Shown: positions 1 to 64,000 of the stretch, piece by piece
Numbering within the stretch: position 1 is the stretch's first letter
Layout: each line of letters opens with the position of its first letter
Notes under the pieces: model-generated
What the model was told of the DNA's origin: nothing
Database searches by the model: none
What the model saw: only the letters and a program-made list of their open reading frames with translations
NCBI GenBank assembly: GCA_903829815.1
Contig: CAIKRR010000061.1
Coordinates: forward strand, 1 to 64,000
Length of the DNA stretch: 64,000 nt
Reading direction: 5' to 3'
Source of the DNA: an uncultured Pseudomonadota bacterium
GTDB lineage: Bacteria > Pseudomonadota > Gammaproteobacteria > Burkholderiales > SG8-39
Translations under genes and position numbers: made by a program

Positions 1-558
1 CACGCCCGATTCGCGATCCCAGATGAAGGCATCCGGTGCCACGCTGTCCCAGAGTGCCTTGCACACGTCGACGAACTCCTCCATGCGGTCATAGCGCGCC
101 CCATGCTCCATCAGTTCGTCAAAGCCGTAATTGGCCGCATCGGAACGACGCGTGGAGGTAATCACGTTGAAGGCGATGCGCCCGCCGGTGACATGGTCGA
201 GCGAATTGAGCAACCGGGCCACATAGAACGGGTGCATGAAGGTCGATGCATAAGTGAGCCCAAACCCCAGATGGCGGGTGACACGGGACATCACTGCGAT
301 GAACGGACTCATGTCCTGGCGCGGCCACTGGATGCCCCAGCGCGCCGCCGCCTCCTCGGAACCCTGCCAGGTGGCCGGAATACCGGTGCCGTCGCCGAAG
401 AACATCATGTCAAGGCACCCGCGCTCGGCAATGCGCGCGAGTTCCTCGAACATGCCCATATCGGGAAAGGTGCGATGGACCCAGGAACCTGGCACGCGCC
501 AGCGCCCATCGAGGTGGGTGTAGGACATGTCACAGGCCAGATGCATGCGTTTTTTCAA
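1..558 (-). CDS. Flavin-dependent monooxygenase of the NtaA/SnaA/DszA (luciferase-like) family, C-terminus beyond window
   Basis: Only the first 186 codons lie in the window; the gene runs off the left edge. My reading of the minus strand gives MHLACDMSYTHLDGRW, then a conserved block around LDMMFFGDGTG, then FGLTYASTFMHPF, VTGGRIAFNVITS and NYGF. This is the N-terminal TIM-barrel half of two-component FMNH2-dependent monooxygenases such as nitrilotriacetate monooxygenase component A. I place the start at a TTG (MKKRMHL...) because GGAG lies 9 nt upstream of it, while the internal ATG four codons later is about 21 nt from that site. A flavin reductase partner would be needed and is not visible. 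It follows the binding-protein gene at 601-1635 after 42 bp, so uptake and oxidation of the same compound is a reasonable inference. Substrate unknown. Confidence 0.85.
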   Translation of the reverse strand, partial: MKKRMHLACDMSYTHLDGRWRVPGSWVHRTFPDMGMFEELARIAERGCLDMMFFGDGTGIPATWQGSEEAAARWGIQWPRQDMSPFIAVMSRVTRHLGFGLTYASTFMHPFYVARLLNSLDHVTGGRIAFNVITSTRRSDAANYGFDELMEHGARYDRMEEFVDVCKALWDSVAPDAFIWDRESGV

Positions 559-600
559 GGCAGGAGACTCCGCAACTTCGTCAGCAGGAAAGGCACGCCA

Positions 601-1635
601 TCAGCGCGCGGGCAGCATCCGGTCGGCCTTGGCCGGCAGATAGGCCGAGGTGAAGAGCGCGTCGGCCGCAGGGGTCGACTTGAGCTTGAAGGTCGTGGTC
701 ATGTCGACGATCATGCGGTCGAGCACCTCCTTCCGGATGGAACCCAGCCCGTCGGCGCGCACGTTGGGCGTGTCGATCGAATCGAGTACCAGTCCGAGTT
801 TCATCGTCTCGTCGGCCTCGACGAGCGTCGGCGATGCTTGCATGACGTACTTGATCGAGGCGGCCGGATCAGCCAGCGTCTCCTTGAGCCCGCGATTGAA
901 AGCGCGCAGGAAGCCCGCCACTGCCTGCGGATTCTTCCGGGCAAACTCGGCATTGGCGAGGATGACGTGGCCGTACATGTTCACGCCGTAGTCGGCGTAC
1001 TTCATGATCCGCATGTCCTCGGGCTTGAGGCCCAGCTTGTAGAAGAGCACCGCCTGGGTGGGATGGCCCGTCCCTATGTCCACGCTGCCCTGCATCACTG
1101 ACGGCTCGACCAGATTCGGGGCCATGTGCATCCAGATGACGTCATCGACGGCGAGACCATTGGCTTTCGCAAACAGAGGCCACAGACGGAAGATGGGGCT
1201 GGTCGTCGGGGCCCCCAGACGCTTGCCCTTCAGATCGGCAACAGTGTTGACTCCCGCCTTCTTCGGAATCAGCAACGAGTTGGGGTTCTTCTCGTAAACG
1301 AGATAGACGCCCTCGACCTGTTGTGCCCCCGGGTTGTTGCCCATCGTTTCGATCAGCACGCCAAGATCGGCAAAACCCATGTCGTAGTTGGTCGCGACAC
1401 GCTGGATGGCCGCGCCTGAACCGGCACCCGCGTCAATGGTGACATCCAGACCCTCGGCCTTGAAGTAGCCGCGCCCGAGCGTGTTGAAGAAGTAACCGTG
1501 CTGGCCCTGCACGACCCAGTCAAGAGCGAATCGGATCTTGACCGGCGTCGGGGTTTGCGCCTGAGCCGCACTGGCAACGAGCAGAGAGGCGCCAATGAGA
1601 GTGGCAAATACTCTGGACAATGATTCGCTGGGCAT
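601..1635 (-). CDS. ABC transporter substrate-binding protein, NMT1/SsuA-THI5-like
   Basis: 344 aa. The first 26 or so residues are a signal peptide ending ASAAQAQ, so the product is periplasmic. The mature part has the NMT1-like pattern: IRFALDWVVQGQHGYFF near the start, GYFKAEGLDVTI, the loop VADLKGKRLGAP, and an ExxxIxYVMQASPTL region near the C-terminus. Family members bind sulfonates, taurine, nitrate, or pyrimidine precursors of thiamine. GGAGG lies 7 nt before the ATG. It is probably co-transcribed with the luciferase-like monooxygenase downstream (1-558), the arrangement seen for alkanesulfonate (ssu-like) systems, but no permease or ATPase is visible here. Ligand not predictable. Confidence 0.85.
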   Translation of the reverse strand: MPSESLSRVFATLIGASLLVASAAQAQTPTPVKIRFALDWVVQGQHGYFFNTLGRGYFKAEGLDVTIDAGAGSGAAIQRVATNYDMGFADLGVLIETMGNNPGAQQVEGVYLVYEKNPNSLLIPKKAGVNTVADLKGKRLGAPTTSPIFRLWPLFAKANGLAVDDVIWMHMAPNLVEPSVMQGSVDIGTGHPTQAVLFYKLGLKPEDMRIMKYADYGVNMYGHVILANAEFARKNPQAVAGFLRAFNRGLKETLADPAASIKYVMQASPTLVEADETMKLGLVLDSIDTPNVRADGLGSIRKEVLDRMIVDMTTTFKLKSTPAADALFTSAYLPAKADRMLPAR

Positions 1636-1692
1636 TCCGGCACCTCCAAGATAGTGGGTATGGGCCTAATCGGAAGATCAGAGTTGACCCCT

Positions 1693-1698
1693 ATAATA
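1693..1698 (+). promoter_or_regulatory. Candidate -10 hexamer in divergent intergenic region
   Basis: A perfect TATAAT lies 45 bp before the ATG at 1743, in the 107 bp between the divergent binding-protein and deacetylase genes. No good -35 lies 17 bp upstream (the hexamer there is TCGGAA), so any promoter would probably need an activator. Confidence 0.3.
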
Positions 1699-1742
1699 AG
1701 CCAACGATCTTGCCATCGACAGTCAACGAACGATCAACAAAC

Positions 1743-2687
1743 ATGCCGACAGACTCCCCTCCCTCCTGGTACGACTACACCGCACTCCCCGATCGCAAAC
1801 CGCTCCGATTTCCGGGGGGGGCGCGGCTCGCCCTGATCCTGACGATCAACATCGAGTACTGGGAGAAGTCGCGTCCCGGACAGAAGGAACCGCTCTTCAC
1901 CGGCGGCCCGATGACAATCCCGCATGCGCTGCCCGGAGACGTCTGGGACAGCACCAACTGGACCTGGCGCGAATACGGCCAGCGCGTCGGCATCTGGCGA
2001 ATGATCGACATGTTCGATCGCCTCGGCGTGGCGCCCTCGTGCACCGTGAATGGCATGACCCTGGCCGAGCGCGGTCGTATCGTCTCGGCCGTGAACGAGC
2101 GGGGTTGGGAGATCGTGCCGCACAACTGGGCGCAGAACGATGTGCTCAGCAACTATGCAAACCGGCCTGACGAAGAGCGCGCCGTGATCGAGCGAACGCT
2201 CGATCAGTACCGCCTCACCACCGGCCGCGAACCGCGTGCGTGGCTGAGTTCGGCCCTGCGCAGTTCGGTCTGGACGCCCTTGTTCCTGAAGGAGCAGGGC
2301 ATCATCGCGCACTGCGACTACCTCAACGACGATCAGCCCTACCTCATCCACACGCTCAAGGGCCCCATCGTGTGCGTGCCTTACTCCAACGACATCAACG
2401 ACTTCAACATGTTCGCGCGTGGAGGAATGTCGCCTGCAGCAGGCCTGGAGACGCTGAAGGCCTGCTTTGATGCCCTGTACGCGGAGAGTGCCACCAGTGG
2501 CCGACTGATGAATTTCGGCCTCCATCCCCACGTCATCGGACACGCATACCGCATCGGCGCATTGCGCGAGTTCATCGAGTATGCCCAGGGGCACGAGGGC
2601 GTATGGTTCGCGCGTCGCGATGAAATCGCGAGCTGGTATCTCGATCACCACGCCGAGCACATCCCGCCGGCTACCCCCTCGATCTGA
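1743..2687 (+). CDS. Polysaccharide deacetylase-family hydrolase (PuuE/HpPgdA-like)
   Basis: 314 aa, cytosolic (no signal peptide). The fold family is suggested by ALILTINIEYWE, the WREYGQRVGIWRMIDMFDRLGV block, GWEIVPHNWAQND, and LHPHVIGHAYRI near the C-terminus. This subgroup includes allantoinase PuuE and cyclic-imide or peptidoglycan-like deacetylases with a metal site. The classical TFDDG metal-binding start motif is replaced by TINIEYW, so activity on a polysaccharide is unlikely and amide or imide hydrolysis is more plausible. It heads a plus-strand operon: an SDR begins 16 bp downstream, then a second SDR and a MetE-like gene. No strong ribosome binding site precedes this ATG, but upstream in-frame codons look non-coding. 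Confidence 0.75.
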   Translation: MPTDSPPSWYDYTALPDRKPLRFPGGARLALILTINIEYWEKSRPGQKEPLFTGGPMTIPHALPGDVWDSTNWTWREYGQRVGIWRMIDMFDRLGVAPSCTVNGMTLAERGRIVSAVNERGWEIVPHNWAQNDVLSNYANRPDEERAVIERTLDQYRLTTGREPRAWLSSALRSSVWTPLFLKEQGIIAHCDYLNDDQPYLIHTLKGPIVCVPYSNDINDFNMFARGGMSPAAGLETLKACFDALYAESATSGRLMNFGLHPHVIGHAYRIGALREFIEYAQGHEGVWFARRDEIASWYLDHHAEHIPPATPSI

Positions 2688-2703
2688 CCAGGAGCCACGA
2701 ACC

Positions 2704-3447
2704 ATGTCACGCTCTCCGGTTGTTCTCATCACAGGTGGCGCCGGTGGGCTGGGCCTTGCGACAGCCCGACGCTTCGCAGCGACCGGCGCACGCACGATCA
2801 TCGCAGACCTCGCCAGCAGCAAACCCGCCACCGACCCTGGGCCGCTGGGCCGGTTTGCATGCCTCGACGTGACTGACGAGGCAGCCTGGAAGCGAATCGA
2901 GCAGGAGATCACCGAGACGGAAGGCCGACTGGACGTCCTCGTGAACTGCGCCGGGGTGATCGAGGCAGGAGATATCGAGACAGCGAACCTGAGCAGTTTC
3001 CGACGCATCGTGGACACCAATCTCGTCGGTACGTTTCTGGGGTGTCAGACAGCCGTGCGGATGATGAAAGCGACCGGGGGTGGCTGTATCATCAACCTCT
3101 CGTCGGGTATCGCAGGTCGCGCACAGGCCGAACAACCGGCTTACGGTGCCAGCAAGGCTGCGATCGAGAATCTGACAAAATCGGTTGCGCTGCACTGCGG
3201 ACGCCAGGGCTACGGCATTCGCGCCGTGGCCATCCAGCCAGGCGCACTCGATTCAACGATGCTGCGCGGCAATACACCCGCAGGCATGACCGAAGACGCA
3301 TTTCTCGCGCGAGTCGTGAGCCGATTTCCGATCGGGCGACTGGGCACCTACGATGACATTGCAGCGTCGATCGTGTTTCTCGCCTCTCCGGACGCCAGCT
3401 ACATCACGGGTGCGATCATTCCGGTCGATGGCGGACAAAGCATATGA
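2704..3447 (+). CDS. Short-chain dehydrogenase/reductase (SDR)
   Basis: 247 aa NAD(P)-dependent oxidoreductase. The glycine-rich TGGAGGLG motif lies at residues 10-17, NCAG near 82-85, the catalytic Ser in LSSG and YxxxK as YGASK, and the C-terminal IPVDGGQS typical of classical SDRs. Acidic D at the end of beta-2 (IIADLA) favours NAD. AGGAG sits 8 nt before the ATG. The stop overlaps the start of the next SDR (ATGA), so the two are translationally coupled. Two SDRs in tandem usually act on successive or stereoisomeric alcohols; the substrate is unknown. Confidence 0.88.
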   Translation: MSRSPVVLITGGAGGLGLATARRFAATGARTIIADLASSKPATDPGPLGRFACLDVTDEAAWKRIEQEITETEGRLDVLVNCAGVIEAGDIETANLSSFRRIVDTNLVGTFLGCQTAVRMMKATGGGCIINLSSGIAGRAQAEQPAYGASKAAIENLTKSVALHCGRQGYGIRAVAIQPGALDSTMLRGNTPAGMTEDAFLARVVSRFPIGRLGTYDDIAASIVFLASPDASYITGAIIPVDGGQSI

Positions 3448-4208
3448 GCGCGCCCCTGGAGGGCCGTGTGGCACTGGTAACCGGCGCCGGGTCGGGCATG
3501 GGGCGTGCGCACTGCGAACTGATGGCCGAGCGTGGCGCACACGTGATTGTTCAGGAACTGCTCCCGGAGCGCGCTCAAGAAGTCGTGGCTGCGATCCGAT
3601 CCTCGGGAGGCAGTGCCGAAGCCGTGCCGGGCGATGCCAGCAACGTGACACTGATGCGTGAGCGGATCGGACAGGCGCTGGCGCGTAATGGCCACATCGA
3701 CATCATCGTCAACAACGCTGGTATCGCAAGCAGGGTGAAGCCTTTCGAGGAGATCGACGAAGACTTCTTCGACCGGATGCTCGATGTCAACCTGAAGGCC
3801 GCCTTTTTCTGTACCCAGGCAGTCGTGCCTGCGATGAAGCGCGCGCGCTGGGGCCGCATCATCAATATCTCATCAATGTTCGCGATGGTCGGCAGCCAGA
3901 GCGGGGCCCACTACACGACGGCCAAGGGGGGCATGCTGGGCCTGACCAAGGCCCTCGCGCGGGAACTGGCCCCCTGGAACATCACGGTGAATGCAGTCGC
4001 GCCCGGTCTGGTGAAGACCTCAATGACGATCGAATCGCTGAAGACCGATGATGCTTTCGAGGCCCGCGCGCGAGGCGTGCCGATGGGACGACTCGCCTCC
4101 CCGCGCGAGATCGCAGCAAGCGTTGCCTTTCTCGCATCCGACGATGCATCGCTGATGACAGGGATGACCCTCAGCCCGAGCGGCGGCGAAGCGCTGGTCG
4201 GCTTCTAG
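3444..4208 (+). CDS. Short-chain dehydrogenase/reductase, FabG-like
   Basis: 254 aa classical SDR: TGAGSGMG at residues 14-21, NNAG, the active-site ISSMF and YTTAKGG (Tyr-x3-Lys), and the C-terminal substrate lid ending SPSGGEALVGF. It shares the ATGA junction with the SDR before it and is followed after 19 bp by the MetE-like gene, so it belongs to the same operon. The sequence is closer to 3-oxoacyl-ACP reductase-type SDRs than its neighbour, but the context of a small catabolic operon argues against a fatty-acid biosynthesis role. Confidence 0.88.
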   Translation: MSAPLEGRVALVTGAGSGMGRAHCELMAERGAHVIVQELLPERAQEVVAAIRSSGGSAEAVPGDASNVTLMRERIGQALARNGHIDIIVNNAGIASRVKPFEEIDEDFFDRMLDVNLKAAFFCTQAVVPAMKRARWGRIINISSMFAMVGSQSGAHYTTAKGGMLGLTKALARELAPWNITVNAVAPGLVKTSMTIESLKTDDAFEARARGVPMGRLASPREIAASVAFLASDDASLMTGMTLSPSGGEALVGF

Positions 4209-4227
4209 CGGTCGACCAGAGACAACC

Positions 4228-5388
4228 ATGCCGCTCATCACCGACGCACGCCATCGTATTCTGACCACCCACACCGGCAGCCTGCCGCGCCCGGAGGCGC
4301 TTTCGGGACTGCTGCTCGCCAAGATGCTCGGCGAGCGTCATGAAAAGGCAGATCTGGCGAGGGCCACCCGGCAAGCCGTGGCCGACATCGTCGCCACGCA
4401 ACTCGCCTGTGGCATCGACGTGGTGAACGATGGCGAGCAATCCAAGTCGAGCTTCCAGATCTATGCCACCGAACGCCTGGGTGGCATAGAACCGCGGGCG
4501 CCCGAACCCGGGTTCTATCGCACCCGGGAGAACGAGGCCTTTCCCAGCTTCTACCGCAGCGGCGAGCATTCGGGTTCGCAACGCAAGCGCTGGGTCTGCA
4601 CGGGCCCGATCAGCTATACCGGCGAGACGATCCTGCGTGAGGACCTCGAGAACCTCAAGGCAGCACTCGCCGGGCATTCGCCAGCGGCGGTCTTCGTGCC
4701 CTCGGTCTCGCCTTCCAGTTGTGCCGGCCTGATGGAAAACCGCTTCTACGCCAACGATGACGATCATGTCCAGGCGGTGGCCGAAGCGTTACGCATCGAA
4801 TACGAAGCCATCGTGGCGGCCGGCTTCATGCTGCAGATCGACGACCCCCGCCTGGCGATGCACTACATGCTCAGCCCCGACGAATCGATCGCCGATGCCA
4901 GACGCTGGGCGGCAAGCCGGATCGAGATCCTCAATCACGCGCTGCGCAACATTCCACGCGAGCGCATCCGGCACCACACCTGTTATGGCATCAACATGGG
5001 GCCGCGTACCACCGACATGGAGATGCGCCACCTGGTGGATCTCATCGTGACGATACGGGCTGGCTTCTACTCGTTCGAGGCGGCCAACCCGCGTCATGAG
5101 CACGAGTGGGAGATCTGGCGCGATGTGGCATTGCCGGCAGACTGCGTGCTGATGCCTGGCGTCATCACCCATGCGTCGACCATCGTCGAGCATCCGGAAC
5201 TGGTCGCCCAGCGCCTGATTCGTTTCGCCGGCGTGGTCGGACGCGAGCGGGTGATGGCCAGCACCGACTGCGGCTTTGCATCGACGCTTGCGCGAGGTCT
5301 GCCGCCCGAGATCGAGCCCGCCGTGGTATGGGCCAAGTTCCGGGCGCTGGCCGAAGGTGCACGCATCGCGAGCCAGCGATTGTTCTGA
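4228..5388 (+). CDS. Cobalamin-independent methionine synthase C-terminal-domain-like protein
   Basis: 386 aa, matching only the C-terminal zinc barrel of MetE rather than the 750-aa full enzyme. Seen are the N-terminal TTHTGSLPRP, GIDVVNDGEQ, LQIDDPRLA, and the zinc-ligand region RHHTCYG followed by a late STDCGFAS that supplies the second Cys. Stand-alone members of this family act as alkyl transferases (epoxyalkane:CoM transferase and related) or remain uncharacterised. It lies at the end of a deacetylase-SDR-SDR operon, so a thiol-dependent dealkylation or transfer step in a degradation pathway is a possible but unproven role. Confidence 0.8.
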   Translation: MPLITDARHRILTTHTGSLPRPEALSGLLLAKMLGERHEKADLARATRQAVADIVATQLACGIDVVNDGEQSKSSFQIYATERLGGIEPRAPEPGFYRTRENEAFPSFYRSGEHSGSQRKRWVCTGPISYTGETILREDLENLKAALAGHSPAAVFVPSVSPSSCAGLMENRFYANDDDHVQAVAEALRIEYEAIVAAGFMLQIDDPRLAMHYMLSPDESIADARRWAASRIEILNHALRNIPRERIRHHTCYGINMGPRTTDMEMRHLVDLIVTIRAGFYSFEAANPRHEHEWEIWRDVALPADCVLMPGVITHASTIVEHPELVAQRLIRFAGVVGRERVMASTDCGFASTLARGLPPEIEPAVVWAKFRALAEGARIASQRLF

Positions 5389-5450
5389 TGCTTGAACCTT
5401 CGGGAAGCCGGGAAAACACCGGGCACCCATCCATGCAGGGCACAGCCAAC

Positions 5451-6527
5451 ATGCAGACCTCGCCGAAACGGGCACCACAAGATAGACCACAGGTAACTGG
5501 CGGGATGGCAGCCCAGGCACGGAGACCACCACCGGCAGTGACCCGGGCAGGAACGCGTCGCACGATACTCGTAGCAGCCTGCTCAGCGGCCTTTGGGTGG
5601 GCCAGCGCAGGGCATGCCCAACCGTCCAGCACCTGGCCTGCCCGCACGATCCGGATCATCGTGCCTGCCACCACAGGCGGCCCCGATACGGTGGCACGGG
5701 TACTGGGCCCATCGCTCGCCACGGCTCTGGGGCAAGCAGTGGTCATCGACAACCGTCCGGGTGCCAACGGCATCATGGGCGCCGACATGGTTGCCAAGGC
5801 GGTTCCCGATGGCCACACGCTGATGGTGTATTCATCCGGCTTCGTGGTCGCGCCGGCCATGGTGAGGAGACTGCCCTACGACACCGAACGCGACTTTGCT
5901 CCGGTGTCCAACCTGGCATCGAACCTGGGGGTCATGCTGGTGGTCAACCCTCTGAATCCAGCGCGCACACTCGCCGAATTCATCGGTCAGTCGCGCCGCA
6001 CCGACGCCAACGTGTCCTATGCATCACCGGGTATCGGCAATACGCTGCACCTGCTTGGGGAACTGTTCAACTCACAGACCGGCATGCGCATGACCCATGT
6101 GCCCTACAAAGGCGGTGGCCCGGCGATAGCCGCCGTCATGGGCGGTGAAGTAACCGCCATGCTGGCACCGATGCAACTGGCTGCCCCCAACCTGCGTGCC
6201 GGGAAACTGCGTGGTCTCGGTTACTCGATGGGCGAACGCGCAGCAGGCTTTCCCGATATTCCGACGATGCGCGAGGCCGGGCTCGACTACGTGGCAGACG
6301 GCGGCTGGTTCGGGATGTTTGCGCCGGCAGGGACTTCAGCGGACATCATCGCCCGACTCAACACTGAAGTACGACGCGCATTGGCCGACCCGGCCGTGCG
6401 CGAGCGGTTGGCCAGCCTCGGCTTCGGGCCGATCGGCGACACCGCCGAACACTTTCGAGCCTTCGTATCTGAAGAAATCAGGCGCTTTGGTGCAATGGCG
6501 CGTCTGGCCGGTATCGAGGCGGAGTAG
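5451..6527 (+). CDS. Bug-type (TctC family) tripartite tricarboxylate receptor
   Basis: Periplasmic binding protein of the Bug family. After a long N-terminal segment and signal ending SAGHAQ come WPARTIRIIVPATTGG, VIDNRPGANGIMGAD, LPYDTERDFAPVSN, MTHVPYKGGGPA and a C-terminal FRAFVSEEIRRFG, the standard Bug landmarks. Start choice is uncertain: ATG at 5388 overlaps the previous stop (TGATG) without a ribosome binding site, 5433 is weak, 5451 has AGGG 10 nt upstream, and 5505 would give the most ordinary signal length. Bug receptors bind carboxylates or aromatic acids in an acidic pocket. No TctA/TctB membrane genes are nearby. Confidence 0.88.
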   Translation: MQTSPKRAPQDRPQVTGGMAAQARRPPPAVTRAGTRRTILVAACSAAFGWASAGHAQPSSTWPARTIRIIVPATTGGPDTVARVLGPSLATALGQAVVIDNRPGANGIMGADMVAKAVPDGHTLMVYSSGFVVAPAMVRRLPYDTERDFAPVSNLASNLGVMLVVNPLNPARTLAEFIGQSRRTDANVSYASPGIGNTLHLLGELFNSQTGMRMTHVPYKGGGPAIAAVMGGEVTAMLAPMQLAAPNLRAGKLRGLGYSMGERAAGFPDIPTMREAGLDYVADGGWFGMFAPAGTSADIIARLNTEVRRALADPAVRERLASLGFGPIGDTAEHFRAFVSEEIRRFGAMARLAGIEAE

Positions 6528-6570
6528 AGGCAGACCCTGCTTCAGGCCGCCGCCGGTTCAGCAGCCAAGC

Positions 6571-7338
6571 TCAATGGATCGTGTAACCACCGTCAGCCAC
6601 CATAGCCGTGCCATGCACGTAGGAGGCCGCATCCGAGACGAGGAAGGCAGCCGCATTGGCGATCTCGCGACACTCGGCCAGACGGCCCAGCGGAATATCG
6701 CGTTTGATCGCACTGCCATCGACCGCTGCGTTGTCGATGTAGGCCTTCACACGGGGTGAGAGCGTGGCACCCGGACAGAGTCCATTGACCCGTACGCCCC
6801 GCGTGCCGTAATCGAGCGCCAGTTGCCGGGTCATCGAGAGTACCGCGCCCTTGGTCGCACAGTAGACCGGCATGGCCGGAAAACCCACCAGACCGAAGGT
6901 GGAGGCCACATTCACGATCGAGCCACCACCGGGTGCCTTCTCCAGCATCGGGATGAAGGCGCGGCACATGTAGAAGATGCTGTTCAGGTTGACCGCAATG
7001 ATCTCGTTCCACTTCTCGGTCGACAGTTCGGTAATCGGCTTCACGAAGTTGTTGCCGGCGTTGTTGATGAGTGCCTTTACCGGAACCGTGCCCGCTGCGA
7101 TGCGCTCCCGCATCGCCTCCACTTCGGCCTCGACCGACACGTCGACCACATGAATCTCGTAGGGCGCGTTGAGCGCGTCGAGCAGTTCACCCGTCTGGCG
7201 CAACCTGGCCTCGGTCTTGCCGACCAGCACCAGGCTTGCACCCATTTCAGCCAGCACCTCGCAGCAAGCCTGCCCGATGCCCGATCCGGCGCCGGTCACG
7301 ATCACACGGGCACCGTTGAATTTCAGTGACGAAAGCAT
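6571..7338 (-). CDS. Short-chain dehydrogenase/reductase (SDR)
   Basis: 255 aa classical SDR with TGAGSGIG at residues 15-22, NNAGN, active-site NVASTFG and YCATKGA, and the C-terminal MVADGGYTIH. A GGGGGAAG stretch precedes the ATG. It is the last gene of a minus-strand operon that begins with the alpha/beta hydrolase at 8597-9382; 68 bp separate it from the luciferase-like gene. The gene order hydrolase, flavin oxidoreductase, SDR suggests a short degradation route in which the SDR oxidises an alcohol or reduces a ketone. Confidence 0.88.
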   Translation of the reverse strand: MLSSLKFNGARVIVTGAGSGIGQACCEVLAEMGASLVLVGKTEARLRQTGELLDALNAPYEIHVVDVSVEAEVEAMRERIAAGTVPVKALINNAGNNFVKPITELSTEKWNEIIAVNLNSIFYMCRAFIPMLEKAPGGGSIVNVASTFGLVGFPAMPVYCATKGAVLSMTRQLALDYGTRGVRVNGLCPGATLSPRVKAYIDNAAVDGSAIKRDIPLGRLAECREIANAAAFLVSDAASYVHGTAMVADGGYTIH

Positions 7339-7406
7339 GTGTGTCTTCCCCCATTGTCATGGCCTGTCACGTGGTCGCAGCGGCCGCGTGCGTCGATGAA
7401 ACACTC

Positions 7407-8600
7407 TCAGGCAGCCATAGCCTTCATGCTGTCCTCGAACCCCATGTATTCACGATCGGTGAGCGCCTGCAACGCTGGCGCCACTTCGGTACTGAAGAGC
7501 CGGATATTTTGCTCGGTAAGGTCACGCGGCAAGGTGCCGAACTGCAGCAGCGCGAGAAAGCTCTGGAAGCCCAGAAAGCGGTGCGCATCGGTGAGGGTAC
7601 GACGCACGGTGTCAGGACTGCCACAGATGATGATGCCCTGCTCGATCAACGACTCGACGGTCTGGCTGCCCATGATCTGCTTCTTGTGGGTAGCCATGCG
7701 GATCGCCGAGTCGAATGACAGATACCCCGGCGGGAACATCATCTCGAAGGTGAGATTGAGAAACTTGTTGAACAGCGACTCGATGTGCACCCGCGCCTGG
7801 TCACGCGCCTGCTCATCGGTGGGGCCGACATAGACCGGGGCCGCCCAGCCAATCTGCTCCGAACTGGCCTGATAGCCGTACTTTGTCTGCGCCACTTCGC
7901 GGTAACCGTTGAGGAAACGCGCAACCGACTTCACCGGGCTGTAGTTTTGCAGGTAGACATACTTGCGATCGGGGTGTGCGGCCCATTCGATCGTCTCGGC
8001 GCTGCCGGTCGATGGACACCAGATCGGCGGATGCGGCTTCTGGAATGGCCTTGGCCACGGGTTCACGTACTCGAGATTGAAGTACTTGCCGTGGAAGGAA
8101 AACGGACCCGGACGGGTCCATGCCTGGATGACCAGGTCGTGCGCCTCGTGAAACCGTTCGTGCGAGAACGCCGGGTTGGCCCCCATCGAGTGATATTCGG
8201 CGCCGATGCCCCGCACCATGCCGGTGATGAGTCGGCCACCGGTAATACTGTCGATCATGGCGTGCTCTTCGGCAAGCGTGAGCGGATGCTCGCGCAGACC
8301 AAAGGCATTGCCCAAAATGGCGATGCGTGCCTTCTTCACACGGCGCGACAGCGCCGCGGCAGTGACCACCGGCGAGGGCATGAGGCCATAGGCGGTCTGA
8401 TGGTGCTCATTCACGGCAACCCCGTCCAGCCCCAGTTCGGCGGCGTACTCGAGTTCATCGAGAAACCGGTTGTAGAGCTCGTGGCCCTTCACAGGGTCGT
8501 ACTCGGAATTGGGCATCACCACCCAGGGCGATCGCCACTTCGACTTGTACTCGAGATCCATGTACAGATAGGGCATCAGATGGAACATGAACACTTTCAT
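7407..8600 (-). CDS. Luciferase-like (LLM) flavin-dependent oxidoreductase
   Basis: 397 aa. N-terminal MKVFMFHLMPYLY, then VNEHHQTAYGLMPSP, the conserved ALSRRVKKARIAILGNA, DSITGGRLITGMVRG and PFQKPHPPIW, which are hallmarks of bacterial-luciferase-family monooxygenases using F420 or FMNH2. This enzyme is likely FMN-dependent in a proteobacterium. CAGGAG lies 9 nt before the ATG, and its start overlaps the stop of the upstream hydrolase by ATGA, so the two are coupled. Many similar proteins are annotated as limonene or alkanal monooxygenases; the true substrate is unknown. Confidence 0.87.
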   Translation of the reverse strand: MKVFMFHLMPYLYMDLEYKSKWRSPWVVMPNSEYDPVKGHELYNRFLDELEYAAELGLDGVAVNEHHQTAYGLMPSPVVTAAALSRRVKKARIAILGNAFGLREHPLTLAEEHAMIDSITGGRLITGMVRGIGAEYHSMGANPAFSHERFHEAHDLVIQAWTRPGPFSFHGKYFNLEYVNPWPRPFQKPHPPIWCPSTGSAETIEWAAHPDRKYVYLQNYSPVKSVARFLNGYREVAQTKYGYQASSEQIGWAAPVYVGPTDEQARDQARVHIESLFNKFLNLTFEMMFPPGYLSFDSAIRMATHKKQIMGSQTVESLIEQGIIICGSPDTVRRTLTDAHRFLGFQSFLALLQFGTLPRDLTEQNIRLFSTEVAPALQALTDREYMGFEDSMKAMAA

Positions 8601-9382
8601 GCCGCAATACTCCTGATGAAGGTCGAGACTTCCTGAGCGAATCGCCCGGGCTGCTCGAAGGGAAGCATGTGCCCGCATTCGGGGAGCATGACCAGACGCG
8701 AACCCGCAATTGCACCCGACAAGGCCGTTGCGTATGCAGGTGGCAGCACCTGGTCGTTTTCGCCCCACAGGATCATCGTGGGCAATTGCACCCGATGCAG
8801 CCACCTGGCCAGGCTCGGGTTGAACAGACGCGGGTGCCAGCACAGCTTTGCGGTGGTGACACGATTGCGATAGAGAAGGCGCGGATCGGCCTCGGCCTGA
8901 CTCGCCTGCAGGCGGGCACGTGCCGCCTCGAGGTCATGATTGAGCAGGGCAAGCCCCTCTTCCGGCGTACAGATGAAGAGATCGCCCTTGTCGACACCCT
9001 GAACATGAATGCCGGCCGAATCGACGAGCGTGAGCGAGGCCAGACGATGGCTGTTGCGCACCGCAATTTCGAGCGCCAGCCAGCCGCCCATCGAATGCCC
9101 GACCAGGTGCACCTGCTGCAGTCCCATCCGATCGAGGACATCGAGATAGAACATCGCCAGATCGCTCATCGTATCGACGGCAGCAGCGTCGCCCGATAGC
9201 CCATAACCAGGATGGTCGGGGACGATGAGATCGAAGGTCTGGGCGAGTGCCCCGAGGCCCGGTGCGATACCGGTCAGACCTTCTGTCCCGTGCAGGTAGA
9301 GCAAGGGTGCCCCCTGCCCCTGTCTGCGTACATGCAGATCGCAATCGCCCACCTTGATCATCTGATCGGGTTCGGCCGGCAT
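8597..9382 (-). CDS. Alpha/beta hydrolase
   Basis: 261 aa cytosolic serine hydrolase. The nucleophile elbow GHSMGG places Ser97; the oxyanion region is LYLHGTEG; the acid is likely the Asp in WGENDQVLPP and the base His in PECGHMLPFEQP. This is the pattern of meta-cleavage-product hydrolases and related C-C or ester hydrolases. GGAGGAG lies 5-7 nt before the chosen ATG, which decides against a start 18 codons earlier. A good sigma-70 promoter is seen about 80 bp upstream (9459-9487), making this the first gene of an operon with the LLM oxidoreductase and an SDR. Confidence 0.87.
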   Translation of the reverse strand: MPAEPDQMIKVGDCDLHVRRQGQGAPLLYLHGTEGLTGIAPGLGALAQTFDLIVPDHPGYGLSGDAAAVDTMSDLAMFYLDVLDRMGLQQVHLVGHSMGGWLALEIAVRNSHRLASLTLVDSAGIHVQGVDKGDLFICTPEEGLALLNHDLEAARARLQASQAEADPRLLYRNRVTTAKLCWHPRLFNPSLARWLHRVQLPTMILWGENDQVLPPAYATALSGAIAGSRLVMLPECGHMLPFEQPGRFAQEVSTFIRSIAA

Positions 9383-9413
9383 GTTGTCTCCTCCGCCCTT
9401 GACGGGTCGAGCG

Positions 9414-9430
9414 CCGGCTGACGGAGCCGG
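9414..9430 (-). promoter_or_regulatory. Inverted repeat in 5' leader
   Basis: CCGGCT, a 5-nt loop and AGCCGG form a perfect 6-bp stem in the predicted untranslated leader of the hydrolase operon, about 30 nt before the ATG at 9382. It could be an operator or a leader hairpin. Confidence 0.3.
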
Positions 9431-9458
9431 TCGCAAATGAATCCATAGCTACCTATGC

Positions 9459-9487
9459 AATATAGGCCGCACAGCAACCGGCGTCAA
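9459..9487 (-). promoter_or_regulatory. Sigma-70-type promoter for the hydrolase-LLM-SDR operon
   Basis: On the minus strand TTGACG (9482-9487) and TATATT (9459-9464) are separated by exactly 17 bp, each matching consensus at five of six positions. It lies between the binding-protein stop (9504) and the hydrolase start (9382), giving an expected leader of about 70 nt. Confidence 0.55.
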
Positions 9488-9503
9488 CATCGCGACCTCA
9501 CGC

Positions 9504-10730
9504 TTAACGGGTCTTGTTCAACTCCTTCCAGGCATCCTTCACAGCCACCCCGATCGTCTCGAGTTCGACATTGACCACGCGCCCGTCGACCTTGCGGATC
9601 TCGCGCAGATATTCGTTATGAACGATGTCGCGGGTCGCCGGGTCGATCGAGATCGGTCCTCGCGGGCTGTTGTCGTTGCGATAGTTGCGGATGATCTCCA
9701 TCGTCCGATCCGGATCGATGATCCCCTTCTGCTCACGAATCGCGACATAGATGGCGTCCATCGTGTCCCATGCTGCCTCGGCCACGAACTCAGGGTTGAA
9801 TCGCTCGCCGTAGGCTTTCTTGTAGGCGTCGACAAAAGCCTTGTTGGCAGGCCTGTTACCTGAGGCTGTGTAGTGAAGCGAGGTCACCATGCCGACCGCG
9901 TCTTCGGTCAACTCCTCATCGGTGGTGATGTCGCTTGAAGTGATGATGCGGATGCCCTCCCTGGCCAGGCCAAGATCCGTGTACGCCTTGAGCAATCCGC
10001 TCGCCAGACGACCGGCAGGGACAAAGAAGTACAGCACATCGGGCCGCATGTCCTTCACCTTCTGCATGAAGGGGGCGAAGTCAGGATTCACCAGCGGCAT
10101 GCGCACCTTGCCGACAATCTGTCCACCGCCTGCGGCAAAGCCACGCTCGAAGGCCTCTTCGCTATCATGCCCGGCCGAGAAATCGCTGACCGCGATGTAG
10201 GCACGCTTGTACTTGCGCGCGGCCCATTCGCCCAGCGGTTGCGTTGCTTGCCACATCGTGTAGGAAAACCGTGCGATGTAGGGCGAACGCGTCGTGATCA
10301 CCGAGGCACCGGCATTCATGATCATGAAAGGCACGCGCGCCTCGGTCACAACCGGCGCAATCGCCATGGCGTTCGGCGTCCAGACGATGCCGGTCAGAAA
10401 CTGCACCTTGTCGCGCACGATCAGTTCCTGTGCAAGCGTCCGCGCGCGATCGGCATTGGGCCCACCATCGTCGCGCGTGATGACCTCCACCTTTACACCG
10501 GGGGGCAAACTGCCCTGGTGCATCTTCATGTACAGATTCATGCCGCGATTCATCTTCTCGCCAAAAGCGGCATCGGGGCCCGAGTAGGTGCTGATCATGC
10601 CGATCTTCACTGTCTGGGCGCCAGCGAGCGACGATGCGAGCGCGAGGCCCACGGCAAGGCCCAGCCCGACTACGCGTGCCGCGATACCCGCACGAGGACG
10701 GCACACCAAGGGTTCGATTCGAGCATTCAT
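9504..10730 (-). CDS. Branched-chain amino acid/urea-type ABC substrate-binding protein (Peripla_BP_6)
   Basis: 408 aa with a signal peptide ending SLAGAQ, then VKIGMISTYSGPDAAFGEKMNRGMNLY, the classical opening of leucine/isoleucine/valine-type receptors. VVTEARVPFMIMNAGAS and YTMWQATQPLGEWAARKY follow. Such receptors in this family often bind aromatic acids. The start ATG overlaps the stop of the upstream Rieske oxygenase gene (ATGA), tying uptake to ring hydroxylation. No LivHMGF genes accompany it, so it must borrow a membrane transporter, possibly the one at 56.8-60.1 kb. Confidence 0.87.
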   Translation of the reverse strand: MNARIEPLVCRPRAGIAARVVGLGLAVGLALASSLAGAQTVKIGMISTYSGPDAAFGEKMNRGMNLYMKMHQGSLPPGVKVEVITRDDGGPNADRARTLAQELIVRDKVQFLTGIVWTPNAMAIAPVVTEARVPFMIMNAGASVITTRSPYIARFSYTMWQATQPLGEWAARKYKRAYIAVSDFSAGHDSEEAFERGFAAGGGQIVGKVRMPLVNPDFAPFMQKVKDMRPDVLYFFVPAGRLASGLLKAYTDLGLAREGIRIITSSDITTDEELTEDAVGMVTSLHYTASGNRPANKAFVDAYKKAYGERFNPEFVAEAAWDTMDAIYVAIREQKGIIDPDRTMEIIRNYRNDNSPRGPISIDPATRDIVHNEYLREIRKVDGRVVNVELETIGVAVKDAWKELNKTR

Positions 10731-12058
10731 GATCGGTTTTGACTCCCTTCCTTCAGATAGGCCATGGCCGGCCGGATGCGGTACTCGCGGGCAAGGTGTT
10801 CGCTGAATCGCAGCAGAACATCGCGGTCTTCACCTTCGTCACCGACTGCCTGAGTCACCTCGGCAGCGTCAACCACACGGTCATTGGCAAAGGTGGATGG
10901 GACATCGGCCTGGCTCAGATAAAAACCCTCGGGGTCGCGCCCGGCGCGTACCGCTTCGATACCGCGGCGCACATAACGTCTGAAGAGCACCACGCCGCGA
11001 TCGTTGGTTCCGAGATGCTCGGTCTCGTGCACATTGATGGCGCCCTGACCGACCTGCGCATCGTGATCACCGGGCAACCACTGACGCTCGCGATAGGGGC
11101 GATCGTCGTTCTGCCCGAACACTTCGAGAAAGCGCCGCTTGTCAAATGGCATGGGCTCGCCCGCGACTACGTGGCTCAGGTAGAAGGTCATCGTGTGATC
11201 ATCATCGACCGGAAGCGCCCAGATGGTCATGAACGGGGGGCTCGCCTGCTTGCACTCGCGTCCGCTCTCGAAGATGGAACTGATTGCGTGCAGGTTGGAG
11301 CCGATCGTCTCGGCCGAGCGAACCCACACCTTGTCGCCCACCCGACGCGCGGCGAGGTAACCGACACCGGCAGAGGTCTCGGTGAACGCAAACACCGGGA
11401 ATTCGCCGAACTCAGGCGCAAAGTGCTCCATGCCGCGCAACTGCGGAATCACGTGCAGCACATGGGTGTGGTGCGGATCAACCGTGTTTTCCTTGATCTG
11501 GATCCAGTTGCAGTCCTGCTTGAAACGAATGCCGGGCACGATGGTCACACCGGGCAGGTCGAAGCGGTCGTACATCGGAAATACCGGCACCCTGTCCGGT
11601 GGCCCCAGGTAGGCAAAGACGATGCCACCGAAACACTGCACCGGATAAGCCCCCTGGCTGGTGCTCTTCATCAGACGCTCGGCGGCAGGCTCACCTGGCA
11701 TGTCGATGATGGTGCCATCGACATCGAAGAGGCGCCCGTGATAGCAGCAGCGCAGGCCCCGCTCTTCGATCACCCCGTACTCGAGCGAGCTGTTGCGGTG
11801 GCAGCAGTGCAGATGAAGGACTCCGATCCTCCCGCTGCCATCACGAAAGACCACCAGATCCTCCGACAGCGCACGCACACGCAAGGGCACCTCACCCAAC
11901 TCGGTCTCGTAGGCCAGTGGCTGCCAGAATCGCCGCAGATACTCGCCACCGGGCGTGCCCCGCCCCACCTGACACAGCAGGTGGTCGGGCTCGCCGGTCT
12001 GCCTGGCGTGGTACCCACCATAGGCAAGCGGCACGGCGCGTGCCGTCGTCGAACTCAT
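10727..12058 (-). CDS. Rieske non-haem iron oxygenase, phthalate 4,5-dioxygenase-like alpha subunit
   Basis: 443 aa. The Rieske cluster ligands are in CCHRN and RCCYHG (Cys-x-His and Cys-x2-His spaced by 16 residues), followed by the mononuclear iron region VDPHHTHVLH. The opening LLCQVGRGTPGGEYLRRFW is typical of the phthalate 4,5-dioxygenase / 3-chlorobenzoate dioxygenase subgroup, which works as a homo-oligomer with a separate FMN/2Fe-2S reductase. GGAGGAG precedes the chosen ATG; earlier in-frame ATGs lie upstream of it. It is coupled to the binding protein at 9504. No reductase gene is visible in the window. Confidence 0.9.
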   Translation of the reverse strand: MSSTTARAVPLAYGGYHARQTGEPDHLLCQVGRGTPGGEYLRRFWQPLAYETELGEVPLRVRALSEDLVVFRDGSGRIGVLHLHCCHRNSSLEYGVIEERGLRCCYHGRLFDVDGTIIDMPGEPAAERLMKSTSQGAYPVQCFGGIVFAYLGPPDRVPVFPMYDRFDLPGVTIVPGIRFKQDCNWIQIKENTVDPHHTHVLHVIPQLRGMEHFAPEFGEFPVFAFTETSAGVGYLAARRVGDKVWVRSAETIGSNLHAISSIFESGRECKQASPPFMTIWALPVDDDHTMTFYLSHVVAGEPMPFDKRRFLEVFGQNDDRPYRERQWLPGDHDAQVGQGAINVHETEHLGTNDRGVVLFRRYVRRGIEAVRAGRDPEGFYLSQADVPSTFANDRVVDAAEVTQAVGDEGEDRDVLLRFSEHLAREYRIRPAMAYLKEGSQNRS

Positions 12059-12275
12059 GGGCGTCTCCTCCATGCATTTTTGTGTGCATGATCCCACGAT
12101 AAAGGTGTCCCGGCGCGCTCGCATCGGTTCACACCTCAGATCACACGCCACTGGCATGGCAATGCGCTCGAGCCGCGGGGAGGACCGGGCACCGTGCACA
12201 GGCGTCGCGGTTGCGCTTTGCCGGTCACGCATCGACAATCACCGGATGGCTGGCGTGCTGACCGGCCGGGGAGAC

Positions 12276-13184
12276 ATGGCCGTGACAGCCCTACAACCTT
12301 CACCCCTTCCATCGACCGCCGCGACGGTGAGTCGGGTTCATCCACTCTTTGGTGCGCGCTTCGGTGGCGTCGACATGGCGGGACCGCTGGATGATTCAAC
12401 GATCGAAACGATACGTCGGGCGATGGATCATTACGCGGTCGGCATATTCCCGAACGCGAAACCGGCCAGTGACGAGGTTCATATCGCCTTCAGTCGCCGT
12501 TTCGGTCCAATCCAGCGCACCCCGGTCCTCACGATCACCGGGCGACAAGAGCGGATCCGGCACCCGGAAATCATCGACCAGAGCAACTTCGACCATGAGG
12601 GCAACATCCTTCCCGACAACGACAAGCGACTGCTCTACAAACGGGCCAACCAGCAGTGGCACACCGACATGTCGTTTCACCCGGTGCGGGCTACCTACTC
12701 ACTGCTATCGGCTCACGTGATCCCCCCCAGTGGGGCCGACACCCAGTTTGCTGACATGCGCGCCGTATGGGATGCGCTCCCACAGGTCATGCGCAACCGC
12801 ATCGAGGGCCTTGAAGCCGAACACTCCTACTGGTACTCGAGGGTGACGGCCGGAGGCCCCGAGCCCGACGAGAACGAGCGTCGGTCGCGTCCGCCCGCAC
12901 GCCACCGTCTCGTTCATGTGCAACCAGGCACGGGGCGCAAGGTGGTTTACCTGGCATCGCACGCGTCGCATATCGTCGGCTGGCCCATGGATGAAGGCAG
13001 AGCACTGCTCGACGAATTGATGGCCTTTGCCACGCGTCCCGAATTTGTCTATAGCCACGTGTGGTCGCTGGGCGATGTCGTGATGTGGGACAACCTCACC
13101 ACGATGCATCGGGCCACGCCGTTTGACGACACGGTGTGGCCGCGCGACATGCGTCGCACGACGGTGCGCGAGGCCGAAGTCTAG
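12276..13184 (+). CDS. TauD/TfdA-family Fe(II)/2-oxoglutarate dioxygenase
   Basis: 302 aa from the chosen start. The facial triad is seen as WHTDMSF (His129, Asp131) and TTMHRATPF (His278), with the 2-oxoglutarate-binding Arg in MRRTTVR near the C-terminus. Length and motif order match TauD/TfdA enzymes, which hydroxylate sulfonates, aryloxyacetates, or related acids and so cleave C-S or C-O bonds. The ATG at 12276 follows GGGGAG very closely (2 nt); ATG 12246 is an alternative. Convergent with the amidohydrolase downstream, with which it shares a CTAG stop. It is divergent from the Rieske gene across 217 bp. Confidence 0.88.
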   Translation: MAVTALQPSPLPSTAATVSRVHPLFGARFGGVDMAGPLDDSTIETIRRAMDHYAVGIFPNAKPASDEVHIAFSRRFGPIQRTPVLTITGRQERIRHPEIIDQSNFDHEGNILPDNDKRLLYKRANQQWHTDMSFHPVRATYSLLSAHVIPPSGADTQFADMRAVWDALPQVMRNRIEGLEAEHSYWYSRVTAGGPEPDENERRSRPPARHRLVHVQPGTGRKVVYLASHASHIVGWPMDEGRALLDELMAFATRPEFVYSHVWSLGDVVMWDNLTTMHRATPFDDTVWPRDMRRTTVREAEV

Positions 13185-15388
13185 TTCACCCCACGACTGT
13201 CGGATGACAACCCCGGCATGTTGGCCCGAAACGCAGCGACTGCTGGGGCACGCGGCTTGCGTACGCCCTTGCGGTCCGCCACCGACGAGCCCACGTCAAG
13301 CCGACGACAATGAGGGGCTACGGTATCCGGCTGGTCGCCACCGGGGCTGAGGGTGCGCATCTGTGGTGGGACATCGACAAAAGGCCGCACCCCGATCTCC
13401 TGATGGATCTGGCACGGATAGATCAAGCTGCCCTGGGTGATCACCAGCGCCACCCGCCGTATCGATGCGATATCACGGGTCGGATCACCATCGATGAGAA
13501 CCAGATCGGCGCGCTTGCCAACCTCGACCGAGCCGCGGTCATCAAGTGTCCGGGTATAGCGGGCACCGTTCCGGGTCGCAACCTGCAACGCCTCTGCAGG
13601 AGTGAGGCCCGCTTTGACGTACAAAGCCAGTTCGCTGTGGAGGCCGAAGCCGGCAAACGTGTCCGTACCGGCCACCAGTGGAACACCCTCACGGTACAGA
13701 AGACCAACAAATTCCACCATGCGGGCATACGACTTCCGATAGCGACGAGCCGTCTCCTCGTCCGGAATCGCCATGGTGGCCGTACGAAAGCTTCGCGCGA
13801 TGATCGGTGGCATGTGCGGCTCGATGGTCGCGAAGGGTTCGGCCAGTTCACCTTGCACCTGCTTCAGAAAGTCAAAACCGGCAAGCGTCGGATCGACAAC
13901 GGTCTGACGATCTGCCAGCAGTCGGATGAACTCGCGGACCGGGGGCGCGTCGAAATCGAGCGAGCCCGCATGCTCAGCAGGCAGATAGAATCGGTCGAGG
14001 GTACGGCTGTCGCTCTCCAATCGGGTGTAGAAGTTGAGCATCAGCTGATTGATGTGATTGAGTTCGTCGTACCCTGCCTCGACGGCCTGGGTGGCAGTCA
14101 TGAAAGCCGGCGCATGCCCGCCGACAGTCATGCCACGCGCGTGCGCGTACGCCACGACTTCGGCGACCCAGTGATGGGGAAACGAGCCGTATATCTTCAG
14201 GTGCGGATAGCCGTTGTCTGCGTACCAGTCTACGGCCGACCTGGCCTCCTCGAGAGTCTCGATCTGTACGCCATCACTGGTCGCAAAGGGACCACGCCCG
14301 TCGATGAGACCGGCGCGGATCACGCTTGGCCCCAGCAGACGTCCCTCTTCCACCTCGCGCGTCAGTGCGAGAAGGTCACGATTGGAGTTGCCAAGATCAC
14401 GCACGGTCGTGACACCTGCTGCCAGGTTGTAGGCCGCCGACCAGCGATTGATGTGGGCATGCATGTCGAAGAGGCCCGGCAGCAGAACCCTGCCACCCGC
14501 GTCGATGACGCTTTGAGCCTCATCGCCCTGACCACCCGCAGGGCGAATGGCCACGACACGGTTGTCCCGAACGTAAACGTCCTCGAGCGGCCCGAGCGTC
14601 GCCCGTGCACTGTCGAAGACCCGGGCGTTGCGTATGACCAACTGCCCGACCAGCGGATGCCGCAAGCGATTGGCTCGCGCTTGCATGAACTTGTCGAGCG
14701 CAGCCTTCTGATAAGCCAGCAGGGCAGAGAGACTCTCCTCCCAACCCGACTCGACCGTGCTTGCATAACCGGGCGTGATCGAGGCGAACAGGCGGGGCGA
14801 CCTACCGGTCGTCGCCCACATGAAATCGGGCTGGAGGCCCAGGCCCGTCAACATCAGCAGACGCAAGCGGCGAGTCTCCTCCCCTCGCCTCACCGCGATA
14901 TCGCCCAGCACCTTTGACGAAACCTTGCCGGACGGAAGCAGATCAAGCACCCCTGTTGAAGACCGGGCCAACCGGCCGATCAGAACCGAGTTGATCTGAA
15001 GTGAGCCGTCCATCGGCACATAAACCGCATCCGGTCGAACTCTGGCTCGTCCACGCTCCGATGCCGACTGCCATTGCGCCAGACCACCCGTGCGAATGAA
15101 ATGCTCATCGACGACACCACCCATCTCGGATGTGCCACGCACGTGAAATTCAAGCAGAGCGCCACCCGGCCCGAACCGAAATTCCTCGGCCAGTACCGGG
15201 CCACGACCGTTCTCGGTGAAACGGTAGTCGACCCGAAGACGCCGGGCATCGACCTGACGGACCCGTTGATGCCCAGCGACCTCACCGTTGTCGAGGAAAG
15301 TCACGTAGTCGATGCCGAGCGCGACTGCCCGCTGGGTGAGCAGCAGGGTGGCGAGGCCGAGGGCGAGCAGCAGGGTCAATGAGCGCAT
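13181..15388 (-). CDS. Exported amidohydrolase with unassigned N-terminal domain
   Basis: 735 aa, with a signal peptide in the first 23 residues (RSLTLLLALGLATLLLTQ) and no ribosome binding site of note. Residues of about 24-270 form a beta-rich region I do not recognise. The amidohydrolase part starts at LVIRNARVFDS and carries the metal motif DMHAHINR, then VGGHAPAF and the late VAGTDTF Asp, ending in an IRRVALVITQG-type domain return. About 75 extra residues follow with no clear homology. Members of this family include imidazolonepropionase-like and prolidase-like exported hydrolases. Earlier in-frame starts exist (for example ATG at 15454), so the N-terminus is tentative. Confidence 0.8.
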   Translation of the reverse strand: MRSLTLLLALGLATLLLTQRAVALGIDYVTFLDNGEVAGHQRVRQVDARRLRVDYRFTENGRGPVLAEEFRFGPGGALLEFHVRGTSEMGGVVDEHFIRTGGLAQWQSASERGRARVRPDAVYVPMDGSLQINSVLIGRLARSSTGVLDLLPSGKVSSKVLGDIAVRRGEETRRLRLLMLTGLGLQPDFMWATTGRSPRLFASITPGYASTVESGWEESLSALLAYQKAALDKFMQARANRLRHPLVGQLVIRNARVFDSARATLGPLEDVYVRDNRVVAIRPAGGQGDEAQSVIDAGGRVLLPGLFDMHAHINRWSAAYNLAAGVTTVRDLGNSNRDLLALTREVEEGRLLGPSVIRAGLIDGRGPFATSDGVQIETLEEARSAVDWYADNGYPHLKIYGSFPHHWVAEVVAYAHARGMTVGGHAPAFMTATQAVEAGYDELNHINQLMLNFYTRLESDSRTLDRFYLPAEHAGSLDFDAPPVREFIRLLADRQTVVDPTLAGFDFLKQVQGELAEPFATIEPHMPPIIARSFRTATMAIPDEETARRYRKSYARMVEFVGLLYREGVPLVAGTDTFAGFGLHSELALYVKAGLTPAEALQVATRNGARYTRTLDDRGSVEVGKRADLVLIDGDPTRDIASIRRVALVITQGSLIYPCQIHQEIGVRPFVDVPPQMRTLSPGGDQPDTVAPHCRRLDVGSSVADRKGVRKPRAPAVAAFRANMPGLSSDSRGVN

Positions 15389-15875
15389 GGAACGGCGTTT
15401 GATCAAGCGTCGAGGAGGCGTGTGCGGGCGCGAGTCTAGTTTGGAAATGTGCATCGCAACATGACATTTCAATGCCGCGGCAATTCCTGTGGCGGACACA
15501 GGTGGCAGCCAGACGCTCGATCGCAGCCGATGGCAGCGTTCGAACGCTGCGGGCGAGGCGTGATGCATCTGCACTCGCCACCCGATGCTCCCCCCGGCGC
15601 CCGGGAGAAACATCAGCACCCCTTTACACACCTGCAAACAAATCGCAATGAACCAAGGTCTGCGACCCCCTACTCTGCAGGGACAGACCCTGTGACGCTG
15701 CGAGGCCGGTTGGCAGCGTAACTGAGCACCACGCACGGTCAGCACGGTGCCCAGGGCATGAACGAGCGGGCCGAACCACGGTACGCCAGCCAGACCCGCC
15801 TCCTGCCACGACAGGCCGGATGATGGGCCGACCCGCTGGTGCGGATCAACCATGATGATCAGGGAACCGCGCAGT
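15389..15875. other. 487-bp intergenic region without a supported gene
   Basis: This lies between the divergent exported amidohydrolase and the membrane-anchored unknown protein. Open frames here are short, lack ribosome binding sites and resemble nothing. I see no tRNA-like fold and no clear promoter pair, although promoters for both genes must lie here. Confidence 0.6.
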
Positions 15876-16493
15876 ATGTCCGTTACCGAGCCGAGGTCAT
15901 CGCCCAAGGGACGCCCGACCCGATCGGACTGGATGTTTCTGGGTTTCATCGGCCTGGTGATGGCGAGCACGGCGATGCTTGGCCGACTGACCTATGGCGA
16001 GGGCATCAAGACCAACATCACCAAAACCAATGCCGAGACAGTGCTGGCATGGCTCGTGACGGCCTCACCGCACCGTCAGGAGGACACCTTCGAGCCCGCA
16101 GCCTGTCGCGGATCGAACGCACCCGTCCTTGGGCCGGCGGAACAGGGACGCGCTGAACCGGGCACGCCGAGTGTCGATAGTCGGCCCGACGAGGCCGGAA
16201 CCTGGCGAGCCTGCCGCGAGGCCCTGGCACAGGCACCGTTCGTCCTGTCCACACTCAGAAACCCCTTCACGGAGGGGGCAGTGGAACTCCGGGCCTCCTG
16301 CGACCCGACCGATCGGTCGACACGCGGCGCAATCGTGATCCAGAAACTGGTGGCGACCCCGGCGGGTTCGGCGTATCCCTTCGTCGTCTCACCGCTCACC
16401 GACCGAGACAGCATCACCCGGACCCTCACGCTGCGGGTGGACATCTGTGATCGCAACGGCAACGCCATCACCAGCGGCCAGCGCGAATTCTGA
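15876..16493 (+). CDS. Unknown membrane-anchored protein upstream of the channel gene
   Basis: 205 aa. A basic N-terminus is followed by one hydrophobic helix (WMFLGFIGLVMASTAMLG, about residues 20-37), so the rest (about 165 aa) is probably periplasmic. The soluble part has several Cys (AACRG, ACREA, ASCDP, VDICDRNG) that could form disulphides; it fits no family I recognise. AGGGA lies 10 nt before the chosen ATG; ATG 15852 or 15855 are alternatives. Only 12 bp separate its stop from the channel gene at 16506, so the two are almost certainly co-transcribed and the protein may be an accessory subunit (inference). Confidence 0.65.
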   Translation: MSVTEPRSSPKGRPTRSDWMFLGFIGLVMASTAMLGRLTYGEGIKTNITKTNAETVLAWLVTASPHRQEDTFEPAACRGSNAPVLGPAEQGRAEPGTPSVDSRPDEAGTWRACREALAQAPFVLSTLRNPFTEGAVELRASCDPTDRSTRGAIVIQKLVATPAGSAYPFVVSPLTDRDSITRTLTLRVDICDRNGNAITSGQREF

Positions 16494-16505
16494 CGGGCAA
16501 CCCGA

Positions 16506-18251
16506 ATGAACAAGCACTCAACCACTCAAGGAAGGGCACCGCGAAAGCCCTTGTCGTATCGCCACGCCAGCACGCCCATCGCGGCAGAAGGCGCGAACGC
16601 GGCCGACCCCGCAAGCCCGGCATCCCCTGACGCCCGTGAGGTGCCACGCCTTCGCCGACGACTGTATCGCGAACTGCTCGAAACCGGGGTCGAGGGCAAT
16701 CTGCAACCGGCGATAGACCGCGCGATCGGCGTGCTGATCGTGCTCAACCTCATTGCCCTGCTGCTCGAACATGTCCCCAGGATCTACCAAGCCTGGAGCA
16801 CGGTGTTTCACATCTTCGACCTGTTCTCGGTCGCCGTGTTCTCGATCGAGTACCTGACGAGGCTTTATCTCGCCCCTGAGGACGAGGAGTTTCGCGAGCG
16901 TCGACTGCCGCGCCTGGCCTACGCCGCAAGCCCGTTCGCGATGATCGACCTGATCGCGGTCGCCCCGTTCTTCCTGCAGGCCTTCCTCCCGATAGACCTG
17001 CGGGTCCTTCGCTTCCTGCGACTGCTGCGAATACTGAAGCTCTTCCGACTGCTGATCCCGGCGTGGACCGCCTTCAAGGCAGCCAATGCCGATCGAACCT
17101 TTCGACAGCGGGTGCATGCCATCGTCTTCCCCGGGCCTCATGGGGGCATGATGCACACCCTCTTCGACTCGTTCATCGCATTCTGGGTCGTGGTATCAGT
17201 CGTTGCGGTGATTCTCGAATCGGTCCACAGCGTCGACTACATGCTTCACACCGAGTTCATCATCCTCGACGCCATTGCGGTGACGATCTTCAGCGTCGAA
17301 TACTGCCTGCGACTCTACTGCTGCGTGGAAGAACCCGGTTACACGAACCCGATCGCCGGCCGATGGCGACAGGCCAGACGCTTTTCGTCCGTGGTCGACA
17401 TGCTGGCCATCCTGCCGTTCTTCCTCGAAGCCTTGCTGCATCACCTGATCGATCTGCGATTCCTGCGGATATTCAGGCTACTGCGACTGCTCAAGCTGAC
17501 CCGCTACACGGGTGCTACCAACACGCTCGCAAAGGTCATCGTGCGCGAGTGGCCGATCATGGCCGCCTCGGGTTTCATCATGATCCTGCTGGTCATCATG
17601 ACGGCGAGTCTTGGCTACCTGTTCGAGCATGAAGCGCAGCCTGACAAGTTCGAGAACATCCCGCAATCGATCTACTGGGCCGTGATCACGCTCGCCTCCG
17701 TGGGCTACGGTGACATATCCCCGATCACGCCGATGGGCCGTGCGATGACGATCGTGCTCGCTCTCATCGGCATCGGCATCTTCGCCATTCCGGCCGCACT
17801 GCTCTCCTCGGCATTCAGCGACCAGTTGCAGAAGGAACGCGACGCGCTCAAGCAGGAACTCTACGACATGCTTGCCGACGGGAAGATCTCACCCGAAGAG
17901 GAGGAAATCATCAACCGCGAGGCCAAACGCCTGCATCTGTCGGAAGTCGACGTCCAGGTGCTGCTCGATCAGGCACGGCGGGAGCGCGACATGAAGAACG
18001 ACCTGGCTCGCCTGCCTCTGCACAAGATCGCCAGCAGACCAGAGCATGCCGTCGAGCACTACAAGACGCTGATTTCGGAAATCCGGCAACTGGGCTTGAT
18101 GACCGATGGCCCGGCCTTCCTCGCGACAGCCCGCGACGGTGACCGGCTGACGTCACAGGAACTGCATCTGTGGCGCGAGATCCAGGGGGAGGCACAGCGC
18201 GCGGGCGGAGCCGAGGGCGAACCCGACTCCGACGCGAAGCAGCCGGCCTAG
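16506..18251 (+). CDS. Voltage-gated K+ channel-like protein with two voltage-sensor domains and one pore
   Basis: 581 aa. Two complete S1-S4 units are visible. The first spans about 73-183, with S4 charges R166, R169, R172, R175, K178 and R181. The second spans about 222-335, with R318, R321, R324, R327, K330 and R333. Only the second continues into S5, a pore helix with the filter TLASVGYGD (395-403) and S6, so the channel is sensor-sensor-pore rather than a duplicated six-helix channel. After S6 comes a charged coiled-coil-like helix (about 438-460), a segment resembling TerB/SHOCT helices (DGKISPEEEEII), and a long cytosolic tail. The filter predicts K+ selectivity. Co-transcribed with the membrane-anchored protein before it; convergent with the next gene through a shared CTAG. 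Confidence 0.85.
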   Translation: MNKHSTTQGRAPRKPLSYRHASTPIAAEGANAADPASPASPDAREVPRLRRRLYRELLETGVEGNLQPAIDRAIGVLIVLNLIALLLEHVPRIYQAWSTVFHIFDLFSVAVFSIEYLTRLYLAPEDEEFRERRLPRLAYAASPFAMIDLIAVAPFFLQAFLPIDLRVLRFLRLLRILKLFRLLIPAWTAFKAANADRTFRQRVHAIVFPGPHGGMMHTLFDSFIAFWVVVSVVAVILESVHSVDYMLHTEFIILDAIAVTIFSVEYCLRLYCCVEEPGYTNPIAGRWRQARRFSSVVDMLAILPFFLEALLHHLIDLRFLRIFRLLRLLKLTRYTGATNTLAKVIVREWPIMAASGFIMILLVIMTASLGYLFEHEAQPDKFENIPQSIYWAVITLASVGYGDISPITPMGRAMTIVLALIGIGIFAIPAALLSSAFSDQLQKERDALKQELYDMLADGKISPEEEEIINREAKRLHLSEVDVQVLLDQARRERDMKNDLARLPLHKIASRPEHAVEHYKTLISEIRQLGLMTDGPAFLATARDGDRLTSQELHLWREIQGEAQRAGGAEGEPDSDAKQPA

Positions 18252-18988
18252 TTGCGACCCGGCGCAGCCTTGACCATGGCAAGCCATGGGTCGTTGTCGA
18301 TCACCTGCGACCAGAACGGATAGATGTTCTTCACCATCTGCTCGGCCATCTCCTGGTAGAAACCCACCATCGCTTCGCGCAGCGAATAGACGTGGAAGCC
18401 CAGATCATAGGCTGACAGCACGGTGGCATATACGCATACATCGGAGGTGAATCCGGCAACTGCCACGTTGCGTATGCCCTTGGAGCGCAGGATCTCGTTC
18501 AGTCCGGTGCCACCAAAGCCGCTCGCCTGGATGCGCGGTGCGAGAAAGAGGTCGGGATCATTCGGGCCGGGCCGCAGGGGCTCATAGTAGGCGGCCTCCT
18601 TGCTGCCCACCTTCCAGGCCTGCCGCATCAACTGGCTGCGATGAAATCCGCCGGGGTTGGTCGGATCGAGTTCTCGATAGTCCTGGGTATAGCCCTCGGT
18701 GACGTGCACGACCAGCACGCCCTTGGCACGCGCAGCCTTCACCAGTGCCACCGTGCGCTCGAGCATCCGGGTCTTTTCGTAGTGCTCCTTGAAGCGCGGA
18801 TACCACGTGCCGTTTTCGTTGGCAAAGTTGCCCTGGAAGTCGATGAGCACCAGGGCCGTCTCTTCCGCCTTGATCGAGGTGGCGGGCGGTGGCACATCCG
18901 CCGCGCTTGCCGCCAGGGTGATGCAGGCCCCGGCACCGATCAGCATCGCCAGAAACCCGCGCCGAATGCCCGCTCTTGTCGCGATCAT
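18248..18988 (-). CDS. Exported isochorismatase-like cysteine hydrolase
   Basis: 246 aa with an apparent signal peptide (LAMLIGAGACITLAASAA). The isochorismatase fold is shown by TALVLIDFQGNF (catalytic Asp) and AGFTSDVCVYAT (nucleophile Cys). At the usual catalytic Lys position, before the S-x-F-x-GT block (APRIQASGFGGT), the best alignment gives Arg, so the triad may be altered. Cytosolic relatives hydrolyse nicotinamide, N-carbamoyl amides or maleamate; export is uncommon. It lies 89 bp downstream of the VOC dioxygenase in the same direction and may be the last gene of the UbiD/Rieske operon. Confidence 0.8.
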   Translation of the reverse strand: MIATRAGIRRGFLAMLIGAGACITLAASAADVPPPATSIKAEETALVLIDFQGNFANENGTWYPRFKEHYEKTRMLERTVALVKAARAKGVLVVHVTEGYTQDYRELDPTNPGGFHRSQLMRQAWKVGSKEAAYYEPLRPGPNDPDLFLAPRIQASGFGGTGLNEILRSKGIRNVAVAGFTSDVCVYATVLSAYDLGFHVYSLREAMVGFYQEMAEQMVKNIYPFWSQVIDNDPWLAMVKAAPGRN

Positions 18989-19077
18989 GTCCTGTCTCCT
19001 TTCGTTCTTCTGGTGGTGAAGCAGGTCACCGGGTACGAACGCGTGACCGCACCCGACGACCGGCAGACTTGCCCGAA

Positions 19078-20025
19078 CTACGGGCAGATACGATCGAGCA
19101 TCTTGTCAGTGATGGGCTGCCCCCACTGCGAGCGCAGCGCATCTTCGGCGGCATGCAGGGCGGCCGAATTGCCGGCATTGAGCCGATCGGAGTCCGCCCA
19201 GTGCTCGTGGGTGCGGCCCCACGGGTCAGCCCAGTAGTCGTAGACCTGACTGCCGAGCACGTGGCGCCCGATACCCCACATGTGCTCGTACTTGTTCCTG
19301 GCACGCAGCCACTCATGGCCCATCAGCACATCGTCGATGTCCTGCACTTCGTAGGAGAAGTGGTTCAGCCCGGTGCGCTCGTGGCGCAGACAGAAGAACG
19401 AGTGATGATCGACGTAGTCATCGCCGCAGTCGAGCCGGTTGAACGAACCGATGATGTGATCCTTTTCACCGGCGTAGACATCATCGGAGCAGACCAGACC
19501 GATGACATCACGGAACCACTTCACCGTCTCGTCGATATGGGGGGTACCCAGCACGGCATGCCCCATGCGGGCAGGACGCGCAGGACCAGGCGGAATGCGC
19601 ATCAGTTCACCAGCGCGCTTGGTCGGCTCGGCAACCGAATTGACCGCCTGGCGCTTCGGATCGATGGGGGCGACCCGCTGCTGGCCGTGGATGACTTCGA
19701 TTCGATAGCCGTTGGGTTCAGTCACGCAGACCCTCTCGCCGCCGCCAGGTTCGTCCAGATGCTCGATGCCTGTTGCACCCGGGTGCTTCGCCAGGACCTT
19801 GAGCTTGTCACGGTCATTGACCCGATACGCCCAACCCACCAGCGCGGGCGCTCCCAGTTCAGTCACGTGAATGTGGTGGTCAGGACCCGTACCCCGCATG
19901 AAGAGCTTGTCGGCCGTACGCTCCACCCGGTAGAAGCCGAAGTCGGAGAGGAACTCTTCCATCCGATCGAGATCGGGCGCCTTCAGACGGCCGAAGGTCA
20001 GGTCATCGACTTTGATCACGGGCAT
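19078..20025 (-). CDS. VOC-family extradiol ring-cleavage dioxygenase-like protein
   Basis: 315 aa, two tandem glyoxalase/VOC modules. The C-terminal module carries the probable Fe(II) ligands: His in MGHAVLGTP, His in LNHFSYEV and Glu in HEHWADS, the 2-His-1-carboxylate set of type I extradiol dioxygenases such as 2,3-dihydroxybiphenyl 1,2-dioxygenase. AAGGAG lies 9 nt before the ATG. It follows the Rieske oxygenase gene after 100 bp; oxygenase, decarboxylase and extradiol cleavage together form a plausible catechol-type pathway. The exact aromatic substrate cannot be read from sequence. Confidence 0.85.
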   Translation of the reverse strand: MPVIKVDDLTFGRLKAPDLDRMEEFLSDFGFYRVERTADKLFMRGTGPDHHIHVTELGAPALVGWAYRVNDRDKLKVLAKHPGATGIEHLDEPGGGERVCVTEPNGYRIEVIHGQQRVAPIDPKRQAVNSVAEPTKRAGELMRIPPGPARPARMGHAVLGTPHIDETVKWFRDVIGLVCSDDVYAGEKDHIIGSFNRLDCGDDYVDHHSFFCLRHERTGLNHFSYEVQDIDDVLMGHEWLRARNKYEHMWGIGRHVLGSQVYDYWADPWGRTHEHWADSDRLNAGNSAALHAAEDALRSQWGQPITDKMLDRICP

Positions 20026-20125
20026 GTCTCATGTCTCCTTGCGGTTGTGAGTGCCGGCTGCCTCGTGGGGCCTCCGGGGAACCATCCAGCAGGATATTAC
20101 CGTCCCGCCGCTTTCATTGCAGCGT

Positions 20126-21454
20126 TCATCGCCCACCTGATGCAGCGGTGGGCGGGATCAGGGGCGCCTTGCGTGCGGCCTCCTCGAAAAGATCTTCGAT
20201 CAGATCGTTGATCGGGCTGTTCTGCAGACCCAGCGCACCGGTGGCCGAACCCCGCCGATACAGCGCCCGCCCATCCGCACCGAAGACTCCCCGATCGTAG
20301 AAATTCTTCGAGTGCGGCAATTCCAGCCGCTGGTTGAGTGCGAGATCGCGATAGACGTTGATCGGATCGCGCCCCTCTCGTACCGCGATGGCCTGATCCT
20401 TGTAGAAGCGCCGGTACTTGATGACCCCTGCGTCGGTGGTGCCCAGCACCTCGAGCGTACGGTCCATGATCGGACCCTGCGAGATCATCACCATGAGGTC
20501 CTGCCCGACGATGTCATCGTCGATCCAGCGTCCCGCCTCATCCTTGATCGGAATCGGAAACCACGGCACCTCGGTCTGCGCGGGCACATCGATCCAGTCG
20601 GGAAACCGATAGGCCCGATGGCCGATGTAGAGGGTATGAGTGTCATCCACCGGCACCTGGTAGGTACTCACGCAGGTACCGCCCGCGTTGATGGTCGTGA
20701 TGTTCGGAAAGATCTTGGCATGCCCCACGCTGAAGGTGTCGGCGGCTTCGCTCTCGCCCTCGAGCACCACGCGTCGGATAAATCCATACTCGGTTCTGTC
20801 GTAACGGAACGTCGAATGCTTTCGCATCATCGGGATGGCGTTGATCTCGTAGCGCGGATCATCCGGGTTGCCCCGCTGGTCAAGGGCGTACTTGAAGAAA
20901 TGCCCATGCAGCCACTCGGCATGAACGGCGTCGTAGCTGTTCTCCATGCCCTGCGCCCAGTTATAGGGCGCGATCACGTAACCCACCTGACGCAGCATCG
21001 GCTCGTCGGCAAGAAAGTCCCAACGTGGCAGAAGTGGTGCGGGTGCCGGCCCCAGGTAGGCAAACACCATGCCCCCCAGTTCCTGCACTGGATAGCTCTT
21101 GAGTTTTACATCGTCCTTCAACCGGCTGCCCGCGGGCTCACCGGGCTGAGCCACGCATTGACCGGTCGTGTCGTAGGTCCAGCCGTGATAGGGGCAGCGC
21201 AGCCCCTCCTCGACCGGGAAGCCGGTACACAGATGGACCCGGCGATGTGCACAAAAGGGCTCAACCAGGCCGAGTCGGCCGCTCGCGTCGCGAAAGAGCA
21301 CGAGGTCTTCGCACAAGAGTCGCACCGACATCACCTTGCGCGCGGCGAGTTCCGCGCTGCCGGTGATCGGATGCCAGTAGCGGCGCATGAGTTCGCCGCC
21401 CGGCGTTCCGGGGCCTACGCGGGTAAAGAGGTCGTTGTCTTCTGCCGAGAGCAT
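20126..21454 (-). CDS. Rieske non-haem iron oxygenase, phthalate 4,5-dioxygenase-like
   Basis: 442 aa. N-terminal NDLFTRVGPGTPGGELMRRY matches the Pht3-like subgroup. Rieske ligands are CAHRR and CPYHG; the mononuclear iron region is AVHAEWLHG following NSYD (Asp, His, His). GGAG lies 6 nt before the ATG. Only 3 bp separate it from the Bug receptor gene upstream, so transport and oxygenation are linked. Related enzymes hydroxylate phthalate, chlorobenzoates and similar ring acids, with electrons from an FMN/2Fe-2S reductase encoded elsewhere. Confidence 0.9.
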   Translation of the reverse strand: MLSAEDNDLFTRVGPGTPGGELMRRYWHPITGSAELAARKVMSVRLLCEDLVLFRDASGRLGLVEPFCAHRRVHLCTGFPVEEGLRCPYHGWTYDTTGQCVAQPGEPAGSRLKDDVKLKSYPVQELGGMVFAYLGPAPAPLLPRWDFLADEPMLRQVGYVIAPYNWAQGMENSYDAVHAEWLHGHFFKYALDQRGNPDDPRYEINAIPMMRKHSTFRYDRTEYGFIRRVVLEGESEAADTFSVGHAKIFPNITTINAGGTCVSTYQVPVDDTHTLYIGHRAYRFPDWIDVPAQTEVPWFPIPIKDEAGRWIDDDIVGQDLMVMISQGPIMDRTLEVLGTTDAGVIKYRRFYKDQAIAVREGRDPINVYRDLALNQRLELPHSKNFYDRGVFGADGRALYRRGSATGALGLQNSPINDLIEDLFEEAARKAPLIPPTAASGGR

Positions 21455-21457
21455 GGC

Positions 21458-22537
21458 CTACTCCATCGTGATGTCGAGTCGCCGCACCAGGTCACCCCAG
21501 TCGCGGATCTGCTGTTCCTGAAGCGCCCGTGTGCGTGCCGGCGTATAGCCGGGCAGTGGCGAGATGCCGAACTTCTCGCTCGCCTGAATGAATTCCGGGT
21601 CGGCCAGGATGCGTGCGGTGGCCGTGGCGAGTCGATCGACCACAGCAGGGGGTAATCGTGCGGGTCCGTGAATCGAATTCCACAGCGTCCAGTCGATATC
21701 GAGCGGCATCCCGACCTCGGCGAAGGTGGGGCAGTCGGGCACCTCGGGAATACGCCGCTCGGTGAGTGTGGCAAGGCAGGTCACCTTGTTGCCCAGGCGT
21801 CGCACGGTCGTGGCCGTATCGAAGCGAAAGGTAATCTTGCCGGTGAGAAAGTCTGCCTCGCTGTTGGTGGCGCCCTTGTAGTGGACGGCGACTGCATCGG
21901 CGGCACGCACCTTCGTGGCAACCCACGCATTCATGAGGTGCCCGGGGGTCCCCGCACCCTGGGTGCCGTAGAAGGACTGTTGCGAGCGATCCTGCAAGCG
22001 AGCAGCAAACTGACGCATGGTCGTGATGCCGCTGACAGCAGGTACCGCCAGCACCGAGTCGACCTTGACCGTGGCTGCCACCGGCGTCAGATCGCGCAAG
22101 GGATCGAAATTGGGATCCTGCCGAAACACCGCAGGCAACACGACCTGCGGAATGCTGCCCCAGAGCAGCGTGTAGCCATCAGGCGCGGCCGCCGCGACCG
22201 CGACCGCAGCAATGAGCCCGCCCCCGCCAGCGCGGTTTTCGATCACCACCGGTTGGCCCAGAGCCGCGGCAAGGCGCTGAGCGAACACTCGGGCACCGGC
22301 GTCATTGGAGCCACCCGGGGTGAAGCCCACAAGCAGCTTGATCGGCCTTGAGGGCCAGGCATCCTGCGCCTGGGCAGCAGCGCAAACCACAACGCCGACC
22401 AGCGCCATGACGAATTTCACTACGACCCTACCGGCAAGCCTGCTCACCCGCCTGCCTGCGCGGTTTGTGCAGCGGCCGGGCATGACGCCGGCATGCCCAC
22501 GCCGTGCAGCAGCAAAACGGCCTGTGCCCTGGTTCAT
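21458..22537 (-). CDS. Bug-type (TctC family) receptor
   Basis: 359 aa. A long basic N-terminus leads into a hydrophobic signal (VVVKFVMALVGVVVCAAAQAQ). Mature motifs are WPSRPIKLLVGFTPGGSND, VIENRAGGGGLIA, AAPDGYTLL, AVHYKGATNSEADF and a C-terminal WGDLVRRLDI. GGGAG 7 nt upstream supports the ATG at 22537 despite the long leader. The usual PYKGG ligand loop reads HYKGATN, so ligand contacts may differ from its neighbours. It lies between UbiD and the Rieske gene in one operon, which suggests an aromatic acid ligand. Confidence 0.88.
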   Translation of the reverse strand: MNQGTGRFAAARRGHAGVMPGRCTNRAGRRVSRLAGRVVVKFVMALVGVVVCAAAQAQDAWPSRPIKLLVGFTPGGSNDAGARVFAQRLAAALGQPVVIENRAGGGGLIAAVAVAAAAPDGYTLLWGSIPQVVLPAVFRQDPNFDPLRDLTPVAATVKVDSVLAVPAVSGITTMRQFAARLQDRSQQSFYGTQGAGTPGHLMNAWVATKVRAADAVAVHYKGATNSEADFLTGKITFRFDTATTVRRLGNKVTCLATLTERRIPEVPDCPTFAEVGMPLDIDWTLWNSIHGPARLPPAVVDRLATATARILADPEFIQASEKFGISPLPGYTPARTRALQEQQIRDWGDLVRRLDITME

Positions 22538-22585
22538 TGTCTGTCTCCCGAATCTGCCATGCCGCCACCACGCATCAAAGGCTGC

Positions 22586-24001
22586 TCAGCCCCTGGCAAG
22601 CCAGGAGGGCATCGCCAGGGCCTGCGGCACGAAGGCAGCAAGATCGATATCCACGGTGCGGAAAGGCGCACGGGCAAAGCGAGCCTTTTCCTCGAGCGGC
22701 ACGGTGGCATCGATACCCACCTTGGCCCGAATCCCGTTGTCGCTCACACGCACATACTCGTGCGTACGGGCACCGGGCACGATGAAGAGGTCGCGCGAGG
22801 CTTCCATGCGCATGGCAAGCGCGTACTCGACATCATTGGGATCGCGAATATCGATGTCCTCATCGACCGCGATCACCAGGTCAAGATCCTTCAGCGTCGC
22901 GAAGGCGGCGAGGATGGCATTGCGCTGAAAGCCCTCCTGCTGCGGGCTGGTCTTCTTGACCTGAATCACCGCATGGAAGCGATGCAGACCACCCGCGGTC
23001 ATCTCGACATCGTGAACGATAGGGACCGCTGCCTTCAACGCCTTCATCAGGCTGGCCTCCATCACGTACTTGCGCAGCATGATGGTCTCGCGCCCCACCC
23101 CGTTGACTGCGTGGTAGATCGGGTCATTGCGGTGACAGAACGCCGTGATCTGGAAGATCGGCGCATCGCCTTCGGGAGAGAGGTAACCGACAAACTCGCC
23201 AAACGGGCCTTCCCGCACGGTTTCGTTGGGCAGAAGGACCCCTTCGAGCGCAATTTCGGTGTGAGCCGGGTAGACCAGCGGCTGGGTGCGGGCGCGCACG
23301 ACCGGAATCGGCTCGCCGCGCAGCCCGCCGGCAATCGCCAGTTCATCGTCGGCCTCGGGCATCTGGGCGCCCATGGTTGCCGCGGTGTAATGCACGGCCA
23401 GGTCGGTGCCGATGCAGACCGTGATCGGCAGAGGCTTGCCCGAGCGCTGCGCGCGCTCGTAGGCAAGCCGCAAGTGGCGACCGAAATCGAGCTTGATTGC
23501 GGTGCGATCGGGACCGAGCACCTGCAGACGATGATAAGAAGCGTTGTAGACACCCGTTTCCGGGTCCTGCACGATGACGATGCCGGCCGTAATGAAACGA
23601 CCATTGTCACCATCGGTATGGCGCAACACCGGCAACGCACGGGTAATGTCGATGCCCTCCAGGTGCACGTTCTCGTGCACCGGCGCCTCGGACACCTCGA
23701 TGGGCGGTACAGGATTGCCAAAGGCCCCGGCCATCATGTCGCGCAAGCCGATGTAATCGGTGTCGAACGCCGCCTCGCAGTTCTCGCGACAGGCAATAAG
23801 ATTACCGATCACCGGCATCGCATACCCGGTGACCTGGGGAAAGAGCAAGGCCGGTCCGCCATCCAGCTTTTTCATGATGCCGGCAATCTCGAATTCTGCG
23901 TCTGCCACTGCGGGATAGGCGAGCACCCGGCCGGCTGCCTGCATCCGACGCAAAGATGCGCGAAATCCGGTATCGATCGGACGCTTCGGTACTGATTTCA
24001 T
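22586..24001 (-). CDS. UbiD-family prenyl-FMN decarboxylase
   Basis: 471 aa, normal for UbiD/Fdc enzymes. The reversible decarboxylase active site shows Glu pairs in REGPFGEFVGYLS (the E...E spaced by five) with upstream RHTDGDNGRFITAGI and SYHRLQVLG, which hold the cofactor and metal. Such enzymes need prenylated FMN from UbiX, which is not in this window. AAGGAG lies 6 nt before ATG 24001, ruling out an in-frame start 20 codons earlier. Flanked by two Bug receptors and followed by a Rieske oxygenase, it probably decarboxylates an aromatic or alpha,beta-unsaturated acid in catabolism rather than serving ubiquinone synthesis. Confidence 0.88.
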   Translation of the reverse strand: MKSVPKRPIDTGFRASLRRMQAAGRVLAYPAVADAEFEIAGIMKKLDGGPALLFPQVTGYAMPVIGNLIACRENCEAAFDTDYIGLRDMMAGAFGNPVPPIEVSEAPVHENVHLEGIDITRALPVLRHTDGDNGRFITAGIVIVQDPETGVYNASYHRLQVLGPDRTAIKLDFGRHLRLAYERAQRSGKPLPITVCIGTDLAVHYTAATMGAQMPEADDELAIAGGLRGEPIPVVRARTQPLVYPAHTEIALEGVLLPNETVREGPFGEFVGYLSPEGDAPIFQITAFCHRNDPIYHAVNGVGRETIMLRKYVMEASLMKALKAAVPIVHDVEMTAGGLHRFHAVIQVKKTSPQQEGFQRNAILAAFATLKDLDLVIAVDEDIDIRDPNDVEYALAMRMEASRDLFIVPGARTHEYVRVSDNGIRAKVGIDATVPLEEKARFARAPFRTVDIDLAAFVPQALAMPSWLARG

Positions 24002-24050
24002 GCCTTGCTCCTTCCACTTGGGCCGCGCCTCGCGGTGTGCGTGAGACGAC

Positions 24051-25037
24051 CTACTGCTCAACCCGTATGCCGGTGTCGCGCACGAACTGACCCCATTTGA
24101 TCAACTCAGCCTGCACCAGTGCGCGGAATTGCTCGGGCGAGTCGCCAACGGGCGTCGCACCGATCTCTTCCATGCGATGTCGCAGCGCCGGATCGCGAAA
24201 GCCCTGCTGAACCGCCATCGAAATCCGGTTGACGATGTCGACCGGTGTTGCAGCAGGGGCAAACAGCCCGTTCCACGAGTCGACCACATAGCCGGGCACG
24301 CCCGCCTCGGCAATGGTGGGCACCTCGGGTGACTGCGCGAAGCGCCGCGCGCTCGTGATGCCCAGTGCCCGCAACTTGCCGGCCCGCATCTGTGGCAAGG
24401 CATCGGAATAATTGGCGAATGTCAGTTGCGTGTCACCGGCCACGGCGGCAGCGGTTGCCGGAGCACCGCCCTTGTAGGGCACGTACACGATGTCGATGCC
24501 CGCCATGTGCTTGAAGATCTCGCCACTGAACTGCGTGAGCCCACCGGCCCCGGCAAAGTTCAGACGCCCCGGTTGCGAGCGCGCGAGTGCGATCAGTTCA
24601 CGCACATTGGCCACCGGCAACGACGGATTGGCCATGAGCACGAGCGGGTTGGTGTTGATCAGACTGACCGGCGCAAAGTCGCGCAGGCCGTCGTAACCGA
24701 GTTTCTGGATGAACTGATTGAGCGTCTGGGGTGCGGCCGACCCCATCAGCAGCGTATAGCCATCGGGGGCGCTGCGTGCCACGTACTCGGTCGCGAGCGC
24801 CCCACCATTGCCGAGCCGATTTTCGACGAGGACCGACTGACCGAGCGCCTCCTGGATCTTCGGGGCACTGATGCGCGCCACGCTGTCGGTAATGCCCCCC
24901 GGTGCGTAGGGCACCACGATACGGATCGGACGAGTCGGCCAAGTGGTCTGGGCATTGGCGGCGAAACTCCCGAGGCAGGCACTGATGAGTGCAGTCAATG
25001 CAAGGAGGCGCCATCGGGCATAACAGTGTAGTGACAT
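24051..25037 (-). CDS. Bug-type (TctC family) receptor
   Basis: 328 aa with a signal peptide ending FAANAQ. Landmarks: WPTRPIRIVVPYAPGGITD, VENRLGNGGALATEYVA, APDGYTLLMGSAAP, IVYVPYKGGAPATAA, RAGKLRALGITS and C-terminal ELIKWGQFVRDTGI. It is the first gene of the minus-strand UbiD/Rieske/VOC operon, 49 bp before UbiD. It is divergent from another Bug gene across about 115 bp, so two receptors are expressed from one shared control region. Confidence 0.88.
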   Translation of the reverse strand: MSLHCYARWRLLALTALISACLGSFAANAQTTWPTRPIRIVVPYAPGGITDSVARISAPKIQEALGQSVLVENRLGNGGALATEYVARSAPDGYTLLMGSAAPQTLNQFIQKLGYDGLRDFAPVSLINTNPLVLMANPSLPVANVRELIALARSQPGRLNFAGAGGLTQFSGEIFKHMAGIDIVYVPYKGGAPATAAAVAGDTQLTFANYSDALPQMRAGKLRALGITSARRFAQSPEVPTIAEAGVPGYVVDSWNGLFAPAATPVDIVNRISMAVQQGFRDPALRHRMEEIGATPVGDSPEQFRALVQAELIKWGQFVRDTGIRVEQ

Positions 25038-25152
25038 GGCAGACGATCTTTTGGTCTAATGGAAGGCGGTGCCCGCAGGCGCCAGGGCGCCAAGGCTGCG
25101 CCGACCATACCCGCCGAGTGCCGCGGCGTCAACGCGCGAGAGGCCCCTGAAG

Positions 25153-26136
25153 ATGAAGATGCGCCTTGTCCTTCTCACGGTCCTGCTTGCAGGGGCCGCT
25201 GCGCCATCGTCAACGCGCGCCCAGCAGGCCGCGACCTGGCCACAGCGCGGCGTGACCTTCGTCGTGCCCTACTCTCCAGGCACCGGCATCGACATCGTGG
25301 CGCGCCTGCTGGCCCCTCGACTCGCCGACCGCTGGGGACAACCGGTGGTCGTCGACAACCGCCCCGGCAGCAGCGGCAATATTGGCGCCGAAGCCGTCGC
25401 ACGCAGTCAACCCAACGGCTATACCCTGATGGTGAACGCGGGTTCGTTCACGATCGTTCCGGCGCTCTACGCACGCATGCCCTATGACGTCGCCACCGAC
25501 TTCACCCCGATCACCAAGGTCGGCGTCGCCGGCTATGCACTGGTGGCACACCCGAGCGCGCTGCCTGCGCAGAGCCTCCCGGAGTTCATCGCCATGCTGC
25601 GGGCGAACCCCGATCGATATCACTACGCCTCACCGGGCAACGGCACGCCCCACCATCTGGGCATGGAACTGCTCAAGCTGCGACTCGGCCTCAAGGCCGT
25701 GCACGTGCCCTACAAGGGACTCTCCGGCGCCATGAGCGACCTGCTGGGCGGGCAGGTCGAGATGATGTTCACGCTGATCCACACCGCCCTGCCACAGTCG
25801 CGCGCAGGCAAACTGCGTCTGCTCGCAATCACCGGGGCGAACCGCTCGCCCCTGGCACCCGATGCGCCCACGTTCCGCGAGCAGGGCATCGACTTCATGG
25901 ATTCGCTCGATACCTGGTACGGCATTCTGGGCCCGGCCCGACTGCCTGCCGACATCGTGGCTCGGGTACACACCGACACCCACCAGCTGCTCGCAGCCCC
26001 GGACATGCGCGAAGCACTTCTGAAGCAGGGCATTCGTCTGCTCGAGAGTACCCCGGAACAATTCACAGCCGATGTGCGCAACGATCTTGCACGCTGGGCG
26101 AAGCTGATCAACGACGCAGGCATCACCGCAGACTGA
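25153..26136 (+). CDS. Bug-type (TctC family) receptor
   Basis: 327 aa from ATG 25153. The signal peptide KMRLVLLTVLLAGAAAPSS is followed by WPQRGVTFVVPYSPGTGID, VVDNRPGSSGNIGAE, MPYDVATDFTPITKV and AVHVPYKGLSGAMSD. C-terminal DLARWAKLINDAGI completes the family pattern. GAGAGG lies about 9 nt upstream. It pairs with the flavin monooxygenase 8 bp downstream, implying that the ligand is that enzyme's aromatic substrate or a precursor. Confidence 0.88.
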   Translation: MKMRLVLLTVLLAGAAAPSSTRAQQAATWPQRGVTFVVPYSPGTGIDIVARLLAPRLADRWGQPVVVDNRPGSSGNIGAEAVARSQPNGYTLMVNAGSFTIVPALYARMPYDVATDFTPITKVGVAGYALVAHPSALPAQSLPEFIAMLRANPDRYHYASPGNGTPHHLGMELLKLRLGLKAVHVPYKGLSGAMSDLLGGQVEMMFTLIHTALPQSRAGKLRLLAITGANRSPLAPDAPTFREQGIDFMDSLDTWYGILGPARLPADIVARVHTDTHQLLAAPDMREALLKQGIRLLESTPEQFTADVRNDLARWAKLINDAGITAD

Positions 26137-26144
26137 GGCAGGAC

Positions 26145-27356
26145 ATGACCACTCACCCCCCCCAGGCAATCATCGTTGGCGCAGGCCCGGTCGGGCTCAC
26201 GACCGCACTCGCGCTGGCACGACAGGACATCCCGGTGGTGGTTCTGGAGGCCGAACCCGCCCTCACCCATGACCTGCGAGCCGCCTCCTACCATCCGCCC
26301 ACGCTCGAGATGCTGGCCTCCCTGGGGATTGGTCAGACGATGCACGAGCGCGGGTACATCGTGCAGCGCTGGCAGTATCGTGATCGCCGGGAGGGGCTGA
26401 TCGTCGAATGGGATCTGGGCGTGCTTGCCGAGGACACCGAGTATCCCTGGCGACTGCATCTGGAACAGCATCAACTCACCCGCATCCTGGCCGATGCACT
26501 CGCTGCGTACCCGCATGCTCAGGTGCTTTTTTCCCATCGCGTCACGGCCATCGAGCAGATGACCGACCATGCAATCGCACGCTGCCAGTGCGTCGACGGC
26601 GAGCGCCTGGTATCCGGTGCCTGGCTGATCGGTGCCGATGGTGGCTCGGGCGTGGTCCGCAAGTCGCTCGACACCGAATTTGAAGGCTTCACCTGGCCCG
26701 AGCGCAACGTGAACATCAGCACGCCCTATGACATCGGGCAACATGGATACACGTTCAACTGCTACATCGCCGACCCGGCAGAATGGGCGGGCCTGTTCAA
26801 GGTGCCGCACCTGGGGCCGCCCGGCCTGTGGCGCATCGGGTTTCCCGTGCCCGACGACGAGACGGACGAGCAGGCGCTCTCTGATGAGGGCACCCAGGCG
26901 CGCCTCACGCGCCTGCTGCCCTGGGAGCGTGAATACCCGGTGGCCTACCGCAGCATCTACCGGGTGCACCAGCGGGTCGCGCGCGACTGGCGGCGGGGCC
27001 GCGTGATCCTGGCGGGCGATGCCGCGCACCTGAACAACCCGGTCGGTGCCATGGGCCTCAATGGCGGGGTACACGACGCGATCAACCTGGCCGACAAGCT
27101 GGGGCGCGTCTGGCGGGGCGAAGCCGATGTCTCGGCACTGGACCTCTATGTGCGGCAGCGTCGCACGGCCAACATCGAATTCATCCAGGCCGGCTCGATT
27201 CGCAACAAGCGCACCCTCGAGGAGCGCGATCCGGCCGTACGCGAACAACGTCATGCCGAGATGCGAGCGCTGGCCGACGACCCGGTACGCACCCGCGCCT
27301 TTCTCCTGGGCACCTCGATGATCGAGAGCGTACGACGCGCAGCCACCATCACCTGA
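26145..27356 (+). CDS. FAD-dependent aromatic monooxygenase (PheA/TfdB-type fold)
   Basis: 403 aa. Dinucleotide-binding GAGPVG at residues 13-18, NADPH/FAD motif LIGADGGSGVVRKSL, and the FAD ribityl motif VILAGDAAHLNNPVGAMGLN. This is class A flavoprotein hydroxylase architecture. It lacks the long C-terminal thioredoxin-like domain of phenol hydroxylases, being nearer 400 than 550-600 aa. Its start is 8 bp after the Bug gene. Expected reaction is NADPH- and O2-dependent ring hydroxylation or oxidative decarboxylation; substrate unknown. Confidence 0.87.
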   Translation: MTTHPPQAIIVGAGPVGLTTALALARQDIPVVVLEAEPALTHDLRAASYHPPTLEMLASLGIGQTMHERGYIVQRWQYRDRREGLIVEWDLGVLAEDTEYPWRLHLEQHQLTRILADALAAYPHAQVLFSHRVTAIEQMTDHAIARCQCVDGERLVSGAWLIGADGGSGVVRKSLDTEFEGFTWPERNVNISTPYDIGQHGYTFNCYIADPAEWAGLFKVPHLGPPGLWRIGFPVPDDETDEQALSDEGTQARLTRLLPWEREYPVAYRSIYRVHQRVARDWRRGRVILAGDAAHLNNPVGAMGLNGGVHDAINLADKLGRVWRGEADVSALDLYVRQRRTANIEFIQAGSIRNKRTLEERDPAVREQRHAEMRALADDPVRTRAFLLGTSMIESVRRAATIT

Positions 27357-27511
27357 GCGGTGATCACCCGCGCAGGGGTACAGTGTGCCGCATCACCGGG
27401 GCCGGCCTCGTCTCAGCGCAGGGCTGCGCCCTCGTCAACCCAGCGCAACGCTTCCGTCCCGGTCCAGTCGACCCCGCCAATGACCCACCACACGGCCTTG
27501 CACTTCAGACC

Positions 27512-28147
27512 CTACTTCGTCGCCGCGTAATGAGCGAGCGCCGTCAGATCGGCGTCACTCATGCCGTAGACAACGGCGCTCATGGCCGTATCGGCACCCG
27601 AACGCTGGTTGTCGCGAAAGGCCTTCATCGCATGCACGAGATAGTCGATGCGCTGCCGGGCAACGCGTGGCATCTGCTCCTGCCCCGCCAGACTGGGCAG
27701 ATGGCAGGAGCCGCATCGCTTCGCATTGGCGAGCGCAGCGCCTCTTTCGGCCAGCGCCGGGTCTACCGCTTCATCACTTGCTTTTGATGGCAGCGCGGCA
27801 TAATGACGCGCGACCGCATCGAGCTCCTCATCGCGAAAGTTCTTGATGAGATCGCCCATGGCATCGACGCGACGAACCCCCTCGCGCATGAGGAACAACT
27901 GATTCATCAGGAAAAACGCCGGCTGCCCCGCCAGCGAAGGAATACCGGCGATGCGCGAGTTGCCGTCTGCGCCATGACAGGCCTGACAGACAGCCAGACG
28001 CTCAGCCAAGGCCAGACGGGGCGAGGACTGCGCCCCGCCCTCGAGGGGCACGAGGACGCACAGGGCCAGCACCGACGCACGTACAAGCCCCTTCAGGTGG
28101 CGCAGACCACCCGAAACCGAGCAGACGGGGCGGTTGCCTGAACGCAT
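27512..28147 (-). CDS. Dihaem c-type cytochrome
   Basis: 211 aa from ATG 28147, with an export signal (ASVLALCVLVPLEGGAQ). Two CxxCH haem sites are seen, CQACH (with following GADGNS) and CGSCH, each in a cytochrome c4/c553-like domain with a distal Met candidate (MGDLIKNF; MSAVVYGMSD). A GTG at 28165 that overlaps the preceding stop is an alternative start. It lies 14 bp downstream of the sugar-dehydrogenase-like gene and probably accepts its electrons in the periplasm. Confidence 0.87.
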   Translation of the reverse strand: MRSGNRPVCSVSGGLRHLKGLVRASVLALCVLVPLEGGAQSSPRLALAERLAVCQACHGADGNSRIAGIPSLAGQPAFFLMNQLFLMREGVRRVDAMGDLIKNFRDEELDAVARHYAALPSKASDEAVDPALAERGAALANAKRCGSCHLPSLAGQEQMPRVARQRIDYLVHAMKAFRDNQRSGADTAMSAVVYGMSDADLTALAHYAATK

Positions 28148-28161
28148 CAACGTGCCCGACC

Positions 28162-29445
28162 TCACTTCGCCATCGCGGTCTTGAGCGGCGGCTCGTAAGT
28201 GATGCGGTAAGTTGCACCGCTATGCTCATCGGAAAGAAGGAGCGAACCGTCCTTCATCTGCAGCAGGTACGAAGGCCGGGCGTAGAACTCGTTCTTGCCA
28301 CTGTCGAGGAACCCGGTGAGGAACGGCTCGAGCTTGGCACTGCCATTGGCCTGGGGACGGGCAACGATCACATCATAGCCAAAACGCGCCTCCCGGTTCC
28401 ATGAACCGTGGCGGGCGATGAAGGCGACATTGGAATACGCCTTGGGGAACATGCTGCCGGTGTAGAAGAGCAGCCCGAGACCGGCCGCATGAGGCCCGGT
28501 GAGCGCTGCCGGCAGCACCACGCCCGCGCACGGGTTGGGGCGACGGATGTCTCGATCGGGAATGCCATTGGCATGGCAGTACGGGAACCCGAAGTTCGCA
28601 CCGATCATGTCCTTGGGTACGCGGTTCAGTTCGTCCGACGGGCCTTCGTTGCCCGCCCAGTCGCGCCCGTTGTCGTTGAACCACAACTCGCCCGTCACCG
28701 GGTGCCAGTCGAACCCGACCGTGTTGCGTACGCCGCGAGCGACGATCTCCATGCCCGAGCCGTCCAGGTTGTAGCGACGGATATGACCGCGCTCGCCCGG
28801 GTTGATCTCGCAGATGTTGCAGTTGGCACCCACCTGGATGTAGAGCTTGCCGTCAGGTCCGAAGGCAGCATACTTCCAGTTGTGATGAACCTCGGGCGGC
28901 AGGCCAAACTTGTCAGTGAGATCGACCGGCGTGCCGGGGTTGTCAAGATGATCCTCGATGGCATCGAAGCGAAGCACGCGGTGGATGGCGAGGACGTAGA
29001 GGGCGCCATCGCGAAACGCGAGGCCGTTGGGCTGGGTCAAGCCCGAGAGCAGCACCTTGGATTCGCGCTTGCCATCCACGTTGGTGACCGCATACACGCG
29101 ACCGATGCCGCGAGTGCCCATGAACATCGTGCCGCGATCGCCCATCACCATCGTGCGACCACCGGGGTGCCCGGAGGACCAGACCTCGGCCTTGAAGCCG
29201 GCCGGCAGCTTGATGCGATCGATCGGCAATTTCTCGACGGGCGTCATGAGCGGCGACACCGGAATCGGCTTCAGATCGGTCGACTGATTGCTGGCCGCCG
29301 GGTTGGACAGATCGAGGGCACTGAACCCCGGCGGCATCGCCGGCGCGGGAGCAGGCGCCTGCTGCGCAATGGCAACCGCGAACGGCAGTGTGGCAAGACC
29401 GATCGTTGCGACCAGGGCATGGGTGAACCGTGAGCGTGTGGGCAT
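28162..29445 (-). CDS. PQQ-dependent glucose/sorbosone dehydrogenase-like periplasmic protein
   Basis: 427 aa. Signal peptide LVATIGLATLPFAVAIAQ, then a six-bladed beta-propeller pattern: MVMGDRGTMFMGTRGIG, YAAFGPDGKLYIQVG, GVRNTVGFDWHPVTGELWF, RDWAGNEGPSDELN and GSLLLSDEHSGATYRI. This matches soluble GDH/sorbosone dehydrogenase, which oxidises aldoses with PQQ. Cys pairs (NCNICE, PYCHANG) may bind haem or form a disulphide but no CxxCH is present. GGAGG lies 4 nt before the ATG. The cytochrome c gene follows directly. Confidence 0.84.
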   Translation of the reverse strand: MPTRSRFTHALVATIGLATLPFAVAIAQQAPAPAPAMPPGFSALDLSNPAASNQSTDLKPIPVSPLMTPVEKLPIDRIKLPAGFKAEVWSSGHPGGRTMVMGDRGTMFMGTRGIGRVYAVTNVDGKRESKVLLSGLTQPNGLAFRDGALYVLAIHRVLRFDAIEDHLDNPGTPVDLTDKFGLPPEVHHNWKYAAFGPDGKLYIQVGANCNICEINPGERGHIRRYNLDGSGMEIVARGVRNTVGFDWHPVTGELWFNDNGRDWAGNEGPSDELNRVPKDMIGANFGFPYCHANGIPDRDIRRPNPCAGVVLPAALTGPHAAGLGLLFYTGSMFPKAYSNVAFIARHGSWNREARFGYDVIVARPQANGSAKLEPFLTGFLDSGKNEFYARPSYLLQMKDGSLLLSDEHSGATYRITYEPPLKTAMAK

Positions 29446-29533
29446 GGAGCCTCCGTTGGATACGGCAGGTAAAATCGGGTCTGCCACGTACCCGCCAGCC
29501 TGCAGCCGGGCCTCGTGACCGAGCCTGAGTGTA

Positions 29534-29566
29534 CCGGTTGGCGGCGCAATCAGCACCGCCAACCGG
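29534..29566 (-). terminator. Strong hairpin between Bug gene and PQQ dehydrogenase gene
   Basis: A perfect 11-bp inverted repeat (CCGGTTGGCGG, 11-nt loop, CCGCCAACCGG) lies in the 220-bp gap, about 100 nt after the Bug stop at 29666 and 90 nt before the dehydrogenase ATG. There is no U-run, so it may be a Rho-linked or processing hairpin rather than a classical intrinsic terminator. Confidence 0.45.
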
Positions 29567-29665
29567 CCCTGACCTGCCGACCTCGGTCGCGGCGAGCCGT
29601 CGACTGGGTCTGACGCTTCAGCCCATCGAGGGCGCCCGTCGCCCGGGTCTGTCAATTGCGGCCGC

Positions 29666-30694
29666 CTATTCGATACGGCCCATGCGCTGCACGGTTTCGG
29701 CCAGACGCTTGCGCTCCCGCTCCATCGAGGCCGCCAGTTCTGGTGCATCGAGGTAATCAACCGGGGAGGCCATGGCTGCCATGGCGTCAACGAAAACCGG
29801 CTCACGGATCGCCTCACGGGTTGCCTGACGCAGTCGGGCGACGAGATCGGCGGGGGTGTCCACCGGGGCGAAAAGCGCCGACCAGATGAAGAACTCGCAA
29901 TCGTGGCCGAGCTCGCGAACGGTCGGCACGTCGGGCAGCGCCTTGATCCGCTCGGTGCCAAAACTGGCCAGGATGCGCACCTTGCCCGCCTTGAGGTGAG
30001 GAAATGCAACCCCGGGCGCCTGGGCTGTGATGGCCACCTGGCCCGCGAGAAGAGCCGTCATGGCCTGTCCCCCGCTCTGGTAAGGGACATGCAGAAAACG
30101 CACGCCTGCCGACTGCGCAAGCATTTCCATCGGCACATGCAGGGCCCCGTAGATGCCCGAAGAACTGTAGCTGAGGGTGCCGGGGGCGCGACGCGCTTCG
30201 CCCAGCAGATCCTCCAGTGTTCGCCACGGGCTGTCGCTGCGCACCATCACCACGACAGGATCGGCAGCCACCCGCGCGATGGGCGTGAACTGCGATAGCT
30301 GATAAGAGGGCTGACGACCGGCGGCGCGCTCGGCCTCCGGAATGACCACCAGGCTGGAGAGTGCCATCATCAGGGAATAACCGTCAGCCTTCTGGCGCGC
30401 GGCATGGGCAGCACCTACGGCACCCCCTGCTCCGGGCTTGTTGTCGACAATCACCGACTGCCCCAGAACCCGACCCAGCGCCACCGCAAGGGGCCGTGCC
30501 GTGATGTCGGAGATGCCACCGGGCGCAAAGGGAACAACGATCGATATCGGGCGCGCAGGCCAGCCCTCAGCCGCGGCCTGGAACGGCGCCACGAACGCAG
30601 CCATGCTGACCGCCACGATGGTTGAAAGGACGGCAGACAACGGGAACACGCGTGCAAGGCGTGCAGCGCCTTCGATCAAAGGGCACTTGCGCAT
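29666..30694 (-). CDS. Bug-type (TctC family) receptor
   Basis: 342 aa. Signal peptide ending PFQAAAEG, then WPARPISIVVPFAPGGISD, VIVDNKPGAGGAVGAAHA, FLHVPYQSGGQAMTAL, AGKVRILASFG and C-terminal ETVQRMGRIE. The usual PYKGG loop is PYQSGG, so the pocket differs. The gene stands apart from the operons on both sides (gaps of 163 and 220 bp). GGAGAG lies 4-5 nt before the ATG. Ligand unknown. Confidence 0.88.
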   Translation of the reverse strand: MRKCPLIEGAARLARVFPLSAVLSTIVAVSMAAFVAPFQAAAEGWPARPISIVVPFAPGGISDITARPLAVALGRVLGQSVIVDNKPGAGGAVGAAHAARQKADGYSLMMALSSLVVIPEAERAAGRQPSYQLSQFTPIARVAADPVVVMVRSDSPWRTLEDLLGEARRAPGTLSYSSSGIYGALHVPMEMLAQSAGVRFLHVPYQSGGQAMTALLAGQVAITAQAPGVAFPHLKAGKVRILASFGTERIKALPDVPTVRELGHDCEFFIWSALFAPVDTPADLVARLRQATREAIREPVFVDAMAAMASPVDYLDAPELAASMERERKRLAETVQRMGRIE

Positions 30695-30857
30695 CGGTCT
30701 CTCCTCCAGAGGGGCAACCGAGGTTCGTGCAGCACTGTGCAGAGGGCTGGATCGAGGCCGCGGCAGGCCCGACGGTCACCTCGGTGGCGATCGAACAGGC
30801 ACGGGTTACTCTAACCGAGACTGCGACGATACGGGCAGGCCATGCACGGTGTCAGCC

Positions 30858-31649
30858 TCAGCGCTTCCAGTGCAAGGTAGCCCGTTCGGCTGCCGAGGTG
30901 ATCGCAAAGACCACCAAAGCCATGGTCATGCCGATGAAAAGCGCGACCCACATGAGTTCGGTTTCGCGCAATTCGGCACTCTCGATGATGAGGTAGCCCA
31001 GCCCCTTCATGCCAGTGAGCCACTCGGCCAGCAGGGCACCCAGAATCGCCGCTGACCCGGCCACACGCAGACCGGCAAAAAAGTAGGGTAGTGCACAGGG
31101 CACTCGTACCACCCATATCTGCTGCCAGCGGCCGGCACCGCACACGCGCATCAGTTCCACCATGCCAGGATCGACAGCACCCAGTCCACGCATCAGGTTC
31201 ACCAGCAGCGGAAAGAACGACACGATGGTCACCACCACCACGCTGGTGGCAAAGCCTCGTCCCACCATCAGGGTGATGAGAGGTGCCACCGCGATCACCG
31301 GTACCGTGCGCAGGGCAATCACCAATGGAAAGGTGGCGCGTGCGACCGCCGGTGAGTTGATGAACGCGAGCGCGAGTGCAATCGCGAAGGTCGTACTGAT
31401 GGCAAGACCTGCGAGCGCACTCTGCGCCGTGAACCAGAAGTTGCGACCCAGCTTGGCCCGATGCGAGAGCAGCGCCTGCCACACACCGGCCGGCTCGGGG
31501 AGCATGTAGGCCGGTATCTGAAACTGATGAACCAGCAGCGCCCACATCCCGACGAAGACGGCAATCGCCATCCCGATGCCGCTGAGACTGCGCAACAAGG
31601 CAGACAGGGCGCCGGTGCGCCGCGGCAGGAGACCGGGTCGACTCACCAC
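30858..31649 (-). CDS. ABC transporter permease (SsuC/ThiX-type)
   Basis: 263 aa from a GTG start at 31649. GGAGG 6 nt upstream and the position just after the stop of the first permease gene support this start; no suitable ATG lies there. Six or so membrane helices are evident, with the EAA-like loop SFFPLLVNLMRGLGAVDPGMVELMRVCGAG for ATPase docking. C-terminal LLAEWLTGMKGLGYLI is typical of taurine/nitrate/pyrimidine-type permeases. It forms a heterodimer candidate with the permease at 31651-32412. Confidence 0.86.
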   Translation of the reverse strand: MVSRPGLLPRRTGALSALLRSLSGIGMAIAVFVGMWALLVHQFQIPAYMLPEPAGVWQALLSHRAKLGRNFWFTAQSALAGLAISTTFAIALALAFINSPAVARATFPLVIALRTVPVIAVAPLITLMVGRGFATSVVVVTIVSFFPLLVNLMRGLGAVDPGMVELMRVCGAGRWQQIWVVRVPCALPYFFAGLRVAGSAAILGALLAEWLTGMKGLGYLIIESAELRETELMWVALFIGMTMALVVFAITSAAERATLHWKR

Positions 31650-31650
31650 C

Positions 31651-32412
31651 TCAGTCCTCCAGCACGGTGGCGGCCTGCCAGCGCACAACACGCATTTCGA
31701 TCGCCGCAGCAAGCGCATACACCGCCGCCGCCAGCAGACACGAAGCGGTAACCGCAAACCAGACTTTCGGAACGTCAAAGGCGCCCAGGGCGTAGATCAT
31801 GAGCACACCAAGCCCACGCTCGGCCCCGGCCCATTCGGCAAGAATGGTACCCAGAATGGCCGAAGGGGCCGCAATCTTCAGACCTGCAAAGAGCAGCGGC
31901 AAGGAGGCTGGAATCACCAGCAAGCGCAATCGCTGCAGCGGGCTCGCCGAGAGCACATGAAAGAGTTCGGCGCTGGTCGACTCGAAGGCGCGAAAGCCCT
32001 GCATCGCCCCCACCAGAATCGGAAAGTAGGAAGCAAGCGCGGCAATGAGCACACGAGTTGACAGACCGTTGCCGATCCACACCACGAGGAGCGGCGTCGT
32101 GGCGGTGAGCGGAATGCTCGAGAGCGCGACCCCAAAACGGTAGATCGGCGTCCAGGCAGGTGCGATCAGGCTCGCCACCGAGGCAGCCGCCAGTGCCGCA
32201 GCCGCCGCACACAGGTAACCGATCAGCGCGGCCTGGAGCGTGGGCACGACCGTTTCGCCAAACAGACGCGGGTTGCCTACGAGAACCTGCCAGACCTGCG
32301 ACGGTGCTGCCACAGTGATCGGAAACAGACCCGAGCGCTGCGCGATTTCGGCAACCACCAGCAGCAACACGGCCGTGACCAGGGGCAGCCAGAAGACCGG
32401 CAGTCGTCTCAT
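31651..32412 (-). CDS. ABC transporter permease (SsuC/ThiX-type)
   Basis: 253 aa inner-membrane protein with about six helices. The cytoplasmic loop SYFPILVGAMQGFRAFESTSAELFHVLSAS is the ATPase-contact motif, and ILAEWAGAERGLGVLMI is the family's late signature. Its start overlaps the stop of the ATPase gene by ATGA. Together with the GTG-started permease downstream it makes a two-permease importer, as in ThiXY-like or riboflavin-type systems. Confidence 0.88.
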   Translation of the reverse strand: MRRLPVFWLPLVTAVLLLVVAEIAQRSGLFPITVAAPSQVWQVLVGNPRLFGETVVPTLQAALIGYLCAAAAALAAASVASLIAPAWTPIYRFGVALSSIPLTATTPLLVVWIGNGLSTRVLIAALASYFPILVGAMQGFRAFESTSAELFHVLSASPLQRLRLLVIPASLPLLFAGLKIAAPSAILGTILAEWAGAERGLGVLMIYALGAFDVPKVWFAVTASCLLAAAVYALAAAIEMRVVRWQAATVLED

Positions 32413-33224
32413 TGCAGCTTGGCTCCAGCGGCCGCACCCGCCTCAGGCGCTTCGGGCGCTTCGTGTGCAAACAAGGCTCCGCGAACCGCGCCTTCGATCG
32501 CATGAAACGATGGCGTACTCATCATCCCGAGCGTGCGTGGCCGCGGCAGATCAACCTCGATGGTGGTCTCGATCCGCCCGGGGCGTGGCGACATGACAAA
32601 CACACGATCGGCCATGAAGACTGCCTCGGCAATCGAGTGTGTGACGAGCAGCGCGGTGGTGCCCGATTCGGCCCAGATGCGCAGCAGTTCGGTATTGAGG
32701 CGCTGCCGCGTGATCTCGTCGAGCGCACCAAAGGGCTCATCGAGCAGCAGGACCTGAGGGTTCATCACCAGCGCCCGGGCAATAGCGGCGCGCTGCTGCA
32801 TCCCGCCCGACAACTGCCCCGGCAGTGCCTGTTCGAAGCCCTTGAGCCCTACCAGATCGATCAGGTCGGTCGGCTTGCGCGGCGCGTTGGACTCGGAGAT
32901 GCCGGCGATACGCAACGGCAGACGCACATTGTCGATCACGGTGCGCCAGGGCAGCAGCGTGGGCGACTGGAACACAAAGCCTATGGCGTGTTCGCGACGC
33001 AGACGCGATGGTGGTGCGCCACCGATGTCGATGCGCCCATCGGTCGGCTCGAAAAGATCGGCCACCATCCGCAACAGGGTCGACTTGCCGCAACCCGAGG
33101 GCCCGATGATCGCGCCGAAGCGGCCTGCATCGAGCTTCAGGCGCACCTGGTCGAGCGCGAGCACTTCGCTCCCGCGCATCTGAAATCGCTTGATCACATC
33201 AAGAACGGCAATGGAGGCAGGCAT
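32409..33224 (-). CDS. ABC transporter ATP-binding protein (SsuB/TauB-type)
   Basis: 271 aa. Walker A GPSGCGKST near residue 43, Q-loop FVFQSPTLLPW, signature LSGGMQQR, Walker B VLLLDEPFGALD and switch His in LVTHSIAEAVF. The C-terminal tail of about 40 residues (repeated EAPEA) is not part of the domain. It starts 5 bp after the stop of the amidohydrolase gene, so the enzymes and transporter form one transcription unit. Confidence 0.92.
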   Translation of the reverse strand: MPASIAVLDVIKRFQMRGSEVLALDQVRLKLDAGRFGAIIGPSGCGKSTLLRMVADLFEPTDGRIDIGGAPPSRLRREHAIGFVFQSPTLLPWRTVIDNVRLPLRIAGISESNAPRKPTDLIDLVGLKGFEQALPGQLSGGMQQRAAIARALVMNPQVLLLDEPFGALDEITRQRLNTELLRIWAESGTTALLVTHSIAEAVFMADRVFVMSPRPGRIETTIEVDLPRPRTLGMMSTPSFHAIEGAVRGALFAHEAPEAPEAGAAAGAKLQ

Positions 33225-33229
33225 GGGTT

Positions 33230-34570
33230 TCAGGCGCAGGTATGAAGGCGTTTCAGATAGAAAGGACCGAGGTCCTCGGCGAGGTCGCTGGCAATGGCAT
33301 GCCAGGCAGCAAATTCGGCGCCCCGCGCCCGAGCTTGGGCCAGCAGCTCATCGCGCAGCACCGGATAGTCGATGCCGGTGAAACGCCCCTCTTCGATGAC
33401 GGTTCGTCCAGCCACCTCGAGCCGGGATACATGCGCAACCTGAGCGCGTGCCAGAACAAGCTCGGCCAGATTCACCGGGACGATATCGAAGTCATCGGCC
33501 AGGCGGCCCAGATCAAACTCGACTACATCTCCGAAGTCGGCCCCCGAGTTGCCCGTCACCGCAAAATAGCCGCCACGGCAGGCCGCCTCGAGGGCACGAT
33601 CGGCGTCAAGACCGGGCTCGAAGCCCCACCCTTTGTGCAGATGCCATGCCAGACGCGCCTCGCGCAGCATGTCGTCATCGTCATCCAGCGTGAGCCCATC
33701 GCCGCCCACGGCCAGACGAACCCCGCGCAGGGCCATGCGCGCGCCCGGCGCGATGCCCGAGCGCAGCGTGAGATTCGACCCCGGATTGAGCACCGCGGTC
33801 ACGCCGTGGGCAGCCATCAACTCGAGTTCGTCATCACGAGCCCAGGTGCAGTGGGCCAGCGACAGGCGTGGGGAGAGCAAGCCGATGCCCGCCAGATAGG
33901 TGAGAACGCCTTCGGGGTAATGCGAATCGATCCACTCACGCTCGTACCTTGTCTCGGCAAAGTGCATGTGCACACGTCGGCCGGTGCGTGCCGAAGCCTC
34001 GGCAACGGCTTCGAGCATGGGGCGCGACGCCCACTTGGGGCCTCGCGGCCCGTATTGCACGGTCACCATCGGCGAGTCGATCGCGGCGGCAATCTCGTCG
34101 GCGAGCGCAATTTGCTCGGCAGCCGATGCCGTTGGCCGGTCCAGATGCCGCGCGACCTCTTCGCGTATCGAGGGACGCAACTGCGCCAGCACGCGAGCGC
34201 TTGGCGCGTAGGCAATGGGATTCATGTCGCCCATGGCAACCGCAAAAGCGATGCGAACGCCAAGGTCATTGGCAGCACGCGCCACTTCACGCGCCTCGCT
34301 GACCGGATCGGTGAGTCGCTGCGCCCTCGTGTAATGGACCATGATGGCGCCCACACCACTACGCGCGGTGCGCGCCAGCGACACACACGCAGCCAGCCAG
34401 GCATCAACCTGCGGGGCTCGCGTGACGATGGGGTTCCATGACTCGAAGGGAACGTTGAACGCACCCAGACTGGTCGAGCGGAATGTCCGGGCATGGTCGT
34501 GTGCGTTGGCCAGGGCTGGCATTCGCAGCCGCGTGCCGGCCTGGACGAGTTGAACGCTGACCGGTGCCAT
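33230..34570 (-). CDS. Amidohydrolase (cytosine/guanine deaminase-like)
   Basis: 446 aa metal-dependent hydrolase: NAHDHARTF (HxH), VHMHFAET, SLAHCTWARD and Asp in VGGDGLTLDDDDD. Unlike its neighbour, the N-terminal beta-domain is almost absent: the HxH motif occurs at about residue 23, against about 57 in the paralogue at 34572. The two share block after block (FESW, VDAWLA, GVGAIMVHYTRAQ), so they arose by duplication. The ATG follows the previous stop with one base between (TGA-G-ATG). Deaminase or ring-opening of the imported N-heterocycle is plausible; substrate unknown. Confidence 0.82.
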   Translation of the reverse strand: MAPVSVQLVQAGTRLRMPALANAHDHARTFRSTSLGAFNVPFESWNPIVTRAPQVDAWLAACVSLARTARSGVGAIMVHYTRAQRLTDPVSEAREVARAANDLGVRIAFAVAMGDMNPIAYAPSARVLAQLRPSIREEVARHLDRPTASAAEQIALADEIAAAIDSPMVTVQYGPRGPKWASRPMLEAVAEASARTGRRVHMHFAETRYEREWIDSHYPEGVLTYLAGIGLLSPRLSLAHCTWARDDELELMAAHGVTAVLNPGSNLTLRSGIAPGARMALRGVRLAVGGDGLTLDDDDDMLREARLAWHLHKGWGFEPGLDADRALEAACRGGYFAVTGNSGADFGDVVEFDLGRLADDFDIVPVNLAELVLARAQVAHVSRLEVAGRTVIEEGRFTGIDYPVLRDELLAQARARGAEFAAWHAIASDLAEDLGPFYLKRLHTCA

Positions 34571-34571
34571 C

Positions 34572-36050
34572 TCAGCAGCACCCCAGGAGAGGCGATCGGC
34601 AGAAGGCGCCCAGCGCCGCGTCGATATCGGGTCGCAAATCAGACGCCTGGCGCATGCGAGCCTTGCCGGCACGTGCCTGCGCCAGCATCTCGGCGCGCAA
34701 GGCCGGATAGTCGAAGCCGGCGATACGGCCATCGCGCACGACATCGCGTCCGGCGACAACCAGGTGTCGAATGTGGGCCCGCTGGGCGCGCGCAGCAACG
34801 AGTTCGGCTGCATCAAGCCCATCGAGCAGCAGGTCATCAGTCATGCTGGCGTAATCAAGAAAGAGCAGGTCGGCAGGGGCTCCCGGACGAATCACCGCGC
34901 CATCCTCGAGCCCGAACATGGCATGCCGGGTGGCCTTGAGCGCGGCATCGAAGGCGTCGCCTGGCGACACTTCGCCTGAAGCAGGATTGGCAAAGCCCCA
35001 CCCCTTGTGCAGGTGCATGAACAGGCGCATCTCGCGCAGGGCATCGTCGTCTTCATCCAGCGCCAGGCCATCGAGGCCAAGCGCGACCCGCACACCGGCC
35101 GCGCGCAAGGCAGGCACACGCGCCACGCCTGACTTCAACACAAGATTGCTGCTCGGGTTGGACACCACCGTGACACCCCGCTCGGCCAGCAAGGCCATCT
35201 CGTCGGGGCGCACATGGGTGCAGTGGGCAAGCGACAGACGGGGTGACAACAGCCCCACGTCGTCAAGAAAACGAACGACCCCTTGCGGGTAACGACGATC
35301 GGCCCATGTGCGCTGATAAGGCGTCTCGAGAAAATGCATGTGCACCCGGCGGCCCTCTTCGGCAGAGGCCTGTGCGGTGAGTTCGATCAGTTCGGTACTG
35401 CACCACTCCAGACCGTACGGACCGTACTGAACGCGAATGAGAGGACTGTCGATCTGCCGCGCCAGTTCGCGGGTGAAGGCAATCTGCTCGCGGGCCGGAA
35501 GCATGGTGGCCGTACTGGCGGCGAGCCGCTCGCGCAGCATTTGACGCAAGGCGGGTGAACACTGGGCGAGCAGTTGCTTGTTGGCACCGGGGCCGATCAC
35601 CGGCAGATCGCGCAAGGCGACCGCGTAGGCAACGCGGATACCGACGGCCTCGATGGCCTGTGCGGCCTGCAGTGCTTCGGCAAAAGGATCGACCAGCCCC
35701 TGGGCGCGCGTGTAATGCAGCAGCATCGCCCCCTGACCGCCCAGGGCGGCACGGGCAAGCGCATCGCGTACGGCCAGACCGGCATCGACCTGAGGTGCCG
35801 ATGCCACCAGATGCGTCCACGCCTCGAAGGGCAGGCCACCGGCTCCCAGCGTGGCATTGCGAAAGAGGCGCGCATGGTCGTGCGCATTGCCCAGCGGCGG
35901 CAGGGCGACGAGTCGTGCCTCGGCCGCGCTCGGCGACGGATGCGAGGCAATAGCCACGACCCGGCCCTCGCTCACCGCCACCGTCACCGGACCCGACACC
36001 TTCTGGTGGCCGGGCTCGGCGAGCAGGTGGCCTGCAGCAAAGGCCTTCAT
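34572..36050 (-). CDS. Amidohydrolase (cytosine/guanine deaminase-like), paralogue of the preceding gene
   Basis: 492 aa with a complete N-terminal beta-strand domain (PVTVAVSEGRVVAIAS). Metal ligands lie in NAHDHARLF, VHMHFLET, SLAHCTHVR and LGLDGLALDEDDD. The C-terminal domain PGAPADLLFLDY is the usual amidohydrolase closing strand. ATG 36050 overlaps the stop of the binding-protein gene (TGATG); a GTG three bases earlier is possible. The tail SPLLGCC ends in two Cys. It is encoded between the binding protein and its paralogue in the transporter operon. Confidence 0.85.
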   Translation of the reverse strand: MKAFAAGHLLAEPGHQKVSGPVTVAVSEGRVVAIASHPSPSAAEARLVALPPLGNAHDHARLFRNATLGAGGLPFEAWTHLVASAPQVDAGLAVRDALARAALGGQGAMLLHYTRAQGLVDPFAEALQAAQAIEAVGIRVAYAVALRDLPVIGPGANKQLLAQCSPALRQMLRERLAASTATMLPAREQIAFTRELARQIDSPLIRVQYGPYGLEWCSTELIELTAQASAEEGRRVHMHFLETPYQRTWADRRYPQGVVRFLDDVGLLSPRLSLAHCTHVRPDEMALLAERGVTVVSNPSSNLVLKSGVARVPALRAAGVRVALGLDGLALDEDDDALREMRLFMHLHKGWGFANPASGEVSPGDAFDAALKATRHAMFGLEDGAVIRPGAPADLLFLDYASMTDDLLLDGLDAAELVAARAQRAHIRHLVVAGRDVVRDGRIAGFDYPALRAEMLAQARAGKARMRQASDLRPDIDAALGAFCRSPLLGCC

Positions 36051-37111
36051 CACTGCGCCTTCAGCGCTTCACCAATGTAAGAGGGGTCGAGCCAGTCGTT
36101 GACCGTGAACGGGGTCTTCACCAGTTCGGCACGGCGCAGCAGTTCGAGCTCCTTGCCGAAGTAGTCGAGATCGAGTGCAAGCAGGCCCTGCTTCGTGCCC
36201 AGACCTGCGTAGATGTACTCGCGACTGGAACGGATTTCGGTAAGCACTGCCCGCTCGTCCAGACCCGGCGCGCCGATCTTGAGCATGATGGCCGTTGCCT
36301 TCTCGGGATTGTCGAGTGCCCAGCGCCAGCCCTTCACCGAAGCGCGCAGGAACTTCACGACCGTTGCGCGGTTCTTGACGAGGTAGTCATCGAGCCCGTA
36401 GAGCGTGCCGGCAGCATTGGGCAGCCCGATGTCCGACAGATTGATGTTGTGCAACTTCACCCCTCGGGTCATGAGCATCACGCCCTGGTTGGTCAGATAG
36501 CCCGTGTAGGCATCCACCTGGCCGGTGGCCAGTGCGCCCGGATCGGCCCCTGCCGGAATGATGTTCACCGTGTCCGGGTCGACGCCTGCATCCTTGAGCA
36601 CCAGGCGCACGAGCGGTGCCGAAGACACCGAGATGGCCATCGTCTTGCCGGCGAGTTCCTTCACGGTCTTGATCGGCTTGGACTCCAGGCTCATGATCGA
36701 GAACGGACTTTTCTGGAAGACGGTGCCGATGACGCGCAGCTTGATGCCCTTGTCGCGCCCCACGGCCAGGGCTGAGGAAGGCCGATCGCCCAACTGCGAG
36801 CGCCCCGCTGCCACGTTGGCGACCGCGTCGACCTGCGGACCGCCCGAGACGAATTCAGGCTCCAGGCCCACCTCGCGATAAAAGCCATTTTCGAGCGCCG
36901 ACAGATAGCCGGCGTATTGAGCGCTGCGAATCCACGACAGCTGGAAGCTCAGTTTCACCAGGCTCTGCGCGATGGCGGGTGCAGGCAACAGGGTTGCTGC
37001 CGCCAAACCAGCACCGGCTGCGAGCAAACGTCGGCGGGGCGCCGAGGCGAGGCCGGCCGTATCAGAGGCATTGATCAGGGACGAGAGCGGGGGTGACAGC
37101 GGCTTGGACAT
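36050..37111 (-). CDS. ABC transporter substrate-binding protein, NMT1/THI5-like
   Basis: 353 aa. The N-terminus has a twin-arginine-like signal (RRRLLAAGAGLAAATLLPAPAIAQ), so Tat export is possible. Mature motifs include LSWIRSAQYAGYLSALENGFYREVGLEPEF, GDRPSSALAVGRDKGI and VGGAxP-type pockets around IPAGADPGALATGQVDAYTGY. This is the pattern of ThiY-like pyrimidine or riboflavin-precursor receptors. AAGGAG lies 8 nt before ATG 37111. First gene of the six-gene operon 37111-30858. Confidence 0.88.
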   Translation of the reverse strand: MSKPLSPPLSSLINASDTAGLASAPRRRLLAAGAGLAAATLLPAPAIAQSLVKLSFQLSWIRSAQYAGYLSALENGFYREVGLEPEFVSGGPQVDAVANVAAGRSQLGDRPSSALAVGRDKGIKLRVIGTVFQKSPFSIMSLESKPIKTVKELAGKTMAISVSSAPLVRLVLKDAGVDPDTVNIIPAGADPGALATGQVDAYTGYLTNQGVMLMTRGVKLHNINLSDIGLPNAAGTLYGLDDYLVKNRATVVKFLRASVKGWRWALDNPEKATAIMLKIGAPGLDERAVLTEIRSSREYIYAGLGTKQGLLALDLDYFGKELELLRRAELVKTPFTVNDWLDPSYIGEALKAQ

Positions 37112-37255
37112 GCACGAGACTCCTTGAGGATCGTCAGGGCCGATCAGGAACGGCTTGTTTGCCTCTGAAGCAATTACCGTGCGCAGCGGCATATGCCCCC
37201 CATCGGCATGCTTGCCATCCCTGCTGCGCGGTCAAACGACCACGAGCCGTGCTTC

Positions 37256-37294
37256 ATCGGTTTTACATGCACCGATTTGGGGCGATCAAATCGG
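37256..37294. promoter_or_regulatory. Two overlapping, mutually exclusive inverted repeats
   Basis: ATCGGT-N9-ACCGAT (37256-37276) and CCGATTT-N9-AAATCGG (37272-37294) share the middle arm, so only one stem can form at a time. They lie 58-96 nt after the psd stop and about 145 nt before the binding-protein ATG. An operator with half-sites at 16-bp steps or an attenuator-like leader are both possible. Confidence 0.4.
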
Positions 37295-37351
37295 CCATGA
37301 TCATCCACCTTGGTGCGATGGTTGGCAGACCACTGCCCCGATCGTGTCCCT

Positions 37352-38260
37352 TCAGGGCATGCGCATCAGGGCTTCACCCATCCGTATCGTCATCCCCTCG
37401 CACAAGCCCGGCGCAAACTCGAACGCGGGTGGCGCAAACACCAGAATCGTCGATCCGTGCTGAAACCAGCCCATCTCCTCACCGCGAGCGAGCGGCTGGT
37501 CGAGTTCGACATCCGTCGGCCCGCGGTAACGACTGTAGAAGACGGTATCGAGCGCGTGCAGGCGGATGCTCGCCACGAGAATCGCCGCCACAGGAACCAG
37601 CGCCACCACATGCTGGCCGCCGGCGATGTCCAGTTGCAGAAAAGCGCGCTCATTGCGGCAAAAGAGGCGCTCGACACGCTTGAGCGCGATCGGGTTGACG
37701 TTCCAGGTATCCCCGTGAAAGTAGCGCACGCGGCGCAAGCGTGCATCGCAGGGCGCATGAAACCGGTGATACATGGCCGAGGTGATTCGCAAGGTGACGA
37801 ACGACCCTTCGCGCCAGTGGCTGCGCCAGTCGATCGGTCCGATCAGATCCTCCATGCTGTAGGGGAATCCCTTGGCCTGAAAGACCTGGCCATCGACGAT
37901 ACGGCCATGGGCCCCCACGATCGCATCGCAAGGACTGGCGAAAACCTGCAAGTCGGGGTCGACCGGACGCGCGCCCGGCCGCAACTCGCGGATAAAACAG
38001 TCATGCAGGCTCTCAAAGCGGGTCTTGCGAGCCTCGGAGAGATCGAGATCGGCAAAGGCGCGCCAGGCTGCGATGGACAAGTCGCGTACCCAGGGGTGAC
38101 GGATCTGGCTTATCCAGCCAACCAGGCGCGTGAGCGCATGGCGTGGAATTCGATTGGTGAGCAGGAAGTTGATGTCCTCCTGCGCGGCAATTCGGTGCAG
38201 GGCTTCGCGCACCACACCCCACCTGCCCTTTGGCTCGACAGTTCCCTGGACATCTCGCAT
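37352..38260 (-). CDS. psd: Phosphatidylserine decarboxylase family protein
   Basis: 302 aa. Self-cleavage site HGST near residues 268-271 (usual form LGST or GGST), the His motif YHRFHAP, and the Asp motif ASPCDAIV, which reads SPVDG in most enzymes. The Ser of HGST would become the pyruvoyl prosthetic group, splitting the protein into large beta and small alpha chains. ATG 38260 is 9 nt after AAGGA; ATG 38266 is too close. It is divergent from the aminotransferase-like gene with only 59 bp between starts. It may make phosphatidylethanolamine or act on another serine lipid. Confidence 0.87.
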   Translation of the reverse strand: MRDVQGTVEPKGRWGVVREALHRIAAQEDINFLLTNRIPRHALTRLVGWISQIRHPWVRDLSIAAWRAFADLDLSEARKTRFESLHDCFIRELRPGARPVDPDLQVFASPCDAIVGAHGRIVDGQVFQAKGFPYSMEDLIGPIDWRSHWREGSFVTLRITSAMYHRFHAPCDARLRRVRYFHGDTWNVNPIALKRVERLFCRNERAFLQLDIAGGQHVVALVPVAAILVASIRLHALDTVFYSRYRGPTDVELDQPLARGEEMGWFQHGSTILVFAPPAFEFAPGLCEGMTIRMGEALMRMP

Positions 38261-38319
38261 GGTCATCAATCCTTCATTCTCGTGTCATATAAGGGGTGAT
38301 CTTCAGGAGGCTCTTCGCC

Positions 38320-40017
38320 ATGTCCGATCCGTCGATCACCATCGTTACATCCCTCGCCCTTCCCCTTGCCAGCGCCGCCCTCGCGCCTGTGCTGTGGCGC
38401 CGCGTTCGCCAGCGACTCGAGCTTTCGCTTGCCAAGCACCCCGGGCTTGGCGGGCACCTGCGTTGGGCCCGTCGCTTCGCCCGCTGGCTGCCCGGCTACA
38501 GTCATGCAGAAGCTCGGTTCTACGACCTTGACCAGGCTCCCGAGGCCGTTGCAACCCAACGCAAGGCGGCTCTTGCTCGTCTGGGCGAGACGCTCACCAC
38601 GCGCTCGCCCAAGACGCTTGACTTCACCAGCCAGGCACGTCCGCTGATCTCCGACATGCAATTCATCAGCCGTTACCGGGTGCCTTTCCAGTTCCGCGAA
38701 GTCTTCTCGGGCAAGGTGCAGATCGGCAGCTTTCTCAAGGCGAGCGAAGGCGCGCAACTGATCGACCTCGATGGCAACTCGTTCTTCGATGTCACCGGCT
38801 CCTACGGGGTCAACGTCTTTGGCCAGGCCTTCTACAGGGAGTGCATGGATCGCGGCGCCAACATCGGCCGAGATCTCGGCGTGGTGCTGGGGTCCTATCA
38901 CCCCTGCGTGCTCGACAACGTGCAACGACTCTGCGCGATCTCGGGCAAGGACGAAGTGTCGTTCCACATGTCGGGTACCGAGGCCGTGATGCAGGCGGTG
39001 CGCCTCGCCCGGTACAACACGAGCCGGCGCAAGATTGTTCGTTTTGCCGGTGCCTATCACGGCTGGTGGGACGACGTGCAGCCTGGCCCCGGCAATCCGA
39101 TGCCCCCTGCATCGGACACCCTCACGCTGCGCGAACGCCATCCGGCCACCTTGCGGGTACTCGAGCGGCGCAACGACATCGCCTGTGTGCTCGTCAATCC
39201 GATCCAGGCCATGCACCCCAATCGCGCCGCACCGGCCGACTCGACACTGCTCGACGGTGGCCGACAGGTTGCTTTCGATCGCGAAGCGACACGCCAATGG
39301 CTGCTGCAACTGCGCGAGGTCTGCACCCGCAAGGGCATCGTCCTGATTTTTGACGAAGTCTTTCTGGGATTTCGGCTCGCCGCGGGTGGGGCGCAGGCCT
39401 GGTTCGGCGTCCAAGCCGATCTGGTCACTTACGGCAAGACCCTGGCAGGCGGCTTGCCCATCGGCGTGGTGTGTGGCAAGGCCCGGTACATGAAGCGCTA
39501 CCGTGACGATCTCCCGGGTGATGTCTGCTTTGCGCGCGGCACGTTCAACGCGCATCCCTACGTGATGGGATCGATGAACGCCTTCCTGCACCGACTGGAC
39601 GACGACGATATCAAGACGCTCTATGCGACGGCCGATGCCACCTGGGAGGGGCGCCTCGATCAGCTGAACGCGCAACTCAAAGCCGCGAACATGCCGGTTC
39701 GGGTCGTCGGTATGGCAACCGTGTGGAGCGTGCTCTTCGATACGCCCAGCCGCTACAACTGGTTGTTTCAGTTCTACCTGCGTGAACAGGGGATTGCCCT
39801 CAGTTGGGTCGGCAGCGGTCGCATGATCTTCACCCTGGGGTTCAGCGATGCCGATTTCGCAACCTTCTGCGACCGTTTCACCGAGGCTGCTCGCCAGATG
39901 CAGGCAGGTGGCTGGTGGTGGACAGCCGCCGGACAGACCAACAAGGCCATCCAGCGGCAGGTACTGCGCGAAGTCGTACGGGCGCGGCTCGGCCTGGCTC
40001 AGGACGCGCGGGCGTGA
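38320..40017 (+). CDS. Membrane-anchored class III aminotransferase (glutamate-1-semialdehyde aminomutase-like)
   Basis: 565 aa, about 130 longer than GSA aminomutase. A hydrophobic N-terminal helix (ITIVTSLALPLASAALAPVL) suggests membrane attachment, followed by a basic linker. The PLP domain shows SGTEAVMQAVRLARYNTSR, FAGAYHGWWDD, IFDEVFLGFR and the Schiff-base Lys373 in TYGKTLAGGLPIG. AGGAGG lies 9 nt before the ATG. Its 3' end overlaps the convergent DUF962-like gene by 19 bp. A role in haem synthesis is unlikely because of the anchor and lipid-gene context; a membrane-linked amine is more probable (inference). Confidence 0.84.
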   Translation: MSDPSITIVTSLALPLASAALAPVLWRRVRQRLELSLAKHPGLGGHLRWARRFARWLPGYSHAEARFYDLDQAPEAVATQRKAALARLGETLTTRSPKTLDFTSQARPLISDMQFISRYRVPFQFREVFSGKVQIGSFLKASEGAQLIDLDGNSFFDVTGSYGVNVFGQAFYRECMDRGANIGRDLGVVLGSYHPCVLDNVQRLCAISGKDEVSFHMSGTEAVMQAVRLARYNTSRRKIVRFAGAYHGWWDDVQPGPGNPMPPASDTLTLRERHPATLRVLERRNDIACVLVNPIQAMHPNRAAPADSTLLDGGRQVAFDREATRQWLLQLREVCTRKGIVLIFDEVFLGFRLAAGGAQAWFGVQADLVTYGKTLAGGLPIGVVCGKARYMKRYRDDLPGDVCFARGTFNAHPYVMGSMNAFLHRLDDDDIKTLYATADATWEGRLDQLNAQLKAANMPVRVVGMATVWSVLFDTPSRYNWLFQFYLREQGIALSWVGSGRMIFTLGFSDADFATFCDRFTEAARQMQAGGWWWTAAGQTNKAIQRQVLREVVRARLGLAQDARA

Positions 40018-40607
40018 TCCATCGGATCGATCAGCTCACCACGCAGCAGATGGAGAGGCGCCTTGTGGTAGAGCCAGATGTCATGGAATGGGTCGGTGAT
40101 GATCTTGGTGGCCCAGGCAACGCCTGCCATCAGACCCTGACTCATCCACAGTTGCAGCACGCGAAAGAGCAGGCCCGCCGCGCCGAGCAAAAGCCATGCA
40201 CCACCGATCAGGCGCAGCGGCGTGTCACCCCAGGCGGTGGGCAGCGCAACGGCCAGCACCGAGGGTGCGCTCCACGCAAGGATCGGCACGAGTGCGCACA
40301 GCGACAACAGGACGACCTTGCGCTTGAGGTTGTAACCGACCTTGATCTCCTCCTTGTACTCGTGGGTGGCCTTGTTGACCTCGTCATAGCCCTTGGGCTC
40401 ATAGAAGAAGTGCCCAGCCTGCCGAGTCGTCATCGACACCAGCCAGGCAATCAGCCCCGACACCACCGGATCGATGAGGAGCCATGCGTAGGCCACCAGG
40501 AAGGAAATGGCGCTCACGAGATGCAGCGACTGATTGATGCGGCTGTGGTGGTAATACCGGTGATCATCCCAGCGCTGGGTTCTCAGTGTCTGGAGAAAGT
40601 CGTTCAT
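39999..40607 (-). CDS. DUF962/Mpo1-like membrane protein
   Basis: 202 aa from ATG 40607 (AGGA 7 nt upstream). Four or so membrane helices. The N-terminal pattern YYHHSRINQSLHLV and the later RQAGHFFYEP resemble the His motifs of DUF962, the family of yeast Mpo1, an Fe2+-dependent dioxygenase of 2-hydroxy fatty acids in sphingolipid turnover. The match is from motif memory only. It is convergent with the aminotransferase-like gene (19-bp overlap) and divergent from the glycosyltransferase across 212 bp. Confidence 0.6.
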   Translation of the reverse strand: MNDFLQTLRTQRWDDHRYYHHSRINQSLHLVSAISFLVAYAWLLIDPVVSGLIAWLVSMTTRQAGHFFYEPKGYDEVNKATHEYKEEIKVGYNLKRKVVLLSLCALVPILAWSAPSVLAVALPTAWGDTPLRLIGGAWLLLGAAGLLFRVLQLWMSQGLMAGVAWATKIITDPFHDIWLYHKAPLHLLRGELIDPMDHARAS

Positions 40608-40819
40608 GGCCATGTCCTGTCGTCGAGATGTAAGCGGCGCAAGCGGTTGCGGCACGCCGATGAGTCCGGTGTTCCGCTGGAGCAACCGGATGGAGAAGAT
40701 CGGATCGCCGATCGATTTCAGCCCCGAGGGTGCCTCGATTTGCGTGAAATCTTGATGACACCTGGCAACGTTCACCAAACCGTCACCTGTGCCCGTCCCG
40801 ATTCGTTCAAAGTCGCGCC

Positions 40820-42019
40820 ATGATGAGCACAACAAGCATCGCGGTCGAACGACTCGCCCCAGCGCACGCGCCGCTTCGCATTGCCGTGGTCACCGAGACC
40901 TGGCCACCGGACATCAATGGGGTTGCCAACACGCTCTCTCGCATCGTGAGCGGCCTGCAGTCGCTCGGGCATCAGATATGGCTGGTGCGTCCGCGTCAGG
41001 TCGCCGGCGAAGCCCCGGCACCCGGCGAGCGCTTCGAGGAAACGCTGGTCGGTGGTCTGCCCATTCCGTTTTACCGACAACTGCGCATGGGGCTTCCGGC
41101 GCGCAAGGATCTCACCCGTCTGTGGGTTCGCGAACGCCCCGACATCGTTCACATCGCCACCGAAGGGCCGCTGGGCTGGTCGGCCTTGAAGGCCGCCAGG
41201 AAACTCAGGCTTCCGATCAGCACCGACTTTCGCACCAACTTCCACGCCTACAGCCAGCACTACGGCATCGGTTGGCTACGGGGCGCGATCATGTCTTACA
41301 TGAAGCGCTTCCACAATGGCGCCGACTGCACGATGGTGCCCACAGCGCACCTGCAAGGCGAACTCGCCGCACGGGGCTTCGAGCGGCTGCAGGTCGTGCC
41401 GCGCGGCGTCGACACGGCACTGTTCAACCCGGATCGCCGTGACCGGTCATTGCGCCAGACCTGGGGCGCTGACGAAAATACCCTCGTGGTGATCTGCGTT
41501 TCCCGGCTCGCCGCCGAGAAGAACCTCACACTGGTGATCAAGGCCTGGCAGGCCTTGAAGCAGCAGCGCCCGCACACTAAACTCGTTCTGGTGGGCGATG
41601 GACCACAACGCGAGGCGCTCGCAGCCCTCGACCAGGATATCGTGTTTGCAGGCTTTCGATCAGGGGATGATCTCGCCCGCCACTACGCGAGCGCCGACCT
41701 CTTTGCCTTTGCCAGCCTGACCGAAACCTTCGGCAACGTCACCCTCGAAGCGCTCGCCAGCGGCCTGGCGGTGGTGGCCTATGCGCACGCGGCCGCCGGC
41801 GAACTGATCGCAGGAGGCCACAACGGGATCATCGCCCCGGCCGATGACAGCGCGGCCTTCATCGGGGCACTGATCGCCATGGGGCTCGATGAGGGCCGGC
41901 GTCTGGCGGCCGGACGCGCTGCGCGGGCGAGCGCCCTCGATCTCGAATGGTCGGCGATCTACCGGCGTACCGAGCAGATCATGCGCATGCTGGTCGAGGT
42001 GAACAGCACAGCGCCTTGA
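40820..42019 (+). CDS. GT4-family glycosyltransferase (alpha-mannosyl/glucosyl lipid type)
   Basis: 399 aa GT-B fold enzyme. N-terminal TETWPPDINGVANTLSRIVSGL is the acceptor-side glycine loop; the donor domain has VSRLAAEKNLTLVIKAW, LVGDGP, and the E-x7-E motif TETFGNVTLEALASGL. This pattern is close to GDP-mannose-dependent transferases such as PimB-type enzymes and alpha-glycosyl-diacylglycerol synthases. Two ATGs stand in tandem at 40820 and 40823; no strong ribosome binding site. Together with psd and the aminotransferase it forms a lipid-modification group (inference). Confidence 0.85.
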   Translation: MMSTTSIAVERLAPAHAPLRIAVVTETWPPDINGVANTLSRIVSGLQSLGHQIWLVRPRQVAGEAPAPGERFEETLVGGLPIPFYRQLRMGLPARKDLTRLWVRERPDIVHIATEGPLGWSALKAARKLRLPISTDFRTNFHAYSQHYGIGWLRGAIMSYMKRFHNGADCTMVPTAHLQGELAARGFERLQVVPRGVDTALFNPDRRDRSLRQTWGADENTLVVICVSRLAAEKNLTLVIKAWQALKQQRPHTKLVLVGDGPQREALAALDQDIVFAGFRSGDDLARHYASADLFAFASLTETFGNVTLEALASGLAVVAYAHAAAGELIAGGHNGIIAPADDSAAFIGALIAMGLDEGRRLAAGRAARASALDLEWSAIYRRTEQIMRMLVEVNSTAP

Positions 42020-42045
42020 CAGTGCGAAACCTCGCACCGTAAAGT
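42016..42045 (+). promoter_or_regulatory. Candidate promoter with internal inverted repeat
   Basis: TTGACA (42016-42021) and TAAAGT (42040-42045) are 18 bp apart and could drive the small membrane protein at 42184. Between them lies a perfect repeat, GTGCGA-AACC-TCGCAC (42022-42037), placed like an operator. The same hairpin immediately follows the glycosyltransferase stop and could instead end that transcript. Confidence 0.4.
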
Positions 42046-42183
42046 CGGCTTGCCCTCGAGGTAACCGTGCCGCCTGATTCCCGAGGCAACACAGGTTTTC
42101 AGGCGCTCGTGCGCGGCCCCACGCACTTCAATCGCATGATGCGGGTTGCCTGTTCCCGACCACTTGCACGCACCGGACATACG

Positions 42184-42450
42184 ATGCCCCCGCCGCAGAA
42201 CGTCAAAGGACCCGTTATCCAGGGGCTGATCATCGCCGGCTACACTGCTGCCAGCCTGGTGGGCGCGTTCTTTGGCTATCGGGTCGGTGAGCGTATCGAC
42301 GGCGTGCTGGTGGGCGTGATCATGGCTCTGAACGCAGCCGTCTTTTCCAGCCTGCTGTTCAGCATCGTCGCCGGTTGGTTGCAACGTTTTTCTGTCGAGA
42401 CACCTCCGACCACCGATCAGACGACAGGCAGCGAGCCAGACCGACGCTGA
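42184..42450 (+). CDS. Small two-helix membrane protein of unknown function
   Basis: 88 aa from ATG 42184. Two hydrophobic helices (VIQGLIIAGYTAASLVGAFF and VLVGVIMALNAAVFSSLLFS) separated by a short charged turn (GYRVGERIDG), with a polar tail rich in Thr and Asp. No family recognised. An in-frame start at 42067 would add 39 poorly hydrophobic residues. It lies between the glycosyltransferase and the convergent puc operon end, so it could belong to either function or neither. Confidence 0.55.
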   Translation: MPPPQNVKGPVIQGLIIAGYTAASLVGAFFGYRVGERIDGVLVGVIMALNAAVFSSLLFSIVAGWLQRFSVETPPTTDQTTGSEPDRR

Positions 42451-42496
42451 TCAGTTCGCGAGCGCGCCACGCAATGGCGGCGCGCCCCGTCGCAGG

Positions 42497-42610
42497 CTAG
42501 CCGCGCAGGCGACGCCATTCGGCATCGCGCTTCTTGTTGCCTTCGTAGAAGATATTGACGACCCAGAAGACGACGACCACAACCCACGCGCTCAAGAGTA
42601 CCCATTTCAT
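42497..42610 (-). CDS. 37-residue single-pass membrane peptide at the end of the puc operon
   Basis: Protein begins MKWVLLSAWVVVVVFWVVNI and ends in a basic tail (KKRDAEWRRLRG). AAGGAG lies 8 nt before the ATG, an excellent ribosome binding site, and the stop of pucC is only 37 bp upstream. One membrane helix with positive residues after it predicts N-out, C-in topology. It is unlike PucD or PucE in size. Small single-helix peptides are known to sit among light-harvesting rings (PufX, protein W), which is the analogy I would test. Too small to be found by routine gene callers. Confidence 0.7.
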   Translation of the reverse strand: MKWVLLSAWVVVVVFWVVNIFYEGNKKRDAEWRRLRG

Positions 42611-42647
42611 CGGTGCTTCTCCTTTGTCGACTACCGGATCGTCCGGT

Positions 42648-44066
42648 TCACGATTCGATGCTGCCCACCGGACGCAGGGCAACCTTGCCCACAAGGGCAG
42701 CCATCAAGACAACGGTCAGGGCGAGCATGATGATCTCGACCCCATAGACAAAAATATAGCCGAATGACGGGCTTTCGAGCTCGTCACCAAAGTATCCACG
42801 CACGGCAAGGCCGCCCAACGTATCGTTCAGAATGCCGCCCAGGGCAACAGCCAGACCCGATGCCGTCGCCTGCACGGCCCCCCAGGCTCCGAGCGCAAGG
42901 CCGGTCTGATCACGAGGTGCCGAATTCATCGTGGCGGTGAGCGTACCGTGGCTGAAGAGCCCCCCGCCAAAACCGATGAGCAGGACACCGAACACGAACA
43001 CCAGGGTCGACGGAATCCAAGCCGCGATGATCACCAGCGCAAACGCCGGGATACCGACACCGGCGCCGATCAGTGCCATCTTGAAGGGATCGACACCGTT
43101 ACTGAGGATGCGCGAAGCAAGCATGAACCCGGTGAGCCCTCCCAGCGCGAGGCTGGCAGTCAGCGTGGTTGTAGCCGATACCGTCATGCCCAGCACCTGA
43201 CCGCCGTAGGGTTCGAGCAGCACGTCCTGCATGCCGAAGGCCATGGTTCCAAGCCCGATGGCAACCAGTCGACGACGGGCACCCGAACTATCAAGGTAAG
43301 TCGACCAGGACTCGGCGAATGTGGCAGGCTCGGCGCGCAGATTGCGACGAACCATGTTCATCGGCTCCTGTTTCCAGAGCGCGATGGGGTTGAGCACCAT
43401 CGTGACAACGGCCGAGGCCTGAATCACCTGAATGAGTCGACCCGGACTGAAGTCGGCCAGTGCGGCGCCAAAGACGAACGCACTGATGATGCTGCCAAAA
43501 AGCAGCATCACGTACATGAGACCGACAACCTTGGGCTGAGATTCGACAGGCGCCAGATCGGTGGCGAGCGCCAGACCTGCGGTCTGGGTGGTATGCAGGC
43601 CAGCTCCAACCAGCAGAAAGGCAAGACCGGCACCGGCTGGCCCGACCCATGAAGGCCAGTTGCCAGCATTGCCTTTCAAGCCGAGGACGAGGAGCGCGAA
43701 GGGCATGATCGCCAGCCCGCCGAACTGCACGATCGTACCCATCCAGATGAAGGGAACCCGCCGCCAGCCAAACTCGGAGCGATGGTTGTCGGACCGATAT
43801 CCGACCAGCGCCCTGAAAGGTGCGTAGAGAACGGGCAACGAGATCATGATCGCGACCAGCGAGGCCGGCACATGCAGTTCGACGATCATCACCCGATTGA
43901 GCGTCCCCACCAGCAGCACCAGTGCCATGCCGACAGAGACCTGAAAGAGCGAGAGGCGAAGCAGGCGCGACAGCGGGAGGTCCGGCGTTGCAGCATCTGC
44001 AAACGGCAGAAAGCGCGGTCCCAGCTGGGCCCAGCTACGAACGAATTTCAGCGCTATCGGACGCAT
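42648..44066 (-). CDS. pucC: PucC-type LH2 assembly factor (BCD/major facilitator family)
   Basis: 472 aa with about 12 membrane helices. Family traits seen: LSLFQVSVGMALVLLVGTLNRVMIVEL near the start, YRSDNHRSEFGWRRVPFIWMGT, HTTQTAGLALATDLAP, GMQDVLLEPYGGQVLGM and FGGGLFSHGTLTA. PucC/LhaA proteins protect and assemble LH complexes and may deliver bacteriochlorophyll. The ATG at 44066 has only a weak, distant GAGG. It follows pucBA after 183 bp that contain a strong hairpin (44199-44232), as in Rhodobacter puc operons. The context with pucBA favours PucC over LhaA. Confidence 0.9.
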   Translation of the reverse strand: MRPIALKFVRSWAQLGPRFLPFADAATPDLPLSRLLRLSLFQVSVGMALVLLVGTLNRVMIVELHVPASLVAIMISLPVLYAPFRALVGYRSDNHRSEFGWRRVPFIWMGTIVQFGGLAIMPFALLVLGLKGNAGNWPSWVGPAGAGLAFLLVGAGLHTTQTAGLALATDLAPVESQPKVVGLMYVMLLFGSIISAFVFGAALADFSPGRLIQVIQASAVVTMVLNPIALWKQEPMNMVRRNLRAEPATFAESWSTYLDSSGARRRLVAIGLGTMAFGMQDVLLEPYGGQVLGMTVSATTTLTASLALGGLTGFMLASRILSNGVDPFKMALIGAGVGIPAFALVIIAAWIPSTLVFVFGVLLIGFGGGLFSHGTLTATMNSAPRDQTGLALGAWGAVQATASGLAVALGGILNDTLGGLAVRGYFGDELESPSFGYIFVYGVEIIMLALTVVLMAALVGKVALRPVGSIES

Positions 44067-44198
44067 CGTGAACGGCAGACCTCGAAATTCTTGACAGACA
44101 CGCTGGCACCCGAGGCGCCGTGCAACCGGACGATACACGCAAGGAACGCGGGCAGTGACAGAGCATCAGCCTGCGACAACGACACATGAAACCCAATA

Positions 44199-44232
44199 GC
44201 GCGGGCAGGGTCGGTGGCGACCCCACCCGCGC
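44199..44232 (-). promoter_or_regulatory. pucA-pucC intercistronic hairpin (mRNA stabiliser/attenuator)
   Basis: On the minus-strand transcript GCGCGGG pairs with CCCGCGC (7 bp) and, inside, GGGTCG with CGACCC (6 bp), around a CCAC loop. It lies 18 nt after the pucA stop. There is no following U-run, so transcripts can either stop or be processed here, leaving a stable pucBA message and less pucC, a pattern established for puc and puf operons. Confidence 0.7.
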
Positions 44233-44249
44233 AAACAACCGCAGGAGAA

Positions 44250-44462
44250 CTAGACCTGCAGCGTCGGGGGAGCGACCGAAGCAACCGTGCTCTGGGTCTG
44301 GACGACGGCCGAGGCGGCACTGCCGTTCAGGAACTTCTTGACCCAGGAGGTGTTGGTCAGCAAAGCGGTGTGGACGGCGAACGAGCCCACCGCAACCGCG
44401 CCCAACAGGAGGGGGATACCCACCGTCGGCTTCACTACAAGCCACAAGCGACCGTAGATCAT
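44250..44462 (-). CDS. pucA: LH2 light-harvesting complex alpha subunit
   Basis: 70 aa. It aligns without gaps to Rhodoblastus (Rps.) acidophilus LH2 alpha: W7, P12, G15, P17, G21, the B850 ligand His31 (SFAVHTALL), T38 and W40. Position 44-45 is Phe-Leu (KKFLNG) where B800-850 subunits have Tyr-Trp. Residues 2-3 are Ile-Tyr rather than Asn-Gln. A tail of about 23 residues rich in Ala, Val, Ser and Thr resembles the extended C-terminus of Rubrivivax. AAGGA precedes the ATG. It spans the membrane once with its C-terminus periplasmic. Start is 17 bp after the pucB stop. Confidence 0.94.
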
Positions 44463-44479
44463 GCTGGTTTCCTTTTAAG

Positions 44480-44632
44480 TTAGTGAAGCCAGGGGGAGTA
44501 GATGTAGGCGAGCAGGTGCGCGAGCGCAGCGATGACGCCAAACATCTGGGTTCCCTGGATGAGATTGCGGTGGATCTCCAGAGCCTGACCTTCGGTCAGA
44601 CCTGTCGGCCACACCTCGGTTGCGTTGGACAT
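44480..44632 (-). CDS. pucB: LH2 light-harvesting complex beta subunit
   Basis: 50 aa. Aligning by the two His ligands gives LEIH (His21, equivalent to His12 of the Rps. acidophila chain), then ALAH (His39, equivalent to His30, the B850 ligand), and the C-terminal SPWLH ending exactly as in that protein. The residue equivalent to Arg20, which hydrogen-bonds B800, is Gln29 (IQGTQMF). The N-terminus VWPTGLT is of the betaproteobacterial type. AAGGAG lies 9 nt before ATG 44632; the leader carries PpsR-type operators. Confidence 0.94.
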   Translation of the reverse strand: MSNATEVWPTGLTEGQALEIHRNLIQGTQMFGVIAALAHLLAYIYSPWLH

Positions 44633-44698
44633 GTCTTTATCTCCTTCAATGATGTCCATCCCGTGCTGGACCTGCACGTGGTTGCCACTAGGGGCAAC

Positions 44699-44716
44699 TG
44701 TCATTTTCCTCTGACG
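44699..44716. promoter_or_regulatory. PpsR/CrtJ-type operator, promoter-proximal copy
   Basis: TGTC-N10-GACG, one mismatch from the TGTc-N10-gACA consensus of the PpsR/CrtJ photosynthesis repressor. It covers the position expected for the -10 element of the puc promoter (44702-44707). Confidence 0.65.
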
Positions 44717-44730
44717 ATTTAATTTGTCAA
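44702..44730 (-). promoter_or_regulatory. pucB: Candidate puc promoter
   Basis: Minus-strand TTGACA (44725-44730, perfect -35) and AAAATG (44702-44707, weak -10) are 17 bp apart. The -35 overlaps the distal PpsR-like site and the -10 overlaps the proximal one, which fits repression by occlusion. Leader to the pucB ATG would be about 60 nt. Confidence 0.5.
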
Positions 44731-44742
44731 GCCATACTGACA
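44725..44742. promoter_or_regulatory. PpsR/CrtJ-type operator, perfect consensus copy
   Basis: TGTC-AAGCCATACT-GACA matches TGTc-N10-gACA exactly. Its gap to the proximal site is 8 bp (44717-44724), the spacing of tandem CrtJ palindromes at known bch promoters. Confidence 0.75.
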
Positions 44743-44960
44743 ATTTTTCCCCTTTCGTTTCATTGCCGCGGGGAGATACTGCGCAATAAGCTTGCAAGCA
44801 ATTGAATTAATTGAACTTATTTAAAAATCCAGAAGCCGTCGACACATTTTTTTGGGGCGATCAACACGGTCGGTTTCTGAATTACCATGCCGGCTCACCG
44901 GTAAAAGTGGGCCAACCGAACCGGCTCGCCCGCTTCAGACACACTCAGGAGACCTCACGC

Positions 44961-45947
44961 ATGGCCGACCTAGCGCTCACCCTCGGTGTAGGGGACTACG
45001 AGCACACCCGCGATCTCGTATCCGGTGATGTGCGCGCCGAAGGCATTGCCCTCACCGGTGTTCGCACGCCGATCGAAGAACTGCTCTACCGCTTCATTCG
45101 TCATCGCGAGTGGGAGGTCTCGGAGATGGGGCTGGGACCGTATGCGTCCCTCCTGTCACGAGGGCACGACGGCATGGTCGGCCTGCCGGTGTTCACCTCG
45201 CGCACCTTCCGGCATGGCGCCCTCTATGTGCGCGCTGACGCCGATATCAGGACACCGGCCGACCTCGCCGGCAAGCGCATTGGTGTGCCCGAATGGGCAA
45301 TGACCGCGGCCATCTATACCCGTGCCCTTCTTGCACAGGGCTATGGGGTCGATCTGCGTGGCATACGCTGGTTCCAGGCGGGGGTGAATGAGCCCGGCCG
45401 CGCAGACAAGATGAATCTGTCACTACCTGGTTGGTCGATCACGCCGATGCCGCACCGATCGCTCTCGGAGATGCTGCTGGCCGGTGACCTCGATGCCTTC
45501 GTGAGTGCGCGAGCGCCAACGCCCTTCGCCGCGGGCGACCCGCGCATCCGCCGCGCCTTCGATGACGTGTTTGGCGCCGAGCAGGCATGGTGGGCGAGCG
45601 AGCAGGTGTTCCCGATCATGCACCTCATCGTGCTGCGTCGGGACGCCTACGAGGCCAACCGCTGGATCGCGCTCAACCTCTTCAAGGCCTTTGAGGAAGC
45701 CAAGCGCCGGGCACTGGTACGCCTGGCCGATGTGAACTGCTCCTACCTGCCCTTGCCCTGGGCGACCCACCATGTCGGCATCGCGCGCGACGCGATGGGC
45801 GATGACCCGTGGCCCTACGGCATCGAGGCCAATCGGCGCACGCTCGAATACTTCTGCGCGGCCGCGCATGACCAGAACGTTTGTGCACGGCGCCTGTCTG
45901 TCGAAGAACTCTTCGCCCCGGAATTCATCGGCGTATCGCGAACCTGA
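44961..45947 (+). CDS. 4,5-dihydroxyphthalate decarboxylase-like protein
   Basis: 328 aa, no signal peptide. It opens LALTLGVGDYEHTRDLVSGDVRAEG, the start pattern of Pht5-type 4,5-dihydroxyphthalate decarboxylases, and continues with PVFTSRTFRHGALYVRADADI, ADLAGKRIGVPEWAMTAAIYTR and FPIMHLIVLRRDAYE. The fold is that of periplasmic binding proteins adapted for catalysis. AGGAG lies 9 nt before ATG 44961, which rejects earlier starts. It is followed by a Rieske oxygenase, MFS transporter and GMC oxidoreductase, a set expected for phthalate- or protocatechuate-type breakdown. Exact substrate unproven. Confidence 0.82.
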   Translation: MADLALTLGVGDYEHTRDLVSGDVRAEGIALTGVRTPIEELLYRFIRHREWEVSEMGLGPYASLLSRGHDGMVGLPVFTSRTFRHGALYVRADADIRTPADLAGKRIGVPEWAMTAAIYTRALLAQGYGVDLRGIRWFQAGVNEPGRADKMNLSLPGWSITPMPHRSLSEMLLAGDLDAFVSARAPTPFAAGDPRIRRAFDDVFGAEQAWWASEQVFPIMHLIVLRRDAYEANRWIALNLFKAFEEAKRRALVRLADVNCSYLPLPWATHHVGIARDAMGDDPWPYGIEANRRTLEYFCAAAHDQNVCARRLSVEELFAPEFIGVSRT

Positions 45948-46122
45948 TCGTGCACCTGGGCGTGCGGCTCGAAACGACAGAGCGCCCGTTGCCTGTGCTC
46001 TCGCGCAGCCTCGTCGATGAAGGACACCGCCTTGGAGCCGGCGCCCGGTTGCAATGCGCGGGGTCAGGGCACACAATCAGAGCGACGCCCGGCAGGCTTT
46101 GATCGGGTAAGGAGAGGCAACG

Positions 46123-47172
46123 ATGTTCCCACGCAATTTCTGGTACGTGGCTGGCTGGGATTGGGAGATTCGGCGGCAGGAACTGTTCAGACGCACCCTC
46201 TGCAACGAGCCGGTGGTGTTCTGGCGCCGCGAAGACGGGAAACCGGTCGCACTCGAGGACCGCTGCTGTCATCGCCATGTGCCGCTCTCCGGTGGGCGCC
46301 TGCGCGGTGACAACGTCGAATGCCCCTACCACGGCCTCACGTATGACTGCACCGGCGCGTGCGTCCGCGTGCCCAGCCAGAAGGCCATTCCGCCCAGTGC
46401 TCGGGTCCGCAGCTACCCGGTCGTGGAACGCCATCACTGGATCTGGATCTGGATGGGCGACCCTGCGCTGGCCGACCCGGCCCTGATCGAGGACTACCAC
46501 TGGAACGATGATCCGGCCTGGCGCTTCAAGGGCGAGCGTCTCCAGGTCGAAGGCAACTACTTGCTCCTCGTCGACAACCTGCTCGATCTCACCCACCTGC
46601 AGTTCGTGCACCGTACGACCCTGGGTACCGAGGCGATCAGCAATTTTCCGATCAAGGTTGAACGCGAGGACACGCGTGTCCGGGTGACTCGCTGGATCAT
46701 GGACAGCCCGGCACCGCCCTTCTTCCAGAAGGCTGGGGGGTTCAGCCCGACAGAGCACGTAGACCGCTGGCAGATCATCGAGTTCACCCCACCAGGCTTT
46801 GTACGCCTTGATGTGGGCGCCGCACGTGCCGGCACCGGCGCACCCGAGGGCAACCGATCGCAGGGCTTCACCATGCGCAACCTGAACGCGCTCACCCCCG
46901 AAACCGATTCGAGCACGCACTACTTCTGGGGCCAGGCGCACAACTTCGGTATCGACGACCCGAGCATCACCGAGATGCTCTTCAACCAGGTACACACTGC
47001 CTTCCTCGAAGACCTCGTCATCGTGCGAAACCAGCAATCGAACATCGATGCCTACGCGTCGAAACTGCCTGATCAGGTCGACTTCGGCCAGGACGCCGGG
47101 GGCATACGCGCACGCCGGATCGTGCAGGACATCATCGACGCCGAGACCCGAGCGGCGGTACCGAGCCGCTGA
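46123..47172 (+). CDS. Rieske non-haem iron oxygenase, vanillate O-demethylase (VanA)-like
   Basis: 349 aa, the shorter VanA-type length. N-terminal FPRNFWYVAGWDWEI, Rieske ligands CCHRH and CPYHG, and the mononuclear iron motif DNLLDLTHLQFVH (Asp, His, His). VanA-like enzymes demethylate methoxy-aromatic acids or hydroxylate the ring with electrons from a VanB-type reductase, which is not nearby. AAGGAG lies 8 nt upstream of the ATG. It is the second gene of the plus-strand run 44961-50320. Confidence 0.9.
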   Translation: MFPRNFWYVAGWDWEIRRQELFRRTLCNEPVVFWRREDGKPVALEDRCCHRHVPLSGGRLRGDNVECPYHGLTYDCTGACVRVPSQKAIPPSARVRSYPVVERHHWIWIWMGDPALADPALIEDYHWNDDPAWRFKGERLQVEGNYLLLVDNLLDLTHLQFVHRTTLGTEAISNFPIKVEREDTRVRVTRWIMDSPAPPFFQKAGGFSPTEHVDRWQIIEFTPPGFVRLDVGAARAGTGAPEGNRSQGFTMRNLNALTPETDSSTHYFWGQAHNFGIDDPSITEMLFNQVHTAFLEDLVIVRNQQSNIDAYASKLPDQVDFGQDAGGIRARRIVQDIIDAETRAAVPSR

Positions 47173-47299
47173 CCCGGCCGCACAGCTTGAAGGCTCGCCT
47201 GGGGCCTTGCCCAGGCACATTGGTGACCGGATGCACGTATCGGGAAAGACTTTTCCAGGTATCGACAAGCATCGGGCGCCCACAGGGGAGACAGCGAAT

Positions 47300-48586
47300 A
47301 TGGCGACCACGCCAGGACTTGCAGTTGACGGGCAACCCGCAGCCGAGAGTACCGGACCGCTGGGCTGGTATCGTGACCTGAACACCAAGGGCCGCAAGAC
47401 CTTCTGGGCCTGCGCCTCAGGCTGGGGGCTGGACTCGATGGACCAGAACATCTACAGCTTCTTTCTGCCATCGCTGATGGTGCTCTGGGGCATGACTGGT
47501 GCTCAGGCTGGCTCGATCGTGACGATGGCTCTGGTGAGTTCATCCATCGGTGGCTGGCTGGGTGGCATTCTTGCCGACCGCATCGGCCGGGTTCGGGCCT
47601 TGCAGGTGACCGTGCTGTGGTTTGCCTTCTTCAGCCTGATGTGTGCGTTCACAAGCAACTATCACGAGCTGCTGATCGTGCGCGGGCTGTTTGGCCTGGG
47701 CTTTGGTGCCGAGTGGGGTATCGGCATGGCGCTCATCGGCGAGATGGCCAGTGCAAGACACCGCGGCACGGTGGTGGGCTGCGTACACAGTGCCTGGGCG
47801 ATCGGCTGGGGCCTGGGCGGATTGGTCTACTGGGCCTTTCTTGCGCTCCTGCCCGAATCCATCGCCTGGCGAGCCGCCTTTGCTGCAGCCGCACTGCCAG
47901 CGGTGGCCGTTCTCTGGGCACGTCGTTTCGTCGAAGATTCACCGCTCTTCCTCGAGCAGCAGCGAAATCGCTCGAATGAAAAGAAGCCCTCGGTCTTCGA
48001 GATCTTCTCGCCCCGGTTGCTGCGCACCACCATCCTGGGTGCGCTGCTGGCAGCCGGCATTCAAGGCGGCGGCTATGCGGTAGCCACCTGGCTCCCGGCA
48101 TTCCTCAAGACGGTGCGCCATCTCTCGGTGCTGGGCACTGGCACTTACCTGACGATATTCATCTCCTCCACCTGGGTGGGCTACGTCGGGGGCGCCTATC
48201 TGTCCGACATTCTGGGGCGGCGTCGCACCTTCATCCTCTTCTCGGTCTTTCAGGCAACGGTCATCGTCATCTATACCTATCTGCCAATCACCGACGCGAT
48301 GATGCTGATTCTGGGCATTCCGCTGGGCATCGGCTTTGCAGGCGCCTACTCGGGCTTCGGTGCGCAATTGAACGAACTCTTTCCGACACGCCTGCGCGGC
48401 AACGGCATCGGCTTCACCTTCAATACGGGTCGAGCCATCGGTGCGAGCGTACCGATGCTCATCGGCGCTTACAGCGCGACGCTGGGTCTGGGACAATCGA
48501 TCTCGCTTTTTGCCGTGATTGCCTACGGTCTGGCCATCGTCGCAGCGCTGTGCCTGCCCGAGACACGCGGCAAGACGCTCGATTAG
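47300..48586 (+). CDS. MFS transporter, aromatic acid:H+ symporter (AAHS)/sugar-porter type
   Basis: 428 aa with 12 membrane helices. The loop GILADRIGRVRALQ (D-x-x-G-R) between helices 2 and 3, a matching YLSDILGRRRTF between 8 and 9, and C-terminal LPETRGKTLD are standard. Helix 1 carries Asp in WGLDSMDQNIYSF, a residue needed for proton coupling in AAHS carriers such as PcaK. GGGGAG lies 9 nt before ATG 47300; an earlier ATG at 47231 lacks this. It probably imports the aromatic acid used by the adjacent enzymes. Confidence 0.87.
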   Translation: MATTPGLAVDGQPAAESTGPLGWYRDLNTKGRKTFWACASGWGLDSMDQNIYSFFLPSLMVLWGMTGAQAGSIVTMALVSSSIGGWLGGILADRIGRVRALQVTVLWFAFFSLMCAFTSNYHELLIVRGLFGLGFGAEWGIGMALIGEMASARHRGTVVGCVHSAWAIGWGLGGLVYWAFLALLPESIAWRAAFAAAALPAVAVLWARRFVEDSPLFLEQQRNRSNEKKPSVFEIFSPRLLRTTILGALLAAGIQGGGYAVATWLPAFLKTVRHLSVLGTGTYLTIFISSTWVGYVGGAYLSDILGRRRTFILFSVFQATVIVIYTYLPITDAMMLILGIPLGIGFAGAYSGFGAQLNELFPTRLRGNGIGFTFNTGRAIGASVPMLIGAYSATLGLGQSISLFAVIAYGLAIVAALCLPETRGKTLD

Positions 48587-48646
48587 TTTCCAAGGCACTG
48601 AGGGCATGCCGGACCGATCACCGACGACAAGCAGCAGGAGCACCAC

Positions 48647-50320
48647 ATGACGAGCCGCACCGAAGAATTCGATTACGTGATCATCGGTGCGGGCTCGGCG
48701 GGTTGCACGCTTGCCGCGCGCCTGAGCGAAGAGGCTGGGGTTACCGTTCTGCTGCTCGAGGCCGGTGGCTGGGACCGCGACCCGATGATCAGCCTGCCAC
48801 TGGCCTGGGGCCGCAACGTAATGGGGCGCCGCCACGACTGGATGTATGACACCGAACCGGACGCCAACCTCGATGGACGCCGCATTCCTGTCTTTCGCGG
48901 CCGGGTGATCGGCGGATCGTCGTCCCTGAACGCCATGCTCTATGTGCGCGGACATCGGGCCGATTACGCACGCTGGGCGAGCAATGGCCTGCCGCAGTGG
49001 TCATACGCCCAGGTACTGCCCTACTTCAAGCGGTCTGAATCGTGGGCTGGAGGCGCCGATCGATACCGCGGTGGCGAGGGTCCGCTATCGACCTGCAATC
49101 CGCAGTTCCCGGACCCCTTGCTCGATGCCCTGATCGAGGCCGGGGCTGCGATGGACATGCTGCATAACGCCGACTACAACGGGGCCGAGCAGGCCGGCAT
49201 CGGCCGCGGGCAGGCCACACTGCGAGACGGGCGTCGCTGCAGCGCCGCCACGGCCTACCTTCGACCTGCCCTGGCGCGGGCGAATCTCACCGTGCGCACC
49301 GGCGCCTTCGTCACCGGACTCACGTTCGAGGGCTCGCGCGCTACGGGCGTGGAGCACGAGTCGATCGAAGGCTCTCGGGCAGCACCCGCAGGCCGGACAG
49401 GCGGACAGCGGCACCTCGCACGCGCGCGCCGCGAAGTGATTCTGGCTGGCGGGGCGATCAACTCGCCGCACCTGCTGATGCTCGCCGGTATCGGAGACCC
49501 CGACACGCTCGCAGCCCATGGCATCCAGGTGCGCGCTGCCTTGCCCGGTGTGGGCCGCAACCTGCAAGACCACGTGGCCGCCGATGTCGATGCACTGCGT
49601 CTCGAACCGGGCCCGCTGCACCGCGCGCTTCGCGCTGACCGCCTTGCACTGCATCTGGCCAACGCGTGGACTCGCGGGCGAGGCCTCGCCGCAAACCTTC
49701 CGAACAATGTCACCGCCTTCGTCCGCAGCGATCCGACCCAGTCCATCCCCGACCTGCAACTGCTCTTTCGTGCCATGCCGCTGGGGGCGCGCCCCTGGTT
49801 TCCGGGCATCTCACCGCCGTATGCGGACGGCTTTGGTTGCAGACCGGTTCCGCTGCGTCCGACGAGCCGTGGCGAACTGACGCTTGCATCGACCGACCCG
49901 CGCACTCCGATCCGGATTCATTCGAACTTTCTCTCCACCGACCAGGACCGCCGCACCCTGCGAACCGGCATGCGGATCGCCCGCGAACTGTTCCGCCAGT
50001 CGCCGATGCGCGCCTACCTGGGCCGCGAACTCACACCGGGCGCAGACCGCGTGAGCGATGAAGCGCTCGACGCCTTTGCCCGGGCGGCGAGTTCCACCGT
50101 GTATCACCCGCTAGGCACCTGTCGCATGGGGGCCGCAGATGATCCGATGGCGGTGGTTGACCCACAGTTGCGGGTTCGCGGCATCGAGGGCTTGCGCGTG
50201 GTCGATGCCTCGGTGATGCCCGATCTGGTCGGGGGCAACATCAACGCGCCGGTGATCATGATCGCCGAGCGTGCCGCCGACCTGATTCGCGGCCGCACGC
50301 TCGGGGCGGACCCGGTCTGA
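48647..50320 (+). CDS. GMC-family FAD oxidoreductase (choline/alcohol dehydrogenase-like)
   Basis: 557 aa. FAD-binding GAGSAGCTLAARLSE at the N-terminus, GMC signature RGRVIGGSSSLNAMLYVRG, second signature LAGGAINSPHLLMLAGIG, and the C-terminal active-site TVYHPLGTCRMG His with GGNINAPVIM. Oxidises primary alcohols to aldehydes or acids using FAD. AGGAG is 6 nt before the ATG, 60 bp after the MFS gene. Whether oxygen or a quinone is the electron acceptor cannot be said. Confidence 0.9.
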   Translation: MTSRTEEFDYVIIGAGSAGCTLAARLSEEAGVTVLLLEAGGWDRDPMISLPLAWGRNVMGRRHDWMYDTEPDANLDGRRIPVFRGRVIGGSSSLNAMLYVRGHRADYARWASNGLPQWSYAQVLPYFKRSESWAGGADRYRGGEGPLSTCNPQFPDPLLDALIEAGAAMDMLHNADYNGAEQAGIGRGQATLRDGRRCSAATAYLRPALARANLTVRTGAFVTGLTFEGSRATGVEHESIEGSRAAPAGRTGGQRHLARARREVILAGGAINSPHLLMLAGIGDPDTLAAHGIQVRAALPGVGRNLQDHVAADVDALRLEPGPLHRALRADRLALHLANAWTRGRGLAANLPNNVTAFVRSDPTQSIPDLQLLFRAMPLGARPWFPGISPPYADGFGCRPVPLRPTSRGELTLASTDPRTPIRIHSNFLSTDQDRRTLRTGMRIARELFRQSPMRAYLGRELTPGADRVSDEALDAFARAASSTVYHPLGTCRMGAADDPMAVVDPQLRVRGIEGLRVVDASVMPDLVGGNINAPVIMIAERAADLIRGRTLGADPV

Positions 50321-50363
50321 GACTGGCAGCCCGAAGGGGGTGGGCCTGGAGCGGGAAGCCAGG

Positions 50364-50377
50364 ATCGGGTACCCGAT
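50364..50377. repeat. Perfect 14-bp palindrome
   Basis: ATCGGGTACCCGAT lies between the convergent GMC oxidoreductase and Bug genes. With no loop it suits a protein-binding site better than a hairpin, but it may be chance. Confidence 0.3.
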
Positions 50378-50399
50378 AACGGCTCCGCTGACCGACGGT

Positions 50400-50416
50400 C
50401 GCCCGATACCCGGGCG
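50400..50416 (-). terminator. Candidate terminator hairpin of the Bug gene
   Basis: CGCCCG-ATACC-CGGGCG (6-bp stem) starts 6 bp after the Bug stop at 50422 on the minus strand, in a convergent gap. There is no U-run, so termination is uncertain. Confidence 0.35.
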
Positions 50417-50421
50417 ATCGA

Positions 50422-51480
50422 TCAATCGGTCTTGATGCCGAGCGTACGGACCACCTGTCCGTACTTCTCGTAATCGCGCTTCACCAGCGCCGCAAGTTCC
50501 TCGCGGGTGGTCACGAGCGGCTCAAGAGCCCCTGAGCGCGAGAACGCCTCGCGCACCTCAGGCTGGACCAGCAACCGGTTGAGTTCAGCGCGCAAGCGCT
50601 CCACGATAGGCTCGGGCAGGTTCCGTGGACCACACACCCCCAGCCAGATGCTGTTCACGAAGCCGGGGATGAATTCGGAGATCGTGGGCAGATCGGGAAA
50701 CGCCGCGAGGCGCCGGGGACCGGCGATGGCCAGTCCGCGCAACTTGCCGGCGCGTACCTGGGGCCCGGCAGTCGAGCCGGCGAACTCGACGGGCACTTCG
50801 CCCGCAATGACTGCAGTCGTCGCCGGGGCAGCGCCCTTGTAGGGCACGTGCATCAGGTTGATGCCCGTGCGTGCCTTCAACATCTCCATGGTGAGCTGGT
50901 GCTGACTGCCATTGCCACCCGAGGCGTATGCAAGTGGTGGATTGGCCGACCTCGCCTGATCGATGAACTCGCGAAATGTGCGGAACGGCTGCGCCGGGTT
51001 GGCCACGAGAAAGAACTCGTTCGATGCCACAGTGGCCAGAGGCACCAGGTCCTGGGGCTCATAGGGCATGCGGGCATAGACATGCGGGTTGATGACGAGC
51101 TGGCTGTCAGCACAGAGGAGCAGCGTATGCCCGTCGGGCGGCGCATGTGCAACGACCTCGGCGGCAATATTGCCATTGGCACCGAGGCGCGTCTCGACCA
51201 CGACCGGTTGCCCGAGCACCGGACTCAAGCGCTCGGCCAGCACCCGCGCGCTGATGTCAGGCGCACCACCGGCTGGCGTGAAAACCAGCAGTCGAAGGGG
51301 GCGCGACGGCCATGACTGAGCCTGCACCACCCCGACCGGAAGCCCGAGAGCGAGAGACACGACCAGCGACAGGACGAACAGCGCGGCCTTCACCGAGACG
51401 CGCCGGGCGATGACACCTTGGCCACACGGATCGGCCAATACGGCACCGGAGGACAGGCAACCGCCGCGTTCAGAGAACAC
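50422..51480 (-). CDS. Bug-type (TctC family) receptor
   Basis: 352 aa from a GTG start with GAGG 6 nt upstream; it overlaps the 3' end of the aldolase-like gene by 11 bp. Signal peptide VSVKAALFVLSLVVSLALGL, then WPSRPLRLLVFTPAGGAPD, VVETRLGANGNIAAEVVA, LMHVPYKGAAPATTAV, RAGKLRGLAIAGP and C-terminal YEKYGQVVRTLGI. Coupling to the class II aldolase-like gene suggests that the two handle one substrate. Confidence 0.87.
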   Translation of the reverse strand: MFSERGGCLSSGAVLADPCGQGVIARRVSVKAALFVLSLVVSLALGLPVGVVQAQSWPSRPLRLLVFTPAGGAPDISARVLAERLSPVLGQPVVVETRLGANGNIAAEVVAHAPPDGHTLLLCADSQLVINPHVYARMPYEPQDLVPLATVASNEFFLVANPAQPFRTFREFIDQARSANPPLAYASGGNGSQHQLTMEMLKARTGINLMHVPYKGAAPATTAVIAGEVPVEFAGSTAGPQVRAGKLRGLAIAGPRRLAAFPDLPTISEFIPGFVNSIWLGVCGPRNLPEPIVERLRAELNRLLVQPEVREAFSRSGALEPLVTTREELAALVKRDYEKYGQVVRTLGIKTD

Positions 51481-52195
51481 CGTCAGCCTCTGCCTTCATG
51501 GTGTAGAAGGCCCACATCTTGGCGATAACCTTCGGATGCCAGATCTGTGCACGCGCATCAGCCAACTCCGTGCCGCGCAACGGCTCGGGCGTGCCGATCT
51601 GCATCGCCCGATACTGGCGCAGCGCGTTGTCCTCCAGCATCACGATGCCGGCAAAGGCCTCCTCGATACTGGAGCCAGCGACGACGACGCCGTGGCCTCG
51701 CAGAATCACGGCCGGGTCGGCCCCCAGCGTCTTCGCGACAGCCACCCCTTGTTCAGGTCGCTGGATCAGTGTCGGATCAGCATGCACCGGCACCTGGGCG
51801 CCAAAGGGGGCGCCGGTGACACCCACTGCCTGCAGGGGCTTGCCCACCACGCTGAAGAGCGTGGCGTATTCAAGATGCATGTGGAACACCGCCATGGCAT
51901 CGGGCCGCGCACGAAATACGCCGGTGAAGATCGGCGTTTCACTGGGCGGGTTGTTGCTGCCTTCGACCCGATTGCCATCGAGATCGACGATCACCATGTC
52001 ATCCCCGGTCATCAGGCCCGGATGACGGCCGGTCGTGCCACGCATCTCGCGGGGGTTGAGAATCAGATGCCCGGTTTCCGGGATGCGGGCACCAACCAGC
52101 CCACCGTGATCCATCAACCCTTCCATGTAGAGCATGCGACAGGCGCGTGCCAGCTTCTCGCGCAGGGCTCGGGCAGACATGGGTATCGAAGACAT
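51470..52195 (-). CDS. Class II aldolase/adducin-family protein
   Basis: 241 aa. Zinc ligands seen as HMH (VFHMHLEYATL) and the later RGHGVVVAG His; HADPTL lies between. Family members cleave or epimerise sugar phosphates (L-fuculose-1-P, L-ribulose-5-P) or decarboxylate hydroxy-aromatic and tartrate-like acids. A perfect -10 TATAAT (52227-52232) sits about 32 nt upstream, supporting ATG 52195 rather than an upstream start at 52261. Divergent from the outer-membrane protein gene. Confidence 0.83.
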   Translation of the reverse strand: MSSIPMSARALREKLARACRMLYMEGLMDHGGLVGARIPETGHLILNPREMRGTTGRHPGLMTGDDMVIVDLDGNRVEGSNNPPSETPIFTGVFRARPDAMAVFHMHLEYATLFSVVGKPLQAVGVTGAPFGAQVPVHADPTLIQRPEQGVAVAKTLGADPAVILRGHGVVVAGSSIEEAFAGIVMLEDNALRQYRAMQIGTPEPLRGTELADARAQIWHPKVIAKMWAFYTMKAEADGVL

Positions 52196-52226
52196 CGAGA
52201 TCGTCCATTGGGGATACGAAGTGCTG

Positions 52227-52232
52227 ATTATA
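52227..52232 (-). promoter_or_regulatory. Candidate -10 element of the aldolase-Bug operon
   Basis: TATAAT on the minus strand, 32 nt before ATG 52195. The hexamer 17 bp upstream (CGCAAG) does not match -35, so an activator may be needed. Confidence 0.4.
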
Positions 52233-52341
52233 GGTTGCCACTGCCTGACCTTGCGCAACAAGGCGCCTCAGCCGATCGAGTCTCATGGCCTCATGCCAGC
52301 CCAAACATCGGGGCTGCCAATCACCGCGAGGAATGCACACC

Positions 52342-53046
52342 ATGAAATCGATCAAGACGTACGGCATCATCACTAGCACGGTTCTGCTTGGTTCTGTCGC
52401 CGCCCTCGCCTCGGGCGGCGCACTCGCGCAATCATCATTCGCCGGCTTCTACGGCCAGCTGGCGACCGGCTACGAATGGAACTCGGTCGGCCGCACCGAC
52501 GTGAGCACAAGCACGCCCGACACCTTCAGCCCCGGACACTCCGAGGGCTCGACCATGCCGCTCATCGTCGGTGCCGGCTACAACTTTCCGATCGATTCGC
52601 GTTTCCTCATCGGCCTCGGTGGCGAGGTGTCGGTGCTGCGCTCGTCCACCGACACAACGTCCACGGTCAGTGCAGGCAGCGTGCCCGGTGGCTACAGCTA
52701 CCATCTGTCGGCACGCTATGGCCTCTTTGTCGCCCCGGGCTACCTGATCAGCCCGGATCGCTTGGCCTATCTCAAGCTGGGCTATTCCAACCAGCGGGTC
52801 GAGGGGCGCAGCCACTCGGCCGACGGGACCGACGGTTCTTCGATCGGGGCGGACAACGTCGGTGGCCTGCTTGCCGGCCTGGGCTATCGTCAGGTGATCA
52901 TGAATCGCTGGTACGGGTTTGCCGAAGCCAACTACCAGGATTACGGCACTGCATCGCTGCACGGTGCAGCGGCAGGTATTTCGACCAATGCACGCCCCGA
53001 GTCACACGCCTGGAACGCGCTGATCGGTCTGGGTTACACCTACTGA
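52342..53046 (+). CDS. Outer-membrane beta-barrel protein (Opa/OmpW-size class)
   Basis: 234 aa. Signal peptide (TSTVLLGSVAALASGGALAQ) followed by alternating aromatic strands: GFYGQLATGYEW, LIVGAGYNF, FLIGLGGEV, LSARYGLFVAPGYLI, LAYLKLGYS, YGFAEANYQDYG and the closing WNALIGLGYTY with a terminal aromatic residue for BAM recognition. Probably an eight-stranded barrel. GAGGA lies 9 nt before ATG 52342. Function unknown; small porin or attachment protein. Confidence 0.8.
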   Translation: MKSIKTYGIITSTVLLGSVAALASGGALAQSSFAGFYGQLATGYEWNSVGRTDVSTSTPDTFSPGHSEGSTMPLIVGAGYNFPIDSRFLIGLGGEVSVLRSSTDTTSTVSAGSVPGGYSYHLSARYGLFVAPGYLISPDRLAYLKLGYSNQRVEGRSHSADGTDGSSIGADNVGGLLAGLGYRQVIMNRWYGFAEANYQDYGTASLHGAAAGISTNARPESHAWNALIGLGYTY

Positions 53047-53106
53047 GTCGATCTGGCCGGATTCAGCGCCAGCGCCCAGGCGCCGGCGCTGGAGAAAATG
53101 GCTCGA

Positions 53107-54255
53107 TCAGTCAGCGAGCGGCGTCGACCAGGCGTCGTAGCCATAGACCCAGTCAGGGTCGGTGCGGGTGCTCATCCACTCGTTGCGGCGCGAGGTGAGT
53201 TGCACGCGCGAGGTACGGGGCAACCGAGTCTTCTCATAGCGCTTCAGCGCAGCGGCAATGCCCTCGGGCGCAACGCCCTCAAGACACCGCGACAGCACCG
53301 CTGCATCCTCGAGCGCGTTGGCTGCACCTTGGGCCATGTAGGGCAACATCGGATGACAGGCATCCCCCAGCAGCGCCACCCGACCCTCGCACCAGGTGGA
53401 TAGCGGGTCTCGTTCGCGCAGCGCCCACTTGTGAGCCTCGGGGCAGGCATCGAGGACAGCGCGCACGCGCGGATGAAAACCCTCGAACGCCTCTCGAAGT
53501 TGTGCCATGTCACCACGGGCCGACCACGACTCCTCCTGCCAGTCGGGCTCGGGCTGACTGGTGACGAAGTAGATCTCGTCGCGGCGAGCCGTCACGTAGT
53601 ACATGACGATATGCCGATCGGGCCCCCACCACTTGGTGCAGTCCTCGATGGGGTCGCCCTCGAGGAGCGCGGCCGGGAAGGTCGTGCGCCAGGCCACCCG
53701 ACCGGTAAAGCGGGGCGCCTCGGGCCCGAAGAGCATTTCGCGCACCGTGGAATGCACGCCATCGGCCCCGATGACGGCGTCGGCTGCAGCCTCGCGACCG
53801 TCAGCGAACCGCAGTCGTACGCCGGTGGCATCCTGATCAAGCCCCTCGAGCCGGTGCCCCCGATGGATGATGTCAGCGGGCAGGGCCGATGCAAGAATGG
53901 CATGCAGATCGCCACGGTGCAGGAGCAGGTAGGGTGCACCGTAACGATGCTCGAACGCTTCACCCAGGGGCAGCTCGTACTTGAGTTCGGCGCTGTCCCA
54001 TTCGCGATTCGTCCAGGAACGCGGCTGAAAGGCCACCTCACGCATCGCCGTTTCGAGTCCGAGCCGGCGCAACACCCGGAGCGCGTTGGCACTCTGCTGG
54101 ATACCGGCACCAACCCGGGAAAAGACGCTCGCCTGCTCGTAGATCTGCGCATCGATACCGACGCGGCGCAACGCCGCGGCAGCAGCCAGCCCCCCCATTC
54201 CGGCCCCGATGATGGCCACGCGCATTGCCGGACGATTCAAGGCGAAGACCACCAT
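53107..54255 (-). CDS. FAD-dependent hydroxylase resembling 6-hydroxynicotinate 3-monooxygenase (NicC)
   Basis: 382 aa, the length of NicC. FAD motif IIGAGMGGLAAAAALRRVG, then YGAPYLLLHRGDLHA, VIGADGVHSTVRE, TKWWGPDRHIVMYYVTARRDE, LLGDACHPMLPYMAQGAANALEDAA, and C-terminal DPDWVYGYDAW. Several of these blocks match NicC as I recall it, notably KWW-DRH-YY and PAWVYGYD. NicC decarboxylates and hydroxylates 6-hydroxynicotinate to 2,5-dihydroxypyridine. No nicAB, nicX or nicD is nearby, so salicylate-type or another hydroxy-acid substrate is possible. ATG 54225 is an alternative start; a TATAAT lies at 54273-54278. Confidence 0.8.
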   Translation of the reverse strand: MVVFALNRPAMRVAIIGAGMGGLAAAAALRRVGIDAQIYEQASVFSRVGAGIQQSANALRVLRRLGLETAMREVAFQPRSWTNREWDSAELKYELPLGEAFEHRYGAPYLLLHRGDLHAILASALPADIIHRGHRLEGLDQDATGVRLRFADGREAAADAVIGADGVHSTVREMLFGPEAPRFTGRVAWRTTFPAALLEGDPIEDCTKWWGPDRHIVMYYVTARRDEIYFVTSQPEPDWQEESWSARGDMAQLREAFEGFHPRVRAVLDACPEAHKWALRERDPLSTWCEGRVALLGDACHPMLPYMAQGAANALEDAAVLSRCLEGVAPEGIAAALKRYEKTRLPRTSRVQLTSRRNEWMSTRTDPDWVYGYDAWSTPLAD

Positions 54256-54352
54256 GGCGGAAGGAGTTCACGATTATAGTACCGGCCGGGCAGGGCTCGA
54301 TGCGCCGGGACCCCACTGCGCCGGAGTCGAACGAGACGAGGAGACACGCTTG

Positions 54353-55390
54353 ATGAGGCAACCATCGACCCAAGCAGCCACACGCCAGCCGGCCTCGCCG
54401 GGCCGCACCTGCGCCGCCCTGCGCGCGCTTGCCGCACTTGGCGCCAGCCTGGTCGGAACACTGGCGACCATCGACACCGCGCGCGCGGCCGACGCGTGGC
54501 CCGTGCGCCCCATCCGGCTCATCGTCACCCTTGCCCCGGGCGGCCCGATCGATCAGACCGCCCGCACCATGGCGCCACGTCTGAGCGAACTGCTGGGTCA
54601 GTCAGTGCTCATCGAGAATCGGCCCGGCGGCAACGGCAGCATCGGCGCAGACCTGGTCGCGCATGCACCGGCCGATGGCTACACGCTGCTCTTCAACGTG
54701 ATCCATCTGTCGGTGTTGCCCAGCCTGGGCGGCAAACTCACCTACGACATCGAGCGCGACTTCGCCCCGATCTCGCTGGCTGCCATCTACCCGATCATCC
54801 TCGTTGCCCGCCAGGGCAGCAGCATCACGACCGTGGCGCAACTCATCGCGCGAGCACGTGCCGAACCAGGACGGCTGAGCTTTGGCCACTCGGGCTACGG
54901 CGGCGGGACGCACCTCGCGGGCGAACTCTTCAAGATGCAAGCCGGGGTCGATCTGCTGCAAGTTCCCTTCAAGGGCAGTGCACCAGCGATGGCCGCCCTG
55001 CTGGGCGACCAGACCGACCTCATGTTCAGCGATGGCCCGACCGCGATGCCCCATGTCCGCAGCGGTCGGGTCATCTCGATCGCCATCGCAAGCCCCGAGC
55101 GCTCGCCCCTGCTACCCAGCTTGCCGACCGTCATCGAGGCCGGTTTGCCTGGTTTCGATGCCTACTCCTGGGGCGGAATCGCCGCCCCTGCGGCGACGGC
55201 GCCCGAAATCGTGCGGCGCCTGAACACCGAAGTGGTGCGTACCCTGCGTGATCCGACGATCCGCGAGCGCCTTTTGCAAATCGGCGCCGAGCCTCGCCCG
55301 GGCACCCCCGCAGAATTTGCCTCGATGCTGCGAGCAGAGATCGTCAAGTGGGGCAAGGTCGTCAAGGAAGCCAACATCAGGATCGAATAG
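54353..55390 (+). CDS. Bug-type (TctC family) receptor
   Basis: 345 aa. GAGGAG is 9 nt before ATG 54353, deciding the start. Signal peptide ALAALGASLVGTLATIDTARA, then WPVRPIRLIVTLAPGGPID, VLIENRPGGNGSIGAD, APADGYTLLFNVIH, LLQVPFKGSAPAMAAL and C-terminal KWGKVVKEANIRIE. Divergent from the NicC-like gene, so its ligand may be that enzyme's substrate. An OFA-type MFS gene begins 60 bp after its stop. Confidence 0.88.
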   Translation: MRQPSTQAATRQPASPGRTCAALRALAALGASLVGTLATIDTARAADAWPVRPIRLIVTLAPGGPIDQTARTMAPRLSELLGQSVLIENRPGGNGSIGADLVAHAPADGYTLLFNVIHLSVLPSLGGKLTYDIERDFAPISLAAIYPIILVARQGSSITTVAQLIARARAEPGRLSFGHSGYGGGTHLAGELFKMQAGVDLLQVPFKGSAPAMAALLGDQTDLMFSDGPTAMPHVRSGRVISIAIASPERSPLLPSLPTVIEAGLPGFDAYSWGGIAAPAATAPEIVRRLNTEVVRTLRDPTIRERLLQIGAEPRPGTPAEFASMLRAEIVKWGKVVKEANIRIE

Positions 55391-55450
55391 GGACACACCG
55401 CCTGGCACGCCCTTTGCTGCGCCGCAGCATACTCACCTCTGGAGCATGTC

Positions 55451-56713
55451 ATGGCAACTACCCCGATACCGGTCACAGCCGGCAAGACACGCTGGATTCA
55501 ACTCGCGCTCGGTCTCATCGTGATGATGGCGATTTCGAGCCCGCAATATGTCTGGACGCTGTTCGTGAAACCCCTCCAGGGGGCGACCGGCGCTGCCCTG
55601 CCTGCACTGCAGATCACATTTTCGATTCTCCTCGTGCTGCAGACCTGGCTCTCACCCTTGCAGGGCTGGCTGGTGGAGCGGTTCGGACCCAAGCTTCTGG
55701 TCGCCCTGGGCGCCGCGCTGTCGGGTCTGGGGTGGTTTCTGGCGTCTGATGCCACCACCCTCACGCAGGTCTATCTCACCTACGGCGTCTTGTGTGGCCT
55801 TGGCACGGGCATCGTCTACATCGGCATTGTCGGCCTCATGGCCCGGTGGTTCCCTGATCGCCGCGGATTTGCCATCGGCATGGTGGCAGCCGGCTACGGC
55901 ATGGGCGCCCTGGCGACCACCTTCCCGATCGACACGATGATCAAGGCCGACGGTCATGCGCATACGCTCGTTTTCTTCGGCGTTCTGCTCGGCGCGATCG
56001 GTGTCCTTGCCGCGCTTGGCCTTCGCTCACCGGGCGCAACCGACCCACTGCCGTCGCCCCGGGAGGAGATCGCCACGGGCCCCGACGTCGGACCCGGTCA
56101 GATGCTCAGGCAACCGGTGTTCTGGCTGATGTTCCTGATGATGACCATGATGTCCACCGGTGGCCTGATGGTGACCTCGAACTTCGCGAACTTTGCCCGC
56201 GACTTCGGCGTCGCGAACGTCATCCTGTTCGGCATGGCAGCACTGCCACTGGCGCTCACGGTCGATCGAACCCTGAATGGATTCACACGCCCCTTCTTCG
56301 GCTGGGTGTCGGACCGCATCGGCCGCGAGAACACGATGGGGGTGGCCTTCCTCCTCGAGGCAGTCGCGATCCTGCTGCTTCTCCTGTTTCGGGACAACGC
56401 ACTGGCCTTCGTGCTGCTCTCGGGCCTGGTGTTCTTCGGCTGGGGCGAAATCTTCTCGCTCTTCCCCTCGACCCTCACCGACACCTTCGGCACCCGCAAG
56501 GCGAGCACCAACTACGGCATCCTCTACATGTCCCAGGGTGTCGGCTCGGTACTCGGCGGCCCGGTGGCAGCTGCCATCCGCGAGTCGACCGGCAGTTGGA
56601 TACCGGTATTCACGGTAGCGGTCATCATGGATGTGCTGACGGGCTTGCTGGCACTCTTCGTTCTCAAGCAGATGCGCAAGAACTACCTGGCACGTCAGGT
56701 CGTTGCCGCCTGA
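55451..56713 (+). CDS. MFS transporter, oxalate/formate antiporter (OFA)-like
   Basis: 420 aa with 12 membrane helices. Helix 1-2 region ISSPQYVWTLFVKPLQGATG is the OFA pattern (Y/F-W-x-x-F-x-x-P), with RFGPKLLVALGAALSGLGWF after it. WVSDRIGRENTMGVAF is the loop between halves and YMSQGVGSVLGGPVAA lies near helix 11. OFA carriers swap small carboxylates. GGAG lies before the ATG. Possibly co-transcribed with the Bug gene. Confidence 0.86.
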   Translation: MATTPIPVTAGKTRWIQLALGLIVMMAISSPQYVWTLFVKPLQGATGAALPALQITFSILLVLQTWLSPLQGWLVERFGPKLLVALGAALSGLGWFLASDATTLTQVYLTYGVLCGLGTGIVYIGIVGLMARWFPDRRGFAIGMVAAGYGMGALATTFPIDTMIKADGHAHTLVFFGVLLGAIGVLAALGLRSPGATDPLPSPREEIATGPDVGPGQMLRQPVFWLMFLMMTMMSTGGLMVTSNFANFARDFGVANVILFGMAALPLALTVDRTLNGFTRPFFGWVSDRIGRENTMGVAFLLEAVAILLLLLFRDNALAFVLLSGLVFFGWGEIFSLFPSTLTDTFGTRKASTNYGILYMSQGVGSVLGGPVAAAIRESTGSWIPVFTVAVIMDVLTGLLALFVLKQMRKNYLARQVVAA

Positions 56714-56784
56714 GCGCCGTCGCCAGGGGTACAGGCCTCTGGCGCAGTGCGCGGCCGACTTCACCCGATCGGCCGAACGGCCCG

Positions 56785-57543
56785 CTACAGACCGAGATAG
56801 CGCCGTTTGACCGCCTCGTCAGCCAGCAATGCCAAGGGGGCGCATTGATGGACGATGCGCCCCTTCTCCATCACATGGACCCAGTCGGCAACGCCGAGTG
56901 CGAAGTCCAGGTTCTGCTCAACCAGCAGGATGGAGACACCCTGCCCCTTGAGCGTTGCAATCAGCCGGGTCAGTTCATCGACGATGAACGGTGACAACCC
57001 CTCGGTGGGCTCATCCATCAGCAGGAGGTCGGGGTTGGCACACAGAGCACGCCCGACCGCCAGCATCTGGCGCTCGCCACCCGAGAGCGTTGCCGCGCGA
57101 TTGCCGGCCCGCTCGCGCAACCTGGGAAAGGTGTCGAAGACCGCCTCGACACTCCAATGAGCCTCGCGCTGGCCGCGTGGCGCACGCAGCCCGATCTCGA
57201 GGTGCTCGCGCACGGTCAATGAAGGAAAGATCCGACGGCCCTGTGGAACCAGCGCGAGCCCCGTCACCCAGCGCTGGTGCGCCGCCCAGGTGGAGACATC
57301 GCGCCCACTGATCACGACCATGCCACGCCTCGATGGGGTGAGCCCCATGATGCTTCGCATCAAGGTGGTCTTGCCCACACCATTGCGACCCAGGACCACG
57401 CCAATGGATCCGGCCTTGACCGACAAGGTGACGCCCTGGAGGACAAAGCTCTCGCCGTAGTAGGCGTGAAGATCGTCGACCCGAAGCGCCTCGGGGACGC
57501 AGCCTTCGACTCCGGCCGCCGGCGCCCCGGGAGCAAGGCTCAT
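56785..57543 (-). CDS. LivF-type ABC ATP-binding protein
   Basis: 252 aa. Walker A GRNGVGKTT, Q-loop LVPQGRRIFPSLTV, signature LSGGERQML, Walker B LLLMDEPTEGLSP and switch His replaced by VEQN as usual for LivF. Its ATG overlaps the stop of the LivG-type gene (ATGA). Last gene of the HAAT operon. Such systems carry branched-chain amino acids, urea, or aromatic acids. Confidence 0.9.
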   Translation of the reverse strand: MSLAPGAPAAGVEGCVPEALRVDDLHAYYGESFVLQGVTLSVKAGSIGVVLGRNGVGKTTLMRSIMGLTPSRRGMVVISGRDVSTWAAHQRWVTGLALVPQGRRIFPSLTVREHLEIGLRAPRGQREAHWSVEAVFDTFPRLRERAGNRAATLSGGERQMLAVGRALCANPDLLLMDEPTEGLSPFIVDELTRLIATLKGQGVSILLVEQNLDFALGVADWVHVMEKGRIVHQCAPLALLADEAVKRRYLGL

Positions 57544-58298
57544 GAGCGCCCTCCGAGCGCGCCGCCGCGGGTATAGATGCGCTGCAGGGCTGCGGCGTTG
57601 CGAATCTCGTCGGCGGTTCCATCGGCAACGATGCACCCTTGATCGAGCGCGGTCACGCGATCGGCAATGCGAAAGGCCGCCTCCAGATCATGTTCGATCA
57701 TGAGAACACTGATCGATCGATCGAGCGCAAGCACGATGTCGGTGACATGATGCGTTTCCTCCACCGACAGGCCTGCCATCGGCTCGTCGAGGAGCAGCAG
57801 GCGCGGCTTGCTTGCCAGTGCCAGAATGACCTCGAGCTGCCGCTGTACCCCATAGGACAGCGTCGCGACCTTCTCGTCACGCAGATGCCAGAGGTGCCAC
57901 TGCTCGAGCGTGGCGCGCACCTCTTCGCGCGTCGCCTCGAAATGCGAGGCGGGACGCGTCATTCGAAAGTGCTGCGGCGAGAGCGCCTGTTGCGCGATGA
58001 GCATGTTCTCGTACACCGACAGTCCGCCAAAGAGACTGGTAATCTGGAAGGTGCGCGCCATGCCCCGACGCACCCGCTCGTGCACGGGAAGACCCGTGAT
58101 GTCTTCCCCCATGAGCCAGATGCTGCCGGCCGTGGGAGCGATCTGCCCGTTGACCAGATTGAAGAGGGTTGTCTTGCCCGCGCCGTTGGTGCCGATCAGG
58201 ACGCGACGCTCGCCAGTCGCGACCTCGATCGATACATCATCGAGCGCCTTCAACCCGCCAAAAGCCCGCGTGAGGCTGCGTACCGAGAGGACATTCAT
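57540..58298 (-). CDS. LivG-type ABC ATP-binding protein
   Basis: 252 aa. Walker A GTNGAGKTT, Q-loop FQITSLFGGLSVYEN, Walker B LLLLDEPMAGLSVEE and switch His in IEHDLEAAF. The signature, usually LSYGxQR, reads LSYGVQRQLE, which is the normal LivG form. Start overlaps the LivM-type stop (ATGA) and its own stop overlaps the LivF-type start. Confidence 0.9.
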   Translation of the reverse strand: MNVLSVRSLTRAFGGLKALDDVSIEVATGERRVLIGTNGAGKTTLFNLVNGQIAPTAGSIWLMGEDITGLPVHERVRRGMARTFQITSLFGGLSVYENMLIAQQALSPQHFRMTRPASHFEATREEVRATLEQWHLWHLRDEKVATLSYGVQRQLEVILALASKPRLLLLDEPMAGLSVEETHHVTDIVLALDRSISVLMIEHDLEAAFRIADRVTALDQGCIVADGTADEIRNAAALQRIYTRGGALGGRS

Positions 58299-59284
58299 CG
58301 CGAACGACCTCTGGACGAGCGCAACCTCTCGCGCACCCACACCAGAGCCCCCGCCGGGGCGAAAAGCGCGAAGAGCACATAGACCGCGCCCACCACGAAG
58401 AGCCAGCGCTCGGTCCAGGAACTCACCACATTCTGCAGCAGCACGAAGGCCACCGCCCCGAAGATCGATCCGAACAGCGTACCGGCTGCCCCCACGAGTA
58501 CCATCAGCAGCACCTGCGCGGAGAGGGCGATACTCAGCGCCTGAGGCCCGACAAAGCTGTTCAGGCTCAGGAACAGAATGCCGGCCACGCCCGCGAAGAA
58601 GGCCGCAACCATCGAGACCAACAGCTTGTAGCGCCAGACGTCGTAGCCGAGCGCTTTCATGCGCTCCTCGTTCTCGCGAATACCGCGCAGCGCGTAGCCA
58701 AACGGCGAACGCACCAGCGTCCACATCACGAGCGTGCTGACAGCAAAGACCAGCGCGACGAAGACAAGCCAGACCCCGGCGCCATCGAGACGGATGCCGA
58801 GCACCGGACGGGCGATGCCGGGCAGGCCATTGTCCCCCCCCGTCACGTCGGTCCAACTCACGGCCAGGCTCCAGAGCACCTGCGAGAGCGCGAGCGTGAT
58901 CATCAGGTAGTAGGCTCGGGCCGTGCGAAGCGCGAGAAGGTTGAACAGGAATGCGCCAATGACCGCACAGGCAAGCCCGAGGGCTGCGGCCAGCCAGAAC
59001 GGCAGGGCAAGCTTCAGGGCGAGGAGTGCCGTTGCGTAGGCCGCCAGGCCGAAGTAGGCCGAGTGCCCGAGCGATGGCAGCCCGGTATAGCCCACGAGCA
59101 GATCAAGACTCATCGCGAAGATGGCGTAGATCAGCATCTGCGTGACGAGTTCGGTCTGATAGGCAGGCAGGAAAGCCGCCACTGCGAGCACCACCACGAC
59201 CAGAATCGCGCCGCCCGCAACCGGCATCGGCCGCAGCAACCCTTCGCCCCAACCGGATGCTCGAGCCATGCGAATCGGACCCAT
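58295..59284 (-). CDS. LivM-type ABC permease
   Basis: 329 aa, about nine helices. Family motifs SLDLLVGYTGLPSLGHSAYFGL and LRGIRENEERMKALGYDVWRYKL (cytoplasmic ATPase-contact loop) are clear, as is GTLFGSIFGAVAF. Its ATG shares one base with the LivH-type stop (TGATG). Pairs with the LivH-type gene as the membrane channel. Confidence 0.9.
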   Translation of the reverse strand: MGPIRMARASGWGEGLLRPMPVAGGAILVVVVLAVAAFLPAYQTELVTQMLIYAIFAMSLDLLVGYTGLPSLGHSAYFGLAAYATALLALKLALPFWLAAALGLACAVIGAFLFNLLALRTARAYYLMITLALSQVLWSLAVSWTDVTGGDNGLPGIARPVLGIRLDGAGVWLVFVALVFAVSTLVMWTLVRSPFGYALRGIRENEERMKALGYDVWRYKLLVSMVAAFFAGVAGILFLSLNSFVGPQALSIALSAQVLLMVLVGAAGTLFGSIFGAVAFVLLQNVVSSWTERWLFVVGAVYVLFALFAPAGALVWVRERLRSSRGRSR

Positions 59285-60138
59285 CAGGCACGCCCTGCCA
59301 GGCCGGTGGGCCTGATCGCCAGCACGATCACCATCGGCACGATGACCGTAAAGAGCGAGAACTGCGGGAACCAGGCGGCACCGAAGTTGTCGACCAGCCC
59401 CACCAGCAGACTGCCGAGGAATGCACCGCGCACACTGCCCAATCCCCCCACCGTGACGACCACGAACGCGAGCAGCGCAACCTCGAAGTCGGCCCCGGGA
59501 AACATCCCGAGCAACGGCCCGCCGAGCACACCGCCCAGGGCTGCAAGGCCCGCACCGAAGGCAAACATGCCGGTAAAGATGAGGGGGATGTTGATACCCA
59601 TGGCACGCACCATCTCTTCATCATCCATGCCGGCGCGCACCAGCGCGCCGACGCGGGTACGTTCGAGCAGCAGCCAGAGCAGTACCGCAACGAAAAGACC
59701 CATGCCGATGATCGCCACACGGTAGACCGGATAGCCCACGCCGAGGATGGTCATCGCGCCTTCGAGCATCGCCGGCTTGGGTACCAGTTGCGCATTGCCC
59801 CCCCAGAGCCAGAAAGCAACGTCCGCGATGATGAACAGGAGGCCGAGCGTCAGCAGGGACTGGGGCAACTCCTGCTTGTGCAGACGCTGCAGCATGAGCC
59901 GCTGGATACCAGCCCCGAGCAGCATCACCGCGACGCAGGCAGTGACCAGACCCGCGATGAAACTGCCACTGGCCTGGATCACGCTGAGCGCGATGTACCC
60001 TCCCAGCAGGTAGAACGACCCATGCGCCATGTTGATGATCTGCATCAGCCCGAACACGAGCGTGAGACCGGCCGAAAGCACGAACAGCACCATGGCCAGT
60101 GACAAGCCGTTGAGGGTATTGACGATCCAGAACGACAT
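59284..60138 (-). CDS. LivH-type ABC permease
   Basis: 284 aa, about eight helices. LNGLSLAMVLFVLSAGLTLVFGLMQIINMAHGSFYLLGGY is the standard LivH opening; the contact loop VRAGMDDEEMVRAMGINIPLIF and the late GGLGSVRGAFLGSLLVGLVDN follow. Starts 12 bp after the binding-protein gene. Confidence 0.9.
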   Translation of the reverse strand: MSFWIVNTLNGLSLAMVLFVLSAGLTLVFGLMQIINMAHGSFYLLGGYIALSVIQASGSFIAGLVTACVAVMLLGAGIQRLMLQRLHKQELPQSLLTLGLLFIIADVAFWLWGGNAQLVPKPAMLEGAMTILGVGYPVYRVAIIGMGLFVAVLLWLLLERTRVGALVRAGMDDEEMVRAMGINIPLIFTGMFAFGAGLAALGGVLGGPLLGMFPGADFEVALLAFVVVTVGGLGSVRGAFLGSLLVGLVDNFGAAWFPQFSLFTVIVPMVIVLAIRPTGLAGRA

Positions 60139-60150
60139 GGCAACGCTTCT

Positions 60151-61338
60151 TCAGCGGGGCAACACCAGACCCGCGGGCAGCGTGGGCGGTTCCGCCACCG
60201 GCTTGAACTCGGGGATGACACCGAGAATCACCGGCCGGATCACACCATTGACTTCGCGCACCTGCATCACGTAGCGAGGCTGAATCGGATTGTGGTTTTC
60301 GTCAAAGGCAAAATTGCCTGCAGGCGTGACCAGACGCACGCTACGCAAGGCGGTCACCATCGCCTCGCGATCGTCGACCTTCCCGCCGGTGCGCATGAGT
60401 GCCGCATCGATCGCCTGTGCCGCGATGTAGCCGCCCGCCGAGAACCAGGCCGGATTTTGCTTGTAGGCCGCCTGATAGTCGGCCACGAACTGCCGGTTGA
60501 CCGGGCTGTCGATGGTCGAGAAGTAAAACCCCGCACCGGTGAATCCGAGCGCCGCCTTGCCCTGCGCGGGCAGCAGGGTTTCATCCACGGTTGCCGTAAA
60601 CCCGTAGAGGGGCAGTTTCTTGCCGTAATCGGCAAAGGCCTTCACGAAGCGGATGGCATCACCACCGGCCATGAAGATGATGCCCACGTCGGCCTCGGCC
60701 GAGAACTGCCCCACCACCGAACCATAGTCAGGGGTACCCAGGCGCGGCAGGATCCGCTGTACGACCTTGCCGCCAGCCGCCACGAAGCCGCGCTCGAAGT
60801 AATCGGCACCCGTCTGGCCCGCGTTGAAATTGGGCGCAACGACAATCGCCTTGCGAAAGCCGGCCTTGCCCGGCAGATAGCCCTGCAGATAGGAGTCGGC
60901 ATTGCCCGAGAACGAAGTCCGAAAGATGTACTTGCCATCACCGATTTCATCGACGGTGGCCTCGAGCAAGGTCGGCAACTTCTGCGCGATGAGGTAATTG
61001 CGCACTGCCGCGCCATTGGCCGAGGACAGGGGCCCCATCAGCAGGTCGACATGGTCGGACTCGGCCAGCTTCTTGGCCTTGGTGATCGTGGTCTGCGGAT
61101 CGTTGCCGGTGTCTTCGATGATGGTTTCAACCGCACGACCACCCAGTCGATTGCCGTTCTTCTTCAGAAAGAGCAGAAAGCCGTCGCGCTGCCCGGCACC
61201 CGAAGGCCCGAGCGGCCCGGAGAGTTCGGTGAGGATGCCGATCTTGATCGGCGGCTGGGCCGACGTCTGTGCAAACGAGGCGCACGTCGTGCAGGTGGTC
61301 AGAACAACGGCAAGCGCTAACGATCGCAGGGATCTCAT
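60151..61338 (-). CDS. HAAT-type ABC substrate-binding protein (Peripla_BP_6)
   Basis: 395 aa. Signal peptide SLALAVVLTTCTTCASFAQ, then PIKIGILTELSGPLGPSGAGQRDGF, VDLLMGPLSSANGAAVRNYLIAQKLP, FRTSFSGNADSYLQGYLPGKAGF and MQVREVNGVIRPVI. This is closest to receptors for aromatic or branched-chain acids. AAGGAG is 6 nt before ATG 61338. It lies between the Rieske gene upstream and the LivHMGF-type genes, so the whole run 62595-56785 is one likely operon. Confidence 0.89.
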   Translation of the reverse strand: MRSLRSLALAVVLTTCTTCASFAQTSAQPPIKIGILTELSGPLGPSGAGQRDGFLLFLKKNGNRLGGRAVETIIEDTGNDPQTTITKAKKLAESDHVDLLMGPLSSANGAAVRNYLIAQKLPTLLEATVDEIGDGKYIFRTSFSGNADSYLQGYLPGKAGFRKAIVVAPNFNAGQTGADYFERGFVAAGGKVVQRILPRLGTPDYGSVVGQFSAEADVGIIFMAGGDAIRFVKAFADYGKKLPLYGFTATVDETLLPAQGKAALGFTGAGFYFSTIDSPVNRQFVADYQAAYKQNPAWFSAGGYIAAQAIDAALMRTGGKVDDREAMVTALRSVRLVTPAGNFAFDENHNPIQPRYVMQVREVNGVIRPVILGVIPEFKPVAEPPTLPAGLVLPR

Positions 61339-61425
61339 GCGTGTCTCCTTGAATGAATCGCCCGCCACGGCCGTGGCGGGCTCTTTCTTCTGTGCAATGC
61401 AGCCGAGGGGCGCGCGGGGCGCCGA

Positions 61426-62595
61426 TCAGGCAAAAGGCGCGATGATCTTCAGTTCATCGCCCTTGGACTTGCGCCGGACGCGGCCCGGCTTTGCCCCAAG
61501 CCCACGCTTCCAGGTGTCGAAATTGATCGGCACATCCTGCTCCTTCTTGCGCAGGACACCCGCCGGATCCTTGCCCTTGGCCACCGCATCGATCGCGTTC
61601 TTGAGCATCTTGCGATAAAGGACGATGCCTTTGTCGGACGCCCCCAGATGCTCCTGGGTTCGATCGGCAATGATCCCCTGGCTGGTGATGACCGCATCGT
61701 CCTGATCGCGCTCCCACAATCCCCACCAACCGTCATCGACCCGACGCCATTCGCCAGACACGGTCTTCTGATAATCACCGGTGGTGAGTTGATGGGGTGG
61801 TTCCTTGCTCTCGGAACTCCAGGCAAACCAGGCCACCGTCGACTGGTCGTCACGCGGGGTCTGCCAGATGATGTACTGGCACGACTCCTGCCCGACGCGC
61901 TGTACGTTCACTCGCACGGCGCCGGGAAACACATGGTGATAGCGCTCGGAGAAGCCATTCTGCTCATCAACCGAGTCCATCTGCACGCCGTACCACATTT
62001 CCTTCCAGGTGACCTCGGGGCGGGTCATCGCAAGTTCGGGGTAGATGCTCGCGTGGGTCACCATCACGTGATAGGGATCAAGCGGATTCTCGGTGGCCTG
62101 CAGCCAGTTGTTGTGAACGTCGCGTCCCCAGACGGCACGCCGCCCGCGGGTCTCGAAGAGAACGTCATAGCGCGGGAAGAGCGGTGCGGGCAAAGGGCCC
62201 ATGTAGGCAAAGAGCAGCCCACCGGCTTCGCGCGTGACATAGGCCTTTTGCCGCACGCGGTTCTTGAGTGTGCTGCCCGGGGGCTCCATCGGTTGTTCGA
62301 CGCAACGACCTTCGACATCGAATACCCAGCCGTGATAGCAGCAGCGCAGGCCGCATTCCTCGACCCGACCATATTCGAGCGATGCGCCACGGTGAGCACA
62401 GGCCCTCGCAAGGAGGCCCACACGGCCTTCGGGGTCACGGAACATGACCAGATCTTCGCCCAGCACCCGCACCGGCAGGGGCTTGTCCTTCACCTCGGCC
62501 GAGGTGGCAATCGGCCACCAGTAGCGTCGCAGCATCTCGCCGCAGGGGGTGCCTGGCCCAACCTGGGTCAGCAGCTCGTTGTCCTCGCGCTTCAT
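61426..62595 (-). CDS. Rieske non-haem iron oxygenase, phthalate 4,5-dioxygenase-like
   Basis: 389 aa. NELLTQVGPGTPCGEMLRRYWWP at the N-terminus, Rieske ligands CAHRG and RCCYHG, mononuclear iron motif NPLDPYHVMVTH (Asp, His, His). GAGGAG 7 nt upstream fixes ATG 62595. About 50 residues shorter than the Pht3-like homologues at 10727 and 20126, mainly in the C-terminal half; the Lys/Arg-rich tail (KPGRVRRKSKGD) is unusual. First gene of the Liv-type transporter operon, so its substrate is probably imported by it. Reductase partner not seen. Confidence 0.9.
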   Translation of the reverse strand: MKREDNELLTQVGPGTPCGEMLRRYWWPIATSAEVKDKPLPVRVLGEDLVMFRDPEGRVGLLARACAHRGASLEYGRVEECGLRCCYHGWVFDVEGRCVEQPMEPPGSTLKNRVRQKAYVTREAGGLLFAYMGPLPAPLFPRYDVLFETRGRRAVWGRDVHNNWLQATENPLDPYHVMVTHASIYPELAMTRPEVTWKEMWYGVQMDSVDEQNGFSERYHHVFPGAVRVNVQRVGQESCQYIIWQTPRDDQSTVAWFAWSSESKEPPHQLTTGDYQKTVSGEWRRVDDGWWGLWERDQDDAVITSQGIIADRTQEHLGASDKGIVLYRKMLKNAIDAVAKGKDPAGVLRKKEQDVPINFDTWKRGLGAKPGRVRRKSKGDELKIIAPFA

Positions 62596-62809
62596 GTCTT
62601 GTCTCCTCGTCTCTGATGCCATCTGCAGATGTCCTCACCGGTGGAATCGGCGAGGCATCGATCGCGTTGATGCCCGCACTCGAGGTGGCAGGCAGGATCA
62701 GCGCGTACTATAGCCGAGCGGCCTTGCTGTGGTGAGGCCCTGGCGCTTTTCGAGCACCGGCACCTGCCATACCCGTTCACACCAACGCCGACGTACGACC
62801 GACCTGAAC

Positions 62810-63478
62810 ATGAACTTCAACGATGACTTCAGCCTGCGCGTGAGTCTGCATGCCGCCGATGCAGCATGGGTAGCTTCTCCGCTGGCCGGCGTAACCCGAC
62901 GCATGCTTGATCGAAGGGGTGACGAAGTAGCGCGCGCCACCAGCATCGTTCGCTATGAACCGGGCTCAGGCTACGACCACCATGAGCATGGCGGTGGCGA
63001 AGAGATACTCGTGCTCGAGGGCGTTTTCTGCGACGAGACTGGCCATCATCCGGCCGGCACGTATCTGCGCAACCCGGCCGGCAGCAGTCACGCCCCCTGG
63101 TCAGACGAAGGCTGCCTGCTCTTCGTGAAGTTGCGCCAGTTTGCAACCGACGATCGAACAACCCTGCGCGTTGATACGCGAACGGCGCCCTGGCGAGCCG
63201 GGCTGGTGCCAGGCCTCTCGGTGATGCCCCTGCACTCGCATGGCGGCGTCGATACGGCGCTGGTGCGCTGGGCGCCCGACACGCAGTTTCACTGCCATCG
63301 ACACGCGGCCGGTGAGGAGATACTGGTGCTCGAGGGTGTATTCGAGGATGAGCACGGCACTTACCCGGCAGGCACCTGGCTACGCAGTCCGGCCATGAGC
63401 GAGCATGCCCCGTTCACCGGCAGCGCAGGTGCCCTCATCTACGTCAAGGTGGGGCACCTCAAACCGTCAGGGACCTGA
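62810..63478 (+). CDS. Double ChrR-type cupin protein
   Basis: 222 aa, two cupin modules in tandem that repeat each other. Module 1 has GYDHHEHGGGEEILVLEG, HPAGTYLRNPAGSSHAP and module 2 has FHCHRHAAGEEILVLEG, YPAGTWLRSPAMSEHAP. Each carries the His-x-His, Glu and His metal ligands of the ChrR cupin. ChrR of Rhodobacter pairs such a cupin with an N-terminal zinc anti-sigma domain; here no such domain exists. Chosen ATG has no clear ribosome binding site. Convergent with the PAS gene, one base apart. Confidence 0.8.
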   Translation: MNFNDDFSLRVSLHAADAAWVASPLAGVTRRMLDRRGDEVARATSIVRYEPGSGYDHHEHGGGEEILVLEGVFCDETGHHPAGTYLRNPAGSSHAPWSDEGCLLFVKLRQFATDDRTTLRVDTRTAPWRAGLVPGLSVMPLHSHGGVDTALVRWAPDTQFHCHRHAAGEEILVLEGVFEDEHGTYPAGTWLRSPAMSEHAPFTGSAGALIYVKVGHLKPSGT

Positions 63479-63479
63479 C

Positions 63480-63878
63480 TCAGACGGTTGTACCTTCGCG
63501 CTGGATCGCGACCCAGGCGGTGATCTTCTTGCCGGTCTTGATCGGCAGTACGCGCCAGTACATGATGAAAGGCGTGCCATCCTTCTTGTAGTTGATGGCC
63601 TTGCCTTCGAAGCGGCCGCCTGTCTTGAGCGCCTCGGACAGCCGATCGATCACCTTCTTGTCGGTACCCTGCCCTTGCAGGATGCGCGGGGTCTGACCCA
63701 ACACTTCAACCTGATCGTGCCCGGTCAACTTCTTGAATGCCTTGTTTGCATAGATGATCTTGCCGGCAGCCGAGGCGTCGGTGACCAGAATGGAATCGAA
63801 GCTGTTTTCAGCAAGAACCTGAAGCAGCGTCAGAGCCGACTCACTGCTGTTCAGAATCTTCTCGAGGGAAGTAGCCAT
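63480..63878 (-). CDS. Stand-alone PAS-domain protein
   Basis: 132 aa; the PAS fold fills nearly the whole protein. SILVTDASAAGKIIYANKAF, LTGHDQVEVLGQTPRILQG, GRFEGKAINYKKDGTPFIMYW and PIKTGKKITAWVAIQRE are seen in order. The arrangement resembles LOV/PAS sensors but the LOV motif NCRFLQG is TPRILQG, so the photoactive Cys is absent. No output domain. AGGAG lies 7 nt before ATG 63878. It could signal by dimerisation with a partner protein; ligand unknown. Confidence 0.82.
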   Translation of the reverse strand: MATSLEKILNSSESALTLLQVLAENSFDSILVTDASAAGKIIYANKAFKKLTGHDQVEVLGQTPRILQGQGTDKKVIDRLSEALKTGGRFEGKAINYKKDGTPFIMYWRVLPIKTGKKITAWVAIQREGTTV

Positions 63879-64000
63879 GGCGAGTCTCCTGGGGATGCAT
63901 GAAGGCGGTGCTTCGCACAAGGCAGGCAGTCAGACGACTCCTCTTGCCCCCATGCACCCGCCAGCCCTCGGATCGGGGCGGCCTGAGCATACACAATCAG

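Follow-up and report, generated by a model that had tools for sequence, protein, structure and literature searches.

The source LH2 is real, intact, of the blue-shifted type and ordinary for its group. Our best explanation, in which we have high confidence, is that the only LH2 operon found in the genome of this phototrophic betaproteobacterium encodes an alpha subunit without hydrogen-bond donors to the C3 acetyl groups of the bacteriochlorophylls, so giving a blue-shifted antenna with a band at about 813 nm (803-826 nm). The residues, the gene order, the single copy and the conservation in relatives on which this rests were read directly from the genomes.

The puc operon and its alpha subunit

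The features below lie in the window, the 64-kb stretch of contig that was analysed.

42497..42610, minus strand: small ORF of 37 aa, one predicted membrane helix, AAAGGAG ribosome-binding site, directly after pucC
42648..44066, minus strand: pucC, LH2 assembly protein of the major facilitator type (PF03209; ATG at 44066, upstream GTG at 44138 possible)
44250..44462, minus strand: pucA, LH2 alpha subunit of 70 aa with Val41, Phe44 and Leu45 (ORF, alignment and Pfam)
44480..44632, minus strand: pucB, LH2 beta subunit of 50 aa with His39 and Trp48 (His+9) (Pfam; ATG start checked)
44698..44717, no strand assigned: second, imperfect PpsR-like site TGT-N12-ACG, 8 bp from the palindrome
44724..44743, no strand assigned: palindrome TTGTCA-N8-TGACAA, which fits the PpsR site TGT-N12-ACA (one in the 64-kb window, 0.01 expected)

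The minus-strand ORF of pucA carries Ser27, His31, Trp40, Val41, Lys43, Phe44 and Leu45; read on the plus strand, these bases do not encode PucA. Starting at residue 2 or 3, the protein aligns without gaps to the five solved LH2 alpha chains among the alignments listed. An earlier note on this DNA had described such an alignment to Rps. acidophila LH2 alpha through His31 and Trp40, and had pointed out the Phe44-Leu45 pair. It is an LH2 alpha subunit by its match to the Pfam LHC model (PF00556, 42.4 bits, cut-off 23), its bacteriochlorophyll-ligating His and its N-terminus, which is of the nonameric type without insertion; the only NCBIfam match was to LH1 alpha and was sub-threshold (18 bits vs 35). 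A pattern search of viral contigs gave 101 matches, 0 of them relatives of PucA, and the plasmids searched for PucA gave no match.

The PDB sequences bear out the two residue pairs that the earlier note had cited: the B800-820 alpha chain of strain 7050 (1ijd) has Tyr41-Phe44-Leu45 and a B800-850 alpha chain (1kzu) has Phe41-Tyr44-Trp45. The Rps. palustris PucD chain (7ze3) has Val41-Phe44-Met45; one sentence of PMC9618040 numbers PucD residues 44 and 45 the wrong way round, while that paper's own figure legend gives Phe44-Met45, as does the PDB sequence. The note had called Phe44-Leu45 the signature of LH3, and this stands for the pair itself, which replaces Tyr44-Trp45 as in 1ijd, but not for the protein as a whole, as PucA has Val41 in place of Tyr41, the remaining acetyl donor of the 7050-type LH3, and its best PDB match is PucD-LH2 (7ze3, E 3.4e-18) rather than LH3 (1ijd, E 2.3e-12). 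Like PucD-LH2 and LH4, it has no donor-type residue at 41, 44 or 45 (Val41-Phe44-Leu45 vs Val41-Phe44-Met45), and by its residues PucA is nearest to PucD-LH2. The source protein thus lacks one feature of the 7050-type LH3, yet probably works like it.

As pucB lies just upstream of pucA and pucC downstream, with all three ordered on a single strand, they form a pucBAC operon. PF03209 matches PucC at 474.4 bits (cut-off 21), and the puc ORFs are intact and have ribosome-binding sites. Among the relatives, the beta Trp at His+9 is present in 78 of 80 loci, and the remaining two gave no match. PucB also scores above the cut-off of the NCBIfam LH1-beta model NF040862 (65.9 bits, cut-off 61), which we read as a model that fails to separate LH1 from LH2 beta; automatic annotation may therefore label pucB as pufB.

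PF00556 has four matches in the genome, which is 98.06% complete and in 98 contigs: the two LH2 subunits described above, both on C61, and an alpha/beta pair on C14 that we take to be LH1 (alpha MWRVWRLYDPLRAM...). No second pucA was found by this search of the 98.06%-complete genome, so the pucA described earlier as the only one in view is the sole copy detected. The puc and puf genes are on different contigs. Within the genus, for which three genomes are available, LH2 is present in G000 and G002. The single pair of G001 (L005, L008) is LH1-like, and this genome lacks both pucA and the small ORF; a gain or a loss of LH2 has therefore taken place inside the genus. Across the family, LHC genes of any kind are present in 4 of 98 genomes.

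Phe44-Leu45 among relatives

No other pair at 44-45 is as common as Phe44-Leu45 among the betaproteobacterial PucA sequences sampled. An order-level search of 399 genomes gave PucA matches in 31, from which 30 copies were read, including that of the source; a second copy in G389 and a weak, broken match in G465 were left out. The pair was found in 25 of these 30, the other five having YY, YH, YH, FM and FY, and was combined with Val41 in 21; Phe41 is present in four of the FL copies. Since 30 of the 31 matching genomes had a single match, it seems common for a genome to have just one puc operon and for this to lack Tyr44-Trp45, although distant second copies could escape such a search.

Two further samples agree. 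Among the best 80 of 442 named relatives, a set biased toward the query, 77 copies have Val41-Phe44-Leu45, two Leu41-Tyr-Tyr and one Val41-Tyr-Leu. PucA was also matched in 49 genomes of an 84-genome group containing a Limnohabitans-labelled genome; after three partial matches were dropped, 49 longer copies from 48 genomes comprised 46 with Val41-Phe44-Leu45, two with Val41-Tyr-Leu and one with Ile41-Tyr-Leu. A quick PucC tree, with several long branches and 86 rows that were mostly picked by likeness to the query PucA, places the Phe44-Leu45 state in each of its two large clades and shows 7 changes at 44-45. The earlier note had thought the blue-shifted antenna predicted from the pair unexpected for a betaproteobacterium, a view that these counts contradict, as do the published blue-shifted cases of Rhodoferax antarcticus (819 nm, in a passage of PMC5374385) and Limnohabitans planktonicus (799/813 nm, in a passage of PMC12654162). 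The blue-shifted-type trait is widely conserved in betaproteobacterial LH2 and is not a private adaptation of the source genome; being common to close relatives, it is ordinary for the group and not surprising.

Natural variants at 44-45 are present in L033, L035, L036, L037, L038, L162, L168 and L171 (YY, YH, YH, FM, FY, YL, YL and YL, respectively). Three metagenome-assembled genomes, L097, L100 and L120, are titled Bordetella parapertussis, Rickettsia typhi and Klebsiella pneumoniae, yet have a betaproteobacterial pucA, and these names look wrong.

Putative regulatory sites and a small ORF after pucC

The palindrome upstream of pucB fits the PpsR binding motif TGT-N12-ACA given in the part of PMC4452267 on binding sites, and a ppsR gene was detected on C14 (407 bits, cut-off 275.4). 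The same part of that paper places one TGT-N12-ACG site, at a spacing of 9 bp, in the Rubrivivax pucB promoter also, and reports no redox-dependent binding at the 8-bp-spaced sites of the Rubrivivax crtI promoter. The motif is found within 800 bases or less before pucA in 66 of 70 relative loci, compared to 111 of 826 other 800-base stretches, and a stricter form of it in 52 of 70 compared to 15 of 826. Control of puc by PpsR is likely.

Relatives were also examined for the small ORF; pucC was on the expected strand in 73 of the 80 loci, and its stop was present in 70. By a loose test, 66 loci have a small hydrophobic ORF no more than 160 bases away, with L094 and L115 looking false. A stricter test of the same loci detected it after 56 of 67 pucC genes, compared to 1 of 628 other long ORFs, and that lone control positive, L060, has the coordinates of its own pucC. 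Differences at codon positions 1, 2 and 3 numbered 149, 34 and 237 over 38 close pairs, which are not independent, and this pattern resembles that of a constrained protein. In a set of 20 further stretches, 19 had pucC; a convincing small ORF was present in 13 of them, but not in six (L178-L183, with a Phe41 or Tyr41 PucA).

A profile of 25 small-ORF rows found one copy in the source genome, one in G002 and none in G001, the source and G002 having themselves supplied rows. In the 84-genome group, 49 genomes have both pucA and the small ORF, none has pucA alone, three have the small ORF alone (one weak and broken) and 32 have neither. The 399-genome sample gave the small ORF in 18 of 31 genomes with pucA and, as a weak and broken match, in 1 of the 368 without it. 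All 18 matches are on the pucA strand, 1.5-1.75 kb past that gene. Of the 13 pucA genomes with no match to the profile, five are from genus g27, in one member of which, G098, a divergent ORF occupies this position. The Fisher values for co-occurrence (4e-20 and 5e-22) ignore kinship, and some genomes in both samples supplied profile rows, so that the association is support and not independent proof.

The mean net charge on the C-terminal side is about +3 over the 25 rows, which suggests that the C-terminus is cytoplasmic, opposite to that of LH2 alpha and beta. As a His is present in only 12 of 25 rows, there is no conserved His ligand. Database searches gave nothing convincing in Pfam (best E 0.79 for the source ORF and 0.017 for any of the 25 relatives), no NCBIfam match for the source ORF, matches to the PP0621 family for 9 of 25 relatives (best E 0.0026, no cut-offs shown) and a best E of 1 in a PDB sequence search. 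Literature searches, for which subscription papers were mostly outside reach, showed no described small puc gene among the papers listed, and a term search of PMC4949548, which concerns PucC, found neither PucD, PucE nor 'small protein'.

Two identities for the small ORF were rejected: it is not the gamma chain of Rps. palustris, which forms an extended ribbon containing EYKGHSGHPLIKQEG-like repeats, and a chance ORF does not account for the position control, the codon pattern and the co-occurrence. We give roughly even weight to the proposal that in many betaproteobacteria the LH2 operon is pucB-pucA-pucC plus a fourth gene, encoding a single-helix protein of about 27-43 residues with a positive, probably cytoplasmic C-terminus, which would be an undescribed partner of the blue-shifted antenna, either a small ring subunit or a PucC helper, much as CydX-like small proteins do service in larger membrane complexes.

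Expected colour and comparison with known antennae

At 41, 44 and 45 PucA has Val, Phe and Leu, none of which should be able to donate a hydrogen bond to the C3 acetyls of the B850-type bacteriochlorophylls. Unbonded, these groups would be expected to leave the ring plane and so raise the site energies. The band would then lie not at about 850 nm but at about 813 nm (803-826 nm), close to that of B800, and energy would still flow downhill to LH1. The bond loss, band position and energy flow are drawn from published structures and spectra. In the structural comparison within PMC9618040, which sets out a rule resting on nine LH2 structures, two C3-acetyl hydrogen bonds correspond to about 850 nm, one to about 825 nm and none to about 800 nm. 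By this rule the earlier prediction of a blue-shifted antenna is supported as far as residues 44 and 45 are concerned, although not its identity with LH3. The value of about 813 nm (803-826 nm) is expected because there is no donor at 41, 44 or 45 and because the relevant passage of the review PMC12654162 places Limnohabitans planktonicus at 799, 813 and 865 nm; that strain presumably has the residues usual in its group, and the calibration is thus by genus. None of 8 papers listed for a B800-814 antenna contained that name.

Among the points against this explanation is that Ser27 and beta Trp48 of the source LH2 could act as other donors. According to passages of PMC9618040, the hydrogen bond of Ser27 in Rba. 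sphaeroides goes to the C13 keto group, and in Phs. molischianum and Mch. purpuratum a beta Trp is the donor to the acetyl. If Trp48, Ser27 or another residue took the place of alpha Tyr41 and supplied one bond, the antenna would be a B800-820 complex equivalent to LH3 of Rbl. acidophilus 7050, absorbing at 820-826 nm. The identical Phe44-Leu45 pair and the conservation of the beta Trp favour this, as does Rba. sphaeroides, which according to the same source absorbs at 826 nm after loss of both tyrosines with Ser27 kept; however, Val41 replaces the Tyr41 that there makes the sole acetyl bond of the 7050 LH3, with its band near 820 nm, and the closest spectrally described group is at 813 nm (PMC12654162, in the passage cited). 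We consider an LH3 equivalent possible but improbable.

An antenna like PucD-LH2 or LH4, with both bands merged near 803 nm, is unlikely. It would agree with the best PDB match and with the shared Val41, Lys43 and Phe44, PucD-LH2 being described in part of PMC9618040 as having no hydrogen bond to B850 and absorbing at 803 nm, but PucA has Leu45 where PucD has Met45, and two peaks, at 799 and 813 nm, are given for Limnohabitans in the review passage. It is very improbable that the operon is silent or decaying and that no antenna is made: LH2 is dispensable in the genus, going by G001, and the puc contig is separate from the puf contig, but the ORFs are intact with ribosome-binding sites, a PpsR-like palindrome is accompanied by a ppsR gene, and PucA is 97% identical to that of L043 from the same genus. 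The blue-shifted antenna at about 813 nm is thus retained as the best explanation.

These results correct the picture of Phe44-Leu45 as a rare low-light specialty. Most of the betaproteobacterial LH2 sampled carries this pair, so antennae that absorb at shorter wavelengths may be normal for the group. The natural series at 41 (Val, Ile, Leu, Phe, Tyr) and at 44-45 (FL, YL, YY, YH, FM, FY) could be used to test the effect of each hydrogen bond on colour. The small ORF linked to pucC offers a specific candidate for a missing component of LH2 that can be put to the test, and both the wide conservation and the linked gene deserve attention.

Among the known antennae, LH3 of Rbl. acidophilus 7050 (1ijd) is like the source in Phe44-Leu45 and unlike it in its hydrogen-bonding Tyr41, where the source has Val41. 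Rps. palustris PucD-LH2 (7ze3, with a single 803-nm band) shares Val41, Lys43, Phe44 and the lack of a donor at 41, 44 and 45, but differs in Met45 and in its Rhodopseudomonas gamma ribbon, which is unlike the source small ORF. LH2 of Limnohabitans planktonicus is also betaproteobacterial and blue-shifted (799/813 nm); its puc genes are inside the photosynthesis gene cluster, according to a section of PMC12654162, whereas in the source puc and puf are on different contigs. The genus group with the Limnohabitans-labelled genome resembles the source in the Val41-Phe44-Leu45 of 46 of its 49 copies and in the small ORF that follows pucC at those loci. Rhodoferax antarcticus ANT.BR is likewise a betaproteobacterium with a sole puc operon and no Tyr44-Trp45, and passages of PMC5374385 describe its antenna as LH3 and its combination of LH1 and LH3 without LH2 as unique among purple phototrophs; it differs from the source in having Phe44-Phe45 and a puc operon embedded in the photosynthesis gene cluster.
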